Source: Fragilaria crotonensis (Eukaryota; Bacillariophyta; Fragilariophyceae; Fragilariales; Fragilariaceae). Taken from it: a DNA stretch of 64,000 nucleotides. Shown here piece after piece: positions 1 through 64,000 of this stretch. Both the position numbers and the translations under genes were made by a program. The notes beneath the pieces were generated by a model, which did no database searches, was not told where the DNA came from, and saw only the letters and a list, made by a program, of their open reading frames with translations. The stretch spans positions 62,001 through 126,000 of the forward strand of contig JAKSYS010000064.1 of assembly GCA_022925895.1 (NCBI GenBank), read 5' to 3'. The stretch's first letter is position 1. Each line of letters opens with the position of its first letter.

Positions 1-2325
1 AATACAACGCGTTGGGCCCGTTTGTTTGGCGACTCAAGATATCAGTTCCCATTCGATGACGACGACGACAATGATGCTACAGAGGAAGCGCGAATGGACT
101 CCCAAGCTACAGAAGCCATCAATGAGAACCAAACAAGAGTTGCTGCCTCCATGGATGAAGCTGTTGCAATTGAACAACTCCCAGTTCCTCCCTTGGCTGA
201 GGCTCCACCCAGGACACCAACTGTTCCACAGCCATTGCCAAGCTCTCCATTGCTCACCCAAGGCCTCCAACTCCCATGATGTCTCAAACGAGGAGCAGTC
301 TATCGATCCTCGGTCTCTCCAGTCTCCTCCAACGCCAGACATCAGAACTTCACCTCTGCAACGCCGTCCACACTCCAGCTCACAAGCCAAGGAAGAGACG
401 CCACGCAAGGTCCCAGCTACCCCGATCTCCCCAGTTCATCAGCCAATCTTCTCCCCAGTTCGGGAGCAGACCCCAATGTCTGAAACGAGGAGAGTCCTGT
501 TCCAGACAATGCATTCGCCCTTGACTCACCACGTGACGAGCAACCAGTCAAGTCGCCTCCGCCACCAACGTCTCCGCGCCGGTCCAACCGCATTCGCGCA
601 GCACCACAACGCCTTGGATACGATAACACTCAAGGCCATGGATACTTTGCTTCTCCAAGTGCTTGGATCTTTGAGGAAAATGGAATCATCCTTTCCCCAA
701 CTGCCTTCAAGGCAGCTGCATCTGATCCTGACACTCTGAGCTTTGACCAAGCTATGGCTGACATTGAGCATGTGACCAAGTGGATGGAGGCAGCTGCTAA
801 GGAAGTGGCAAGCCTTGAGAAGAATGGGACTTGGAAGGAAGTCAGTATCCTTGAAGCCAAGACCAAGATTCTCCCAGGGACTTGGGTATTTCGCGCAAGC
901 GATCCCCAGATGGAGAAGTCACCAAGTACAAAGCGCTACTGTGTTCGAGGCGACCTTGAAGAAGGAGAACCTGAAACCTATGCCCCAGTTGTTGCTTGGA
1001 GTTCAGTTCGATTGTTCCTTGTCTTGTCCCTAACATTGGGATGGCAAACTTGCTCCATTGACTTCAGCAGTGCCTTTGTTCAAGCCAACCTAACTGACCC
1101 AGTCTGGATCCACATGCCAAGAGGCTTCAAGTCTGATCAGCCAAGCGACCAAAGGACTTGCCTACGACTTGTTAAGAGCCTCTACGGTCTCTCGGTTGCT
1201 CCCCGCCTTTGGTATCAACACATTCGTGAAGCACTCCTCCTCCAAGGATTGAAGCAGAGTGCCACAGACTCATGCCTCTTGTACAGCAAGACCATCATGA
1301 TTGTTCTCTATGTTGATGATCTTGGGATTGCCTACTCCAACAAGAAGGATCTTGACAAACTGTTCCAGGATCTTACTGATTTGGGTTTGGAGTTCACTCG
1401 TGAAGGCACCTTCACTGACTTTCTTGGAATCAAGTTTGTCAAGGATGAAGTCTCCAACACTGTCACCCTAACACAAAAGGGTTTGATTCAGAAGATCATA
1501 AAGGCAACAGGACTTCAAGACTGCAACCCCAACCACACTCCTGCTATGCAAGCATGCCTTGGGATTGACCCTGATGGAGAACCCATGGATGAGTTCTGGA
1601 ACTACCGCTCTATTGTTGGAATGCTCTTGTACTTGTCAACAAACACAAGGCCAGACATCACATTTGCAGTAAGTCAAGTTGCCAGGTTCAATCATTCTCC
1701 CAAGAAGAGCCATGCCATGGCAATCAAAACAATTGTCCGCTACTTGCACCGCACTGCTGACAAAGGAACTATTGTGACTCCCACTGGAGACCTCTCTCTT
1801 GATTGTTATGTTGATGCTGACTTTGCTGGCCTCCATGGTCGTGACCCTGATCATTCTGACACCAGCGCCAAGTCCCGCACCGGCTACATCATCACCCTTG
1901 GAGGTTGTCCAATTCTCTGGAAGTCTCAACTGCAAACAGAGATCTCCTGTCTACATTGGAATCTGAGTACTCTGCTCTCAGTGCAAGCATGAGGACTCTG
2001 TTGCCACTTCGTGATCTTCTTGGAGAAATCTGCAAGGAATTGACTCTGCCACCTGACTTCAAGTCTACCATTCGCTGCCGAGTCTTGAAGACAACAATGG
2101 TGCTCTGCTTCTGCTACCAAGCAACGCATTACTAATCGCACCAAGTACTTCCTGGTCAAATGGCACTTCTTCTGGCACCACGTCCGCAACGGAGATGTTG
2201 AAGTGCTCAAGATTGCAACCACTGACCAGTTGGCTGACTACCTTACCAAGGGCCTCAATCGAGAAGTTTTCGAACGCATTCGAAAGCTTGCTCAAGGTTG
2301 GTGACACGCGGCACCGCCGCACTTG
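1..2325 (+). mobile_element. Ty1/copia retrotransposon fossil, 3' part of the internal region
   Basis: This is the downstream part of a copia-family LTR retrotransposon; its left end lies outside the window. The longest stretch, about 754-1992, reads as copia reverse transcriptase followed by RNase H, with the catalytic YVDD motif near 1312 and the characteristic TRPDI segment near 1650. The upstream 1-750 looks like the acidic, proline-rich spacer between integrase and reverse transcriptase. The RNase H end and a terminal DYLTKGL-type motif are seen at about 2230-2300. It is broken, with a few breaks spread over several frames, so it is a fossil. The family is clear; assignment to the diatom CoDi group is inference. 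Confidence 0.9.
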
Positions 2326-2750
2326 TGTTGGGTGGATTTAAGAGTGTTCCCTCTTATCCTGCAAGCCCATATGTTTATTGTTCATGTCCTACATTTTCAC
2401 CACACCATCACTAATCTATTTCTTGTTTCATTGAATGAGAGGGAGAGTCAAGGTACAGCAGCTGACAGCTGTTATTGTGCCGTTATTGACGTTGAAATTT
2501 CGTCCCCGCCAGCTGAGTCCCATCCGGCTTTGGATACGAAGATTCTCACGCCAACTGTATACGGCGAATCGCCAGTACGAAAACTACAGTTGTCCCGGAC
2601 TGCTTTCCGCCCTCATAACCTCCTTTTCTACAACACCAATTTGTCCACATTAACCCAGTGCAATTCAACTGCAATTTCCTTCATGTGCCAACTAATTTCC
2701 AACATGTGTCCTCATCATGTTGGCTAAGTCTGGCCATGTTGCAACAGTTG
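2326..2750 (+). repeat. Candidate 3' LTR of the copia fossil (right end unresolved)
   Basis: Just after the end of the RNase H region the sequence begins TGTTGG, the usual start of a copia LTR. No partner LTR is in the window, so the right end cannot be fixed; the end given is nominal. Confidence 0.35.
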
Positions 2751-3288
2751 TTGCGACTGTCAATTCGCTCGTGACGGCGGAGTTGGAGCTGACATTTCAA
2801 TGCCCTTATCAGTGGGATGAATGCTTTGAATGTTCACTCCCACAACCCTCTAACTTCGCGAAAGTAGATCGGCAAGATTCAATCGGACCTGGATTGAATT
2901 GGTTCCTTCAAAGTGAAACCTAGAAATAAGCTCATAAGTTAAACAACACTAGAATTTATAACTCTACGTTTGACCGAACCCGGATTTCTACGAACTAGTA
3001 CGTAGCCTTGATCACGCCGTGTACTTCGACTGTGCGCTCCTTATAGTACCATAGGGTTATACAGTACCCGGTATCGTGTACTTGTACGCAGGTTCAATAC
3101 TACTGGTACAGATCTTCGTACATGTGAATGCAATACACACATGAACAAGTTGCAGTGAGCGCACGAAGTGTGGGAATACGGTCGTAATTGAGCTTGCGAC
3201 AGAAAGCTCATACCACTGGAACTTGCAACGTTTCATTGATCAAGCACACCTTGTTTCCGAGGTGTCCGTAGCACGGCTGTCTACGATC
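2751..3288. other. Intergenic, no gene seen
   Basis: This stretch holds no supported coding region. From about 2990 to 3130 it contains many GTAC and AGTAC words, a pattern that recurs in other intergenic parts of the window. It should include the promoter of the BIN4-like gene, but no box can be named. Confidence 0.4.
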
Positions 3289-3840
3289 ATGGTGTCCACC
3301 GTCACGTCTCCAGAAGCGGCAAGGAAGAAGGTTGATGCGAACTTTGATGTCATCCTTCCGTCTGCAGGTGGGGATACATGCCATGTATTGATCCAGATTG
3401 ACCCCCAAGATGCATCGCAACTCGACTTGGAAGGATCAGCCGGTGCCATCGGACGGTTTGAAGCGTCGGAGGAGGGAATTATATTGGATTGCAGGGGCTT
3501 CCAATACAAAGGAAAGATACATCCAGGCCCAACAATAATGGTTTTGAGTCATGTTGGGGATGACAAGCTCAAAGTCGAGGCTGTCACCAACGAATTTGTC
3601 ACTCTCTCCAAGGTGTCTAACGTCATGGCGAAGCTGAACGCTGTCATGGTTCAAGGCGAGATGGATGATGGGTACAAGATTATTGACGACAACGTCAATG
3701 TCAACGCCAACGTCAACGCCGTCAAGAAGACCAATGACGAGAAGCAAGAAGGTACTGTGTCGACAACCGAGGACGAGCCTCCCAAGAAAAAGCGTAAATC
3801 ATCTGCCGCTCCAAAGAAAGGAAGGGCCAAGAAGGAATAG
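3289..3840 (+). CDS. BIN4: BIN4-like DNA-binding protein, topoisomerase VI accessory subunit
   Basis: The 183-residue protein resembles plant BIN4/MIDGET, a DNA-binding partner of the topoisomerase VI complex needed for endoreduplication. The match is to the conserved core at residues 20-131: a strand-rich segment with LDLEGSAGAIGR (46-57), then LDCRGFQYKGKI (67-78), then a stretch ending in GEMDDGYKI, in the order and spacing remembered for BIN4. A spacer with repeated NVN units (135-144) leads to a basic C-terminus. PPKKKRK at 164-170 is a textbook nuclear localisation signal, followed by a second lysine-rich block. The start is the first in-frame ATG; the frame is open further upstream but without an ATG. 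It is shorter than plant BIN4, which has a longer N-terminal region. The assignment rests on remembered family sequence, not a search. Confidence 0.72.
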   Translation: MVSTVTSPEAARKKVDANFDVILPSAGGDTCHVLIQIDPQDASQLDLEGSAGAIGRFEASEEGIILDCRGFQYKGKIHPGPTIMVLSHVGDDKLKVEAVTNEFVTLSKVSNVMAKLNAVMVQGEMDDGYKIIDDNVNVNANVNAVKKTNDEKQEGTVSTTEDEPPKKKRKSSAAPKKGRAKKE

Positions 3841-4372
3841 CGGGTGTATTTGCAGGAGCATTCTTCGGACAGTTTACACATCCGATGGGAATTACGGGCA
3901 CACCAAACATCCCTTGGAAAGTTCACGGTCGACTCTACAGAACGAAGTGGTAGCTTAAATTCTAAAGCAACGAACCCTTTGTCCGATACGTTGAAGGCAT
4001 CTGATCTTCCCGAGAAATCTTCTCTCAGCAAGAACTGAGCGACTTGAACTTTGTTGGTGGAGTTCAAGCAACGAGGCAACGTCCACTGGTAATCTGGGCG
4101 CCAACATCTGCATACCACCGGTAGTCGATGCTACACAACGATTTCGTGCTTCAGACTGAATGGTGATGAACAAACCTCGACAAACCGCTCCGCCGCGAGT
4201 CTGTCAATGTCAAGGGGATGACGCCCCGAATGGCAAGCGCAACCTGAACGAGCGAGGTGGTGGATCATGCAGCATGATAGACCAGCCAACACTTTGCTCG
4301 GAATAGCTTTCGTTGAACGAGGCACTTCAGAAGAAATCCGTTCGGCGCGCTAGACGAACGGTGCTGGACGCT
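3841..4372. other. Intergenic between convergent genes
   Basis: No supported gene lies between the end of the BIN4-like gene and the end of the minus-strand secreted-protein gene. Short open frames here have no recognisable content. Confidence 0.4.
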
Positions 4373-5442
4373 TCAAGTAGACTCAGACGGAACAATATCA
4401 AAAGCAAAGTCTGTGACATCACCGCACTCTTCACCGTCAGTGCTTTCCGCTCTGACTGCTCCTGTACAAATGTACTGAACTTCACTGCATGTATCCACAG
4501 TTTCATTTCGATATGCAATCAAGATGTCACTTGGTGACATAACTAGTACCGCTTGCTGTGCGGCTCTCAGCAAGTGCTGCAGGTCTCCATTCAAGACACT
4601 TTCAAACTTTGTGATGGTCAAATCAACGATTCCAATGTTGGTCAGTTCATACGTGTATTCTACATCCACAAGACATCCGCTGGTTCCGTTACCGGCGTTA
4701 CTCCCTGCACCACTTGCCTTCAGAGAACGACAATCTTCACCCGCATGTGGTCCCTCGATGACATTGCAGGCAATGTCAAGTCTGATTTTGCATTGCTCCA
4801 TGACGTCGAACTCATACTCTGCCACAGCCACGCAGTCACCGCCCTCCACATATTTGGCTTGTACGGTGGCCACGGTAACATAGTTGCCATCACTGCAAAA
4901 GTTAACGTACTCCGTATCCCTCATTTTGACAGACTGTCCCACAGCGAGAGTCTTTGGGTTGAACACGTCAGTGTAGTCGTAGCTGTCGACTCCGTGAGAA
5001 ACCTGTAGAAAGGTGACGTCAAAGGAGTCCATACCAACGTTCATAACATTGTAAAGAAAGAAGAGCTGCACGTCACAATCAGTCGTTTTTGGTGGTATTG
5101 AGGCACAATCGACCCCATCGCGTCCGGTACAAGTTACGGAGAGCTGCTCAGTGTTGCGGCGCTCTGTGAGTTACAGGAGGAATATGCCACGAACAAACAT
5201 TAGAGACGTACAGCTATTTCACACACGTCAGCACCAATCGGCGCCATGGAAGGCGGCACTGAGTTTGGGATTGTATCCGTATTTGGAGCCCCTATGGAAT
5301 GGCTCCCAAACTCGAATTGCATTTCCCTTTCCCAGAAGTCGAGATCCTCGTTTTGGACCGCTCTCGACTGCATAGAACCGAATGTATCTGACGAATTCGC
5401 AAGCACTGCTTTCACACATAGTACAGCTAAACTAATCTTCAT
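4373..5442 (-). CDS. Secreted cysteine-rich protein with two A-type modules; two exons
   Basis: I read complement(join(4373..5143, 5212..5442)), 333 residues. Exon 1 encodes a hydrophobic leader (MKISLAVLC...) and NEDLDFWER, the diverged counterpart of the post-signal motif seen in its paralogs. The 68-bp intron starts GTACGT and ends CAG. Splicing at exactly these sites gives CEIALSVTC, matching CLVEVTATC of the 35-kb paralog residue for residue in cysteine spacing. Exon 2 holds two roughly 110-residue modules of the TYTLTNIG type with paired cysteines and probably an all-beta fold. A possible upstream ATG at 5457 adds five residues. The leader is weak for a signal peptide because a lysine interrupts the hydrophobic run. 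An extracellular or cell-surface role is inferred; the molecular function is unknown. Confidence 0.72.
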
Positions 5443-5874
5443 TTGCCGTGGGCTCATGTTGGACGAGGCGTGCGGAGTTTGAGTCGGCTAGTGACGAAAT
5501 CAAAATGTGAGGGCTCCTTGCGCCTGCATGGACAGACTCCGTCTTGGCGACGATGTACATACTTGCATTTGCCCCGACCATCATGCTGAGGAGGAGTGAA
5601 TAGATAAATTTAGCAGTTTTGAGTCTCTTAGAAAACCATCATTTACCGGACCATTAGATGTATGATGCTGTAAATTTTACTACTGCGTACAGGTGTACGT
5701 CGTATCACACAAAATAATAATGTATTCAAGGATGCCATGTATCTGCTACTGTACGTAGTACGTATACAGTACTACCGTAGGGCATTTCCTGCAGTTTTAT
5801 GTGAGGGGACGAGAACACCTCCTTTCGATAAATACTCAAGAGCGTAGGCCGTAGGCAAACTAATAACAACCTAG
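5443..5874. other. Intergenic upstream of the minus-strand secreted-protein gene
   Basis: No gene is seen. Positions 5680-5780 are dense in GTAC-type words. The stretch should contain the promoter of the gene reading leftwards from 5442. Confidence 0.35.
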
Positions 5875-7353
5875 CTACCACCTAAAAATGGCTTGGAGTC
5901 CCTAAAAAAATTCGAGTCCCTAAACGATGTAATATTCACTATGAATCCGACAACTTACTCAATTTACATCCAATCAAGAAATCACATGCAGGAAAAATGT
6001 TCCTTTCCATGTGGAGCTCCTGATGTTTGCAGGGAGCAACTATCACTCGAGAGGCCGGTTCGCTGATAATGACACTGAAAGATGGACGCTTGGCAGTTTT
6101 TAGAATTCACTAAATTTACGTCATTGAGCCGGACCTACCATTTTATTTAGACACACCGCTCTGAATGTTTTTGAATGATTTTAAAAACCTAGTTAACGGT
6201 TTAACTGCTGCTTTCATCACAGTCACCTCATATCCGAAACCAGCCGTCGGATTATACCATTCGAGTTGGGAGACAAGAGACTCGTATCCAATGGACGCGG
6301 CTTGAGGACATAGACAGTGTACGACATGGAAGTAGGCATGGATGGCAGTTCATGAGACCAGAACAAGACGGCGTCTCTGGAGTTTTGGGAGCGTGTTCTT
6401 TCAGAAATGGTAGTGCCTGCGGCAACAGATGCATGTCCACTGGACAAGGTTTGGGAAGTTCCTTGATGCGACGACAAGGACTCTCGGCGCTTCGAACAAG
6501 ATGAGCGACGGACTGGCATCTCTGGATCAAGGAGACTACTGTGTGATTTCACCTGAGGTTCCGGCTCGCCATAGGTAGTAGGTAGTATCCGCATTCGTCG
6601 TCATCTATGGCATGGATGCGCGACGTCGAGCGCAACGGTGTGTTCGAGGAGGCTTGTCTACGTCTACACCACCGTCGGGGGCCGAGTAGGACATGGAGGG
6701 AGCAAATCTTTGACTTGAACAAGTTTTACGAAGCATGCGAGTTTTCATACCAATTTTGAGGTTCAATCCTCGAACGACGACATGGTCGCGAAACTGATAC
6801 CGTCGAGCGCTGGCATTGCAGACCACAAGACCCCTTTGCCGAGATCGTCATGGGGTCCTAGAATCACAGCAACTCAGAGCCTGACGTGAATGAATGTGAT
6901 GCATGGCTGATTGTTGAAGTGCATGAGTCGACCATGTGCACGTGCGAGAGAAGGGAGTGACGGATAGAAACAAAGTGTGGTGATAGTATGATACCCATTA
7001 GAAAACAATACGAATGCAATACGGGAAGTCGGCGTAGCAGTACGAAATGCAAATACTAAACCTTGCATCGAATGATGTAAAAAGGCTCAAAGGACGAATA
7101 TAAAAAATAATCGGGTATATAGAGAATTCAATGAATGGCTTGGAGTCCCTAAAATCGAAAACGATGCTTGCAAGATCGTCACGATCTCATTGCATTCATC
7201 GTCCCGTATGTAATTGATTAAACCGCTGTGTACTCTGAAGCATAATTCTCCTCTTTGCCATTTCGCAGAGTGTGTTACAACTGCTTTTCGTGGAGATATT
7301 TTTAGTCGAAACATGATGTTTTTAAGGGACTCCAAGCCATTTTTAGGTGGTAG
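5875..7353. mobile_element. DNA element with 29-bp inverted ends and TAG target duplication
   Basis: The left end starts CTACCACCTAAAAATGGC, and the right end (7325-7353) is its reverse complement over about 29 bp. TAG flanks both sides (5872-5874 and 7354-7356), which fits a 3-bp target duplication. A partial internal copy of the end motif (GGCTTGGAGTCCCTAAAA) lies near 7137. No transposase is recognisable; open frames such as 6223-6594 (minus) match nothing I know. It is best read as a non-autonomous or decayed cut-and-paste element. Confidence 0.7.
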
Positions 7354-7600
7354 TAGAGTGTATCATGCAAAATATGCTTTGCTGCGTTCAGATTCATTTG
7401 CATCCCTACTCCAGAATAAGTTCGTGAGGGTGTGACCGATGTGCGTTGTAAGGCGAAGAGGCACCCTCACACTAACAAAACGCTCTTTGCGAGAACCCAG
7501 CCCACGGAAGGTTGCTTCTAACTCAACGCAAGGTGAAACGGGGTGCGATGCACCCTATTTTTATGCATTCCGGCGCCACTCCTACGGACCGCCAGTGCTA

Positions 7601-7768
7601 GGTGTTAATTCACCATCAGAGTAGCATGAAGTTTGACACCAATTCACTTCTTCCCCATCACAACAGAAATAGTATTCGAAGCAAGGTGTTAATTCACCAT
7701 CAGAGTAGCATGAAGTTTGACACCAATTCACTTCTTCCCCATCACAACAGAAATAGTATTCGAAGCAA
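7601..7768. repeat. Two tandem copies of an 84-bp unit across the SIL1 stop codon
   Basis: Units 7601-7684 and 7685-7768 look identical by eye. Each contains the last codons and TGA stop of SIL1 plus about 40 bp of 3' sequence. The copy nearer the gene supplies the working stop; the outer copy is a duplicate tail. Confidence 0.9.
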
Positions 7769-9173
7769 GGTGAAGAAGTTCTTCGCGAACGTGTGGATCC
7801 AGCCCAGGTTCTGCTTGCCACGACTTCGTCACTTCCTCAAGGGCCGTAGTGGCTACCTCCTTGCTCCAATCACAAAAGGGAGCAATAGACTGGATAGCAC
7901 GAACCGACGTTTCCCTCAAGGCCGAGTGTTTCAAAGCATCTAGACTACTTTGACAAAGCTCAGATGTTGCGAACGCGTTGATGATATTCTGATGGCCATC
8001 GGTATGAAGAATAACATCCGATACAACGTCTCCGATCAAAGCCAAAATGCGTTTTGCCAGTCCCAAATCTTCTCCGCTTCGCAAGATACCTGCCAAAATC
8101 CTCGATAGGCTTGCTGGTCCATCAATCCTTAAAAAGTAGAGTTGCGCCGCTCGATTTCCTCGCAGTATTGAACCCAGAGCGTAAACAATTTTATGGCAAG
8201 TCTTGCTTTCAGGAGACTCGTCAAGTTGCTCTTTTAGAAGTTTCATAGGTGTCGTTGTTGTACCATGCACCGTAAGTGGTTCAATTCCATAGGAATAGAA
8301 CTCCTCCGTGTTCTTGACCGCAGTTCCGATTGCCCATGCCGCGTGCATCTGGACTCTGGTAACCAATTCCATGTCAGTATAACTTGTATTCGATTGATGC
8401 ACAGAGTCGTCGAGCAAGGAAACCAAGAGGTGCCAGCCACCCAACGTATGAAAGTCACGTGTCATGTCCACATCAGCAAGGTGGTATTCCAAATCGACCA
8501 GCACCGAAACGATATCGGTGACGACTCCGTCCTCCGCTTCTGAATCAAAGGTATTTCGTGCCTCTTCGAGTTCCACCAGGTGCTTTGATGGATCTTCTAG
8601 ATATGCATTTAGTCTTGCAATGCGATCCTTCAGCAGTTCTGGCATATCCATCTGCATTTCCAATTGCAGCCTGGCAAGTTCTTGCTGTCGATCTTCCCAG
8701 AGCTTCTTCATTTTTTCTTGAAAGGCTTCACGTTCTTCTTTACTCATTCCAGCGCCAGTGCTTGAGGGAAGTTTTGGAAGTCCCATACGTTCTTGTTCGT
8801 CGATAGGAAGCTTTGAGAGAGTGCGGTACATCATGTCATAATCATACTTAGCTCTGGCCTCCTTGATCTTTTCTTGTATTGATCCATCAGAGGCATCATT
8901 TTTTGTATCGCTATCTGGCACGATTTGAAGTGCATTCCCGTCTGGCGTTATCTCCACTGCTCCCTTGTCGGGTTGATCTACATCCAGCAGTTTCGCCATT
9001 TTTTCTCCGGTCGTCATGTCCATGCGAATATGCGCTCCAGCAGGAAGAGTTTCATTCTCCCATACTGTTTGCCATTCCTTGGTAAGGACCAATTCCTTGG
9101 TAGACGCACAAATCAGTAGTGTTGCGACAACCACGACGAAAAGGGGAAAGGAACGGAAACAAGAAAATCTCAT
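7728..9173 (-). CDS. SIL1: SIL1-type nucleotide exchange factor for ER Hsp70 (BiP)
   Basis: SIL1 releases ADP from the ER-lumen Hsp70 BiP and so supports protein folding and import. The 481-residue protein has a clear signal peptide (residues 1 to about 24, hydrophobic core LFVVVVATLLICA). It then has the SIL1 hallmark EWQ...LPAGAHIRMDMTTGEK (33-58), which parallels the animal segment with LPAG-HVRLNLQTG. A charged coiled-coil stretch follows (about 120-200), then an armadillo-like helical domain (about 205-480) of the Fes1/SIL1/HspBP1 type. The start is the only ATG giving the signal peptide. It ends VVMGKK and lacks an obvious HDEL-type retention signal. It is a single exon, divergent from TAF2 with 629 bp between the two start codons. 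The stop codon lies in a tandem duplication. Confidence 0.9.
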   Translation of the reverse strand: MRFSCFRSFPLFVVVVATLLICASTKELVLTKEWQTVWENETLPAGAHIRMDMTTGEKMAKLLDVDQPDKGAVEITPDGNALQIVPDSDTKNDASDGSIQEKIKEARAKYDYDMMYRTLSKLPIDEQERMGLPKLPSSTGAGMSKEEREAFQEKMKKLWEDRQQELARLQLEMQMDMPELLKDRIARLNAYLEDPSKHLVELEEARNTFDSEAEDGVVTDIVSVLVDLEYHLADVDMTRDFHTLGGWHLLVSLLDDSVHQSNTSYTDMELVTRVQMHAAWAIGTAVKNTEEFYSYGIEPLTVHGTTTTPMKLLKEQLDESPESKTCHKIVYALGSILRGNRAAQLYFLRIDGPASLSRILAGILRSGEDLGLAKRILALIGDVVSDVILHTDGHQNIINAFATSELCQSSLDALKHSALRETSVRAIQSIAPFCDWSKEVATTALEEVTKSWQAEPGLDPHVREELLHLASNTISVVMGKK

Positions 9174-9802
9174 GACCGAAGGAGCTGTTCAACGGGCGCT
9201 ATCAGCTTTCAGGGGCTTACAGATAGTGGTATCAGACCGTCCGTGATGGAGGCAGAGTAGGATGGCGAAGTGCGACTTGTGTGAACAAGAACGAAGAACT
9301 TCGTTCTTCGTGTACCCCCGACGAGAGGAACGAAAACGATTACTGCGTATGACTATTCACTTCATATATATAAATATACAACAATTAATACTCGAAAATG
9401 TTCAAACCTCCACGTGGATTTAATTGACATGTGGCGAATTGAAGCGCGACAGGATGGACTTCATATCTGGACTGTACCAGGTACAGTATATCATACGTAC
9501 TTCTTCCTCACGTACTAGTACAGGACTCCTGTGATATACTTGTACTGGAGTACTGTAGACCTGGTGAGACTGTGGTTACGTACTCGTTCTCCGTATTCCG
9601 TATACCACAGGGATACAGCGTACAGAAACGGATTACTTGGACAGTACTTTCTTCAGTACTGGAGTATTACAGGTACTGGTACAAGTACCAAGGAGTTGCG
9701 ACTTGCGACATCAGGCGTGATAACATGTTCGACCGATATTGAATATTGATATGCACTCAGCATGCTGTTGTTGGTGTACTCCATTTCAGTTCAGTCAAGA
9801 CG
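9174..9802. promoter_or_regulatory. Shared divergent intergenic region of SIL1 and TAF2
   Basis: The start codons of SIL1 (minus) and TAF2 (plus) face away from each other across this 629-bp stretch, so both promoters should lie here. A TATA-like run (TATATATAAATATA) sits at about 9364. Positions 9470-9690 are very rich in GTAC and AGTACT words. No named factor site can be assigned. Confidence 0.45.
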
Positions 9803-12800
9803 ATGTCCGAAGTGCCTCCTCCTGCAAAGAAGAGTCGGTTTGTTCCTCCACCTGCCGTTCCAAATGAATCTACTGCCGCCGATCTTCGTGTCGTGCATCA
9901 AAGGATAGGCCTCTCGTTTGTGTATTCTCCTGCACCTAAGCCACATTGGTTCATACAAGGTGCAACAACCCTTTACGTCATTAATGAAGCAACATCAGCC
10001 GCATCATCTCCTAAAACTGGAAATAACATAGCACTTCATCTGCGCCGAACGTGTCGCGTTTCATCGCTCCTGGTCGAAACTGTCGGACCCACTGCTGTTG
10101 ATTCATCGCTCCCCGCCTTGATTCCAGTTCCAGCATCGCATCAGTTTCTTGACCCTCTCGCAAATGTGTTGTTAAAACCACCAGAAAGTTATTCCGTGGA
10201 GGATGATGTTGTCAACATCATTCATGAGCGCTTCGCTGCCGATGCCCAGTGTTCGCGAGGGGCGTCTGGCATGATGACGGGATTGCGGGTAGCCAGTATC
10301 GCCAGCAATATGGGAGAACTGCGAATAAGTATGGCGCCGATGAAATCGACAGGATCAGCTGCTTCGAAAACGGAGGCAACCAGTTGTTGGAGTGAGGACT
10401 TGTATTCCCATCATTCTGATTCGGATGGCATTGCGGTTCATGATTTGGAAGCGCAACTTTGGGAAAGATCGTCAGAAGCGCGAAAGAATCGCATTGACCT
10501 AATTTCATCACTTCTTGGTGAAGCCGCGAACCGAGCCTTCAAGATCACCACCAACTACAACATTCCAGTTTTCGATCCCATCTCGCATTTGGGGGGCATT
10601 CACATCCATGCGACGCCCGCTACGCCTTATATTTACACTACAGTTGGAATCACAGGTGATCACGAAGGTCCCCGCAACTGGGTTCCTTGTTTGGATTCGG
10701 CGTCAGTACGGCATCGTTCAACTTTTCAAATTGCCATTAAGGTCACGGCGCCCTTTCGCGAGGGACTCTCGGCGATCGGATGTGGTCAAGACTTTGGGGT
10801 TTGCAACACTTTTTTGCACGATGCCGAATTCGATCAGGATCTCGCAAGTCGGACTTTGGGCAAGGTGCACCTGCAGTGGGCCAAATCAAGTCTGACGCGT
10901 GAGGATCAGAAAGGACCCCATGTCATTCCTCCTGATCGACCGTTTGTGACGTCCATAGATTCTGTATTGGCCACTCATGTTTGGTGCACTAACTCATGGA
11001 CACCAGCTCCAGCCAGATCTTTGGGCTTTGCGGTGGGCCCTTTCAAGGTAGTAGAAGACCCGGAGTATTTTTCCGTCGAGGAAGATGAGGAGGATGAAGA
11101 AGAGGAAGAAGCACCTGAAGGACTTGAAGAAGAGGAGAAACTTGACGACCCAGATGATCTGGAAGATCTAGATGATGCCCGTTCCAACGGGGAAGGAATC
11201 CGCCAAGCCTATTTCGCACCGCTCTTTCAACGCAAGCTGCTGCATGAACGTGCGGATTTGAGCCTTCTTGGCGGCATTAATATTGCCCTGCACCCACTTA
11301 CGAGCTCCCAACTGGAAGAATCAGAGGCCCTTGACTTGGCAGTGACAACTGCAACTGTGGGTGTACCACATCGGGCCCTCTCACTTCTGCGAGATATTCT
11401 TGCGCTACCAACCTATCGTACAGCGTCCTACACCCAAATCTGGATCCCAGATGCAGTGCATGGTGGGGGTAGTAGCGGAGCGCTCCACTGCTGTCCAGAA
11501 GTTCTGGTGAATCCTTTCTTGGGGGGTGCCATTTTGGATTCACGCCTTTTGCCGCCTCCGAGATCTCGTCTGCCATATCATGCTGGCGGCCGTGTCTTAC
11601 AGTTTTTGCAAGCGCGTTGCGCAGTCCGTGGATGGATCACTGCAGCTCTTCCACTTGGCGGACACGATGATGTCGGATATGGATACATCCACTCTGTTAT
11701 TGAGAGTTGTCTCATGAGTCTGTATGAACGTGGTCATGGTGCTTATGGCGAAGGTGGCGCGAAAGGAAGTGTCTTCTTTTCGAAACGCTATGCTGTCAGC
11801 AGCGGGCTGAACAGCCGCAACTTGGATTTCCTCCCTGTGGTGAACATCGACGAAAGCGAATTTGACATGATTGGTGGTATCGTCGGAGCTCTACCGACAG
11901 AAGATCGCAATAACGACCAGCTCTTCCGCACGGCATCGAATGGAACCGAATCGCACTCGTCGGCTCTTGATGAATACGCTATCCGCCAAGTTTTGATTGG
12001 TGACATTGTCGAGAATCTTGAACGTGGGACTGACAAAGACAAGAACGTCCCACTTCCATCCTTTGGCTGGACAGGATCGCACCTGTCGCTGTCGTTCCTC
12101 TCAAGTACTGCGTCATCAAGTAGTGAACTTGGATGTGGTGCTGTCGAGCTTGCCCATCCAGTTGGTGGCTTGCTCTATCGCACTGTCAAATCTGACGTGT
12201 TCCGGAAGATCACGGAAGGAAGGGCGGGTATCGCCAACCTGATACGGGTTGTTCGCGCTGGTTTTATTGCTGCCCACCTTGGTGATGTAGGTGAAACTAA
12301 GCTGAGGTGGGGCGACAAGAAACAGAGGAAATCTAATGATGGCTCCGAGAGGAACGATGAAACAGAATCCAATACTGCTGCACGCCCACCTTTTGTTATA
12401 TGCGTCGATAAGCTTCTGAGCAAAGGTGGATTTACACATACCTTGTTCACAAGCGGTATCCGTATTTTGTCTGGTCCCATTCGAGAGGCACATCTTCGCG
12501 GCTCGCTTGTGGATGTTGAAAGGAACGTCCGACATCCGTCCACGAACAGACAATTCGTAGATCCAGAGGGTTATCCAAACTCATTCGTGCGAGGTGCCTC
12601 AATGCCGTACCTTCGGGTTGGGGCGCACGTTGAAACAGCTGGGGGCGACGCGGGAGGTGTAGGCGGTCCTGTCACAAAGGGTATTCAACTTCACATTATG
12701 GCGGAACCGGCGGTCCCTGATGGAGGTATATCTCACTGTGGTCCGGTTACTTTACGCGTAGTGGAGAATGAAGGACAGCTTCGCGAATATGTCAAGGTCC

Positions 12801-15355
12801 TCAACAATGGCGCGAGAGCAGACTGGGGTCCTATATTTCTCCATGCCAAGCCAGTGACGACTGCAAAAGACCAATCCAATGCCAGCGGCATCATCGAGGT
12901 ATCCAGCGGGACCAAGGAGAAGAAAGAGAAATCAGGTGATAAGGCGAACGATAAGGAAGCGCATAGCGACAAGTCTGTCCTAGCGAACGTGGTGGGAGGC
13001 CAAGTCTTCAACGAGAGTATACTTCACGGTGACGGTTTCCAGGCGATTGAATTAGTGCGCTTAACAAACCGAACTCCATTGCTTTGGATTCGAGTCGACC
13101 CTCAAGGCCTCTACGGGGGAAAGATTTCATGCTTTCAACCCGATGCGTGTTTAGCCGAAATGCTGTTCCATGACGGAGATGCCGCCGCACAAGTCGAAGC
13201 CATCAGAGCTCTGGCAGAGAGGCCCCTTCGAATTCAAGGGTCGATGAAGATAACAACAGTTCATAACGCTCAGGTATCTGAACTCCCTGCACGGCTATTG
13301 GGTGATTGTTTACGAGGATCTCCTGCATTGCATGGTGATCTTCCGCACACTCCTCCAGTCCGTGTCCAAGCCGCTTTGGGACTTGGCCAGTGGCAAAACA
13401 ACAAAGCACCTCATTCCAAGGACTCAGTTGACACGGAAGCGTGGCTAGGAGTCAATATTCTCATGCAATATTTCAAGGAGAGATTCTACAAGAGCGGCAT
13501 GATAATGCCAGTGAAGTTCTGTAGGCTTGTGATAAAGAAGAATGAAGGAGAATCTGGCAAGAATTCGGATGGCGGTGGGGCGACGTCAAAAGAACGAGAG
13601 TCGGACGACTATGTTTACCTGGATGCAATCAGTGATCACCAAAAACGAATCTTGTTATCGCGAGGCGAAGATATTGACTGCGAGGAAGATGAAGAACATC
13701 GCGTACGATCGGCTGTGATTTCTGCTCTTGCCAGTGTGCGTGCGCAGGATGGCATGACACCGTCTTCCGTAATGAAATTTTTGGCAGCTGTGCTGGACGC
13801 TGGCGATATCTCGATGGTGGGAGCTGCCGACCTGCTTGATGCAGCAACAGTGGAGATAAGGCGCCCCTCGAAAGATGACAGAAGCGCTGACGCAGGGCGA
13901 GATGCGGTGATCGAAACGAAAATGAATACTGTGGCAAGACTTCAGTATGTGCCAAGTATGGTTATCGCTGACGCACTATTGGCTTTGTGCTCTGTGAACA
14001 CTATTCCGTCGATCATTCTCGATCCTACAACAGGAAAGCCTGTTCATGCCAAGCTGCAACACCCGATAGAACCCCTTCTTCTAGCGAGCAGGCGATGGCT
14101 TGAGTGGGAGCTCTATCGTGAGACGATTAGAACGGAAATGGACAGAGAAAGCCAATCAGGAGTTGGAGGAAATTGCTACGACAGCGTCGCAGCATGCGGC
14201 GTAGCTGCATTGTCAACACTTGCGATTCTCCGACAGGTCACGACAGACCAACAACTGCACGAAAATGATCAGCATGCTACACCCGAAGTCGTCACTGGCG
14301 CGAAATTCTATATGAATATCTTCCTCGAAGAACCCAGGAGACCCGATGTAACGAGAGCCGCTTGCGCACAAGCTGTCGCGTGTGTGTGCTGCGCTGCAGA
14401 TAGATTCGAGAACGCAGCGCCGCCCGTTGGACTGCTCACCGCCTTAGAATTCATTTTGGAGAATATCACTGACCGTCACAACTCCGTTGGTCTTCGACAA
14501 ACGCTGGCGCTCCTCATGCTTGATGCATGTACAGGAAAAGTCTCGTCGATGCAAAGGGTCGCTGTGATTGGGGCGAAATCTGATCTTTGCACATCAGGTG
14601 CACGGTTCTATGGAGGACCGCTGGGTGCTTCAAATGGAAGTGACAATGGGAGCGCTCTACTAGTGAATGTGAATCCTACGTCGAGTCCAGTTGCCAGTGC
14701 TGTCAACGACGGTGCTCGCCGCGGACTACGACTCTTGGGCAGGGCAGGGCATCCGAGAGACGAGGCGAAGGACGAACTCGTCGTTAGAGTTGCCAAGTTT
14801 GCGACTGATTTGTGGAGAACGATAAATGGGCACGTTGTGTCGTCATCAATTGATTATGAAACAGCGGTCGTGCGGGACGGAGTATGCGCGAATGATGGAA
14901 TATTGCGTTGTACTTTGTTAGCGTTGTGGCAATGGATTTGGCCAAAAGCATGCTACGCGATCATGCGAGTACAGTCGTGGCGGACTCACTCAGACACCCC
15001 GCGCTACAAAGCCCTCGGCGCTGACAGAGTATTGAAAGTTCTTGATGAGGAGACAGATGCCGCCACCATCGAGGAGAAGCTTTTTGAACCTGTGACCAAG
15101 ATTGTCAATCTCGAGTTGGATCGACAAACTTGGCGCGGTGAGATGGTAACCAAAGCCTATGAACACACTATGGAAAAGAAGGGTGGAAACAAAGAAGACA
15201 ATGCAATTGGTGACTTGTTGCCGCCAATTCTTCGTGACAACGCGTTCAAACAAGGCGGTTGGGTCACGTCGACTTCTCGCCAACGGCGAGCTATGCAGCT
15301 CGATGGAGGAATCGCTGTGACAAAACTTCAAATAAGAGTCAAAGGTTCTGACTAG
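9803..15355 (+). CDS. TAF2: TFIID subunit TAF2 (M1 aminopeptidase-like)
   Basis: TAF2 is the large TFIID subunit that contacts initiator DNA during RNA polymerase II recruitment. The 1850-residue single-exon protein starts at an ATG giving MSEVPPPAKKSRF. The family-typical N-terminal strand set begins near residue 30 (VVHQRIGLSF). The dead M1-peptidase fold is marked by GPRNWVPCLDS near residue 287, equivalent to the RCWFPC-D segment of animal TAF2. A strongly acidic insertion spans about 424-459. The catalytic-like domain continues near 542 (TQIWIPDA) with no HExxH zinc site, as expected for TAF2. The C-terminal helical repeats begin around 1210 (AWLGVNILMQYFKERF) and run to the end. Length is above animal TAF2 (about 1200) because of low-complexity inserts. 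Its last 17 bp overlap the convergent GMC gene. Confidence 0.87.
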   Translation: MSEVPPPAKKSRFVPPPAVPNESTAADLRVVHQRIGLSFVYSPAPKPHWFIQGATTLYVINEATSAASSPKTGNNIALHLRRTCRVSSLLVETVGPTAVDSSLPALIPVPASHQFLDPLANVLLKPPESYSVEDDVVNIIHERFAADAQCSRGASGMMTGLRVASIASNMGELRISMAPMKSTGSAASKTEATSCWSEDLYSHHSDSDGIAVHDLEAQLWERSSEARKNRIDLISSLLGEAANRAFKITTNYNIPVFDPISHLGGIHIHATPATPYIYTTVGITGDHEGPRNWVPCLDSASVRHRSTFQIAIKVTAPFREGLSAIGCGQDFGVCNTFLHDAEFDQDLASRTLGKVHLQWAKSSLTREDQKGPHVIPPDRPFVTSIDSVLATHVWCTNSWTPAPARSLGFAVGPFKVVEDPEYFSVEEDEEDEEEEEAPEGLEEEEKLDDPDDLEDLDDARSNGEGIRQAYFAPLFQRKLLHERADLSLLGGINIALHPLTSSQLEESEALDLAVTTATVGVPHRALSLLRDILALPTYRTASYTQIWIPDAVHGGGSSGALHCCPEVLVNPFLGGAILDSRLLPPPRSRLPYHAGGRVLQFLQARCAVRGWITAALPLGGHDDVGYGYIHSVIESCLMSLYERGHGAYGEGGAKGSVFFSKRYAVSSGLNSRNLDFLPVVNIDESEFDMIGGIVGALPTEDRNNDQLFRTASNGTESHSSALDEYAIRQVLIGDIVENLERGTDKDKNVPLPSFGWTGSHLSLSFLSSTASSSSELGCGAVELAHPVGGLLYRTVKSDVFRKITEGRAGIANLIRVVRAGFIAAHLGDVGETKLRWGDKKQRKSNDGSERNDETESNTAARPPFVICVDKLLSKGGFTHTLFTSGIRILSGPIREAHLRGSLVDVERNVRHPSTNRQFVDPEGYPNSFVRGASMPYLRVGAHVETAGGDAGGVGGPVTKGIQLHIMAEPAVPDGGISHCGPVTLRVVENEGQLREYVKVLNNGARADWGPIFLHAKPVTTAKDQSNASGIIEVSSGTKEKKEKSGDKANDKEAHSDKSVLANVVGGQVFNESILHGDGFQAIELVRLTNRTPLLWIRVDPQGLYGGKISCFQPDACLAEMLFHDGDAAAQVEAIRALAERPLRIQGSMKITTVHNAQVSELPARLLGDCLRGSPALHGDLPHTPPVRVQAALGLGQWQNNKAPHSKDSVDTEAWLGVNILMQYFKERFYKSGMIMPVKFCRLVIKKNEGESGKNSDGGGATSKERESDDYVYLDAISDHQKRILLSRGEDIDCEEDEEHRVRSAVISALASVRAQDGMTPSSVMKFLAAVLDAGDISMVGAADLLDAATVEIRRPSKDDRSADAGRDAVIETKMNTVARLQYVPSMVIADALLALCSVNTIPSIILDPTTGKPVHAKLQHPIEPLLLASRRWLEWELYRETIRTEMDRESQSGVGGNCYDSVAACGVAALSTLAILRQVTTDQQLHENDQHATPEVVTGAKFYMNIFLEEPRRPDVTRAACAQAVACVCCAADRFENAAPPVGLLTALEFILENITDRHNSVGLRQTLALLMLDACTGKVSSMQRVAVIGAKSDLCTSGARFYGGPLGASNGSDNGSALLVNVNPTSSPVASAVNDGARRGLRLLGRAGHPRDEAKDELVVRVAKFATDLWRTINGHVVSSSIDYETAVVRDGVCANDGILRCTLLALWQWIWPKACYAIMRVQSWRTHSDTPRYKALGADRVLKVLDEETDAATIEEKLFEPVTKIVNLELDRQTWRGEMVTKAYEHTMEKKGGNKEDNAIGDLLPPILRDNAFKQGGWVTSTSRQRRAMQLDGGIAVTKLQIRVKGSD

Positions 15356-17048
15356 ATTTCAAAATTATCCCTTTTTCCTTGTCTTTGAACATCATCCCCG
15401 ACAGGGCATAGCCTAGTGCTGCACATGTCAGGGTCGTCGGCGCCGAAGGAAGTAGAGGCAGAACAGATGCATCGCACACTCGCAGGCCTGTGATGCCTAC
15501 AACTCTCAAAGAATCGTCGACAACGCGGCCGATAGCGCAGGTGCCACACCAATGGAAATATGGCTGACAGAGCTCGTTGACGAACATACAGAACCCATCT
15601 CGGCGACCGACGAGGGAAGGTGTTCCTGGACCTAACTCCACGCCTTGCTCGAACCAACCAGAACACAGTTGTCCTATATTCTGCCACGCAGATCTGTAGG
15701 CGTCGACATCACTGGAGTCCGTGAGATAAACTCCGTGTACATCGACATCCATGTCCTTTCTTCGACACTCTTTTGAATAAAGATTTCGTCTTGTCATGCT
15801 GAGTCGACCGTTGGATTTCGGGTTCAGCAACGCGATAATCGCCACGAAGCAGAAGTACCGCAGGAGATAAAAGGCTGGGGTGTAAGCAACAGCAAGTCGA
15901 ACAGTCACTCTCATGATCCGAAATACAAGATAAAGTATTAGGTTGAGCGTGTCTGACATCCATTTTGGAGAGAGATCAACCCTGCGTCGGAACATCGATG
16001 CCGCGCCTTGCGCCGCTAGTGCTGGGTATGACGCTGCCCCCGTGAGCATGACTTGAAATCGGTTGTCGCCATCTTTAACATTGTAGAATGCCTGTACAGT
16101 CGATGGTGATAGATCATAGGATGTGAATGGATGAATAAACAATCTAGGGACGAGCACGTGGTCTTGTAGATTGTGCCCCACAGGCAAATTGAGTCCTCTG
16201 GAAGGGATATTCGCCTCCTTGAGATCCTTCTCAAGACCAATACCAGACGTCAAAAGCAACGCCGGGCTTTCAAAGGCCCCAGCTGTCAGAATGACTTCTT
16301 TTTTCGCATGCACCTTAAACAGGTCGCCTCCAACTGACTCGCATTCCACTCCATTAACATGGCTACCGTCAAAGATCAATCGCTGCACTTCAGTGTGATG
16401 GTACCACGTTATGTTCTTGGCAAGGTGGGGGTGCTCTTTCAGCGCGGGTGCTACCAATCCATCAAAATAGTTTATCCTCTTGTAGTTTCCCTTGCCATTC
16501 GGTGCAACAGTCATAGGTATGCAAGTAACAAACGAAGGGAAGATTGTCTCACGCCAAAAGCCCTCTGATCGATCTGCCGCATCGATTTTCAACATTGGCT
16601 TGATTGTCGTTCTGAATTGATGGATTGTACCATGTCTGAGCAGTGCATCTTGGATACTGCGAATTGATGGCATCATTTTCCCCTTCAAGGGGGTAGGCCA
16701 TGATTGAAAGTCGTCTCGCGACGGTGGTGCCACAAGGCAAGCATTCACATTTGTAGTTCCACCAAGTCCTCTACCGATAGGCACGTCAATACACCGGCTG
16801 CCTATAGTAGTTTGAAGCAGGCTCACAGATGTAGACGCTGTGTTGGACGCATCGTGCCATTTGTTAGGTACAAGCGTTCGCTGATCATGGTCGTCGCCAC
16901 CTCGCTCAATAACAACAATCGAGAATGGGAGAACTGTACAACCGATGGAGCTGTGTCGCTCCAGGATACCGTAAACAACACCTGTGGCTGCAGCACCAGC
17001 GCCCACGATGATGTAATCAAACTCGCTTTGTCTGGCGCCACTTTCCAT
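15339..17048 (-). CDS. GMC-family FAD-dependent oxidoreductase (choline dehydrogenase-like)
   Basis: This 569-residue flavoprotein probably oxidises an alcohol or related substrate. FAD binding is shown by the N-terminal DYIIVGAGAAATG (11-23). GMC signature 1 is GRGLGGTTNVNACL (92-105), signature 2 is GAFESPALLLTSGIG (257-271), and the C-terminal active-site segment is HWCGTCAIG (499-507) with the usual catalytic histidine. The second active-site residue, usually His or Asn in an N-T-N-A-P-type motif, is not evident: the equivalent reads LLPSAPTT. A hydrophobic stretch (about 368-408), long enough for one or two membrane helices, precedes LLNPKSNGRLSM, which is unusual for soluble GMC enzymes. 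The ATG at 17048 places the FAD motif at the normal distance; the upstream frame is open but lacks ATG. The substrate is unknown. Confidence 0.88.
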   Translation of the reverse strand: MESGARQSEFDYIIVGAGAAATGVVYGILERHSSIGCTVLPFSIVVIERGGDDHDQRTLVPNKWHDASNTASTSVSLLQTTIGSRCIDVPIGRGLGGTTNVNACLVAPPSRDDFQSWPTPLKGKMMPSIRSIQDALLRHGTIHQFRTTIKPMLKIDAADRSEGFWRETIFPSFVTCIPMTVAPNGKGNYKRINYFDGLVAPALKEHPHLAKNITWYHHTEVQRLIFDGSHVNGVECESVGGDLFKVHAKKEVILTAGAFESPALLLTSGIGLEKDLKEANIPSRGLNLPVGHNLQDHVLVPRLFIHPFTSYDLSPSTVQAFYNVKDGDNRFQVMLTGAASYPALAAQGAASMFRRRVDLSPKWMSDTLNLILYLVFRIMRVTVRLAVAYTPAFYLLRYFCFVAIIALLNPKSNGRLSMTRRNLYSKECRRKDMDVDVHGVYLTDSSDVDAYRSAWQNIGQLCSGWFEQGVELGPGTPSLVGRRDGFCMFVNELCQPYFHWCGTCAIGRVVDDSLRVVGITGLRVCDASVLPLLPSAPTTLTCAALGYALSGMMFKDKEKGIILKSSQNL

Positions 17049-18163
17049 TTCGGTATCTTTGTTTTGCAGGAGTAGTGGATTACAGTTGGAAAGTTGTGAT
17101 CGCAGATCGCACCCGTCTTCAGTTGGCTGTGCACGCAAAAGCTTCTGGGATCAGATATTCGATCTTTCAGATAATTCCCTTCAATCCCCTACTCAGCCAC
17201 CGTCAACACCACAACACCACATCGCGCGGTCACCTATACCGTAAGCTCACTCACTATTTTATTACGTGCTATTCACGAGCTTCTCCAGGGTTGTATGCAA
17301 GTACCAGTAGCATTAAATTGAACTATGAACTACTGCATATGTTGAGTGCCAGTCAGGACTCGGGAGCTCGAGAGTCGGGAGTAAACAGGTAAACAGCAGT
17401 AAATAGACAAGGCATGCCTCTCCGAGACTGACTTCCGACGGACCTCGACCGATCCGGCATTCTTTGCGTGATGAGCGAGGCCGATCAGTCTTTGTCGGGA
17501 TCGCGCTGGTCAGATTATTCTTTGCTTTCTGTGAACCTCGTACTGTACCTCGACAAACTTCTTTGATATATACACACCCGAGGACGTCAGATAAAACTTG
17601 TCTGGCGCTGGTCGCTTAAAGACTGGTGGATTAGGGTTTACAGGTATCCGATTGTGGCGCATATCTTATTTATTCGATATGCGTATAGGTATTATATAAA
17701 ATGTTTTACACTCCGTACTTGAGCCTCTGGAGTGCGAAGTGGAGTCCTTTGCGCGCCGGTCGAGCATCTTACACTGCCACACTGTGCGTTTCATTCTACA
17801 TACGACAACGTATATGCTTATTGAATTCCTTCTTGATGAGCATAGATAACATGCGCCTGCAGATGTCACTTGAAAAACCTGTCTGGCGTTGTCCGCCGGA
17901 TCATATTGTTTATACAAGTACGTTGACATGGCATCATAATGATCTGCTCACAAAATCCGGACGTCGTTCTCGGGCGATGAGTGACATTGGTGATGTAGGA
18001 TGGAGTGATGCCGAGGTGTAAATCGCTAAAAGTATAAATGAGGGAGATGTGACATTGCCACCCCATACTCTGCAGACTGCAGACCATAGCAACCGAGGTT
18101 TGCTCTGATTACATTGACCCAGAACTCCTTCAAAGTCTTGAAGAAGAAATCCTCTCAGTCAGC
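17049..18163. other. Divergent intergenic region
   Basis: This 1.1-kb stretch separates the GMC gene (minus) from the first plus-strand secreted-protein gene and should hold both promoters. Open frames inside, for example 17701-18021, show no protein-like pattern. Nothing else is recognised. Confidence 0.4.
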
Positions 18164-20449
18164 ATGAGATGTACCGCGTTGGTGCTTGCAATCGTTACCG
18201 CCGTTGCTACTTCCAATTCTGCAACTGCCCACAATGAAGTCGGAAACGACGAGCTAACTTTCGAGGATGATCGACGCTTTTGGGATCGTGTTCTGAAAGA
18301 CGCCCACCAAGGAAGTCTAGCGCCACCATTCCCCTCAACTTCGAGTCCTGCAGGGCCCCCTATTCCCAGCGTGGCCCCAGCAATCGTCAAACCGACGAAA
18401 AAACCGTCCGCTCGTACTCGTCAGCCAACTAGAGTAACCATGGGGCCTGCGGCAGCATCAGCTGGACCAACCCATGCTACACGGTCTCCAACGAGGGTTA
18501 AACCGATGATGACCCCAACTCGCGTTCCCACAGTTCGCAGGACAAAGGCGCCGGTCACGTCTGCACCTGCTGTTGCCACTTTAGAACCAACCATTTCAAG
18601 ACCTTCGGCAATAGCAAGCCTTTCGCCGTCTTACGTTCCAAGTTCTATCCCTTCGAGTGCACCGTCTTCAATACCGTCCAGTGTATCATCATCGTATCCT
18701 ACGCAAATTCCTTCCATTGCCACTGATGTCCCGTCGCATTCGCCGAGTGAAGGCCCTTCCGAAGGTCCTACATTCATAGATCCAGCAGACAGGTGCGAGA
18801 TCAGCGTCAAGGTGACGTGTGAGACATCGGATGGCACGGTAAACGACTGTAATGATATTCCTGTTCCAACTACGCTATGCGATGACAACCCGTTCGCCTT
18901 GAAATTCAAATTCAACGGTGGAGATTGCGAGCAATCCTCAAACCTACAGCCATCTTCTGTATTTTCTTGTCAAGATTTCAATGGCGGGCCACCCCGCTTA
19001 GCGGGAGAACAATCGTATATCGTTGTCACTGGCACTGATGAAATGAGTATTGCCTACTTTTCAGGCTTTGTGACAGTTGGTGATGCATTTCTTGTGGACG
19101 ACAGCGGCAACAACTTGGCCGATGGTATGAATATTACGATCTACGCTTCTGACGATACTCGTCCTGAGACACTCCTTCAGACAACCACCTTCGACAGCTC
19201 TTGCGACATTAATTTGTTTTTGAAGGATCGTTTCGGATCGGTTGAGCTGATTATGTTCATTAATGTACAGCAAGGTGCTGTATCCTGTGATTCCAATGTC
19301 ACCTTTGTCTACACTGTGGAAAACATGAGCGAGGGTAGCGGTGATACGACACTTCAAACCCTGGACAGTGAGACGAATATCGGGCCACTGAATCTTACAG
19401 ATGAGGTCAGAAATGTGATCATTGCTCCTGGCAACAGCGTTTCGTTTGAGCGATCAGTCATTCTTGATCTCTCCATCTCTACACAATATACTGTGAAGAC
19501 TGTTGTGACAGGGCTTTCTCCTCAGGGTTACGTTTGCCGCGACGATGACTTTTTAACCTTCGAGGCTGGCCAAAGGATTCCTCAATCAGCCCCCACCTCA
19601 TCACCGACATCTTCGCCTAGCACTTCGCCAGTGCCAACTCGAAATCCTGATATTTACTCATGTGAACTTCTCCCAATTATTGAATGTTCAGTTTTACAGG
19701 GGCCACTGGTCAGTTGTGAAGGCCTTCGTGCTCCGTCCCAGTTGACGTGCTTGGGTGACCGCAGCCCGTACGAGCTTGTGTTCCTATACACTGCTGGCCC
19801 CTGTCCGGGGACGAACAACGCCAACGGATTCCGGTGCAACGACCGAAATGGAGGACTAGACAACAGGGACGAGGCATGGTTGCTGGTTCAGTCGCAGGGG
19901 GAGACACTTTTCAATGCAACTGTGAACAAAGAAGACTTCATTGTCGTAAGAGGAGCCTTCAACCAGTTCACAGACCTCACTCTCTTTTCCATATCGAACG
20001 GGGGCCCAGGCATCGCTCTGCGAGCGATGAGAATGAAAACTATGTGTCAAGAACAAGATGATCTGACGTTGCTAAACGAATTTGGCGCCCTACAACTGAT
20101 TGGATTCGCCAATGGACCGAGTGGATCACAAATAATTCTCGCAACAGTACAAATAGAGTATCAAGTGGGTATACAGGATGACAGTGCAACGTCCACGGGT
20201 ATTCCTGCTGTGATACAAAGGGCGGAATCAAACGGAGCCTTTGATGGGTTCAGAGTCTTGCGCTCGACCCCATCTAATCCTGTTGGAAGCCGCGACATGC
20301 TTGCTCTCGGTTCTGAGAGCAAGACTATAAACCTTGTCGACAGTGTGTCTACTGCATTAGACTTTGAATTGGCTGTCAACGCAACGTCGGCCCCTAATCC
20401 AGCTCTTTCTTGCGATGGGATTGCACTCTCGTCAATCACCGTGCGGTGA
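18164..20449 (+). CDS. Large secreted protein with two diverged B-type modules
   Basis: The 761-residue protein begins with a signal peptide (MRCTALVLAIVTAVATSNS) and the family leader motif FEDDRRFWDRVL, ending in R-V-L. A long Ser/Thr/Pro-rich linker (about 50-205) follows, with PTRV and SSIPSS repeats likely to be O-glycosylated. The first B-type module (about 210-470) contains FKFNGGDC, a double-cysteine pattern and FLKDRFGSVELI. A second PT-rich linker and a more diverged second module (about 500-755) follow, with LLNEFGALQLIGFANGP in place of the LKDRYGVLELIGFQNPS of its relatives. Many N-x-S/T sites are present. I recall a diatom-enriched domain of unknown function (possibly DUF7467) with this pattern but could not search. 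It is probably extracellular or cell-wall located; no enzymatic motif is visible. Confidence 0.8.
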   Translation: MRCTALVLAIVTAVATSNSATAHNEVGNDELTFEDDRRFWDRVLKDAHQGSLAPPFPSTSSPAGPPIPSVAPAIVKPTKKPSARTRQPTRVTMGPAAASAGPTHATRSPTRVKPMMTPTRVPTVRRTKAPVTSAPAVATLEPTISRPSAIASLSPSYVPSSIPSSAPSSIPSSVSSSYPTQIPSIATDVPSHSPSEGPSEGPTFIDPADRCEISVKVTCETSDGTVNDCNDIPVPTTLCDDNPFALKFKFNGGDCEQSSNLQPSSVFSCQDFNGGPPRLAGEQSYIVVTGTDEMSIAYFSGFVTVGDAFLVDDSGNNLADGMNITIYASDDTRPETLLQTTTFDSSCDINLFLKDRFGSVELIMFINVQQGAVSCDSNVTFVYTVENMSEGSGDTTLQTLDSETNIGPLNLTDEVRNVIIAPGNSVSFERSVILDLSISTQYTVKTVVTGLSPQGYVCRDDDFLTFEAGQRIPQSAPTSSPTSSPSTSPVPTRNPDIYSCELLPIIECSVLQGPLVSCEGLRAPSQLTCLGDRSPYELVFLYTAGPCPGTNNANGFRCNDRNGGLDNRDEAWLLVQSQGETLFNATVNKEDFIVVRGAFNQFTDLTLFSISNGGPGIALRAMRMKTMCQEQDDLTLLNEFGALQLIGFANGPSGSQIILATVQIEYQVGIQDDSATSTGIPAVIQRAESNGAFDGFRVLRSTPSNPVGSRDMLALGSESKTINLVDSVSTALDFELAVNATSAPNPALSCDGIALSSITVR

Positions 20450-22785
20450 AGGAGGAATTCAAGAAATGCTGGTTCATTGTGTATCTATATTTTCTTGGTA
20501 TGCCGTGATATCATAATTTATAATAAACGCTGCCAAGCACGAGACAGCAAACGAACGGGCTTCTTTCAATTTCCAGGTGTAGCAAAACACCTAGCTGTCA
20601 TTTGATGTAAAGACCTGGTCCGCCAGTGGGACTGTGTTAATTCAGTTCGAGGTTTCTCTTCGTCTCGTGCTTTTCACGGTTCGGTATCTTCCCTTGGAGG
20701 TGGAAAAGGCCATAGTGACGTAGATTAGATACTCAGCAAACCATACTTGAATCTGCATCTAGAGATGTCGACCAACTCTGGGGCTAGCGTCAATCCTCCC
20801 TATCCCTGTTAAAGGCCTCTGCCACGCCTTTCAATGGTTCAAGTGGAAGTTCCGACGAGAAGTACTTGGCAAGACATGATCGCGCTGAATAGGATGCGAA
20901 GTCGATGGTTCTACTTTCCACACCATCAGAGTAAGGAATCCAAGCAACCCCGAAGTAGCGGCTGCCGATGGCAAATAACTCCCCTTCGTGGCTTTGTTTC
21001 ACAGCCTCAAAAGGACTTTTATAATCAGCCGACGGCAGCGTTCCTAGTGGCTACTATCGTCCACTCGTCAAGGCCCATCGTGGGCGCACATCGTAAACGT
21101 CAGCCACTTTCTGTCTTGATATTGAGCAATGGCAAACACGCAATTATGGCGCTCAGGGCGTTCATTGGTGTCGCAGTATCGGGGTTGGAGAGGCGTACCC
21201 TGAATTGTCGCACCATAGAAGTTGGCGTGGTCCGGGTGGAACGCAGGGGAAGCAGAGGCGCGACAGCGTTGTATAAAGGTGGCCCAGCTGTGACTAGGGG
21301 GCAATGGATGGTGGGAGTGCCGGTGATATCACCTCTTGGTGCCGCTCGACTACGCTGATCATGTCTTTTTCGGCGGGAGCGTACTCGTAGAGAGTGTTGC
21401 ATCTCGTCAGTTTGAATGATGACGCAGCGCAAATTTGAATTCTGTGCTCGGACAAGGTCGTTCTGCACAATCTGGCATCTATTGCGCCTCATGATTTGGA
21501 CGAGGTCTTTGTCGCCGACTTTTCGTTGCGGTTTGAGGAACCCAAGAATGCGGGTCTGGTAGCGCTAGTCGACAACTTCTCGGTCGTTGCCTTCTCACAG
21601 CGCGTGCGACCTCGTAAGGTACGACGACAGCAACGCAGCATCTTCGGGAGTGCGGGCGGACCTTTCTAGTGCCCCCGGCGTCCATTCGGACTTCATGGCT
21701 GCAAGCTGCAAGTGTACGGCAAAGTGCATCGAAGCATTTCATCGCAACTTGCTCATTTCCTGTCGGTGAGAGCTATCGTGCAGGGCCGCGTGCCGTGTGC
21801 CGCATGCATCGGGAAACAAAGAACGCGTGGTATGCATGTACGTACGTACATACAGTCTACAGTGCAAGCATTGCACCACAGTACATGGTACTCCAGTACT
21901 AGAGTACTGTAGATGTAGTGGCTTTTTTGCTTCAAGTTTCAAGTCTTCTTATATGGATTTTGATTTATGATTTATGTTGTAATTGATACTCTATATTTTA
22001 TATATACACATAATTACAGTCACATACAAGTCCGTGATAACGCATTGTAATAGGTCTCTAGCTCTAGCTAGAGTAGTGCCATGAAATTTTATAGAGAATG
22101 GAAATCTACTGTAGCAGGGCCGACGGCTCTGATCCAAAGCTACTCTACTCCAGTACTACATAGTACTCCGTATTGCGATCTATGACATACGTTCACCATT
22201 CGAGCAGATGCATACCCGCGTACCGTGTAACCTAAATTTGTACTCGGAGTACAGTTGTACAAGTACTACGAAGGTTCATAGCATACAGAATACACACTTT
22301 CAAACCTCGTATCCTGCGAGGGGAATCACAAATCTGTGACTTACGACGATAGTGTGACCGTTACAGACTCAACGGGCCTCAGACCTTCAACAGATACTGT
22401 TTAGATTGCAGAATGTATAGGCCAAACGTGGAGAACGCATCCTCCAACCGTCAAAACATGTGCATGGATTTCACAATTACTTAAATATACGAAACACCGG
22501 AACGCTTCTACATCGCTCAGGAAAGGGTAAATCTCAATGTGAAACCGTCGTTCACGTATGTCGATACCGACATGACATAAACAGTGTGAAACAGAGAGGA
22601 GGCACTAGCAGCGTTCATTTTCTATTTGCATCTAAGTACACTATCTTCAACGGAAGTCAGGAAATCGCCGAAGTTTCAGTCACCTTATATCTACTCATGG
22701 CAGCCTCACAAAACCGTAGAGAGCAGAAACAGGACAAGGTGTAAATAGTACACGGACAAAGAACCACCGACTCCTAACCTTTATC
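20450..22785. other. 2.3-kb stretch without a supported gene
   Basis: Several overlapping open frames on both strands (around 20,790-21,500) look like shadows or decayed coding sequence and match no family I know. GTAC-rich clusters occur at 21,830-21,910 and 22,140-22,290. The last few hundred bases should contain the promoter of the 22.8-kb gene. Confidence 0.35.
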
Positions 22786-23925
22786 ATGAAATTCACCTTG
22801 CTTGCATTGGCAGTTGCTGCGCTCTCGATTTCCTCTGGCTTTGCGTCAGCTGCGCATCAAGAGAACCTAGGAACCGCCTCCCTCTTCAAGGATGACCAAA
22901 AGTACTGGAACCGCCTTCTTGAAGATGGGGGTAGTTCCATCACTCCAACTCCGCCACCAACAACTCCAAACAAGCCACCGACCCCTGTGCCAGAGAACCC
23001 TACACCACCTCCGACTCCAGAGCCAACTCCACAGCAGCCGGTTGAGATGCCAAGTGACACTTGCTTCGCTCAAGTCGAAGTTACATGCGTCCCACCAGTC
23101 GATCCTGCAAGTCCAGACAGTGCAAGATTCGAGGATTGCGATTCCATCAACATTGCTCCAGCCGAATGTACTGAGTTTGTTAACCTGCTGACTTTCCGCT
23201 TCAATGGGGGCGACTGCCTTGATTCCAACAACATCCAGGATCCACGTATCTACAGCTGCGAAGACTTTTTCGACGGTCCTCCGGCTGCTGACGATTTTGG
23301 TGCCGAAGCCTACATGATCATCCAAGACATCAAGGGACAAGGCATCACCTACTTTGACGGCATTATCACGGTTGGTGAGGAGTTCAACATTACCAACATT
23401 CTACCAAACCCTGTTATCGTTGCCAACGTGAATGTTACAATCTACGAGGGCTCGCCTGCGCCCGAGAACATTCGCGAGACTATCATCATCCACACCTCTT
23501 GCTCCCAAGTGACCTTCTTGAAGGATCGCTATGGAGTTCTTGAGCTTATCGGCTTTCAAAACCCAAGTCAAGGATACCAAGCTTGTATCGTTCCTGTGTC
23601 GTTCGACTTTGCCATCCAGAACACGGCTGATGGTTTCAATGCAGTCGTCGAGTCGTTGACTAGTATCACCAATTTCCCACCACCAAACAATGCCCTCAAC
23701 TTCACTGACGATGTGGTTGGTATCGTTTTGGGCCCTGGCAGTGAGTTGCCAATTTCGAGTGATCCCATCAACATCGATCTTTCCATCCGCAGGCGCTACA
23801 CCGTGTTCACAACTGTCCAGGGAGTTTCCCCTGAGGGCTTCAGCTGCCGCGGCAGTGACTTCATTAACTTCACCGCCGGAGTCATTGATACAAGGCCAAC
23901 ACCTTCCCCTGCCGGCAGAGCTTGA
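22786..23925 (+). CDS. Secreted protein with one B-type module
   Basis: The 379-residue protein is the simplest member of the family and a good reference for it. A strong signal peptide (MKFTLLALAVAALSISSGFASA) is followed by ASLFKDDQKYWNRLLED, the leader motif ending in R-L-L. A short Pro/Thr linker (about 49-85) leads to a single B-type module (about 91-366). The module has CFAQVEVTC, TFRFNGGDC, a conserved DFFDGPPAADD segment, TYFDGIITVG, and FLKDRYGVLELIGFQNPS. It ends in a short PTPSPAGRA tail without a membrane anchor. Its module is nearly identical at the DNA level to those of the 25.6- and 35.2-kb genes over long stretches. No intron is needed. Function is unknown; secretion and proteolytic maturation are inferred from the leader. 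Confidence 0.83.
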   Translation: MKFTLLALAVAALSISSGFASAAHQENLGTASLFKDDQKYWNRLLEDGGSSITPTPPPTTPNKPPTPVPENPTPPPTPEPTPQQPVEMPSDTCFAQVEVTCVPPVDPASPDSARFEDCDSINIAPAECTEFVNLLTFRFNGGDCLDSNNIQDPRIYSCEDFFDGPPAADDFGAEAYMIIQDIKGQGITYFDGIITVGEEFNITNILPNPVIVANVNVTIYEGSPAPENIRETIIIHTSCSQVTFLKDRYGVLELIGFQNPSQGYQACIVPVSFDFAIQNTADGFNAVVESLTSITNFPPPNNALNFTDDVVGIVLGPGSELPISSDPINIDLSIRRRYTVFTTVQGVSPEGFSCRGSDFINFTAGVIDTRPTPSPAGRA

Positions 23926-24109
23926 TGATTGACTTAGGCCATGCACTCATACTATTTCTTCATAACTGACATTTAGTATTCATTTGCATAACATAACTCC
24001 TCTGGAAGTGGTTTGTAGATGTCGGTCGAGGTCGTCGAATTTTCGTTGTTCCCAAGTTAGACGCTGGCAGGCCGATTATCGAGGTTTCTACCATAGACCA
24101 GTAAAGTGA

Positions 24110-25016
24110 TGTTCCGTCACGCAGTCAATTCGATGTTGTTTTGGGCTTCCAACCCCAGAACCAACTCTACCTGAGCCAGTCACTCAGTTTAGAAACGAAA
24201 GCTTCACCCACGTCTCAAAGAAAGGGATACTGATCCAAACAGTGAGCGATTCGATGACTGCAAATCTTTACTGAGTGCACCGCTATTATGGCAGTCAATG
24301 CTCGAGCTCCAACAACATCCAAGACACGCGCACCTTTTGGGGTGATGACTTCTTCGGAGGTCCTCCGGACGAGGATAAATTTTCACTGATAACAGTGTAT
24401 TAGGTGAACACCAATTCCGACGGTCCTTTCATCATGGTGATGAGTTCAACTTCAGCAGCCGCGAGCCAAGTACAAGTACCGTTACCGCAACCAACGAACA
24501 TGCAACTTGTCACACTGGAGAACCGTCCTTTGAAAATCTCCGTCAGACCATGGTAATCCACACCGCATGCTCTGAAGTTTCGTTCTTGAACGATCGATAC
24601 TGAGCTCATGAATTGATAGATTTGCCAATCCTTCGCAAGGACAATTAACGCGCATCGTTCCTGTCTCGTTCAACTCGCAATCCTGAACATTGCTGACGGC
24701 TTCAACACTTCCATCGATGCTTTGTCCAATATCACCACCTTCCCCTCTCTCAATTATTTCTATCCTATACGGAACGACTTGCTTATATAGTATTGGGTCG
24801 AGGAGAGCAGTTCTCACTGTCTACCAATGCCATCGAGATTGATCGATCGATACGCAATCTCTAGACAACTGCCATCACTTCTACTCGCGCGTCTCGTCAG
24901 GGATTTTATCTGGCGGGCGTCAGTTGCCTTTCAAGGAGTTCCACGAACTTCTCAAGGTATTAGCCATACCGGACCCACGTCAGCCCCTGTTGTAGGTGCA
25001 CCTACCGCGCCATAAA
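24110..25016 (+). pseudogene. Decayed B-type module copy of the secreted-protein family
   Basis: This stretch, directly downstream of the 22.8-kb gene, is a broken copy of the B-type module with no intact leader. Recognisable pieces in order are: SSNNIQDTR...DDFFGGPPDED near 24,305-24,375; ENLRQTMVIHTACSEVSFLNDRY followed by a stop near 24,530-24,603; a piece matching RIVPVSFN near 24,650; and STNAIEIDRSIR near 24,820. The pieces lie in different frames with several stops. Its sequence is clearly more diverged than the three near-identical functional modules, so it is an older tandem duplicate that escaped later homogenisation. Confidence 0.8.
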
Positions 25017-25632
25017 CTTGTGCTGTATTCATATCTCACACTGCCATACTTGATCATATCTCTTTGGCACACCTGGCTGGTTTCGCGTGGAACGCAAGCA
25101 TGTCAATACATGAATACACGTATCTGTCCAAGCGAAAGACATTGTTGACCACTTGTAATCATCCATAAAACGAATAATGTAGGTTTTGAAAATCCATCCT
25201 GTGAGTGACCTTGTTTCATGAGCGCGACTTGTCTCAACGTTGCGTGCCCGATGTGCGATGGGAGCCGGCATCTCATTCATGCGCTTCATGCTTCACTTCC
25301 GGCGGGCGTTGTCATATGAGTAATAGTCGTACGGTGCTGATGTGAAGATTGGGTTTCATCGTTTATGAAAGGTGGACGTGGGTTGGCGTTTGGCGGCGCA
25401 AGATTCACCGGCAAATGGTAGAAATCACATCCATTTAACGAAAGCATGCAATGTCATATATATATGCATGTCTATACATATACACAAATCATGCTTAGAC
25501 ATATCTAGTTTTATAAAGTATGCATATATACGTCACGAATACCTCTGAAGGGATTCTCTCTCGCCAACTGATGATACTTGTCACAGTTCACACAATTCCT
25601 CAAGGAACGTCTCTCTCTCGTCATAATCAACA
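25017..25632. other. Intergenic, promoter side of the 25.6-kb gene
   Basis: No gene is seen. The sequence becomes AT-rich with TATATA runs at about 25,455-25,530, ending in a pyrimidine-rich stretch just before the next start codon. Confidence 0.35.
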
Positions 25633-27846
25633 ATGAGATTAACTGCTATCGTTCTAGGTTATGTACTCCTGCTTGGTACGGATGGCCTAATCGCGGCTAA
25701 TGAACAGGATTCGCGAACGACCCTTTTCCAAAACGACCAGAGCTACTGGAAGCGTCTGCTGCAAACGGGCGGCGACGGTTCATTGCCAATTCCTTTACCA
25801 ACTCCAAGTCCAACAGCACCAACAAAACCCCCTCCAACCGATGTCCCAACAGCGCAACCGACCGAAATCCCAGCCGTTCCTCCAAGTAGCGCCCCTATTG
25901 TGCCGCCAAGCGATGCACCTGTTGTGCCTCCGAGTGACACCCCGGTTGTGCCACCCAGCGATGCACCTGTTGTGCCTCCCAGTGACTCCCCGGTTGTGCC
26001 ACCTAGCGACGCCCCTGTAGCGGGCTGCGATATCAACCTCGACTTCACTTGTGCACTCACAGACGACCCCACCAGTGATTGCATTGTTCTTAACAAGGTC
26101 ACCAAGCTTCAGTGCTCAGGGTGTGCACCGACGGCGCTTTGCTTTGTTTACACTGGTCTTCCTTGTCCCGCCGATGACGATCGCCCTTCTGGTATCAAGG
26201 CGTGTGCTGATACATTTGGAGGTCCGCAAGCAATTACTGATATTGTCATTTCCAATGGCGACACGGTATTCGTCGACAAGACAGTTGAGGTCGGAGGAGA
26301 AATCTGCGTCACCAACGGTGGTGCGGCGTTGCCATCGGAATTGTTTGTCTTTATTAGTGCCCCGATGGGAGGTAACGAACCCGAGACTAATCAGCTCTCT
26401 ACTATTGATTCCACATGTCAAGGAGAGGGTTTGACTCTACTTGAGTCATATGGTGCATTGAACCTTACTCACTACATCAATTGTGACGGTGACAACGACT
26501 GCTTCGTCCCCGTGACTTTCCAGGTCACGGTCTCTAGCGAGACTCCAGCAAGTCAGACCATCACTAAGCTGGAGAGCACGTACAATGGCGAAGTCACAGA
26601 CTTGTTAGACGGCGCCGACTCGTCAGAGTTGCGCCTGGAGGAAGGGGGTGCATTCGTTGCAACGAAAGGATATATTGCAGAATGTTGCTCAGGGGTTGAT
26701 TTTCAAGTGTCGGTAGATGCAACTGCCGAGGGCGACGACGGGAGTATATGTCCGCAAGGTGGCGGTTTGAATATCGAAAAACCACTTGGAACCCCTCCAC
26801 CAGCAACCGCGCCTACTCCACCAACGAAAGCTCCAACAACTAGCACGCCCGAGCCAACCGATGCGCAATCAGATGTTCCATTTGCCATCCCATCGGATGT
26901 TCCCACCCCGTTACCGGAAACCCCTCCTCCCACCCCAGAGCCAACTCCACTCCAGCCAGTTGGAACGCCTGATGACTCTTGTTTCGCTCAAGTTGATGTT
27001 ACATGCGTCCCACCAGTCGACCCTGCAAGTCCAGACGGTGCAAGATTCGAGGATTGTGATTCAATTAACATTGCTCCAGCCGAATGTACTGAGTTCGTTA
27101 ACCTGCTGACTTTCCGCTTCAACGGAGGTGACTGCCTTGATTCCAACAACATCCAGGATCCACGTATCTACAGCTGCGAAGATTTCTTCGACGGTCCTCC
27201 GGCTGCTGATGATATTGGTGCTGAGTCCTACATGGTCATCGCCGACATCAAGGGACAAGGCATCACCTACTTTGACGGTATTATCAAGGTTGGCGACGTG
27301 TTCAACATTACCAACATTCTGCCAAACACCGTTATCGTCGCCAACGTGAATGTTACGATCTACGCAGGCGAGCCTGCTCCTGAGAATCTTCGTGAGACAA
27401 TCATCATCCACACCTCTTGCTCCCAAGTGACCTTCTTGAAGGATCGCTATGGAGTTCTTGAGCTTATCGGCTTTCAAAACCCAAGTCAAGGATACCAAGC
27501 TTGTATCGTTCCTGTGTCGTTCGACTTTGCCATCCAGAACACTGCTGAGGGTTTCAATGCTGTTGTCGAGTCGTTGGTCAGTGTCACGAACTTTGACCCA
27601 CCGAACAATTTGCTTAATTTCACCGATGAGGTTGTTGGCTTTGTGTTGAATCCTGGAGATGAGTTGCCAATTTCGAGTGATTCCATCAACATTGATCTTT
27701 CCATTCGTAAACGGTACACCGTGTTCACGACTGTGCAGGGAGTTTCCCCTGAGGGCTTCAGCTGCCGCGGCAGCGAGTTCTCGAACTTCACGGCTGGAGT
27801 AGCTGATACCAGGCCAACACCTTCCCCTGCTTCTGGCACCCCTTGA
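25633..27846 (+). CDS. Large secreted protein, diverged B-like module plus a standard B module
   Basis: The 737-residue protein has a signal peptide (MRLTAIVLGYVLLLGTDGLIAA) and the leader motif LFQNDQSYWKRLLQTGG with R-L-L. The linker contains five 24-bp repeats coding for PVVPPSDA-type octapeptides. Module 1 (about 136-380) is cysteine-rich and diverged, with CFVYTGLPC in place of TFRFNGGDC and LLESYGALNLTHY in place of the LKDRYGVLELIGF segment. A second PT-rich linker (about 388-450) leads to module 2 (about 455-730), nearly identical to the modules of the 22.8- and 35.2-kb genes. There is no anchor at the C-terminus. The single-exon reading is continuous. The protein combines an old N-terminal module with a recently homogenised C-terminal one. 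Role unknown, probably extracellular. Confidence 0.83.
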   Translation: MRLTAIVLGYVLLLGTDGLIAANEQDSRTTLFQNDQSYWKRLLQTGGDGSLPIPLPTPSPTAPTKPPPTDVPTAQPTEIPAVPPSSAPIVPPSDAPVVPPSDTPVVPPSDAPVVPPSDSPVVPPSDAPVAGCDINLDFTCALTDDPTSDCIVLNKVTKLQCSGCAPTALCFVYTGLPCPADDDRPSGIKACADTFGGPQAITDIVISNGDTVFVDKTVEVGGEICVTNGGAALPSELFVFISAPMGGNEPETNQLSTIDSTCQGEGLTLLESYGALNLTHYINCDGDNDCFVPVTFQVTVSSETPASQTITKLESTYNGEVTDLLDGADSSELRLEEGGAFVATKGYIAECCSGVDFQVSVDATAEGDDGSICPQGGGLNIEKPLGTPPPATAPTPPTKAPTTSTPEPTDAQSDVPFAIPSDVPTPLPETPPPTPEPTPLQPVGTPDDSCFAQVDVTCVPPVDPASPDGARFEDCDSINIAPAECTEFVNLLTFRFNGGDCLDSNNIQDPRIYSCEDFFDGPPAADDIGAESYMVIADIKGQGITYFDGIIKVGDVFNITNILPNTVIVANVNVTIYAGEPAPENLRETIIIHTSCSQVTFLKDRYGVLELIGFQNPSQGYQACIVPVSFDFAIQNTAEGFNAVVESLVSVTNFDPPNNLLNFTDEVVGFVLNPGDELPISSDSINIDLSIRKRYTVFTTVQGVSPEGFSCRGSEFSNFTAGVADTRPTPSPASGTP
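25897..26016 (+). repeat. Coding minisatellite, five 24-bp units
   Basis: Five imperfect 24-bp units in frame encode PVVPPSDA-type octapeptides in the linker of the 25.6-kb gene. Unit number probably varies between alleles. Confidence 0.85.
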
Positions 27847-29074
27847 ATCCCCAAAGTGCGCGCCACCCTACCTGATGATTTCGGCCAGCTTTATAATTTG
27901 CATACATAATTCAAAAAGATTCCTAAAGAAAGCGATTTCAAGTTTTCGAAAGTCAGGGACAGAAACCCCTGCAACGCACCAACGTCGCTCATCCTTTGTC
28001 GTATTGTTACATCATTTAGGGCGGCGGGATGCTGCGTATGAAAACCTTACGTAGCACGACACAAGCTTCACCAGACGCTGTCACAGGGTTTCGGAGACTT
28101 CCCCCATATTCATGACCGTGCTGCATGTTATGACGCGCTGAGCTAGGGTACCCCAACTGCCTGTCACCAACCAACTCACAGGCAAGTAAGCCAGCGCTCG
28201 CAGCACGACCTCGTTTGGAAATCAATGTTGGATAATGGTTTGTCCGCCGGGCAGACAGGTGACGGCTGGACTCTTGTCCAGGCGTTATCCACGATAAGGT
28301 CTAATTCAGATGTAACCAATGCGCCAAGGATCAGAATCTCGTTCTATTGACGACGATGAATGGATTATTGTTTAAGAAAGTTATCATATAGGTGACAGGG
28401 ACGACTACGTCCGTGAGTTTCCAAAGGTGCGACCTTCACAAGGGAATGAGTCTTCGATGTAATGACTCACTGTTTATAGTAGTTTGGTGTGAGGAGATCC
28501 TCCCGCCTGCGGCAGTCGCTACTTTCGTTGCTCGATGGGTACTGTGTCGTGTGTGCGTGGTGGGGGTAGCGGCTATCTAATTACGTGCCACATGCCGCTG
28601 CAACCCATGAAAGTGGGACTTGGTCCTACTTATCGCCGATGTACAAACGAAAGGCGTCTCAAGGAGGCGCCATCGGAAAGGATAGAAGATCGCCTCACAA
28701 GCAATTCATCACCGGTTGAGCTTGAGAGTGCGAATTGCGATACATCACATCAGAGCGACATCGACCGATGTGGCGGATGAAACTACCACGTATCGAACCC
28801 GGCTCATATCAGGGGCCATCTATGAGAGGACCAGATTCTTTGTCAATCAGCTTCAACAACAAAAATTATTCCAGATTGTATTGTAGTCCATGCATGCGTG
28901 CCTCCACGATATGCATTGTCAGGGTTCAGGCGGGTGGATGAAGACATCAGCGATCAGCAGTGCAAGGACGCAAGGACGCTTTGGATTGCTGATTGGTGTC
29001 TGCATGATGTAAATTGTTCGTATACATATATATAGATGTTAGGATTCGACCCCTGCGAAACCGCTTACACGTGC
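27847..29074. other. Intergenic, no gene seen
   Basis: Between the secreted-protein gene and the Harbinger element no open frame shows protein-like content. No inverted-repeat element was recognised. Confidence 0.35.
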
Positions 29075-29318
29075 TTAGGGCCACCGTTACGTAATTACAT
29101 TTCACGAAAACGAAAACGTTTTCTATTTCGAGGGTCCATTTTACCACCGTTATACGTGCGAAAACAGGTCCCCAACAATTTTCTGGAAATCACTGGGATG
29201 CGCCTCATATCCCATCGTCAACGAAAATCTGCCGAGGTGTTCGTTGATGCGCGAAAAACACAGCCTTCCTCTAAATATTTCAAGATTCTGGATTCCTTCT
29301 GCTCTACGGTGATCCCTA

Positions 29319-29947
29319 TGGCTGGGTGCAAATAAAAAGTACTTTGGGTAGCCACCGTAGCCCTCATATGAAATTAATTTAGTTGACAATTAATTGAAGC
29401 GACCTCCCTGAGTATTGATCTATACAATGATGCAGTATTTTGTATACTGGCATACTTGACGACATGCCAATGAACGAAAATGTGCACTCACAAAGAGTGA
29501 AGACTGCTGATGCTCATCTTGCCTCCATGAGGCACCTTACAGTCAAACTTGAATTCACAACCATGCATCATGATGATGTTGAAAGGTTTGTTGACCGACA
29601 CTGGACCAAAGCAATGATGCAATCGTGTTGAATTTGAGGATCAACATGCTCAGTGTCCAAAGCACGGCATATTGTCATGCTTTTCGTGCATGTTGAGATA
29701 AAAGATGCTGGAGTGTGTTTGCCGTGTGCACCGATAGTGCAACTGCTCATGATGTACTTGATGAAGCTTTAGAGCTATCGGTGCACACGGGAGGTGGTCC
29801 GGATCAAGAGATCGTTGATGTAGGAAGTCATCAACAACGAAGCACGACGTTTGACGTGATGGAAACTTCGAAGGAAGAAAAAACTAAAAAAATATCATAC
29901 TACACCTACTGAGGCTACCCAAAATCCTTTTTTCGTGCACCCAGCCA
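29319..29947. mobile_element. Non-autonomous Tc1/mariner-like element nested in the Harbinger element
   Basis: The ends are TGGCTGGGTGCA and its exact reverse complement, flanked by TA on both sides (29,317-29,318 and 29,948-29,949). Beyond the terminal 12 bp both ends match the larger element at 56,941-59,144, including a right-hand subterminal hairpin (about 29,720-29,790). The middle with the transposase is missing, so this is an internal-deletion derivative of that family. It interrupts the Harbinger element upstream of its transposase. Confidence 0.85.
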
Positions 29948-30043
29948 TACCGGTAGTTTGACGAGAGACGTGCCTTTCGTTCAGTCTTGGAGCCTTTTCG
30001 GAATGATCTTTCATAAATTGTCTATCCTCCGTCGACATCAGAG

Positions 30044-31879
30044 ATGGCCAGTCCTTTCAATTTGACCTCCTCTCGAGGCTCCAATTCTCTTGGTATCAAC
30101 TCACATGGTATATGTGACCATGTTGCAACCCTTTTTCGTTTCAATCCAACTCAAAATGCTCCAGAGAGGAGAATCCATATGAAACGGCACTGTCGTGGCT
30201 TCTGTCGGCCGTCAACGCACTAGCCAAGGAGGAGGAAGTTTCCAACGCAAGATCGGGACCTGGGGATGATGGACCAATGGTAAAACGAAGGAGAATCTCT
30301 TGCAATCGTCTTGCAAAGTGGAGCATTCCTGACGATAGCCATGTCTGGCTCATACCACGGAATTCGTTTTGGTACAAGTACTATGCCGAATATCCAGATC
30401 GGCACAATGCATCTTTTTTGAAGCAGTTTTGACTCAGATTCCGCGTCCCACACAAAAACTTCGAAGAGTTTGCAGCTGAATTGGAGCTTTGTGATTGTTT
30501 TCACTTGTTGGCATGCCAATCGACATGGAAATGCGTCCAGAGCTCGAAGCGCGCCGATTTTGTTGCTACTGCTGACATCACTTTGATACATGGGGAGAGC
30601 ATTGACTCTTGATGATTTGCAGGAGATAACTTTTCTCAATGAGGCTGTCATTTGCTCTTTCTGCCATGTGTTCTTCCAATATGGTGCCAAACACCTCTAT
30701 GATAAGTACGTCAGGACACCGCCGTCAACGCGCGAGGATGCTACAAACCATGGAAGCGAGTACAAGATTGCTGGATTCCCGGGTGCAATTGGTTCAACGG
30801 ATGCAACCCATATTCTCATAGAGCGCCTGGAAGCTCGCTTCAGGCAGTCTCATGTTGGATTTAAGATGTCACATACGGCTAGGACGTATAATGTGACGGT
30901 CAACCATCGACGTCAAATTTTGTCGTCAACAAAAGGTAATCTAGCAAGGTGGAATGACAAGACTCTTGCAACTTTTGATGACTTCATGATAATGATTGAC
31001 CGTGGGGACATCTTTGATGATTGTGTTCTTGAATTGTATGATTATTCGAATGAGAACGATGACGGGAACGAGTCTAGCGAACGTACTGTTGTGAAACGAC
31101 GGTACCGGGGTGCATGGCTGTTGGTCGACAAGGGGTACCACTCCTGGCCCACCACCGTCCCGCCAATCAAGACAACAATTAAGAAAAAGGAAATTCGTTT
31201 TCTGCATGGTTGGAATCCATGAGAAAGGATGTGGAGTGCACCTTTGGGATACTTAAAGGTCGCTTCCGAATTTTGAAGAGTGGAATTCGAATGTCAGGTA
31301 CCGAATGTGCCGACAATATTTTTTTGACGTGTTGTGCTTTACACAATTGGTTGTTGACAATTGATGGACTGGATAAGCAATGGAAGGGAGGGTGTTACAA
31401 GCGATTGGGAGGTGGAGAGCTTTGAGGTTGCGAACGAAACTACTCGTCATGATGACGACGGAGACAACGACGACAACAGAAATTTTACTGATGGACGAGA
31501 CGTCGTGACGACCATGGACGACACTACTTTGACTGCTAGTGCGGGTGAGGAGACAGCTGACAGCAATCGGCAGCTAGTTGTACCGAATGCTATCCACCGT
31601 CTGCATCATCCGATGGCACGACGCGATGGAGTCGTTTGTTTGACTGAAAATGTCGTCGACGATGTCGACAACGCATCTGATGCCGATGGTACAGTTGGTT
31701 TGATGGAAGAGGACGAGCCACTCGCACTGAAGACTGTGGGTGGCATTACGTGCGTTAGAATGCTCAGCCTCGACTTCTTCCGGTCCAAGTTGGTGACGCA
31801 TTTCGATATTGCGTACAAAAGGAACGAAGTGAAATGGCCTCAACGAATGAAGTCAAGGCGCCCTGCGACAAATCTATAG
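30044..31879 (+). pseudogene. Harbinger transposase (DDE_Tnp_4 type), frameshifted
   Basis: The reading starts at an ATG (MASPFNLTSSRG) and continues through an N-terminal region ending RFRVPHKNFEEFAAELEL to the DDE nuclease core. The core has GFPGAIGSTDATHILIE near 30,775 (first Asp), LLVDKGYHSW near 31,121 (second Asp), and LESMRKDVECTFGILKGRF near 31,210 (Glu). The tail SKLVTHFDIAYKRNEVKWPQR closes the protein. The frame is broken in about five places: near 30,165, a TGA at 30,430, near 30,580, near 31,200 and near 31,388. All catalytic residues are still readable, so inactivation looks recent. Confidence 0.88.
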
Positions 31880-31911
31880 ATGGACTCTTACAATGTAAAC
31901 CGTCAACTAGT

Positions 31912-33294
31912 TTAGGTGCTATAACTAGATATCATAGTAGCTCTGCCCCTCATTACCCGTGTTGTTGCCGCGCATGTTCTCTTTGTTGTCACTTTCGCGA
32001 TTGCGCTTTTTTTCAAAGATTCGACAATCGAAATCTCACATTCTGTGAGCTCTCGCAATGCGGTCTCCAGTTCGTCATTGAGAGCTTTTAGCTTCTGCAT
32101 GTATTCAGCTCTAGCAGGGTCATCAGTGGCCGAGTGCAAAAAGAGAAACTTGACATCTTCAATCCGAGCTTTCACACCGGCAACCTTTGTAGTGTGCATC
32201 GACACGAGGCAATCGTTATACATGTTTTCTTCGTGACTTTCCAGAAGCAACTTGGACTGCTCCATTGCAACCTTCTGGAACTCTTGACTCACTGTGAACT
32301 TCTGATTTCCGGGCAAATAGGAACGATTGCTGAGCGGTCCACCAGGTTCCACCTTCACTCGCGCTTCGTGACGTTTGTTCTTCTTGTCCGAGGCCAAGAG
32401 TCTGTTCCCGCCACCGGTTCTGTTTTCGTCACCGCACGAAGTGCCATCCTTTGGCATGGTCATGAGGAGATGAGATTGATAATATCTCATCTCCGGTTCG
32501 ACAATTGGGCCAAACAGAGAAAAAACAATAAAGCCTGGGAACATCCAGTTCTCAGGCATGATGGTCGCAAAGACAGCATCACTTCTGTCTGCAGTTGTTG
32601 TCGTTACTTGGTCTGCCGTTTGTTCCACCTCCACTAATTCCGAGCTGCGTTGCGGCATCATCAATTCAATGAACATCTTTTGGCGAACAAAGAGCAACAA
32701 GTAATCCTCAAAACACATGCCGGATGGCAAGATTCCAGTCAATGCACAACTCTTGTATGGGCTGTCGTGACGAAGGACAACAGCCAAAGCCTTCTTACAG
32801 TTTTTGAGAGCCTCCTTTGTTCGCGTGTGGAGCAACCTTCCTCAAACATTCTTTGCCTCCGTGTCCGTCAGTGATGCGGCCAACATCATGGACAGCCTGA
32901 TGCCTGTAGTCCCACCAACGAGAATCCTTTTGTCTTCTCCAAGACAGTGCAGTGCGGGTTTCATGACAAGCGTCGTACTCTTCTTTGGTGGCGGCGACCA
33001 AAACAAGTTATCATCACCGCCTCCCCCTCGAACACCAGTACTGTTGTGTGTTACAGTACCACTCCTCTCTTCTTCCTTGAATAGACCGGCAAACCTGCCG
33101 AGACCTCGAACGAGCTGGTCTGTCAGACCGATAGAGTCATCGTCGGTGGGGTCGCCAAAGTACTGCATCTCCATGCTACTTTCAATGGCCGTGACCGTCA
33201 TGGCATCACCTTTGCAACACTGTTCGTATGCAGGAAAGGCTACAACACCCTGCAGCTCCTTGTGGAGCTTGGAAGTTCCGCTGAACTTGGACAT
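31912..33294 (-). pseudogene. Second gene of the Harbinger element, interrupted by one in-frame stop
   Basis: Reading leftwards from an ATG at 33,294 (MSKFSGTSKLHKEL), one frame runs to 31,912 with a single internal TGA at 32,842-32,844, giving about 460 codons in all. Open frame continues upstream of this ATG to 33,402, with another in-frame ATG at 33,372. The product has a Gly/Pro-rich middle (GVRGGGGDDNLFWSPPPKK), a lysine-rich segment (ASDKKNKRHEARVKVEPGG) and a C-terminal part likely to form coiled coil (about 32,300-32,000). Harbinger elements normally carry a Myb/SANT-type DNA-binding partner; I see no clear Myb tryptophan pattern, so the role of this partner is inferred from position only. 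Confidence 0.65.
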
Positions 33295-33854
33295 GCTGGT
33301 TATGATCACAAAATATTGGAGATGGCGGCGATGTTTTGTTTTTATGAAACTTGCGCGCCGATTGAACCACATCAAGGAATCCTGTTGTTCGAAGGATTTC
33401 AAATCTGAAATGGATGACTAGTTCGATTGCTTTCGACTCACTCGACTTGATATTTTCGTATTTGTGGACTGCTTTTTACGTAACAACGCTGGAGACGAGC
33501 ATTTTTCCCGAACGTGAAGTCAAAACTTCTCGTTTTCGTGAAATGTAATTACGTAACGGTGGCCCTTATAACGATTGTTTGACGCGGATCGGTTCTACAA
33601 TGATTTTGTCTACTGTAGTAATCGTAACTGGTGCCAGGTACTGTCTAGTACTTCACGCAGAACAAAAAATACCAGTAGTTCTACCTGGTACCTGGTACAA
33701 GCATTTGTACCATATACATAGGATTAGAATATATATGCATAGCCAATAGCCATTCATTCATGTCTCATGTACGAGTACTTGTAGCGAGTAGCATATTCTT
33801 CTCCCCGTTCTCTCTACCTGGTAGCCTGGTAGTATAGTGTATAGTGTATTACAG

Positions 33855-34378
33855 TACTACACACTACAGACCATTAGAAAATTAATTGGGTGGCTCGATC
33901 CAGCCGGTCATGCGTTATTCGAACGTTCGACTCTTGAATTCAGAATACTCCCCCACTATACTGCACAATAGAGTGATAACGGTAAAACCGATCCTTTGAA
34001 CGATTGTAACATGTCGAGAACTTCGAATTACTCAACAGGCGTGCACTATGTTGTCACTGGTGCATCGAAGAATAGCATAGTGCACGCCTGTTGAGTAATT
34101 CGAGTTCTGACCGAGCCCCTTTTGTGTACTGGTAGTCGTGTACATACCACGTACGAAATCGGTTTCTCGATTGTGTTTCATCGTTGCAGATCATGTGGAT
34201 CACTCAAGGGCCAAGGCAATACTTAAGGATAATTTTTTAAATTATTCATTTCGTTGATGTAGTCTTCAATATCAGAAATGACGTTAAACATCGGCCGTGC
34301 CGCCTTGAAAATACGGCCCATAACCAAAAATCGATCCACCCAATTAAAGGTCGAATGGTCTCTAGTGTAGTACTTCTA
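33855..34378. mobile_element. Palindromic MITE-like element with central hairpin
   Basis: The outer arms are imperfect inverted repeats of about 45 bp that share TTAATTGGGTGG. The centre (34,018-34,107) is a near-perfect hairpin: a 32-bp arm differing by one inserted base, around a loop of about 25 bp. No coding content is seen. The exact ends and target duplication are not resolved. Confidence 0.6.
34018..34107. repeat. Near-perfect 32-bp stem hairpin
   Basis: The left arm ends in ACAGGCGTGCACTATG and the right arm is its reverse complement, with one extra base in the left arm. Fold-back would give a long stem. Confidence 0.85.
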
Positions 34379-35243
34379 CTAGATGGTACCAGAAGCACTG
34401 TAAATAAACCATATGTCTAGTACAGCATCGCTGCTCGCTGCCCCGGTCAGCGATTCGTATACCATGTGTGCACAGAACAAACTTCAGCGACGAACGCTTC
34501 GTGTTGTCAATCGTACGATACCTGGTACAAGTAGGGAATGTTCCACATGTTTTGGGTCACAGCTCAATGCGTAAGCATCCATGTGGGACTCGCACTGCGC
34601 GATATGTGACGTTGATCAGCCGTTGGAGTAGTGACACAGGACTGCTATTAACTTCGGACTTCGTCAACAATATGCACATGTATGTATCATATGATCATAT
34701 TCATAAATATTCTTCGTCAAATGACAAGGGATGCCGGGACGCCGCTCGAGTTGCCTATATATGCATAACAATGCATAGAGTGACCTGGCGTAGGTAATCG
34801 ACGATTGGAGGCAGCAGAAGCCTCGCACTTTTTGTTGCGTAGTACTCGGAGTACAAGAGCACTACTCTAAGTATTTAGTCCCGTGTTACTAGCATAGTGT
34901 TAACTTACCCTTCCTGGTACCTACATATATGTACAGTAGTAACCGTCGTGGTGTGTCTTTATGTCTTTATGCAAAGCACATTGTGGTCGTATGTCACGTA
35001 GTTGCATACGTCTTTTCATATTTCCGTAGGAAATTGTGAAATTGGTGTACGAAGAAAAAACAAAAAGTAACATTTACTTACTATCAGTGAAATTAATCTA
35101 TGTAAGATATCTTTCACCTACAAGGCCGGACACAGAAGAAATATCGCCAACCTCCGGTCTTGTGGCTCTCGCGAAATCTCACCTTTTCACTCCAATCTTG
35201 CTCACAATAACGACTTTGCTACGAGAGATTGCTAAGGTCAAAC
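34379..35243. other. Intergenic upstream of the 35.2-kb gene
   Basis: No gene supported. The stretch should hold the promoter of the next gene; nothing specific is identified. Confidence 0.35.
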
Positions 35244-37012
35244 ATGAGATTCGCATCCATCGTAGCTATCGCATCCTTTGCAGCCTCTGGCCTAGTTTCA
35301 GCTGAAAACACGCTTTTCAAAGATGATCAGAACTTCTGGGACCGCCTCCTTACAACTGGTGGCTCCTTGACTCCATCGCCAACCGCGGCACCAACCCCTC
35401 CTCCAAAGGCTTGCTTGGTTGAGGTAAGAAACTAAACATGAAGGGACAAGCAAACGATCAAAAACCAAACTGACCTGGAATTATTTCTTACGCACAGGTT
35501 ACTGCCACATGCACTGATGACAACGGTGTTGATTGCGCTGCTATTCCACCCAAAACAACTGATTGCGACGTTGCGGTCACCTATACATACACCCTGACGA
35601 ACATCGGAGATGTCACCATGGATATCACTGAGCTCTCGCGTACTCGTGGTGGGGAAACCGTGGACTTGACCGGTGAGGTCAATCCCTCGACAATAGAAGT
35701 TGGTGCTTTCACCACAGTATCTGAGACCGAGACAGTAGATTTCTGCGCCGCTGGAACCTACGAGACTGTTATCGTCGCAAAAGCTGAGTCGCTATCGGGA
35801 CTTCCATGTGAGGCGGAAGACACGTATGTATTCACTGTCACCCCACCTCCACCAACCCCACCTCCCACGTCTGCTCCAGTCGTGGTGGAGACGGACAACC
35901 CATCGGGCATTCCATCCGCCGTCCCATCTGATGTTCCTACACCTGTGCCGGAAACACCTCCTCCTACCCCAGAGACACCTCCTCCTACCCCAGAAACACC
36001 TCCTCCTACCCCAGAAACACCTCCTCCCACCCCAGAGACGCCTCCTCCTACCCCAGAGACCCCTCCTCCTACCCCAGAGACACTTCCACCCACGCCTCCT
36101 CCAACCCAAGAGCCGACTCCACAGCAGCCGATCCTTCCACCTTCTGACACATGCTTTGCTCAAGTTGACGTTACATGCATCCCACCAGTCGATCCTGCAA
36201 GTCCAGACGGTGCACTATTCGAGGATTGCGATTCCATCAATATTGCTCCAGCCGAATGTACTGAGTTCGTTAACCTGCTGACTTTCCGCTTCAACGGAGG
36301 CGACTGCCTTGATTCCAACAACATCCAGGATCCTCGTATCTACAGTTGCGAAGACTTTTTCGACGGTCCTCCGGCTGCTGACGATTTTGGTGCTGAGGCC
36401 TACATGATCATCACTGACATCAAGGGACAAGGCATCACCTACTTTGACGGCATTATCGCGGTTGGCGACGTGTTCAACATTACCAACATTCTGCCAAACA
36501 CCGTCATCGTCGCCAACGTGAATGTTACGATCTACGAGGGCTCGCCTGCGCCCGAGAACATTCGCGAGACGATCATCATCCACACCTCTTGCTCCCAAGT
36601 GACCTTCTTGAAGGATCGCTATGGAGTTCTTGAGCTCATCGGCTTCCAAAACCCAAGTCAAGGATACCAAGCTTGTATCGTTCCTGTGTCGTTCGACTTC
36701 GCCATCCAGAACACTGCTGAGGGTTTCAATGCTGTTGTTGAGTCGTTGACCGTGGTCACGAACTTTGACCCACCGAACAATTTCCTCAACTACACTGATG
36801 AGGTTGTTGGCTTTGTGTTGAACCCTGGTGAGGAGTTGCCGATTACGAGCAACCCCATCAACATTGATCTTTCCATTCGCAAGCGTTACACTGCCCAGGC
36901 GACCGTGCAGGGAGTTTCCCCTGAGGGCTTCAGCTGCCGCGGCAGTAGTTTCACGAACTTCACGGCTGGTGTAGCTGACACCAGGCCAACGCCCTCTCCT
37001 GCTGGTCCATAA
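35244..37012 (+). CDS. Secreted protein with one A-type and one B-type module; two exons
   Basis: I read join(35244..35423, 35498..37012), 564 residues. Exon 1 encodes a signal peptide (MRFASIVAIASFAASGLVSA), the leader motif NTLFKDDQNFWDRLLTTGG with R-L-L, and the start of a PT linker. The 74-bp intron begins GTAAGA and ends CACAG, in phase 0. Exon 2 begins inside an A-type module with TYTYTLTNIGDVTMDI (about 64-180). An ETPPPTP-repeat linker follows (about 205-285), then a B-type module (about 290-555) nearly identical to those of the 22.8- and 25.6-kb genes. The intron position is shared exactly with the 4.4-5.4-kb gene. The protein therefore links the A-type and B-type branches of the family. 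Function unknown; secretion and leader cleavage are inferred. Confidence 0.83.
35951..36091 (+). repeat. Coding minisatellite, about six and a half 21-bp units
   Basis: Tandem 21-bp units encode ETPPPTP in the linker between the A and B modules. Near-identical units suggest recent expansion by slippage or unequal exchange. Confidence 0.88.
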
Positions 37013-37361
37013 AGGAGCTTGAGAATCGCATGTGCATTGAGATGAAATGTCTTCATTGTTAGTAACGAGTCTGAATGACTGCTTTATATAAGTTTATAAT
37101 TTAAAACATAAAAGTTGATAATTTAAACCTTCTGTGTCTCTTGTTACTTCGTACCATACTTAAATTGCTAAGGTTGCGCCTCTATGCTAGCTGTTCCATT
37201 GCTATGTGAATTCATGATCCCTAAACATATAATGGGTACAAGTACTCCAGTATTATCTGGAAAATACCACCGAAGTGGTATAAATGCATAGATTCTTGAA
37301 GAGGCGAGAAAATTAATACGGTAGTACTGTATAATATGTGGAAGGTAGATTTGTGTAGCTA
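37013..37361. other. Intergenic, downstream of the 35.2-kb gene
   Basis: AT-rich, no gene seen. Confidence 0.35.
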
Positions 37362-38070
37362 GTAGAAGCAACCTGACATCATTGGACATCTTACATATTG
37401 GCCAAAATGGCTGTGGTATATGCTCTGTAGAAACCCCCGTAGGATTTGATTATTTTTTTACTCGTTCAGTTTATAATCAACAACAAAAGTAGAGGTGTCT
37501 TTCGAATCCCCTGATGAAGATCTATTCATTTATGCAATAATAATTGACATTTATCTGTCGCCCTTCATTCGTCCCTCGTTGATTTGTGTTGCTCCCATAC
37601 TCAGTAATAGTAGGAGGTACTGTACTAGGCTCGTACGGTCAATATGACCATACGTAGAACCTACAGGCGCAAATACTCCTTTGTTTTCATCGTAGTTCAC
37701 AATGAAGAGTTGCTTGATTTATGTTTTGTTTAGTGACATTATTCAAGGACAGCATCTCTCCTCTCCAAATCTGCAATAAAATCATGAACTTGGGTGACAG
37801 GGTAACCATGAGATGGTGTCAATTTTTTAACTAGCAAATTCACCGCGGTGCCAAGCAATTCAGCATCTTGAATTTGGGCCAAGATTCCCCAAAAAACGGT
37901 ACTCAAAATATTGAGAAATCTGTCGATTCAAAATGAAAAGTGAAGATATGTTTTAGATTAAACTCAACAAGCTGTATCGAATGGCCTATTCAGAAATTGA
38001 AATTTTCGCCTACAGAGATACATATGATTTTTGGAAACTTCGTGTGGCCAATATGTCAGGTTGCTTCTAC
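37362..38070. repeat. Inverted-repeat bounded stretch, candidate MITE
   Basis: GTAGAAGCAACCTGACAT at 37,362-37,379 recurs as its perfect reverse complement at 38,053-38,070, and similarity extends inwards (ATATTGGCCA). No target duplication or coding content is evident. Confidence 0.5.
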
Positions 38071-38746
38071 CGGGATCGGAATGATATCAAAATGCAACGT
38101 ACGCGCATGCAGAATTGGATATTCTGATCCCAATTTGCTTCAATTTGGCACTGGCGTCACTCGTACCATCCGTAGGATGTGTACCAAAAAGAGTAACAAG
38201 TACCGTCGATACTATGCATACTTGGAGTATAATTGATGATACGTTGGTGCCGCGAAACCTCAAAATTGCCATGAGAGGTCAGAGCGTAGGATCTTTGGCA
38301 GTTTGATGCTGTGATAGCTACTGTGCATGATTCACGCCACAGCGTCAGCAAACGCAGCAGAGGTCTGGTACATTTGCGGAATGTGGGTCTAGGGGAGTGA
38401 TGGATTTCTTGCATTTTTGACCGAAAGCGATCTTCGGCTTCCAGCTGTTGTCCCACAAGGTGGTCCAGAATCATTCGATATGATATGCGGCAGAGAGTGA
38501 CGAGCGCAATTTTGAAGTTTGTGAACAAATACTATTTTGAACTCTGATTTCTTCATTCCTCAGGGACGGGTGGTCTATTGCCAGAAAAGCTACGATCCCG
38601 ACTACTGGCTCGCCTGCCTGAACCACATTTACATGCTGCTGTTTGATGGTTACTACCTGCTGCTCTGGGCAACCTCTACTACTATAACATGGGAAGTGCC
38701 GGGTACAACTTGACTTGTTGGGGATCACCGAAATTGTTCGCCAAAG
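38071..38746. other. No gene seen
   Basis: Short open frames only, none with recognisable content. Confidence 0.3.
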
Positions 38747-39049
38747 ATGGCTTTCATTATAAATGCTGGTGAGTTCGAAGCTTGCTACCTTGTACTACGC
38801 CAATTGTTTGCGGCGAGGACGGGTCATGGGCACTTGCAATGCTCAAGGATGGGAACGAAGTCGAAAGGGTGTGTTGTCGACACGATTGGAGTCTTGAGTT
38901 GCGGTCCCGATCGTTTCTTTTCATTGGATGGAGAAGACTGCCATTGTCGCATATTTGTTGAGGCGCTATACGAGTCTCCCTACTGTCCTCAACTTGCCAG
39001 GGCAGAGATCCCAGAGGGCAATCAACGTGATCTACAGTGGGAACTATGA
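38747..39049 (+). pseudogene. Possible gene fragment, unknown protein
   Basis: This 100-codon frame reads coherently, with FFSLDGEDCHCRIFVEALYESPYCPQLARAEIP, a pattern that looks like real protein and vaguely resembles unnamed diatom proteins. It lacks a plausible full-length context: the upstream frame is closed and it stops soon after. It may be the remnant of a longer, repeat-associated gene. No function is proposed. Confidence 0.35.
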
Positions 39050-39596
39050 TCCACAGGCAAATATGACTGGCATTATAAAAAGGCTTTAGCTCTTCAGATT
39101 GAATTGTCTACAATGTTTAAGTTGATAAGATCTGAAGGGTTTGTTCGGACTTGATTGTTTTCCCCCGCGACATGTCATGGGAGCTTGGAGTACAGATGTG
39201 ATAACTGTACGTAGTCTCTTAGTATGGTTTTCACATACGTTAGCCTTCACGTTGGACGCCGTATTCGGTGGTATGCTTTGATGCATGAAATCCGGATACA
39301 TTCGTAATACTTAATAATGAATTAGCGACTTTCTCGGACACTTAATGACATAGCGTCGCTGCGTTTGTACTGTACTCGGAGTATCTATGATACAATCTGC
39401 ACTGCAGAATAGGCTGTGCAATAGAGGGTTGATACAATGCACAACGCTATCTATAATACCTGGTGTACTCGAGTACTTTTAGCTGTTTCCGGTTTTGTGA
39501 TTTGTTTGCGTTATATTTACAATGGCGCATTCCAAAGAGTGAGTTCCATGTTCTCCTACTATGCTTTATACTACAAGAAAGACGAGTGAGATCTAT
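39050..39596. other. Intergenic, no gene seen
   Basis: Low-information, AT-rich sequence with GTAC-type words near 39,365-39,480. Confidence 0.3.
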
Positions 39597-39600
39597 TTAA

Positions 39601-40986
39601 CCCCGGTGTGAAAATTCCGTGCGACAAAAAAGACGACAAAATGTTGAGACGCCATATCAGAACAAAAAACAACACCTAAAAAATTGTGAAAAGTGCGATC
39701 TGTAATGCTTTTAACATTCTACCTAAATCTGTGAGGATTGCTTTCCAATCATGATGCTTGCAAAGTTACAACATCGCAAACTTCATCAATTTTTTTTCGG
39801 AGTTCGCACGAGTTTGTCGCATGAAAAAAGCTAGCATGCGACAAAAAAGCGGATTTAAAAATATAGCACTCATTACACCAGTGTGAACATCGCCCAAAAC
39901 ACTCAAACATACGACCCAGACTGGGTTTTTTTCTAGTACAAATAGCTCGTACGCCGCATAATGTTGCTCATTGCATCCATCAACAACAATGTTGCTGCGC
40001 TAAGTGCTAACATTACTCTATTGAATATTGCACTGCTGAAGCAAACCATTTATCATGATACTTCTTCCTCGATAAACAAGCAAGAAGCAGCGAGTGCGGG
40101 GATAGCAGATCCCTGGAAGCAAAGGTCCGGCTTGAAATCTCTCGGAGCAATCTCACGGACAAGACACTGAAAAGGAAGAACCTCTTCAGGTAAAGAGGGA
40201 TCTCACGCAGGAGAGCAACGGTTCCTGCACGGTCTGTGTGAGGCTTCGTTATTCCTGCAGTGGCTGAAGCAGTCTCGGGAGCCGTCTTGGTGGGTGCAAG
40301 CTGGTGCTTACTAGAAGGAGCCTTAGTCAGTATTAGATTTACGACAACAAGGCGTTTTGTCCTTATGGGTCAATCACCCAACAACAACATCATCAGTAGG
40401 CACATCCTCATAGTTAGTACTTCACTGGCATGTCCGCTGTTGAGACATCAGAGGAGGCACCAACGGATCCCATGTCCATGTTTGCAGGCATGATTGTCTC
40501 GGCTGTGGGATACGGCCACAAAGGCCCAACACTTTGAGATCCTCATCTGAATCCGCAGAAACGGACATGATGACCACCTTTTCTTCCCAATCACGGTCAC
40601 CATTGATGCAGCCATCGGTGCCTGACATGAGTAGAAACACCTTGAGGAAGTTGCAATCAAGAGATTATGATGTTCTTGTTGTTGTTCGCACTTTGCAGTT
40701 AGCCAATTTCTTGCTTGTACGGGGGTGTACGACACTTCTTGCCGTACGTAAAACCTACAGAGTATGCAGCACTTGACTTCTAGTAAAAGGATTGGGTGCA
40801 CAACTGGTCTCTGGAATGCATGCAAGGGGCAACAAACGAACTTCAATTGTAGGCATCAATGAGAATCGCTGAAAAACATTTGTCGCACGAAATTTCTCGC
40901 TAGCTTTTTTGTAGGACAAAAATTTTGGGATATCCCAAAACTCGGAAGAATTTTTGTCGCATGCCATGCGACAAAAAATACTGGGG
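39601..40986. mobile_element. Candidate piggyBac-like non-autonomous element (TTAA target)
   Basis: The left end is CCCCGGT and the right end is ACTGGGG, inverted except for one base. TTAA flanks both (39,597-39,600 and 40,987-40,990). GCGACAAAAA repeats recur near both ends (about 39,621, 39,839 and 40,970) and AAAAAAGCTAGC occurs inverted inside both ends. TTAA target choice and CC-starting ends are typical of piggyBac. No transposase remains. Confidence 0.55.
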
Positions 40987-41150
40987 TTAACGTAGGAGGA
41001 TCGGAATATTACTCTGCTTCATGGCATACCTTTGGCGACGTGTTGGGTGGACGCAGGACAGACAATCCTATCTTGACCCCTCTCAAACCCAGACTCAATC
41101 AAGCCATCATATCATTCACAAAGTCCTGAAATATAGTGGTACCAAGAGCA

Positions 41151-41551
41151 ATGGTTCATAAATCAGCAAAATTCTCGAATGATTTGTACCAGCAAGCGTT
41201 CATTGCCTGTGCTGTGATAGCGTTTCTTGTTGAGTTCGCTGCCTGGGATCTGGGCACTCTCAATAACGCCAAAGTAGACTTCGAAACTGAAATATCAAGA
41301 CATCTCAGTATAAAGGGGATTGATATTGCCTCCTCGACAGCAGACCTGCTGATGGGAATGAATTTCAGGACAATAGGTGCTAGTTGCAATGCATCCTTCA
41401 CGTCTACTTTGCCATATAACGGGAGTACTCCCGAAAAAGACAATGATACCACTCAATATTGGCGTCCACATGATGTGATTTTGAGCATGATGCCGGGAAA
41501 AAAGACCGATGTCTTGATGAGATCCATTGTTAATCCTACAAGCGGACGATA
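41151..41551 (+). pseudogene. Possible coding remnant cut by a repeat element
   Basis: From an ATG the frame reads about 134 residues with a hydrophobic N-terminal segment (AFIACAVIAFLVEF) and several N-x-S/T sites. It then runs into the dispersed repeat at 41,552, where the protein-like pattern ends. It may be a membrane or secreted protein gene truncated by that insertion. I do not recognise the family. Confidence 0.3.
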
Positions 41552-41800
41552 CGGGAGCCCGTGTATGTCCCCTAATCGAGCCGGCCATCACCTGCAGTGA
41601 TGTACGGGAGTACTGAGTTCGACTTACTACTGGTACACTGTACGGTATTTCTGTCCCCAGAGAGGAGCAGTCTGAGATTTGTAGGTAAAGTTGACGTGCG
41701 ACTTAATTTGCAATATAGTTTATGGAGTCGATTTTTTTAGAAAAGCTCGATCGGCTCGATTACTATTAGGGGACATATGATAATGATACACGGCCTCCCG
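41552..41800. repeat. Dispersed inverted-end repeat, copy 1 (uninterrupted)
   Basis: About 249 bp with inverted ends containing CCGTGTAT and CCTAATCGAGCCG, flanked by TA-like steps. A second, opposite-oriented copy lies at about 44,325-45,865, split by a 1.3-kb insertion. This copy preserves the empty site. Confidence 0.75.
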
Positions 41801-42326
41801 GTAAAATATTACTGATTACAACAGTACAGTATCTCCGATACGCGGTGTATGATATGAACCGAGCTCACTTCTTTTCATGATGTAACTTTATACTCAGTAT
41901 GTCATACTACTAGTACTCACTACTAGTAGAGTGGGTTCCTCACAACTGATCGGAGTGGTAGTATGATACATACCACAGGATACAGGAGATAGAGGACTCG
42001 AGGACTCGCAGCTCGCAGTACCCCAAGCCCCAAACTGGTCATACTCCGTAGTATGTACCCCGAGTAGACACCATTGGTCTCTTGTGCCTACTATGAAATA
42101 GTACAGTATATATTTGAAGTTCGTTTAGCTTAAGCTACATTGCACCTGTTGAATGTCTACAACTAGCACTCCGTGACAAGTGACTTCCTGTAGTACTCGA
42201 ACAACATGGCATATTCATCGAGAGTATGAACAGCACGATGCAAAGATACGGACGGAGAGATACCAGGGACAGCGCTACAGTACTTGACATCAGAAAATCA
42301 GAACATTGCAAGAGTCTACCCATCTA
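41801..42326. other. GTAC-rich intergenic DNA
   Basis: No gene. Dense in ACTAGTACT, CAGTAC and similar words. Confidence 0.35.
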
Positions 42327-42566
42327 CCGTAAATTGCGCCCATTAAGAGATGAAGGTGATTAAGAGATTTTGACGGAATTCTGACGGAATCTTATGTACA
42401 TCCTAAAATACGCAATGTTGTGGTGATTAAGAGATGCTATAGTAGTCGTTGACTACTCCTACTGTCAGGAATCTTGTACATACAAAAATTAAAAGTTTGT
42501 GGTGATTAAGAGATTTTGAAAGTGATTCATGTACATTCCCCATCTCTTTATGGGCGCAATTTACGG
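42327..42566. mobile_element. 240-bp MITE with TA target duplication
   Basis: The ends are CCGTAAATTGCGCCCAT and its reverse complement; the inverted repeat extends to about 26 bp with one mismatch. TA lies on each side. Three copies of GGTGATTAAGAGAT lie inside. The TA target fits a Tc1/mariner-type MITE. Confidence 0.8.
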
Positions 42567-42879
42567 TAGCTAATCACAGCAAATTGTGAGTTGATCATCG
42601 CGAGCAACAACTGTTCTCACACAATCCAAGTGGAGTGGAGAGAAGGGGGTTGTAGTATCCTTGTTTCTTTGTTTCCTCTTATATTTTAGTATGTTGTACC
42701 TTTATCTTCATCCTACCAGCTGGTACTGGAGTATGAGTAGCATCTTCCAAAGAAGTTCACTGATGTATTCAACAACATGACAGACTCCCTTCTTTTTACT
42801 GGAAAATATGAAGTATTGAGTTGGATGCCAGCTGCTATTGTCTCCCAAACTGATCAACAAGTGACAACAAGTTCTTCTC

Positions 42880-43095
42880 TGTGAATTCTCTGACTGAAGG
42901 ACCAATCAGCAAAATGCTGTGCTTAACTAGAAGGATTTAAGTGGCTGAATTCCATCACCTCAACCTCTGTGGTGAGGGCATACATGACAACAATGTTTTG
43001 TCAGTCAATTCTTTGACTGAAGAAACCAGTGAGCAAAAGTCTGTGTTGAGCTAGTTCAGTGGCTGAATTTCATCACCTCTGTGGTGACGGCATGG
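42880..43095 (+). repeat. Two diverged tandem copies of about 110-120 bp
   Basis: A unit containing GTGGCTGAAT, CATCACCTC and CTCTGTGGTGA appears at about 42,880-42,985 and again at about 43,003-43,095 with many substitutions. Confidence 0.6.
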
Positions 43096-44324
43096 GTTTG
43101 AATCCTTCTGGAAAGTTAAAAAACAAAATCCTAGTAGAAATCGATGTACCTAATCCTAAGATGTGGATATTGGGTACCGAGTGAGATCTTGTTCTGAAGG
43201 ACATTTGGCTATCTCTAACAAGAAGGTGACCAGGAATGAAATCTTGCCCTGTTCCCTCCATTCCATTCTCCACAAATCTGCATGTTCCTCTCTTATGATG
43301 AGTGCTCCATCTGATGGTGCCTTGTTCTCCTTGTCCAACACAAATTGGTGTGTTCAAAGGAATACATGTATGTAGCTTATGCATCTGTTTATCCTCAATT
43401 GCTGTATAAGCTCATACATTTATACTAAATTGCTGGTATTCCCCTGAGTTTTTTCGGCAGAAGAATTTTTTAAGCTCTGTCAATAGTTCTAGTGATACAG
43501 ACCAAAACCGTTTAGTATTTGGTCATAACCTTCATATTTGTTAATGCAACTATTTGTCCAATATTCCCAGTCCATGCATTTGGTATCCTCCATCTAATGT
43601 CCCATGTGTGCCAAACCACTGGATCAAGTGCTTGGAATCTTGATTACTAGTCTGTTGGAAAAACAGACAATCCCACTGTGGGCCACATTTAGATCAAAGT
43701 TAATCTGCGTTCATAGAAAACAGAATTTGAAGGAGCTGCAGGAGCTCCCATGAACAACAGCAGCATGCTACTTTTCCTGGCTACAAGCTTCTTCTTCAGC
43801 ATCAGCATGTCTTTTGCCGACACTAACAAATAAGTGATGTAGAGAGAAAATAGAAACCAAGGAGAATCATATACCGGGATTCGTACTGGGTACCGTAGCA
43901 CCGGTTTGTCCGAGTACTCTAAGTACTTCGTGTACTACAGTATTTCCGTGTACTCTATGAACCGGAACTACTGATCTACTATGACATATAGTAGGAGGAC
44001 TCCGGCGATCCTTGAACTCCGCGAACCCCGTACCGCGTACAATAAAGGACAATTACTACGAGATGGTCTCCAACGCAACTCGAGACTCCAGAAAGTGTAT
44101 AACTTTGAACATGACGCGTATAGCTACTTGTTGCTTGTACGTAAACCAACACCAGATCCAGGACAGAGAGTTTTGTGTGAAGTATACAGTCATGTGTATA
44201 TCATACTACACTTTTCACCAACTACCGGGTACTTGCATAGTCTACGTAAGCAATATCAATGGAGAAATCAAGTCGAGGTGAAAGGTATACAGAAAGTGTA
44301 TAACAACGCCCAGGTAACCGCCCG
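43096..44324. other. No gene seen
   Basis: Open frames such as 43,981-44,391 show no coherent protein pattern. The part from 43,880 to 44,240 is GTAC-rich. Confidence 0.3.
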
Positions 44325-45865
44325 AATGGGGAGGCCGTGTATGTCCCCTAATCGAGCCGATCGAGCTTTTCTAAAAAAATCGACTTCATAAATTATATTG
44401 CAAGTTAAGTTAGACATCAACTTTACCTACAAATCTCAGAGCAGGTCTTATCATTGGGTTAAATTTTTGGCATTTTAACCCCTGGGGTCTAAATTTTTGA
44501 TCCTCCACGTCGAACGAAAAAAAGAAAGTCTTATCATTTTTAATTAAATAACTCAAACCTTCTTGAAGAACAGTATAATAAAATCGAGAATCGAGCTCCC
44601 CTTCTATACTTGTCACTCGTCAACAACAACAACATTGCCACATGGCAAATTTGATTGCCGAAGCAAATCACACCCACAGGAGACTGATGGCCATGGGTGA
44701 GCATTGTGGAAAAGACAATGGAACAAAATCAACAGGAGTGCTCACATCTCTGCTCCTGAGAATGCATTGTGGAGGTGACATTGTTGTGTATGCATACATG
44801 TAGTGACAAAGTGTGACATCCACCATGCCTTGACGAGCAGAATTCGTGCCGAAAAAAGGGATAGTGGTTTATACATGGCGTAGGAAACGCGTGGAATGAT
44901 TTAGACCCCGAGGGGTCTAAACTTTGACCCTGAGGTCAAATTCGCTGAAGTAAGAGCATGTCTTATCGTGGGGGGTGTAAAAGTTGAATTTTATACCCTG
45001 GGTATAAAATTTAGACCCTTCTAAAAAAATTTAAAAACGCAATTCTTATGGTAAACGCCGTATACCCTTGAGCGAAATACGTAATCGAAGTAGTCGTATG
45101 GGTACCGTTGTACGACAGTACGACTACGTGTCAATGAAACACGACATCACCCTGATGACTATCCACGAACAAAGTGCACTGTGTCATCACAACTGGTTCT
45201 TCATCAATCAAACTCCTTCCATTGATTGAAAAATCATCATTCACAATGGATGATAAATGGGAGTGGTGTCTTGGTGAGGAGTTCCTGGTGGAGTTGCCAT
45301 CTTGGTTGTGCATTCCTTGTGAATGTGATGAATCACTCGGAATGAAATGGTGACAACAAGCAATCTGGTACAATGATGGTGTGAAAATTCATGTAGAAAC
45401 TGTACATTTTACCACTGGAGCAATGATACAGTAGTATACCCCGAAGGGTGCAAAAATTTATACCTAGGTATAAATTTCGAGAATTTATACCTAGGTATAA
45501 AAAAAGTCTAAATTTGACCCCCAAATCCTTGTACCCCCCATAAAATTGCGTTTTTGAAATTTTTCGAAACACGATTGACTTATACCCATGATAAGACTTG
45601 CTCTTAGACCAGGATTAAAAAATAGACCCCAGGGTCAAATTCAAGATCTAAAAAATGACTTATACCCTCCCATAAGACTTGCTTTTTTGATTTTTTTTCG
45701 ATTCGGGACTCACTTAACCCCATGATAACACCTGCTCTCAGACTGCTCCTCTGAGGACAGAATTACCGTACACTGTACCTGTACTAAGTAGAACTCAGTA
45801 CTCCCGTACACAACTGCAGGTCATGATCGGCTCGATTAGGGGACATGCACGGGTGTATACTTTTG
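44325..45865. repeat. Dispersed inverted-end repeat, copy 2, split by an insertion
   Basis: The two flanks, 44,325-44,438 and 45,738-45,865, together match the reverse complement of copy 1 (41,552-41,800). The intervening 1.3 kb is foreign. Confidence 0.75.
44439..45737. mobile_element. Inverted-end DNA element with TCA target duplication
   Basis: It starts GAGCAGGTCTTATCAT and ends with the inverted form (ATGATAACACCTGCTC), flanked by TCA on both sides (44,436-44,438 and 45,738-45,740). The unoccupied site is seen in copy 1 of the host repeat, where TCA is single. A related element, about 44,954-45,603, with ends GAGCATGTCTTATC and GATAAGACTTGCTC, appears nested inside. No transposase is present. 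Confidence 0.78.
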
Positions 45866-46035
45866 TCGGGTATGTAACAGTACTACTATGCGTATACGTC
45901 GTACAAGTACAGTCGTACTTTTGAACCACTTGCTGCCAGGGTGGAAAATGGGCACGTATTTTGGGTATAGGTGTTAAACATCCAGTATCGCCCTACATAT
46001 TTTAATGTTATCCCTATCCCTAATTACTCCCGCCC
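45866..46035. other. Short GTAC-rich spacer
   Basis: No gene seen. Confidence 0.3.
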
Positions 46036-46506
46036 GTGTGCACAGCAGAGTCCTGCACCGGGTATGACGCCTGTGCCCATGGGTACCCAAGGCTACCGGT
46101 AGGCAGGCTTGGACCACCCATGACCCACCCACGCTTCGCGCGGTCACGCTTGGACCACCCGTACCCACCCACGCCCGCTAGGCCGTACCCATACCCACAC
46201 TGTACCCATTTTCCCTGCAAAAATTTAGCCCGCCGCAGGCTATTTTTCTAAAAGTTGCTCTCACCGTGTACTATACTCTACTACCCCTTACTAGCTACTG
46301 TATACTCAGAGTACACACTGGTCGATTCGTGTGGGCAGGTTAGACCACCCATTACCCACCCACGGTTTGCTCAGTGGAGTTTGGACCACCCATACCCACC
46401 CACCCACTGGTTGGGCATGCCCATACCCACCCATTAACCATGGGTATGGGTGGGTAGTGGGTGGGTACTGGGTATGGGTACCCAGTGCAGGACTCTGGTG
46501 CACAGT
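46036..46506. repeat. Inverted-end element filled with GGGTATGGGTGGG-type repeats
   Basis: TGTGCAC and AGAGTCCTGCAC occur near the left end and, inverted, near the right end. Between them are many imperfect ACCCATACCCACCC units, C-rich on the plus strand in the left and middle parts and switching to G-rich near 46,440. The G-rich strand could form quadruplexes. No target duplication is evident. Confidence 0.6.
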
Positions 46507-47026
46507 AAAACGTTACATCCGTGCTCCAGCAGTAACCTGTGCAACACTGCACGACTGGAATCAAAACTCACGTCAATTCAAATCATGCTGTTCATCTCAT
46601 CCCATGATATTGAACAATCATTTTCTAGCTAACGAGGCTGAACGCCTCGTATACCAAAAACCATGCCGCGACACGAAACGACGTCTCCGCGAAACGAGGA
46701 GTGTTCCTGATTGTTCTAAGGAACACTCCCCTTCTATCAGACCTCTCATCCTTTGCCCTCTCTCTCTTTTCCCACAATTGTCAATTTTGTACATTTAAGT
46801 GCCACTTACCCTTTTTGTTCTTCTACATATTTTTTGCACGCGATGATGATGATTGACCATGACGTGTTTTTACCCGCCGTCATCATGACATCACATACAC
46901 CGTGATCTAGTATCATACAAAAATTAGTAGACAGTACAACGGTACTCACTACAATGACAATACAGCACAACACGGCGACAAGTACAACAGTACTGTACTC
47001 CTTGCAGTACCTTTGCACCGTCCACC
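46507..47026. other. No gene seen; upstream flank of the LINE
   Basis: The 5' end of the LINE probably lies somewhere in this stretch but cannot be fixed. Confidence 0.3.
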
Positions 47027-49993
47027 ATGATTGAAGGAACGGCCCCGTTGCCGTTCTTTGCGTCTGATAACCCCCCTGATGTTACCGCATCTTTGTTCAA
47101 CTTCACCATCGTTGCTTATGTTCAAACTCCTGCTTTGATCGAGCGAGAGAATGAGTCTCAAGCAGCGATTGAAAATCGAAAAGTCGAGGATGATAGTTAC
47201 CGACGCTCAGTTTCGCCGACCAGTTGGCACCGGTTCACTACCTTAGGATTTCAAGCAACGAATGGCAAAGACTTCGATATGATTTGGAGAGACCGTAACT
47301 CCAATCCACTTTGTTTTCATCGACTCGTATGGTATAACTACAAGGCTTACGTTGATCGTGAATGCAATGTCAATCCTAAGTTACACGCATGGGCAACCAA
47401 TGTCTCGCACCCCTTTTTACTCGAACATTCACCAGAATCGTTGGAAATGGATACAGAACGGTTTAGTTGGTCACGCATTCTTGCTCATTTTGCTAAACAC
47501 CTAGACAAAGGTCTGTGGAAAGCAGTACGGGGAACGAATAAACGTAACGAAAAAACGTCGACAGATTTATCTCCAATCAAACATTCTGACAATGATGAAT
47601 TTGACAACCAAGGGAAAAGCGCACGATTCAACATTCCTGTTCCCGAGATAACTGAAGACAGTAATTCGGATCCATTGAGACCAGAAATCGAGGAGGTCAC
47701 TACGTTGATGACAAACATGACAAACCAGGATGTCGAAGTGGATTCGACTCTGAGTCTGATGCTAAGCAATCGGCTTTTACGCTGAGCAACGAGGTTAGGA
47801 CAAATGACGGCACGCATCGCATTTCGATTAAATGGAAATTATCTCAGAAGGAGTTCACGGAGCTGGTCGATAACAAAACTCGTCTCCACTCAGAAATCTT
47901 TTCGGTTTTGGGCGTTGTATTTCAGGAGACTGACGGGTATTTCTACCAATGGGATAGGGATGAATTGATTTCTCCAAAAAGAGTCCACGAGTTGACTGCT
48001 TCGAATTTGAAAGACTACTTAGAGCCTCAAATCACGACAGCTCAGTCTCTGCACTTGGTCGTTTTTGCAGTGCGCTTCGCTTTCGCCGAGAATCCTATTT
48101 CGTGGAGGAATTCTACTCACGTCCAATCCGCAATGAAAGAACAATCTTCAGATTCATGAATCCAATGTCAACACTACCGCAGGAATTCCAGTGGTGGCTG
48201 GGTATATTTACTGAAACATCCGACGATGACTTTAAGGCATAAGTATACACAATTTCTCAGGTCTCGAATTGTGGATACGTTGCCTTACTTCGACATTCGC
48301 CTCCATCGGAAGACACCAACAGACAAGTCGATCGCTCATTTGGTGGTATACTGCGGGAAAACCAGGTGACAGATCTATGCCAAGAGCTCTCGACAATCTT
48401 GAATGGACAAAACACGGCTGTGTTCCTCCTCGATACACATTTGCAAATATGACAAACGATCAAATCGACAACCATTTCAAGATGCATGAAACGTACATCC
48501 GAGCATTACAACCAATCTCATTGGCACCGCTTGTGACAACGTTAGATTTGAAACGGGTTGAGTACTTTCCAGATGGCACGACAATCGAAAGGTCGACTCG
48601 CGATTGGGTTTTGTCGCTCAGACGTGAGGACGGGGACACACATGCACAATGCGATGCGGTAAATGGAGTAAAGAACGTCAGAACTGCATATGTCATGGCT
48701 CCTGCAGCTTATGTGTCAGAAATTCGAGCGATGGTGGCGAAATACAAGGAACGTCTACGACCGATTGCTCGCCGAGAAGCAAAGTATCGAGAGGGATTCC
48801 AGACTTACCAGATGTCATTCACATTACATCTACTGTTCAAACTAACCTAGACTTTATGGCAAAAATGTCCTCCAGCGATATTTGGGTAAAGCTCCGCCAT
48901 CGGTCAAATCCCGCCTTCTGCTGTCGCATCAGCTGCAGCAAACCGTTCAGATCCGTCGGACGCATTGGCCAACAGTGACAATACCACCCAGTGGCCGTCG
49001 TTGGTAAAACGACCAGGACTCGACGCTCTAATCCGATCAAGTCAGTACCTAAGTCGGGTGCCAATCTACCGCGAAGGCCAAACCCAACTGGACATGCATG
49101 GTAAATCATCCCATATCAGTCTCACGTCGGAAGAAGTTGATGACCGAGCCGACACAGCCTCTACCCATTCTCTGACCAATACGTTGAGATCGTCAACGAC
49201 CATGCGGATGACTGAGTTGGAAAATCAGATGCGCGAATGTCGAGAACTCCTACGTTCGAATCGGGAAGCAGCTCGAGACTCGTCGGACAGATTGGCGGCA
49301 AACGAACAAAGTCTTCGAGAAACTATGGAGACCATAACGGAAATGACACATACAGTGGCTGGATTACAAACGCAGTTCGCGGGTTTCAACATCACGATGG
49401 AGAGCATGCGGCTCATGTTGCATACATTGATGCATCAGTCAAGTGTCAACAGTGCCCAGGTCGAAAGTAACCTTCCATATTCCGCTTTTCCGTCGTTTCC
49501 AATGCCGTATCATCAGTTGGCGACAATCTCTGAATCCCCAACTCACCCAACTGATTTACAAGGGACGGGTGACAGTCCATCCGTGGCATCAGAGGACTCA
49601 ATGTATCGCAGATCTCCTGAGAAGAAGAAAACGCGGAAATACGATGAGCAGAATATCTCGATTTCAGCAAGTCCCCAGTCGATCTTGAAGATGTTCAAAT
49701 GTGCCTCTTCGAGGAAGGAATTCCAGATGAAACTCAGGATACTGTTCTTGCCAGTGCTTCATCGGATCAACATCAAGATGACTCTGTTCGACAGTCATCC
49801 ACGTCACAAAATCCCCAACATCAAACCTCAAGAAGCCCCCCGGACGCTCAATACACAAATCCAAGCGATCCGGCTGGGCGTGATAACACGTAATGAGTCG
49901 ATACAGGCAAGCGTTGATGGCATCCGAGACGGAAACCGAGTTACCGTCAAACGATGCACAGTCCGTCGGTCTTGGAACTTTAATTCTTCCTGA
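47027..49993 (+). pseudogene. LINE ORF1 (nucleic-acid-binding/coiled-coil type), broken
   Basis: The first piece starts at ATG 47,027 (MIEGTAPLPFF). Coherent protein continues across several frames through 48,159 and 48,269-48,850, with segments such as YFDIRLHRKTPTDKS and CQELSTILNGQN. It ends in a long probable coiled coil near 49,210-49,440 (TELENQMRECRELLRSNREA) followed by a Ser/Pro-rich tail. A coiled coil in ORF1 is usual for LINEs and would drive oligomerisation with element RNA. At least four frame changes or stops are present (near 47,780, 48,160, 48,380 and 48,850). Confidence 0.65.
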
Positions 49994-50128
49994 CGATGAA
50001 ACTCAATCCCCATAAGTCTACTGGACAGCGCGAAGTTGCAATGGCGACAGTTATTTTCCAAGCCAATTATCGGACAATAATTCGAGACCAACGACTCTAA
50101 CATCCATGAACATGCGATCTAATGTACC

Positions 50129-53100
50129 TTGGGGAGACAATTGGGACCCAAGGACCCGAGTATCATAAGACTCTATTCAATTAATGTCAACGGTATTTCT
50201 ATCGACCGGAGAGGAGGCACGTTCGATGACATTTGTCGGTCCATCAAAGAAGTACAAGCGGACATATTCTGTGGGCAGGAGCATAACTTAGACACTACGC
50301 AATTTCGCATCCGGAGTGCACTGTTTGAATCAGCAAAACAACATTGGAAGCGACATCGAATATCTCTCGGAACGACACCAATAACGGTGGAAATTCTTAT
50401 AAACCGGGGGGACAATGATTTTGACGGTGGACAGTCTGATGGGACGTATCGTTCGACAGGACCGCGACCCATGGGGACGGTGGGTAGTTCAGGAATTCAC
50501 AGGCAAAGGAACACGCAAGATTGCTGTTTTCGGCCTATCAACCTGTGGATAAGGCCGTTAGTCCAGGTACCATAACAGTGGCGGCTCAACAGGCAAGCCT
50601 CCTTCGCCTGACACAAGATCAAGTTCTGAACCCGCGAACGGCGTTTCGGCGGGATTTGCTGAAAGCGTTACAGACATACGCATCAGTCGGCACGTTATTG
50701 CTGGTAGTCGGAGATTTCAACGAAGTTTTGGGGCTGATCCAGATGGTATGAGCAAAATTGCAGGGCAATTGGGCCTCATCGATGTCTTTGCAAGGCGAAA
50801 TTCCTCTACACCACCAGTTACTTATGCACGGGTACGAAACGTCTGGACTATGCACTGGCTAGCCCCTCGGTGGGAGATGCTGTGGTTTCGGCTGGATACG
50901 AAGCGTTCAATGCACATATCGTGTCCGATCACAGAGGTTTCTATCTGGATTTAGACTCTAAAATTCTCTTCGGTTCCGACACACAACAACTGGTATCAGC
51001 AGAAAAGAGGGACTTGTCGTCTAATAATCCTCAACAAGTGACGAGTACATCCGGGAAAAATATCGGATCTTGTTTCATCATCACAACGCCTTCGATAGGT
51101 GTACAATTGACACAACCAGGTAATCGGCATGCTTTTGCAGAACGACTGGACCAAGATGTTTTGACGGCAAGCTTGGCAGCAGCAGCAAAGTGAAAAAGTT
51201 TGGGAACCATCATGGTCGGTGGAACTTGCTGAAGCCCGCAAACAAGTTGTCGTATTGAAGAAGCATCTATCCGCCCTTCGCACACACTATGACCATTCCA
51301 GTGTTTTGACGCGCGAGATGGCCCAATTAGCAACACCAGTGCCGTTGCCCCCACGCCGCGAGTGCTCTGCGGCAATTCGTAAGGTTGAATCCACCATCAA
51401 GGAAATTATAGCTGAGAGTTACGAACGTCGCGATCACGAACGCCAGCGAAAAATTGAAGCGCTCGAAATGTCTGGGAAGAAAGCGGACAAAGAATCAGCA
51501 ACTCGGCTGCGGCATATGAAGAAGGCAGAAGATATCAAGCAGTTATTTCGCAAGATTAGTGGCGTGCGGAAGAATAAACTAAGACAAGGAGTAACGAGAA
51601 TTGAAATTCCCTTGCATCCAGAACACGATCCAAAGACGTGTACCGAATGGCGACAGATCGATGTACCAACGAAGATTGTTCGGTTATTACAGGAACGAAA
51701 TCGCAACCACTTTGGACAAGCCAAGGGAACGCCCTTCACCGTTGCACCACTTCTTGACGACTTAGGCTTTTGTGGGGATCGACCTTTGAGCACGAGAATT
51801 TTGGACGGCACATATCAGCACCAATCCAACGATGACGACGATGTGAGTAAAAATGTGAGACTGTTGTTGCAACACATGACTCAGGTTCATGAAATGGCAG
51901 TAGCTCCTTCGTTTCCTACTATATCAATGGACGACTTCATGAGTAAATTGCGCGTCTGGTCAGAATCCACCACTACGTCTCCGTCAGGATTACATCTCGG
52001 CACTATAAGGCCTTGATTGCACGACATTCATACTCATCAGATCTCCCAGACGATGAATTGACAGTGGAGTTCCGAAGAAACCGAGACGAGCTTGACATGA
52101 TGCAAAATGACCTGCGGACTCTGCACTTGAATCTGTTGAATTATGCTCTTGAGCGCGGCTATTCGTACAAACGTTGGCAAACAATTGCCAATACGATTCT
52201 CTTCAAAGACCAGGATAACGTGCGGTTACATCGTACTCGAGTGATTCACATTTATGAAGCGGACTTTAATCTCGCCTTGGGAATTAAGTGGAGGATTCAA
52301 ATGTATCAAGCCGAGGCTCTGGCAGCACTAAATGATGGGCAGTATGGGTCTAGACCACGACGAAATGCAACGGATCCAGTGTTCATTGAGGAACTTCAGT
52401 GTGAGATCTCGCGGGCCACTCGGCGGTCAGTGGTCTTGATCAATTATGATGCTCTTGCATGTTTCGACCGAATGATTCAAAATGCAGCAATGATTGTTAG
52501 TCGGAAGTTCGGCGTTCCGCTTCCGGTGACTCAGGCAAATGCAGTAACCTTGGAGAGAGCGGAGTTCAGGGTCCGTACAGAATTAGGACTCGCTCCAAAG
52601 GTTACGTACATTCGGATAGCAAGCCAATCTATGGCACAGGACAGGGCAGTGCCAATTCCCCAGCGATCTGGTGTTTTCTGTCGAGTTGTCTCATGGATGC
52701 CTATGACACGACTGCAACACCTGCGGTATATTATTCCCGGATGAAACCACGTCAGCGTCTTTGGGATTAGTAGCTTTTGTGGACGATTGCAATGGGCAGG
52801 CAAACAATTTTTAGCACCAGGATCTGATGAGACGCTTCGGGATATCTTGGTACAAACGCAGAAGAATGCACAATTGTGGAATGACTTACTCCACTCGAGT
52901 GGTGGTGCACTGGAATTATCTAAGTGCTCGTGCCAAGTACTTCATTGGTGGTTTACACAGCAAGGAGCACCATTTTGGCCCCGAAACAATCTGCTCACCA
53001 AGAGGTGTTGCGTGTGATAGACCGATCCACCGGCACGACACACCAACTACCTCTACTGTCACCGTATGAGGCACATAAGACATTAGGGCATTATAAAGCA

Positions 53101-55869
53101 CCAGCTGGGAACCAAACCGAACAATTTCGAAAACTCAAATCAAAGAGCGACGAGATTACGACCTTCCTGTGGACATGCCCCCTTACGCGACTCGAAACAT
53201 GGACGTTTTATTATGCCTGCTACCTTCCAAGTGTTGGTTATCCGTTAGCTTGCTCCTCCTTGACACGACAACGACTGGATCAGGTGCAGCGGAAAGCGAT
53301 GTCGATCATTGTCCCACGATGTGGTTTTAATCGGCATACCAAGTGCGAGATCCTCTATGGCCCTCTCGAGTTGGGTGGTGCAAACTTCCGTCATCTATAT
53401 GTCGAACAAGGAATCGGACAAGTGTCTCTATTTATGAGGAACTGGAGATTAAAATCGACAGCGGGGAAACTCCTCCGCATTGCGGTCGGATGGTTCCAAT
53501 ATCAAGTCGGTACCTCATATTCCCTTTTGGAGCGAGTTGACACGGTTCTCCCTCATCTAGAATCCAAGTGGTTGGCCTCGTTACGAGACTTCTTAGCTTC
53601 CATACAATCATGCCTTCAACTCGACAGTCCGGGTATTCCTAAGCTTCAACGTCATCATGACACACATATCATGGATGCTATATTGACGTCTGAGTGCTTT
53701 TCAGCATCGGAGATTCGACGACTCAACTATTGCCGCCTCTACCTTCAAGCACAAACAATTTCTGATCTCACAGAGGTTTCCGGGCGTTACTTGGATCGAG
53801 CGAAGTATGAAGGCCGCTTCTCGCATAAGAGTAGCTGCACTCATGGAATGTGGATCCACCAGCAACGCCCGTCGCCTGCGGAGTGGAAATTGTGGCAACG
53901 TGCGAATTTGTTGTGGAGTGATGAATCTGGGAAGTTACATCAGGCACTGGGTCCGTGGCTAGACACCATTGATAATCATCGTCAAACTCACTCAGCCTAT
54001 CAATTGAACACGAGTTTGTGGCTGCGAGAACACCAGGACTACAGACTGTGTAAAACGACGAAGAGGACCGAAGAAGGGCAGTACAGCTTTTGGAGGACTG
54101 GAAAACAGGTCGAATGGCATCAGATTCCTCTCGAGGCGGTTCCTGTGGAGGTTAGTCAAGTCGCAGCTGAGGAGTGGGTTGTAGTCGAGAGAAGTGTCGT
54201 TCGTGTTCTTCATCATCCCGTACAGGTGGCAACATTTGAACAATATGTTGAGGATCTTGAGCCATGGGAGTATGACTTATTATCCCGCACGAACCTACCG
54301 ACGGATCCCTTTTCGGTAGGACTCGCTTTATCTCACGGCGTACGAGGTGTCAGCGACGGGTCGGTATGGCTTAAGCAAATGGGTGCGTACGGATGGACGT
54401 TGAGCACGGACTTAGGAGAGGTCAGCTGAAGGGATGGGCCCAGCACCAGGAGCAAACCCGAATTCGTATCGGTCGAAGCGTATGGAATGTTGGCTATGTT
54501 GTGTTTCTTGAAGCGCCTCGCAGAGTTTACGTACCAACATGAACCGTGGCACGGTACACTAGCGACAGATAGTTTGAGTCTGGTGGAGACGGTACTTGGC
54601 ATTAAACGAAAACCATCCGTGATGGAAGCTGCCGCCTCGAACCGGAACCCGTGCAGCTCCCGTTGGATCCACTGAGTCCAGAATGGGACTTGATCGTTAA
54701 TATCCGTCGGTTGCTTTGCGAAATGCCGGGGCTCAGTCTGGAACATGTCCGCGGTCATCAAGATCGTCGCGGCACTTATCAGCAATTGAGTCTCATGGCA
54801 CAACTAAATGTGGATGCTGATGCCTTGGCTAACACTTTCCAGCGAGTACGGTGCGCTTCGACCTCATGCCTTGTTGACAGAGGAGGCCGGCGTTCATTTG
54901 ATTACACCAAAGGGAACGGTCACAACAAAATATAAAACCGCAATCCGACATCAAGCGACTTACGGTCCATTATTGGTCCATCTTCAAGCACGGAATGGAT
55001 GGAACGACAGTACGACGGAACGGATCAATTGGAAAGCTCACGCTGCATGCTTACACAAGAGAATCAAGAGACGAGACCACTTCATTAAGTTAGTTCACGA
55101 GATACTACCGACTAATCATCGGCAACATAGACGTGATCCCAGTCGACGAGGGTGCCCGGTGTGTCCGTGCGGTGATGAGGATTGGGACCATATCCTGCGA
55201 TGCGCGCATTCGAGTCGAGCGGCGTGGCGAGTGAACTTACTCGAGGTCCTTGGAAAGACTTGTGCCAAATGGGAAACTCGTCCCGGCCTAAGAACTATAC
55301 TTTTGGACGGTATCAAGGGTTGGTTCACGTGTGCGGACCCAGAGTCATACCAATTAGACACGGCGATCTATGACGACGAGTACGAACGCCTCATTACACA
55401 ACAAAACAAGATTGGTTGGAGACACATATTTCTTGGCAGATTCAGTTACGAATGGGTAGATTTGCAGGATGCTCATTATGCCACACGACCAAATTATAAT
55501 TCGAAGAAAAGCAAAAAAGGTTCTAAGTGGCAGGTTGCTATGATTGGGCGATTGTGGGACAATTGGTATCTGTTATGGGAAAGCCGAAACAATGATTTGC
55601 ACGGCGCAGACGCCAGGTTGAGCGCGATTGCGGACAGGAGGAATGCCTTACAAACGTTGAGAGAATTGTATGCGTTACGAAACATGTACGAACCGACTGT
55701 CCAGGAGTTATTGATGGAGGATGTTCGTGACCACGAAGCCAAGTCGACGTGGCATATAAAAACCTGGTTGCAGATCAATGAACCGATTCTGAGACTAAGC
55801 GTGAAGAGGGCGACTAAATTAGCGACTTCGGGGATGCGTTCGTTAAAGTCATATTGGGCAAAACGATAG
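50129..55869 (+). pseudogene. LINE ORF2: endonuclease, reverse transcriptase, RNase H, Cys/His tail; broken
   Basis: The endonuclease begins IIRLYSINVNGIS and ADIFCGQEHN near 50,160-50,290, with GDFNE near 50,710 and SDHRG near 50,925 as later active-site motifs. The linker (51,219-51,980) ends TSPSGLHLG, typical of the reverse transcriptase N-terminus. Motif A is INYDALACFDRM near 52,440, and motif C is AFVDDCNG near 52,768 in a shifted frame. The RNase H domain starts VSDGSVWLKQMGAYGW near 54,350 and ends VRGHQDRRG near 54,750. The last piece (54,808-55,869) carries CPVCPCGDEDWDHILRC, a CCHC-like motif followed by a helical tail. Breaks occur at least near 50,460, 50,750, 51,190, 52,010, 52,670, 52,800, 54,430 and 54,870. 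Confidence 0.82.
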
Positions 55870-56048
55870 GACATGATGAGGAAAAATCAAGTTTGTGGGG
55901 TCTAGCCTAAACCCAGGCTACGGTCTCACCGTGTGGGTCGAGCGTCTATATAACCCGGACACAGCGGCAGCACGTTAAATTAGATTTGGTGTTTTTCCTT
56001 GCACATCACTTCCTCTGCCCGTTGATAGTATGTGCACGTCTGAGTTTA

Positions 56049-56593
56049 GGGCCGTTCTTACGAATATGAAATCAAGCTCAATTTTTTTGAATTTTTTGAA
56101 AATCGTATCATGCGATAATCTTAGCTAAAATACATGTGGATCGTTGTTCTTACCATGATTTTTGTTTCGAATGGTATCATACGGTATCAGTTGCTTCATT
56201 CGAAATTGAGCCATTCAGATCCGTTACATGGCAGGTTTAGGCAATTGAAAATCATTTTTAAAACAATGTGTGGGATGCTATGTGTTTCCTAGGTCCAAAT
56301 GGTCATCATATTTTTCATTTAAGAGAAATGTCACCAAAGTGTCATTTTCTTGTAACATATGTTCATCATGTTTTTTGTTTAGGACATGTGTCACGTGATA
56401 CTCGAAAAGATTAGCTGGTATCACGTGATACCTTTTTTTACATGGGTCAAAAAAGGTAATCACAAAGTGGTATCATGATACCGACATGATACCACTCCCA
56501 ACCCGGATATTTGGAGTCGACACGTGATACCAACGGCTATAAACCCGGAGATGATGCCAAAAATCAAAAAAAACCCATTCGTAAGAACGGCCC
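56049..56593. mobile_element. Harbinger-type MITE with TTA target duplication
   Basis: The ends are GGGCCGTTCTTACGAAT and its perfect reverse complement, flanked by TTA on both sides. The GGGCC start is shared with the full-length Harbinger element at 29,078. Internally it carries repeated CACGTGATAC words and the palindrome GGTATCACGTGATACC near 56,415. It has no coding content and inserts just downstream of the LINE. Confidence 0.85.
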
Positions 56594-56596
56594 TTA

Positions 56597-56938
56597 CCAT
56601 TACTGTACATAATGATAAACTATTAGACAGTACACACTATACGACACGCGATATTTCTACTAGTCAGTCTCTCGCACATTTATGTAGTGATAGAACAACA
56701 GATAGTACACATATCGTTATCTGTAGCGGTAGACAGCATTGCGTATCTGTACCGTTTATAGATACACTAAGCAGTAGTCAGTGTCGTACAGTACTACCGT
56801 AGACACTTACCTAATGGGGGCGTACCCCGTAACGGTTAAGTCCTGGTTCTTAACCCGAACCTTACGCCTACCTGAGAGTCGACAGGTTCCGTTAACCCGA
56901 ACCCTATCACCAGGTACTCCAGTAGCCGTGCCAAACTC
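56597..56938. other. No gene seen
   Basis: Short spacer between two elements, with no protein-like frame. Confidence 0.3.
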
Positions 56939-56940
56939 TA

Positions 56941-59144
56941 TGGCTGGGTGCAGAAAAAAAGTCTTTTGGGTAGTAGCCATCGTAGATGTAGTATGCTATA
57001 ATTTTGGTTATCAATGAATCGAAGAGCGCTCGTTGAGGATTCCTCTATACATTTTGTATATATTCATGTTATGTAACATAATCCGAAATCGTTGCCGATG
57101 AGTGCACAATCGCATTCATGAAGAACACATCAACCTGAGGTCAGGCCTCCTTGACAAACTTGTAGTTGAAGTCAAAGGCACAGCGGTGAGTCTTGAACTG
57201 GCCAATAAGTTTTGTCAGTGCCACAGGGCCGTAAGTCCTGCAATCGTGTCCTGTTTGTTCATCAACTTGATTGGTATCGATTGCATGGTATGCCATCAAA
57301 TACTGCCGCGCTCGTCTTGCAAATCTTCTGATTCTAACCTTTGTTATTACTTCCTCTGACAGGCAAAAGCACACACTCTTCTTGAAGTTGTCCTTTCCCT
57401 TCTTGTCGCGTAAGCTTAGATTTCGATACGCTCCTTTTGCACAAGCCCAGACATATTCAACACCCTCGCCAGCAAGTTCTGCATGGCATTTTGGAGTCAA
57501 AGGACCGTGACACCAATACTCTTGGCAATGTATTGCAGCATTCCCTCTTCATTTATGAAATCATTGCACATGCCCATTATGTGCTGCAAGCTTGTGCGCT
57601 CATCAACTATTCCAAAGTCATCTTTCTTCCCGTCAGTGAGTACTGCTTCAAATTCTCACCGTCAATAAGTCCTCTTTCCCAGAGAATTTGTGACAAACCT
57701 TTTGCTTTCCCTTCCCATCCTTCTTTGATCTTTTCAACAGTCTTCGTGATTGCAATGTTGTGATGTCCACATAGTTCAACTAACTCCCTTTATTCTTTCC
57801 TTCGTTCCGACACCTTTTCCTCGCAGACTAAGTTCCAACTCGGAACGATTTCGTGGCGTGACAGTTTCCGTTCGAGTTGGATGTCAAATCGGCATTCTTC
57901 TCTCTCGCTCTCACTCATCCAGAATGGACCGGAATCAGAGGCGGAAAAAGAGTGATTGAATGCTTCGGGCTCAAGCACTCTTTGGAATGGTCGAGAAAGC
58001 CCTCTTCCTGTGTGATCAGAGTATCTCGCATCGCAGCTGCCTTGCCCCCGTAAGACCTGTTCATCCTATGTTGATTGAGGCCATCCGGACGTTTTTGAGT
58101 GGCCAGCACTATGGTCAAACAGGAACACAAAGTCAAAGGATGGGTGCATAACTTTAGCACATCCACAGCGTCCTCGAACTGGAGTACCATATGATTGTAG
58201 GCCCAATAGCCTTCACGGTTCTCGCCATATTCAAAAAGAACAAGAAAGGGAGACTTGTCTGCTGTCAGCGGTCGCTTCTCAGCACTTCCTAGGATCTCAA
58301 CTGCTGCCTCAGGATCAGCGTATGTCTGCCCCGCACGTTGAGCATTCACTTGGACAAGTATCTCTGGTGGAAGAGATCGGATAAGGCCATGTTCACGGCA
58401 AATGAATGCCGATATCATTGTACCACTTCCCTCATCCTTTGGGAGAAGAGGTCTTTCACCGCTCGGGCCAACCCACATCTTTGTCAGGAAAAGGAATTGT
58501 TTAAAAATTGCTTCGTCCTGACCGATGAAGATCACTGCCTTACTGTCGATTGGCTTTCGAACACTGAGGTTGCCTCCGAAGGGAAGCAAAAGAAGTTGCT
58601 CCTCAAAGTCCAACCTGAGCTGTTACCCAAAAGAAGTACCTCCGAGTCCGATTTTGAAATGTGTGGCGAAAGACTTGAAGCTGCGGTCCGCCTGCTGGAA
58701 TATCGACCAAATTTGGATCTGTGCTTGTGAGAGGAAGCATTTTATTCACCACTCTTTTCATTGAACTCAATGAGAACTTGATGTCGTCTCCGATTTGGAA
58801 CTTCATGTGCATATACATGAGCAGTTGCTCAGCTGGTAGCCATCTCCCATGCAATTGTCGTTCGCTAAAAACCCTCCGCAGACAAGTCAAGATAAAAGCA
58901 GATCCATTATGTTTGCCGTGTGCATCTAAAGTGGAACTGCTCATTGTGCACTTGATGTAGCTTTTGAGCTATAGATGCACACGGGAGGTGGATTTGATCA
59001 AAAGATAATTGATATCGAAGGTTAGTGTCAATGAAGCACGATGTTTGACGTGATGAGTGCATCGGCGGATGGAGTATAGAACCAACATGTCATACTATGG
59101 TCTACTGAGGCTACCCTAATTTCCCATTTTCTGCACCCAGCCAT
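56941..59144 (-). mobile_element. Tc1/mariner-like DNA transposon carrying a broken transposase
   Basis: The inverted ends are TGGCTGGGTGCAG and its reverse complement, flanked by TA on both sides (56,939-56,940 and 59,145-59,146). The minus strand encodes a DDE transposase of a type I recall as widespread in diatoms and fungi. The right subterminal region has a hairpin (CCGTGTGCAT...ATGCACACGG, about 58,915-58,990) shared with the short derivative at 29,319. Length 2,204 bp. Confidence 0.87.
57141..58850 (-). pseudogene. DDE transposase of the Tc1/mariner-like element, frameshifted
   Basis: Reading leftwards, the N-terminal piece has HGRWLPAEQLLMYMHMKF. The first catalytic region is VIFIGQDEAIFKQF with PLLPKDEGSGTMISAF. 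The second is FDHSAGHSK near 58,100, immediately followed in another frame by KRPDGLNQHRMN. Next come a conserved EGWEGKAKGLSQILWERG and NDFINEEGMLQYIAKSIG. The Glu-bearing segment is ELAGEGVEYVWACAK near 57,470, and the end is RRFARRARQYLMAYH near 57,280. The catalytic Asp, Asp and Glu are all still visible. At least three frame changes separate the pieces (near 58,600, 58,090 and 57,500-57,900), so the gene is dead but not ancient. Confidence 0.85.
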
Positions 59145-59146
59145 AT

Positions 59147-61286
59147 TGCTGAATTCCGTACAGTATTTCTAGTCCTGCAGTACACGATGCTGCTACGAAA
59201 ACACGTACTGAGTACTGATGCAACATCACGAACGACTGCCAACAGAAAAAACATTTTTGAAAATTCGGAGGAGAGGGAAAAATCCACGCGAACAAGACGG
59301 TCCAGCATCACTTTCAAAAATTTGCATCAGTCACGATATAACTGAGGAATCAACCAAAGTGATGCACTTTTATAAGGATCAAGATATTGTTTGGTTTGCT
59401 GCGTGTACATGTATGGCTGGTTTCATTGTTTTCTTACATGTCGTACAACTTATGTAGGCTCAGTATAAAATTTCAAGATGTAAAGATTTAGCACCTGACC
59501 CTGCATCCTCGCGCATCCAAACAACACGATTGACACCACACAAAAAAACGAGTTGTCGACCATGATGGTGCAGCAACAATTTCACCAACTTCCACTTCGA
59601 AACTGCCGACCCTTTTGATGCACCCAGGTTCAGTATCCATCTGATCACACTTTTCAACTTGCAAGGGTCGGCAGTTTGACCACAATGAAGACGCTACAGG
59701 CACATTACGAACGTTGGCTCAAAGTCGTCAAACAAAAACGATATGACAACGAAGGCCTGTTGGACACGACCTATTTTCAAGCAATCAATGCCCAGTTCCA
59801 ACTAATAAAGCCCTTGGATTTGCTTGATAGGGGCATGGTGCATGGTGAACCAAGAAATTTCTTTTTTGCTGCCGTGACAACACTTGATGGCTTTGCCACC
59901 AAATCTTACTCAAGTACTGGCCGCCGATTCCAACGAGCTGCAATACAATCTTGCAATTGGTCACTTCAAGTCACATTGTTTGAACCATAGCATTATCTCA
60001 AACTAAGGACAAAATTAACCTTCCAAATTGTCGTAACAATGAACCAAACGTCTTCTCAATGTGTCCTGGCTGACGAAGAAGTGTAGCACGTCACCTATCG
60101 TCTAGTACGAGGACACGCTCCGGACACCCGAAAGAAATCTGCCGCAAAGCCATTTGGTCATGACTTGACGCTAGTACAGCGTCGTGAAACTTGGAGAACC
60201 AAAACTGGTGGTTGGTGTGTTCCCTCCTGGATCAACAGGCACAGACACGGCTAGGTTGCTTTACAGAGCCAAGGCGCCTCAAATAGGTAAGGCAACAGGA
60301 ATGTGGATGCTTCCAACAACAGAAGAAGGATGACCATGTCTAGTTGCGTGTCGGTTAGGCATTTGAATGGATTTGTGGACAACAAGCGGACGTAGCGGCG
60401 ACCCTTCCATGACGTATGAAAGTCACATACTCAACAAACGCGATACTCGTGAAGAACTCAGAGTTTTGGACAGGGTTGGTGCTTCAAGCTATCATCAGAA
60501 ACAACTCGGAAACCGTGATTTGGTCAACGTTGAGCTATGGCTTCATCCGCTGCTTTCCCGGAGGCGGAGTTGAGTCACACATCCCTTGCAACTTTCTCCC
60601 AATCAGATGTTTGTCGCTTTATTGCTGCTGTCTGATGGGATACATCACGTCCACCTCAGGAATGGTATTGCTTGCAAGAAATAGAGGGACGTTGAAATTG
60701 AAGGCACCACTGTCAGTATTGAAGAAACTGTAATGGCTGGGGTAAACGTTGTTTGCAATTTGAAACGCTGGTACTCAGCAACCAAGTCTCTGAACTCAAA
60801 GAAATTCCCGATCCTGTTCAAGACTCGATCAAACCAGTATCTCGCAAGCATTTCCAAACAGAGATCCCCCCTGGCAAGCTGTCTCGATATTCCGAGGCAA
60901 TGAACGCCCTCCAACACTTCGGAAACGAAATTTTTTGGTGTCAGATGCGATTGAGTATAGCAGCGTGGGCGAGATGCGTGACTAAGCGTCTACATCGACG
61001 CATGTCGTTGAACTCTACATGGAGCGAAGAAGGGTTCAAAGGGAACCTCCTTGGTCAATGTTGATCCCAGCTTCGTGAATTGATTTGCATCTGCACCTGA
61101 AAAGTGTGTTTTTCTACTAATGAAGACCTGTGTTGGAGTTTGGAGTACAATATGATTGAGGCGAGGTGGTTGGAGATCGATGCGTCTCCCTTGTTTTTGA
61201 GAGCGTTGATGAAAAGATACGGATGTGTTGTCTGCAGCTAAATTTTTTTCATTACTGAGGCTACGTGCTCCAACGATATGCAGTCT
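59147..61286. other. 2.1-kb stretch without a supported gene
   Basis: Frames at 59,676-59,990, 60,416-60,733 and 60,753-61,064 have a faint protein-like look and may be pieces of one decayed coding region on the plus strand, perhaps from a transposon. I recognise no motif. Confidence 0.3.
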
Positions 61287-61289
61287 CAG

Positions 61290-62962
61290 GAGGTTCCGGA
61301 ATTTTGGCTTTTTCCTGTATTCGGAGTACTGCACCACGTCGAATCTGCAGATTTCCCACGTGATAAATCATGCATCATGCTATCATGAAGCAAAAAGAAT
61401 CCATGCTACAAAACGTCAATCGCGACCACGACAAAAAGTTTATCCAATGATAAAATGTCACATCGATTGATGCAACAATTCAGGCATATAAATAGAACGT
61501 GTATGACTTCATAATAGAGGTTTTACTGTGTAGGGATAAACGAATATTCGGTTCGACTGAAACGTTTCGCTTTTATGTGAAGCATTTCGCTTAAGCGTTT
61601 CGCTTCCACGAAGCGTTTCGCGTCAGCATTTCGCTTCAGTGACCCGTTTTGCATTAATAGGGTTTTTCCTCTTGCAGGACCTCGTCGCAGAGACGAATTG
61701 GAGCACGGAGGTTCCGGAATATTGACTTTTTCACTATACTGGAGTACTGTACACTGTACACGCTGCATTATCGAATGCTTCCTCTCTACCGTAGTAGGTT
61801 TTTCATTGTTCAATGGATGGACAAAGCCATGACAATCCGAAACGTCAGCATCGGTTCTGTCATATGCGATAAATTGATGTGAAAAAGATATACATGGTAC
61901 ATCTACCGACTTGAATAGGATGACATTTTAAAATCTGTCCGTTTCTTATTTAGGGGTAATGACAGAAAATGATAAATTTGGACTGAAGCATTTCGCTCTC
62001 TTGAAGCAAACGCGGAAGCGAAATGCTTCGTGGAAAGCGAAACGCTTCCAGATTTTACTCCCGTGGAAGCGAAACGCTTCAACCAATAGCGAAGGAATGA
62101 GCTCGTCCAGCCCTACGATATAGACCGTGCTCCAATTCGGTTCTGCTACGAGGTCCTGCAAGAGGAAAAACCCTATTAATGCAAAACGGGTCACTGAAGC
62201 GAAATGCTGACGCGAAACGCTTCGTGGAAGCGAAACGCTTAAGCGAAATGCTTCACCTAAAAGCGAAACGTTTCAGTCGAACCGAATATTCGTTTATCCC
62301 TACACAGTAAAACCTCTATTTTGAAGTCATACACGTTCTATTTATATGCCTGAATTTTTGCATCAATCGATCTGACATTTTATCATTGAATAAACTTTTT
62401 GTCGTGGTCGCGATTGACGTTTTGTAGCATGGATTCTTTTCGCTTCATGATAGCATGATGCATGATTTATCACGTGGGAAATCTGCAGATTCGACGTGGT
62501 GCAGTACTCCGTATACAGTAAAAAGCCAAAATTCCGGAACCTCACGGTCTATATCGTAGGGCTGGACGAGCTCATTCCTTCGCTATTGGTTGAAGCGTTT
62601 CGCTTCCACGGGAGTAAAATCTGGAAGCGTTTCGCTTCTACGAAGCATTTCGCTTAAGCGTTTGCTTCAAGAGAGCGAAATGCTTCAGTCCAAATTTATC
62701 ATTTTCTGTCATTACCCCTAAATAAGAAACGGACAGATTTTAAAATGTCATCCTATTCAAGTCGGTAGATGTTAGTAATGGACCAAGTATATCTTTTTCA
62801 CATCAATTCATCGCATATGACAGAACCGATGCTGACGTTTCGGATTGTCATGGCTTTGTCCATCCATTGAACAATGAAAAACCTACGGTAGAGAGGAAGC
62901 ATTCGATTATGCAGCGTGTACAGTACTCCAGTATAGTGAAAAAGTCAATATTCCGGAACCTC
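61290..62962. mobile_element. Self-nested foldback element: outer copy
   Basis: The outer element consists of 61,290-61,707 plus 62,547-62,962, about 834 bp. It has terminal GAGGTTCCGGAAT inverted at the other end and a CAG direct repeat on each side (61,287-61,289 and 62,963-62,965). Each half carries clusters of the palindromic word GAAGCGAAACGCTTC and variants. No coding frame. An inverted copy of the same element splits it. Confidence 0.85.
61708..62543. mobile_element. Self-nested foldback element: inner inverted copy
   Basis: This 836-bp copy starts GAGGTTCCGGAATATTG and ends in the inverted form. It is flanked by ACG on both sides (61,705-61,707 and 62,544-62,546). Its own uninterrupted centre (around 62,119-62,141) is the reverse complement of the site it inserted into in the outer copy, so the pre-insertion target is directly visible. 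The two copies are nearly identical. Confidence 0.88.
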
Positions 62963-63009
62963 CAGGATGAAACCAGCCATATGTGATATGCTTTTGCTAG
63001 ACGTGATAC

Positions 63010-63608
63010 TACCACATAAAAAGTGCCTGGAGCCGTTTCGACCGCTGGAGCCGTTAAACAGGGTTTTTTCGCCTCCTCCTACAAAGAAGTCACTCAATTT
63101 CAAGAAATTGATAGCACTTGCTATGGAAGAGTTGATCTCTGATATACAATATAACAATGTTGTCTGGAGCAGTGAAGAAACCAATTTGTAGACTGGGTTG
63201 TAAAGCTCACTGGAAGTTGAGGGGTGGCAGTTTTTCTCCCCTCGGGAATTTCACCCCATTGATCGCGTACCACCAATAGGGAAAAACTCTGTAGGAGTAG
63301 AAAACACGTACAAAAAATCATAGTCAAATGGGGTGAAAATTCTCAACCGATGCCAAAAAAATGTCTTAAGGTATGTATACATTTAAATGAAGTGCCTGGA
63401 GCTGTTAAATTCTAAAATGAGCGTCACATGTTCAGCAACAACTTCATCAATTCTTGCTCTGGTAAAAGAATGATTAATGTTCTGGATAGCCAAGAACATT
63501 ATACAGCATTTGTAAGCAAACAGAATTGAAATCAAAGCATTTTTGAGCAAGATATCTTTAGTCCACAACGGGGTGAAAGTAACGGCTCCAGGCACTTTTT
63601 ATGTGGTA
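63010..63608. mobile_element. MITE-like element with 28-bp perfect inverted ends
   Basis: TACCACATAAAAAGTGCCTG at 63,010 opens a 28-bp arm repeated as its reverse complement at 63,581-63,608. Partial internal copies of GTGCCTGGAGC lie near 63,390. No target duplication is resolved, and no transposase. Confidence 0.72.
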
Positions 63609-64000
63609 CCACTTCGCGCACCACCCTGTAGAAAAGAGAGTGGGACAAGATGTTTCTGTTTGTCTGAAGTTTTCTGAAGTTGGGTGCATCGCACCCGTTC
63701 ACTATATAATTGATGTATGTACGTATTGTCTAGTAGGATAATTCTTCCGGTAGGTCGTATCCAACCTTTAACGGTAGAATTTCTGCTGTGAACAAATCGT
63801 TCGACATGGGAATGGATATAGCATATGTAGTAGACCGAGTAGAACTACGGTACAAGTAGCATCCACGAAGGACACGAAGTTCCACTGTGTTTGAAACTTG
63901 GAAGTGAGCGATATGCTGCACCTGTCCGACGTTTTTCGAAGTCACTTTTTTATAAGTACAGCTCCGAGTACATAGTAACCAGAAAGAGTCGTTATTAAGT
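63609..64000. other. Window end, no gene seen
   Basis: No supported feature. Confidence 0.3.

Follow-up and report, generated by a model that had tools for sequence, protein, structure and literature searches.

How four blocks of about 418 bp came to stand in the order A, B, A-reverse, B-reverse is the question raised by positions 61290-62962 of the window, the 64,000-nucleotide stretch of Fragilaria crotonensis DNA analysed here (C614:62001-126000, from an assembly of 62.1 Mb in 881 contigs). A preliminary description had read the blocks as an element of about 836 bp carrying an inverted copy of itself near its midpoint, with 3-bp target duplications, CAG for the outer copy and ACG for the inner one, and an intact central target in the inner copy. 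The block order, the coordinates and each of these features are borne out by the analysis.

Within these 1673 bp, an element measuring 834-836 bp is interrupted at its midpoint by a full-length inverted copy of itself, which spans 61708-62543 and has both ends. The arms at 61290-61708 and 62125-62543 are 97% complementary across 419 bp, and the other half is 97-100% complementary, piecewise. The 13-bp end GAGGTTCCGGAAT is exact at all four termini of the composite, and these are the only four matches in the 64-kb window even when two mismatches are allowed (shuffle mean of 1.37). The terminal repeat starts with GAGG, is exact over 13 bp and extends to approximately 26 bp at 92% identity. Both duplications are exact, and when gaps are disregarded the outer copy shares 97.9% identity with the inner one. 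The features are as follows.

61290..62962, + strand: composite (nested) element of 1673 bp, outer element with inner inverted copy; second genomic copy at C214:4354-6007
61287..61289, no strand: outer target duplication CAG, left
62963..62965, no strand: outer target duplication CAG, right
61290..61707, + strand: outer element, left half (A), 418 bp
61708..62543, - strand: inner inverted copy, 836 bp, both ends present
62544..62962, + strand: outer element, right half (B-reverse), starting with the second ACG
61705..61707, no strand: inner target duplication ACG, left
62544..62546, no strand: inner target duplication ACG, right
61290..61302, + strand: outer left terminal inverted repeat, GAGGTTCCGGAAT
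62950..62962, - strand: outer right terminal inverted repeat
61708..61720, + strand: inner left terminal inverted repeat
62531..62543, - strand: inner right terminal inverted repeat

The unoccupied ACG target is read in the centre of the inner copy and likewise in the single elements on C764 and C407, and C435 has ACC at this position. The inner duplication deviates from the CWG consensus of the family. Approximately 50 bp past the composite, the window contains a second, unrelated insertion (63012-63606) with inverted CCACATAAAAAGTGCCTGGAGCCGTT ends and TA flanks, which is missing from another copy of the locus on C336, where the empty site reads GATAC-TA-CCACTTCG. Judging by the TA duplication alone, this would be a polymorphic Stowaway/Tc1-mariner-like MITE.

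The ends of the composite belong to a sizeable family. Genome-wide, the 13-bp end with at most one mismatch occurs 244+248 = 492 times, against 39+24 = 63 for the reversed-pattern control, and a CWG triplet lies directly outside an exact end at 118+115 sites, against 0+0 in the control. CWG lies outside 77 of the first 100 exact ends listed; these 100 ends comprise 34 pairs, of which 29 measure 770-1043 bp, and 32 unpaired ends. Equal 3-bp flanks are present in all 30 element pairs that were read at both ends, a set that leaves out C336 (the window locus), the C214 inner copy (the same event), a 10-kb pair on C5 and C41 (right end not found). Duplications of 3 bp at other copies had been anticipated in the preliminary description, and no other target length was encountered in these pairs. 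The duplicated triplets are CAG/CTG in 24 pairs, CCG/CGG in two, and ACG, CTC, CAT and TAG in one each; none of the 30 is TWA. Some target sites (flanks of L063, L071, L073 and L074) are long palindromes around the duplication, for example TACAAGTAC-CTG-GTACTTGTA. Over the 30 target sites, flank symmetry is weak.

Each half of the window element contains a cluster of palindromic iterons, next to the insertion point.

61553..61641, + strand: subterminal palindromic iteron cluster (AAGCGTTTCGCTT type), outer left half
62586..62673, + strand: subterminal iteron cluster, outer right half
62008..62086, - strand: subterminal iteron cluster, inner copy (B half)
62189..62260, - strand: subterminal iteron cluster, inner copy (A half)

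Counted from either end of the window element, the iteron starts lie at 275-339 bp on one side and 288-365 bp on the other. Corresponding distances are 271-316 and 257-323 bp in L073, besides one iteron near each end, and 248-279 and 246-276 bp in L065; in L072 the starts lie farther in (370-404 and 357-436 bp). Elements that encode a transposase are similar, with starts at 228-268 and 253-304 bp from the ends in C140 and C232, and at 269-344 bp from the left end in C41, besides one near that end. Across the measured elements, coding and miniature alike, the iterons are approximately 230-440 bp away from either terminus, and their similar distance in C140, C232 and C41 (228-344 bp) identifies them as subterminal; they stand near the middle of the MITEs because little DNA lies between them. 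Their sequence and period depend on the subfamily: GCGTTTCGC palindromes in the window subfamily, GGCTCAAGAGCC with a period of 15 in the relatives of L073, and TTCTTAAA or TTCTCCTA types with a period of 10 in other subfamilies. The earlier observation that iterons adjoin the insertion point stands, but their position does not by itself demonstrate that the element attracts itself through them, as the iterons of C140, C232 and C41 are subterminal too.

Nested insertions elsewhere in the family bear on whether the midpoint is a preferred target. The window event is a single event, seen at C614, C336 and C214, with the insertion at 418 of 834 bp. On C548 (83628-85404) a copy in direct orientation is inserted at 463 of 887 bp with TAG duplicated, and on C542 (31327-37530) a relative of 5305 bp is inserted at 342 of 896 bp with CAG duplicated. 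The end-site lists were scanned by eye, two of them completely (85 and 40 sites) and the others in part, so that the count of three events is a lower bound; no further nested event was seen by eye among the end sites listed. Contig C548 also contains, downstream from a gene for a light-harvesting protein, an open frame of 280 aa (L077), which by eye only resembles a tyrosine recombinase.

All three events lie in the spacer between the iteron clusters, which makes up 15%, 25% and 26% of element length (product 0.0096; leaving out the window event gives 0.066). Two of the three are at non-CWG triplets (ACG and TAG), although 4 + 2 CWG triplets were available in the spacers and 21 + 13 in the whole elements. 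Were insertion random, approximately 0.7-0.9 nested events would be expected, and the three found are a weak excess over this (P 0.03-0.06). These features could be accounted for if iteron-bound machinery captured the DNA between inward clusters, so that insertion would occur preferentially in the centre of the element's own kind and at off-consensus triplets. We consider this unlikely. There are three events only, the test was framed after the first had been seen, and the other two alone give the weaker product; the shortness of the element makes its subterminal iterons look central; the C542 insertion, at 0.38 of its host element, adjoins an iteron cluster; the set of nested events is incomplete; and host selection or chance could also account for the positions. 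The insertions on C548 and C542, like that in the window, are in the central spacer, but three events do not establish a preference: they are suggestive but few.

A different class of interrupted element was found with an L073-type MITE as query (872 bp). Many of its matches are split near position 421-425 by a shared stretch of approximately 156-185 bp (40 of 59 candidates scored), and one match, on C268, is split by approximately 170 bp at query position 190. The extra stretch read in L064 (C14:71746-71920; approximately 170 bases) is by eye an imperfect tandem repeat. It is without the ends of the family, and was therefore rejected as a nested insertion and taken as the mark of a variant L073-type subfamily.

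A genome search with the left half of the element gave matches at the window, C336, C435, C214, C764 and C407 (all nine candidates scored), and the right half matched the same loci, with weak matches on C424 and C185. Three of these are single elements: 831 bp with CTG on C435, 827 bp with CTG on C764, and 794 bp with CAG on C407. The C336 sequence represents the same locus as the window (flanks 99.3-99.7% identical), with an outer right half that is only 89% like that of the window, against 99% in the flanks. The C336 composite (L015, C336:5936-6636) also has an extra partial A' half of approximately 280 bp ending in the terminal inverted repeat, which may be either a real rearrangement or an assembly error.

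C214 (4354-6007), by comparison, is an unrelated locus with the same block order, cleanly preserved. Over the 9 kb compared, its homology to the window breaks off no more than 5 bp from the element ends, where the C214 composite has a CTG duplication of its own. Between the two loci the inner copies are 99.6% identical and the outer copies 99.1%, whereas the inner and outer copies within C214 are 96.7% identical, gaps ignored throughout. Extra stretches of 3 bp and 7 bp are common to the inner copies of the window and C214 and absent from the other five aligned sequences; the alignment excludes C336, which is without the shorter stretch. The presence of the composite at two unrelated loci, flanked by CAG at one and by CTG at the other, most likely reflects a single self-insertion and later movement of the whole 1.67-kb unit.

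The two composite loci might alternatively represent independent self-insertions at the same ACG, or gene conversion, with no movement of the unit. Self-insertion does recur in the family, as the events on C548 and C542 indicate, and both composites have complete ends. It is nevertheless improbable that two events would yield inner copies in the same orientation, at the same base, 99.6% identical and with the same 3-bp and 7-bp stretches, and the homology of C214 ends at the outer termini, where the duplication differs. Still less probable is an assembly artefact in the form of a collapsed or chimeric palindrome: the garbled stretch of approximately 280 bp in C336 suggests that such repeats may assemble badly, but three contigs carry the same block order, one of them with unrelated flanks and its own duplication, and both duplications of the window composite are exact.

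The superfamily was assigned through coding relatives. Elements on C140 (3815 bp, CGG duplication) and C232 (7147 bp, CAG duplication) have the family ends and a DDE_Tnp_4 match each. In C232, joining three exons at splice sites that we predicted from the sequence gives an open frame of 301 aa that matches DDE_Tnp_4 over positions 1-157 of 158 (E 7.8e-12). The three acidic residues of the C140 and C232 transposases were picked by eye. C41 has one exact end and a transposase match, and its left end is 87% like the MITE L073 over 454 aligned bases; its right end was not found. The sibling MITE L065 is non-coding and has its ends in common with the coding C232. It matches C232 at 92% across 672 bp on one side and at 96% across 328 bp on the opposite side, the pattern that an internal deletion would leave. 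For the window subfamily itself, a blastn comparison of the 836-bp copy with C140, C232, C41, C36, C142 and C133 gave approximately 23 terminal bp and short chance matches only, and no coding element with more than this in common among the six. Two of the six, of 4.3-4.5 kb, have family ends and equal 3-bp flanks (L055, C36:100523-104790; L057, C142:93845-98387). No ORF of 100 aa lies inside the 4.3-kb element on C36, and that on C142 (4.5 kb) has a 107-aa ORF wholly inside and a 155-aa ORF crossing its end.

The ends had been described as matching no known superfamily with 3-bp targets, a view overturned by C140 and C232; a coding relative with the same ends had also been proposed as the means of naming the superfamily, and these two elements do so. 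Because coding elements with DDE_Tnp_4 have the same ends and CWG-type duplications, the window elements are assigned, as non-coding members of MITE size, to a PHIS (PIF/Harbinger-type) family whose CWG duplication is the one known from the NuwaI group. CACTA elements also have 3-bp duplications and subterminal repeats, but a CACTA/EnSpm-like family, or another superfamily that duplicates 3 bp, can practically be dismissed, as the ends do not read CACTA, the duplications are mostly CWG and two coding members match DDE_Tnp_4.

A candidate partner protein is encoded by a conserved 182-aa ORF of C232, with 20 matches on 19 contigs. The ORF is present on 12 of the 27 contigs with transposase matches (C41, C47, C155, C232, C312, C317, C378, C490, C509, C621, C631 and C687), at distances from the transposase that range from approximately 0.2 kb (C317 and C687) to more than 7 kb (C509, C631 and C378), and membership of one element is therefore established for C232 only. 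C140 has the transposase and gave no match to the partner ORF. The first 54 residues lie within the MITE L065 on C17. Alignment of 11 of the 20 matches reveals 25 invariant positions; these 11 members gave no credible Pfam or PDB match and no recognised Myb/SANT domain, the weak matches obtained (best 0.022 in Pfam and 0.091 in PDB) being rejected as noise. By analogy with related systems, the subterminal iterons are probably the binding sites of this protein.

Taken together, the composite is best explained, with a probability that we put at about 0.9, by a non-autonomous MITE-like element of PHIS/PIF-Harbinger type that inserted into its own kind at ACG, after which the nested product moved as a unit. 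The element would be a cut-and-paste transposon producing a 3-bp duplication, usually CWG. A DDE_Tnp_4 transposase, probably with the partner protein, would be supplied in trans by coding relatives and act on the shared GAGGTTCCGGAAT ends, with the partner probably bound at the subterminal iterons. One copy, as read from the junctions, inserted in inverted orientation at ACG in the centre of another, and the 1.67-kb composite, bounded by its outermost ends, would then have moved to the second locus.

The family shares with the NuwaI group, as described in the cited part of PMC4482050, 3-bp CWG duplications, a DDE-type PHIS transposase, coding elements of several kb and short terminal repeats; the duplication is seen here in 24 of 30 pairs and 77 of the first 100 ends listed, and the transposase match is at the level of Pfam. 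In that account NuwaI elements have PHIS transposases and a Myb/SANT partner, are found only in animals, and have terminal repeats of 12-61 bp that usually start with GGG. The repeat length of the Fragilaria family fits, whereas its ends start with GAGG, its candidate partner is without a recognised Myb/SANT domain and its host is a photosynthetic diatom. Given the GAGG ends and the partner without a recognised domain, the family is filed as PHIS with NuwaI-type duplications rather than as a proven NuwaI member. The photosynthetic character of the host is also evident from the genome, which has 61 matches to the chlorophyll a/b-binding family, some of them exons of a single gene. One translated protein (L075) is most similar to FCPI-7 of 6ly5 (5.9e-87) and Lhcr11 of 6l4u, both diatom structures, and another (L076) to LHCI chains of 9vfj; by these proteins alone, a diatom-like alga would be likely.

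Likeness to PIF/Harbinger sensu stricto and Tourist MITEs such as mPing, from what PMC2836001 states in part, extends to a DDE transposase, associated MITEs, a 3-bp duplication and a site preference reaching past the duplication, and would extend to two element proteins if the candidate partner is one; the duplication there is TWA and here CWG. In zebrafish Harbinger3_DR, a Myb-like partner recognises a 9-bp subterminal motif (PMC9710019, cited portion). The putative sites of the Fragilaria family are likewise in subterminal regions but form arrays with a period of approximately 10-18 and vary in sequence by subfamily. Self-insertion of transposons has already been described, and insertion of P{lacW} into its own copy is the comparison afforded by the relevant part of PMC4744444; the present case is natural, non-coding and at the midpoint, with the composite also at a second locus. 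Harbinger-like elements are mentioned in the diatom Thalassiosira pseudonana in the cited section of PMC2806351. Among the papers listed in literature searches, none treats CWG-duplicating PHIS elements in an alga, judged by titles and the openings of abstracts; the CWG of PMC12595863 stands for the initials of an author.

These findings extend the CWG duplication type, described from animals, to a sizeable PHIS family in a distant, photosynthetic host. The family gains coding relatives and a nested element that apparently moves as a unit. With iterons similar in position and changing in sequence between subfamilies, self-recognition by the transposition proteins becomes a testable question, and central self-targeting, if true, would yield nested composites that travel as larger units.
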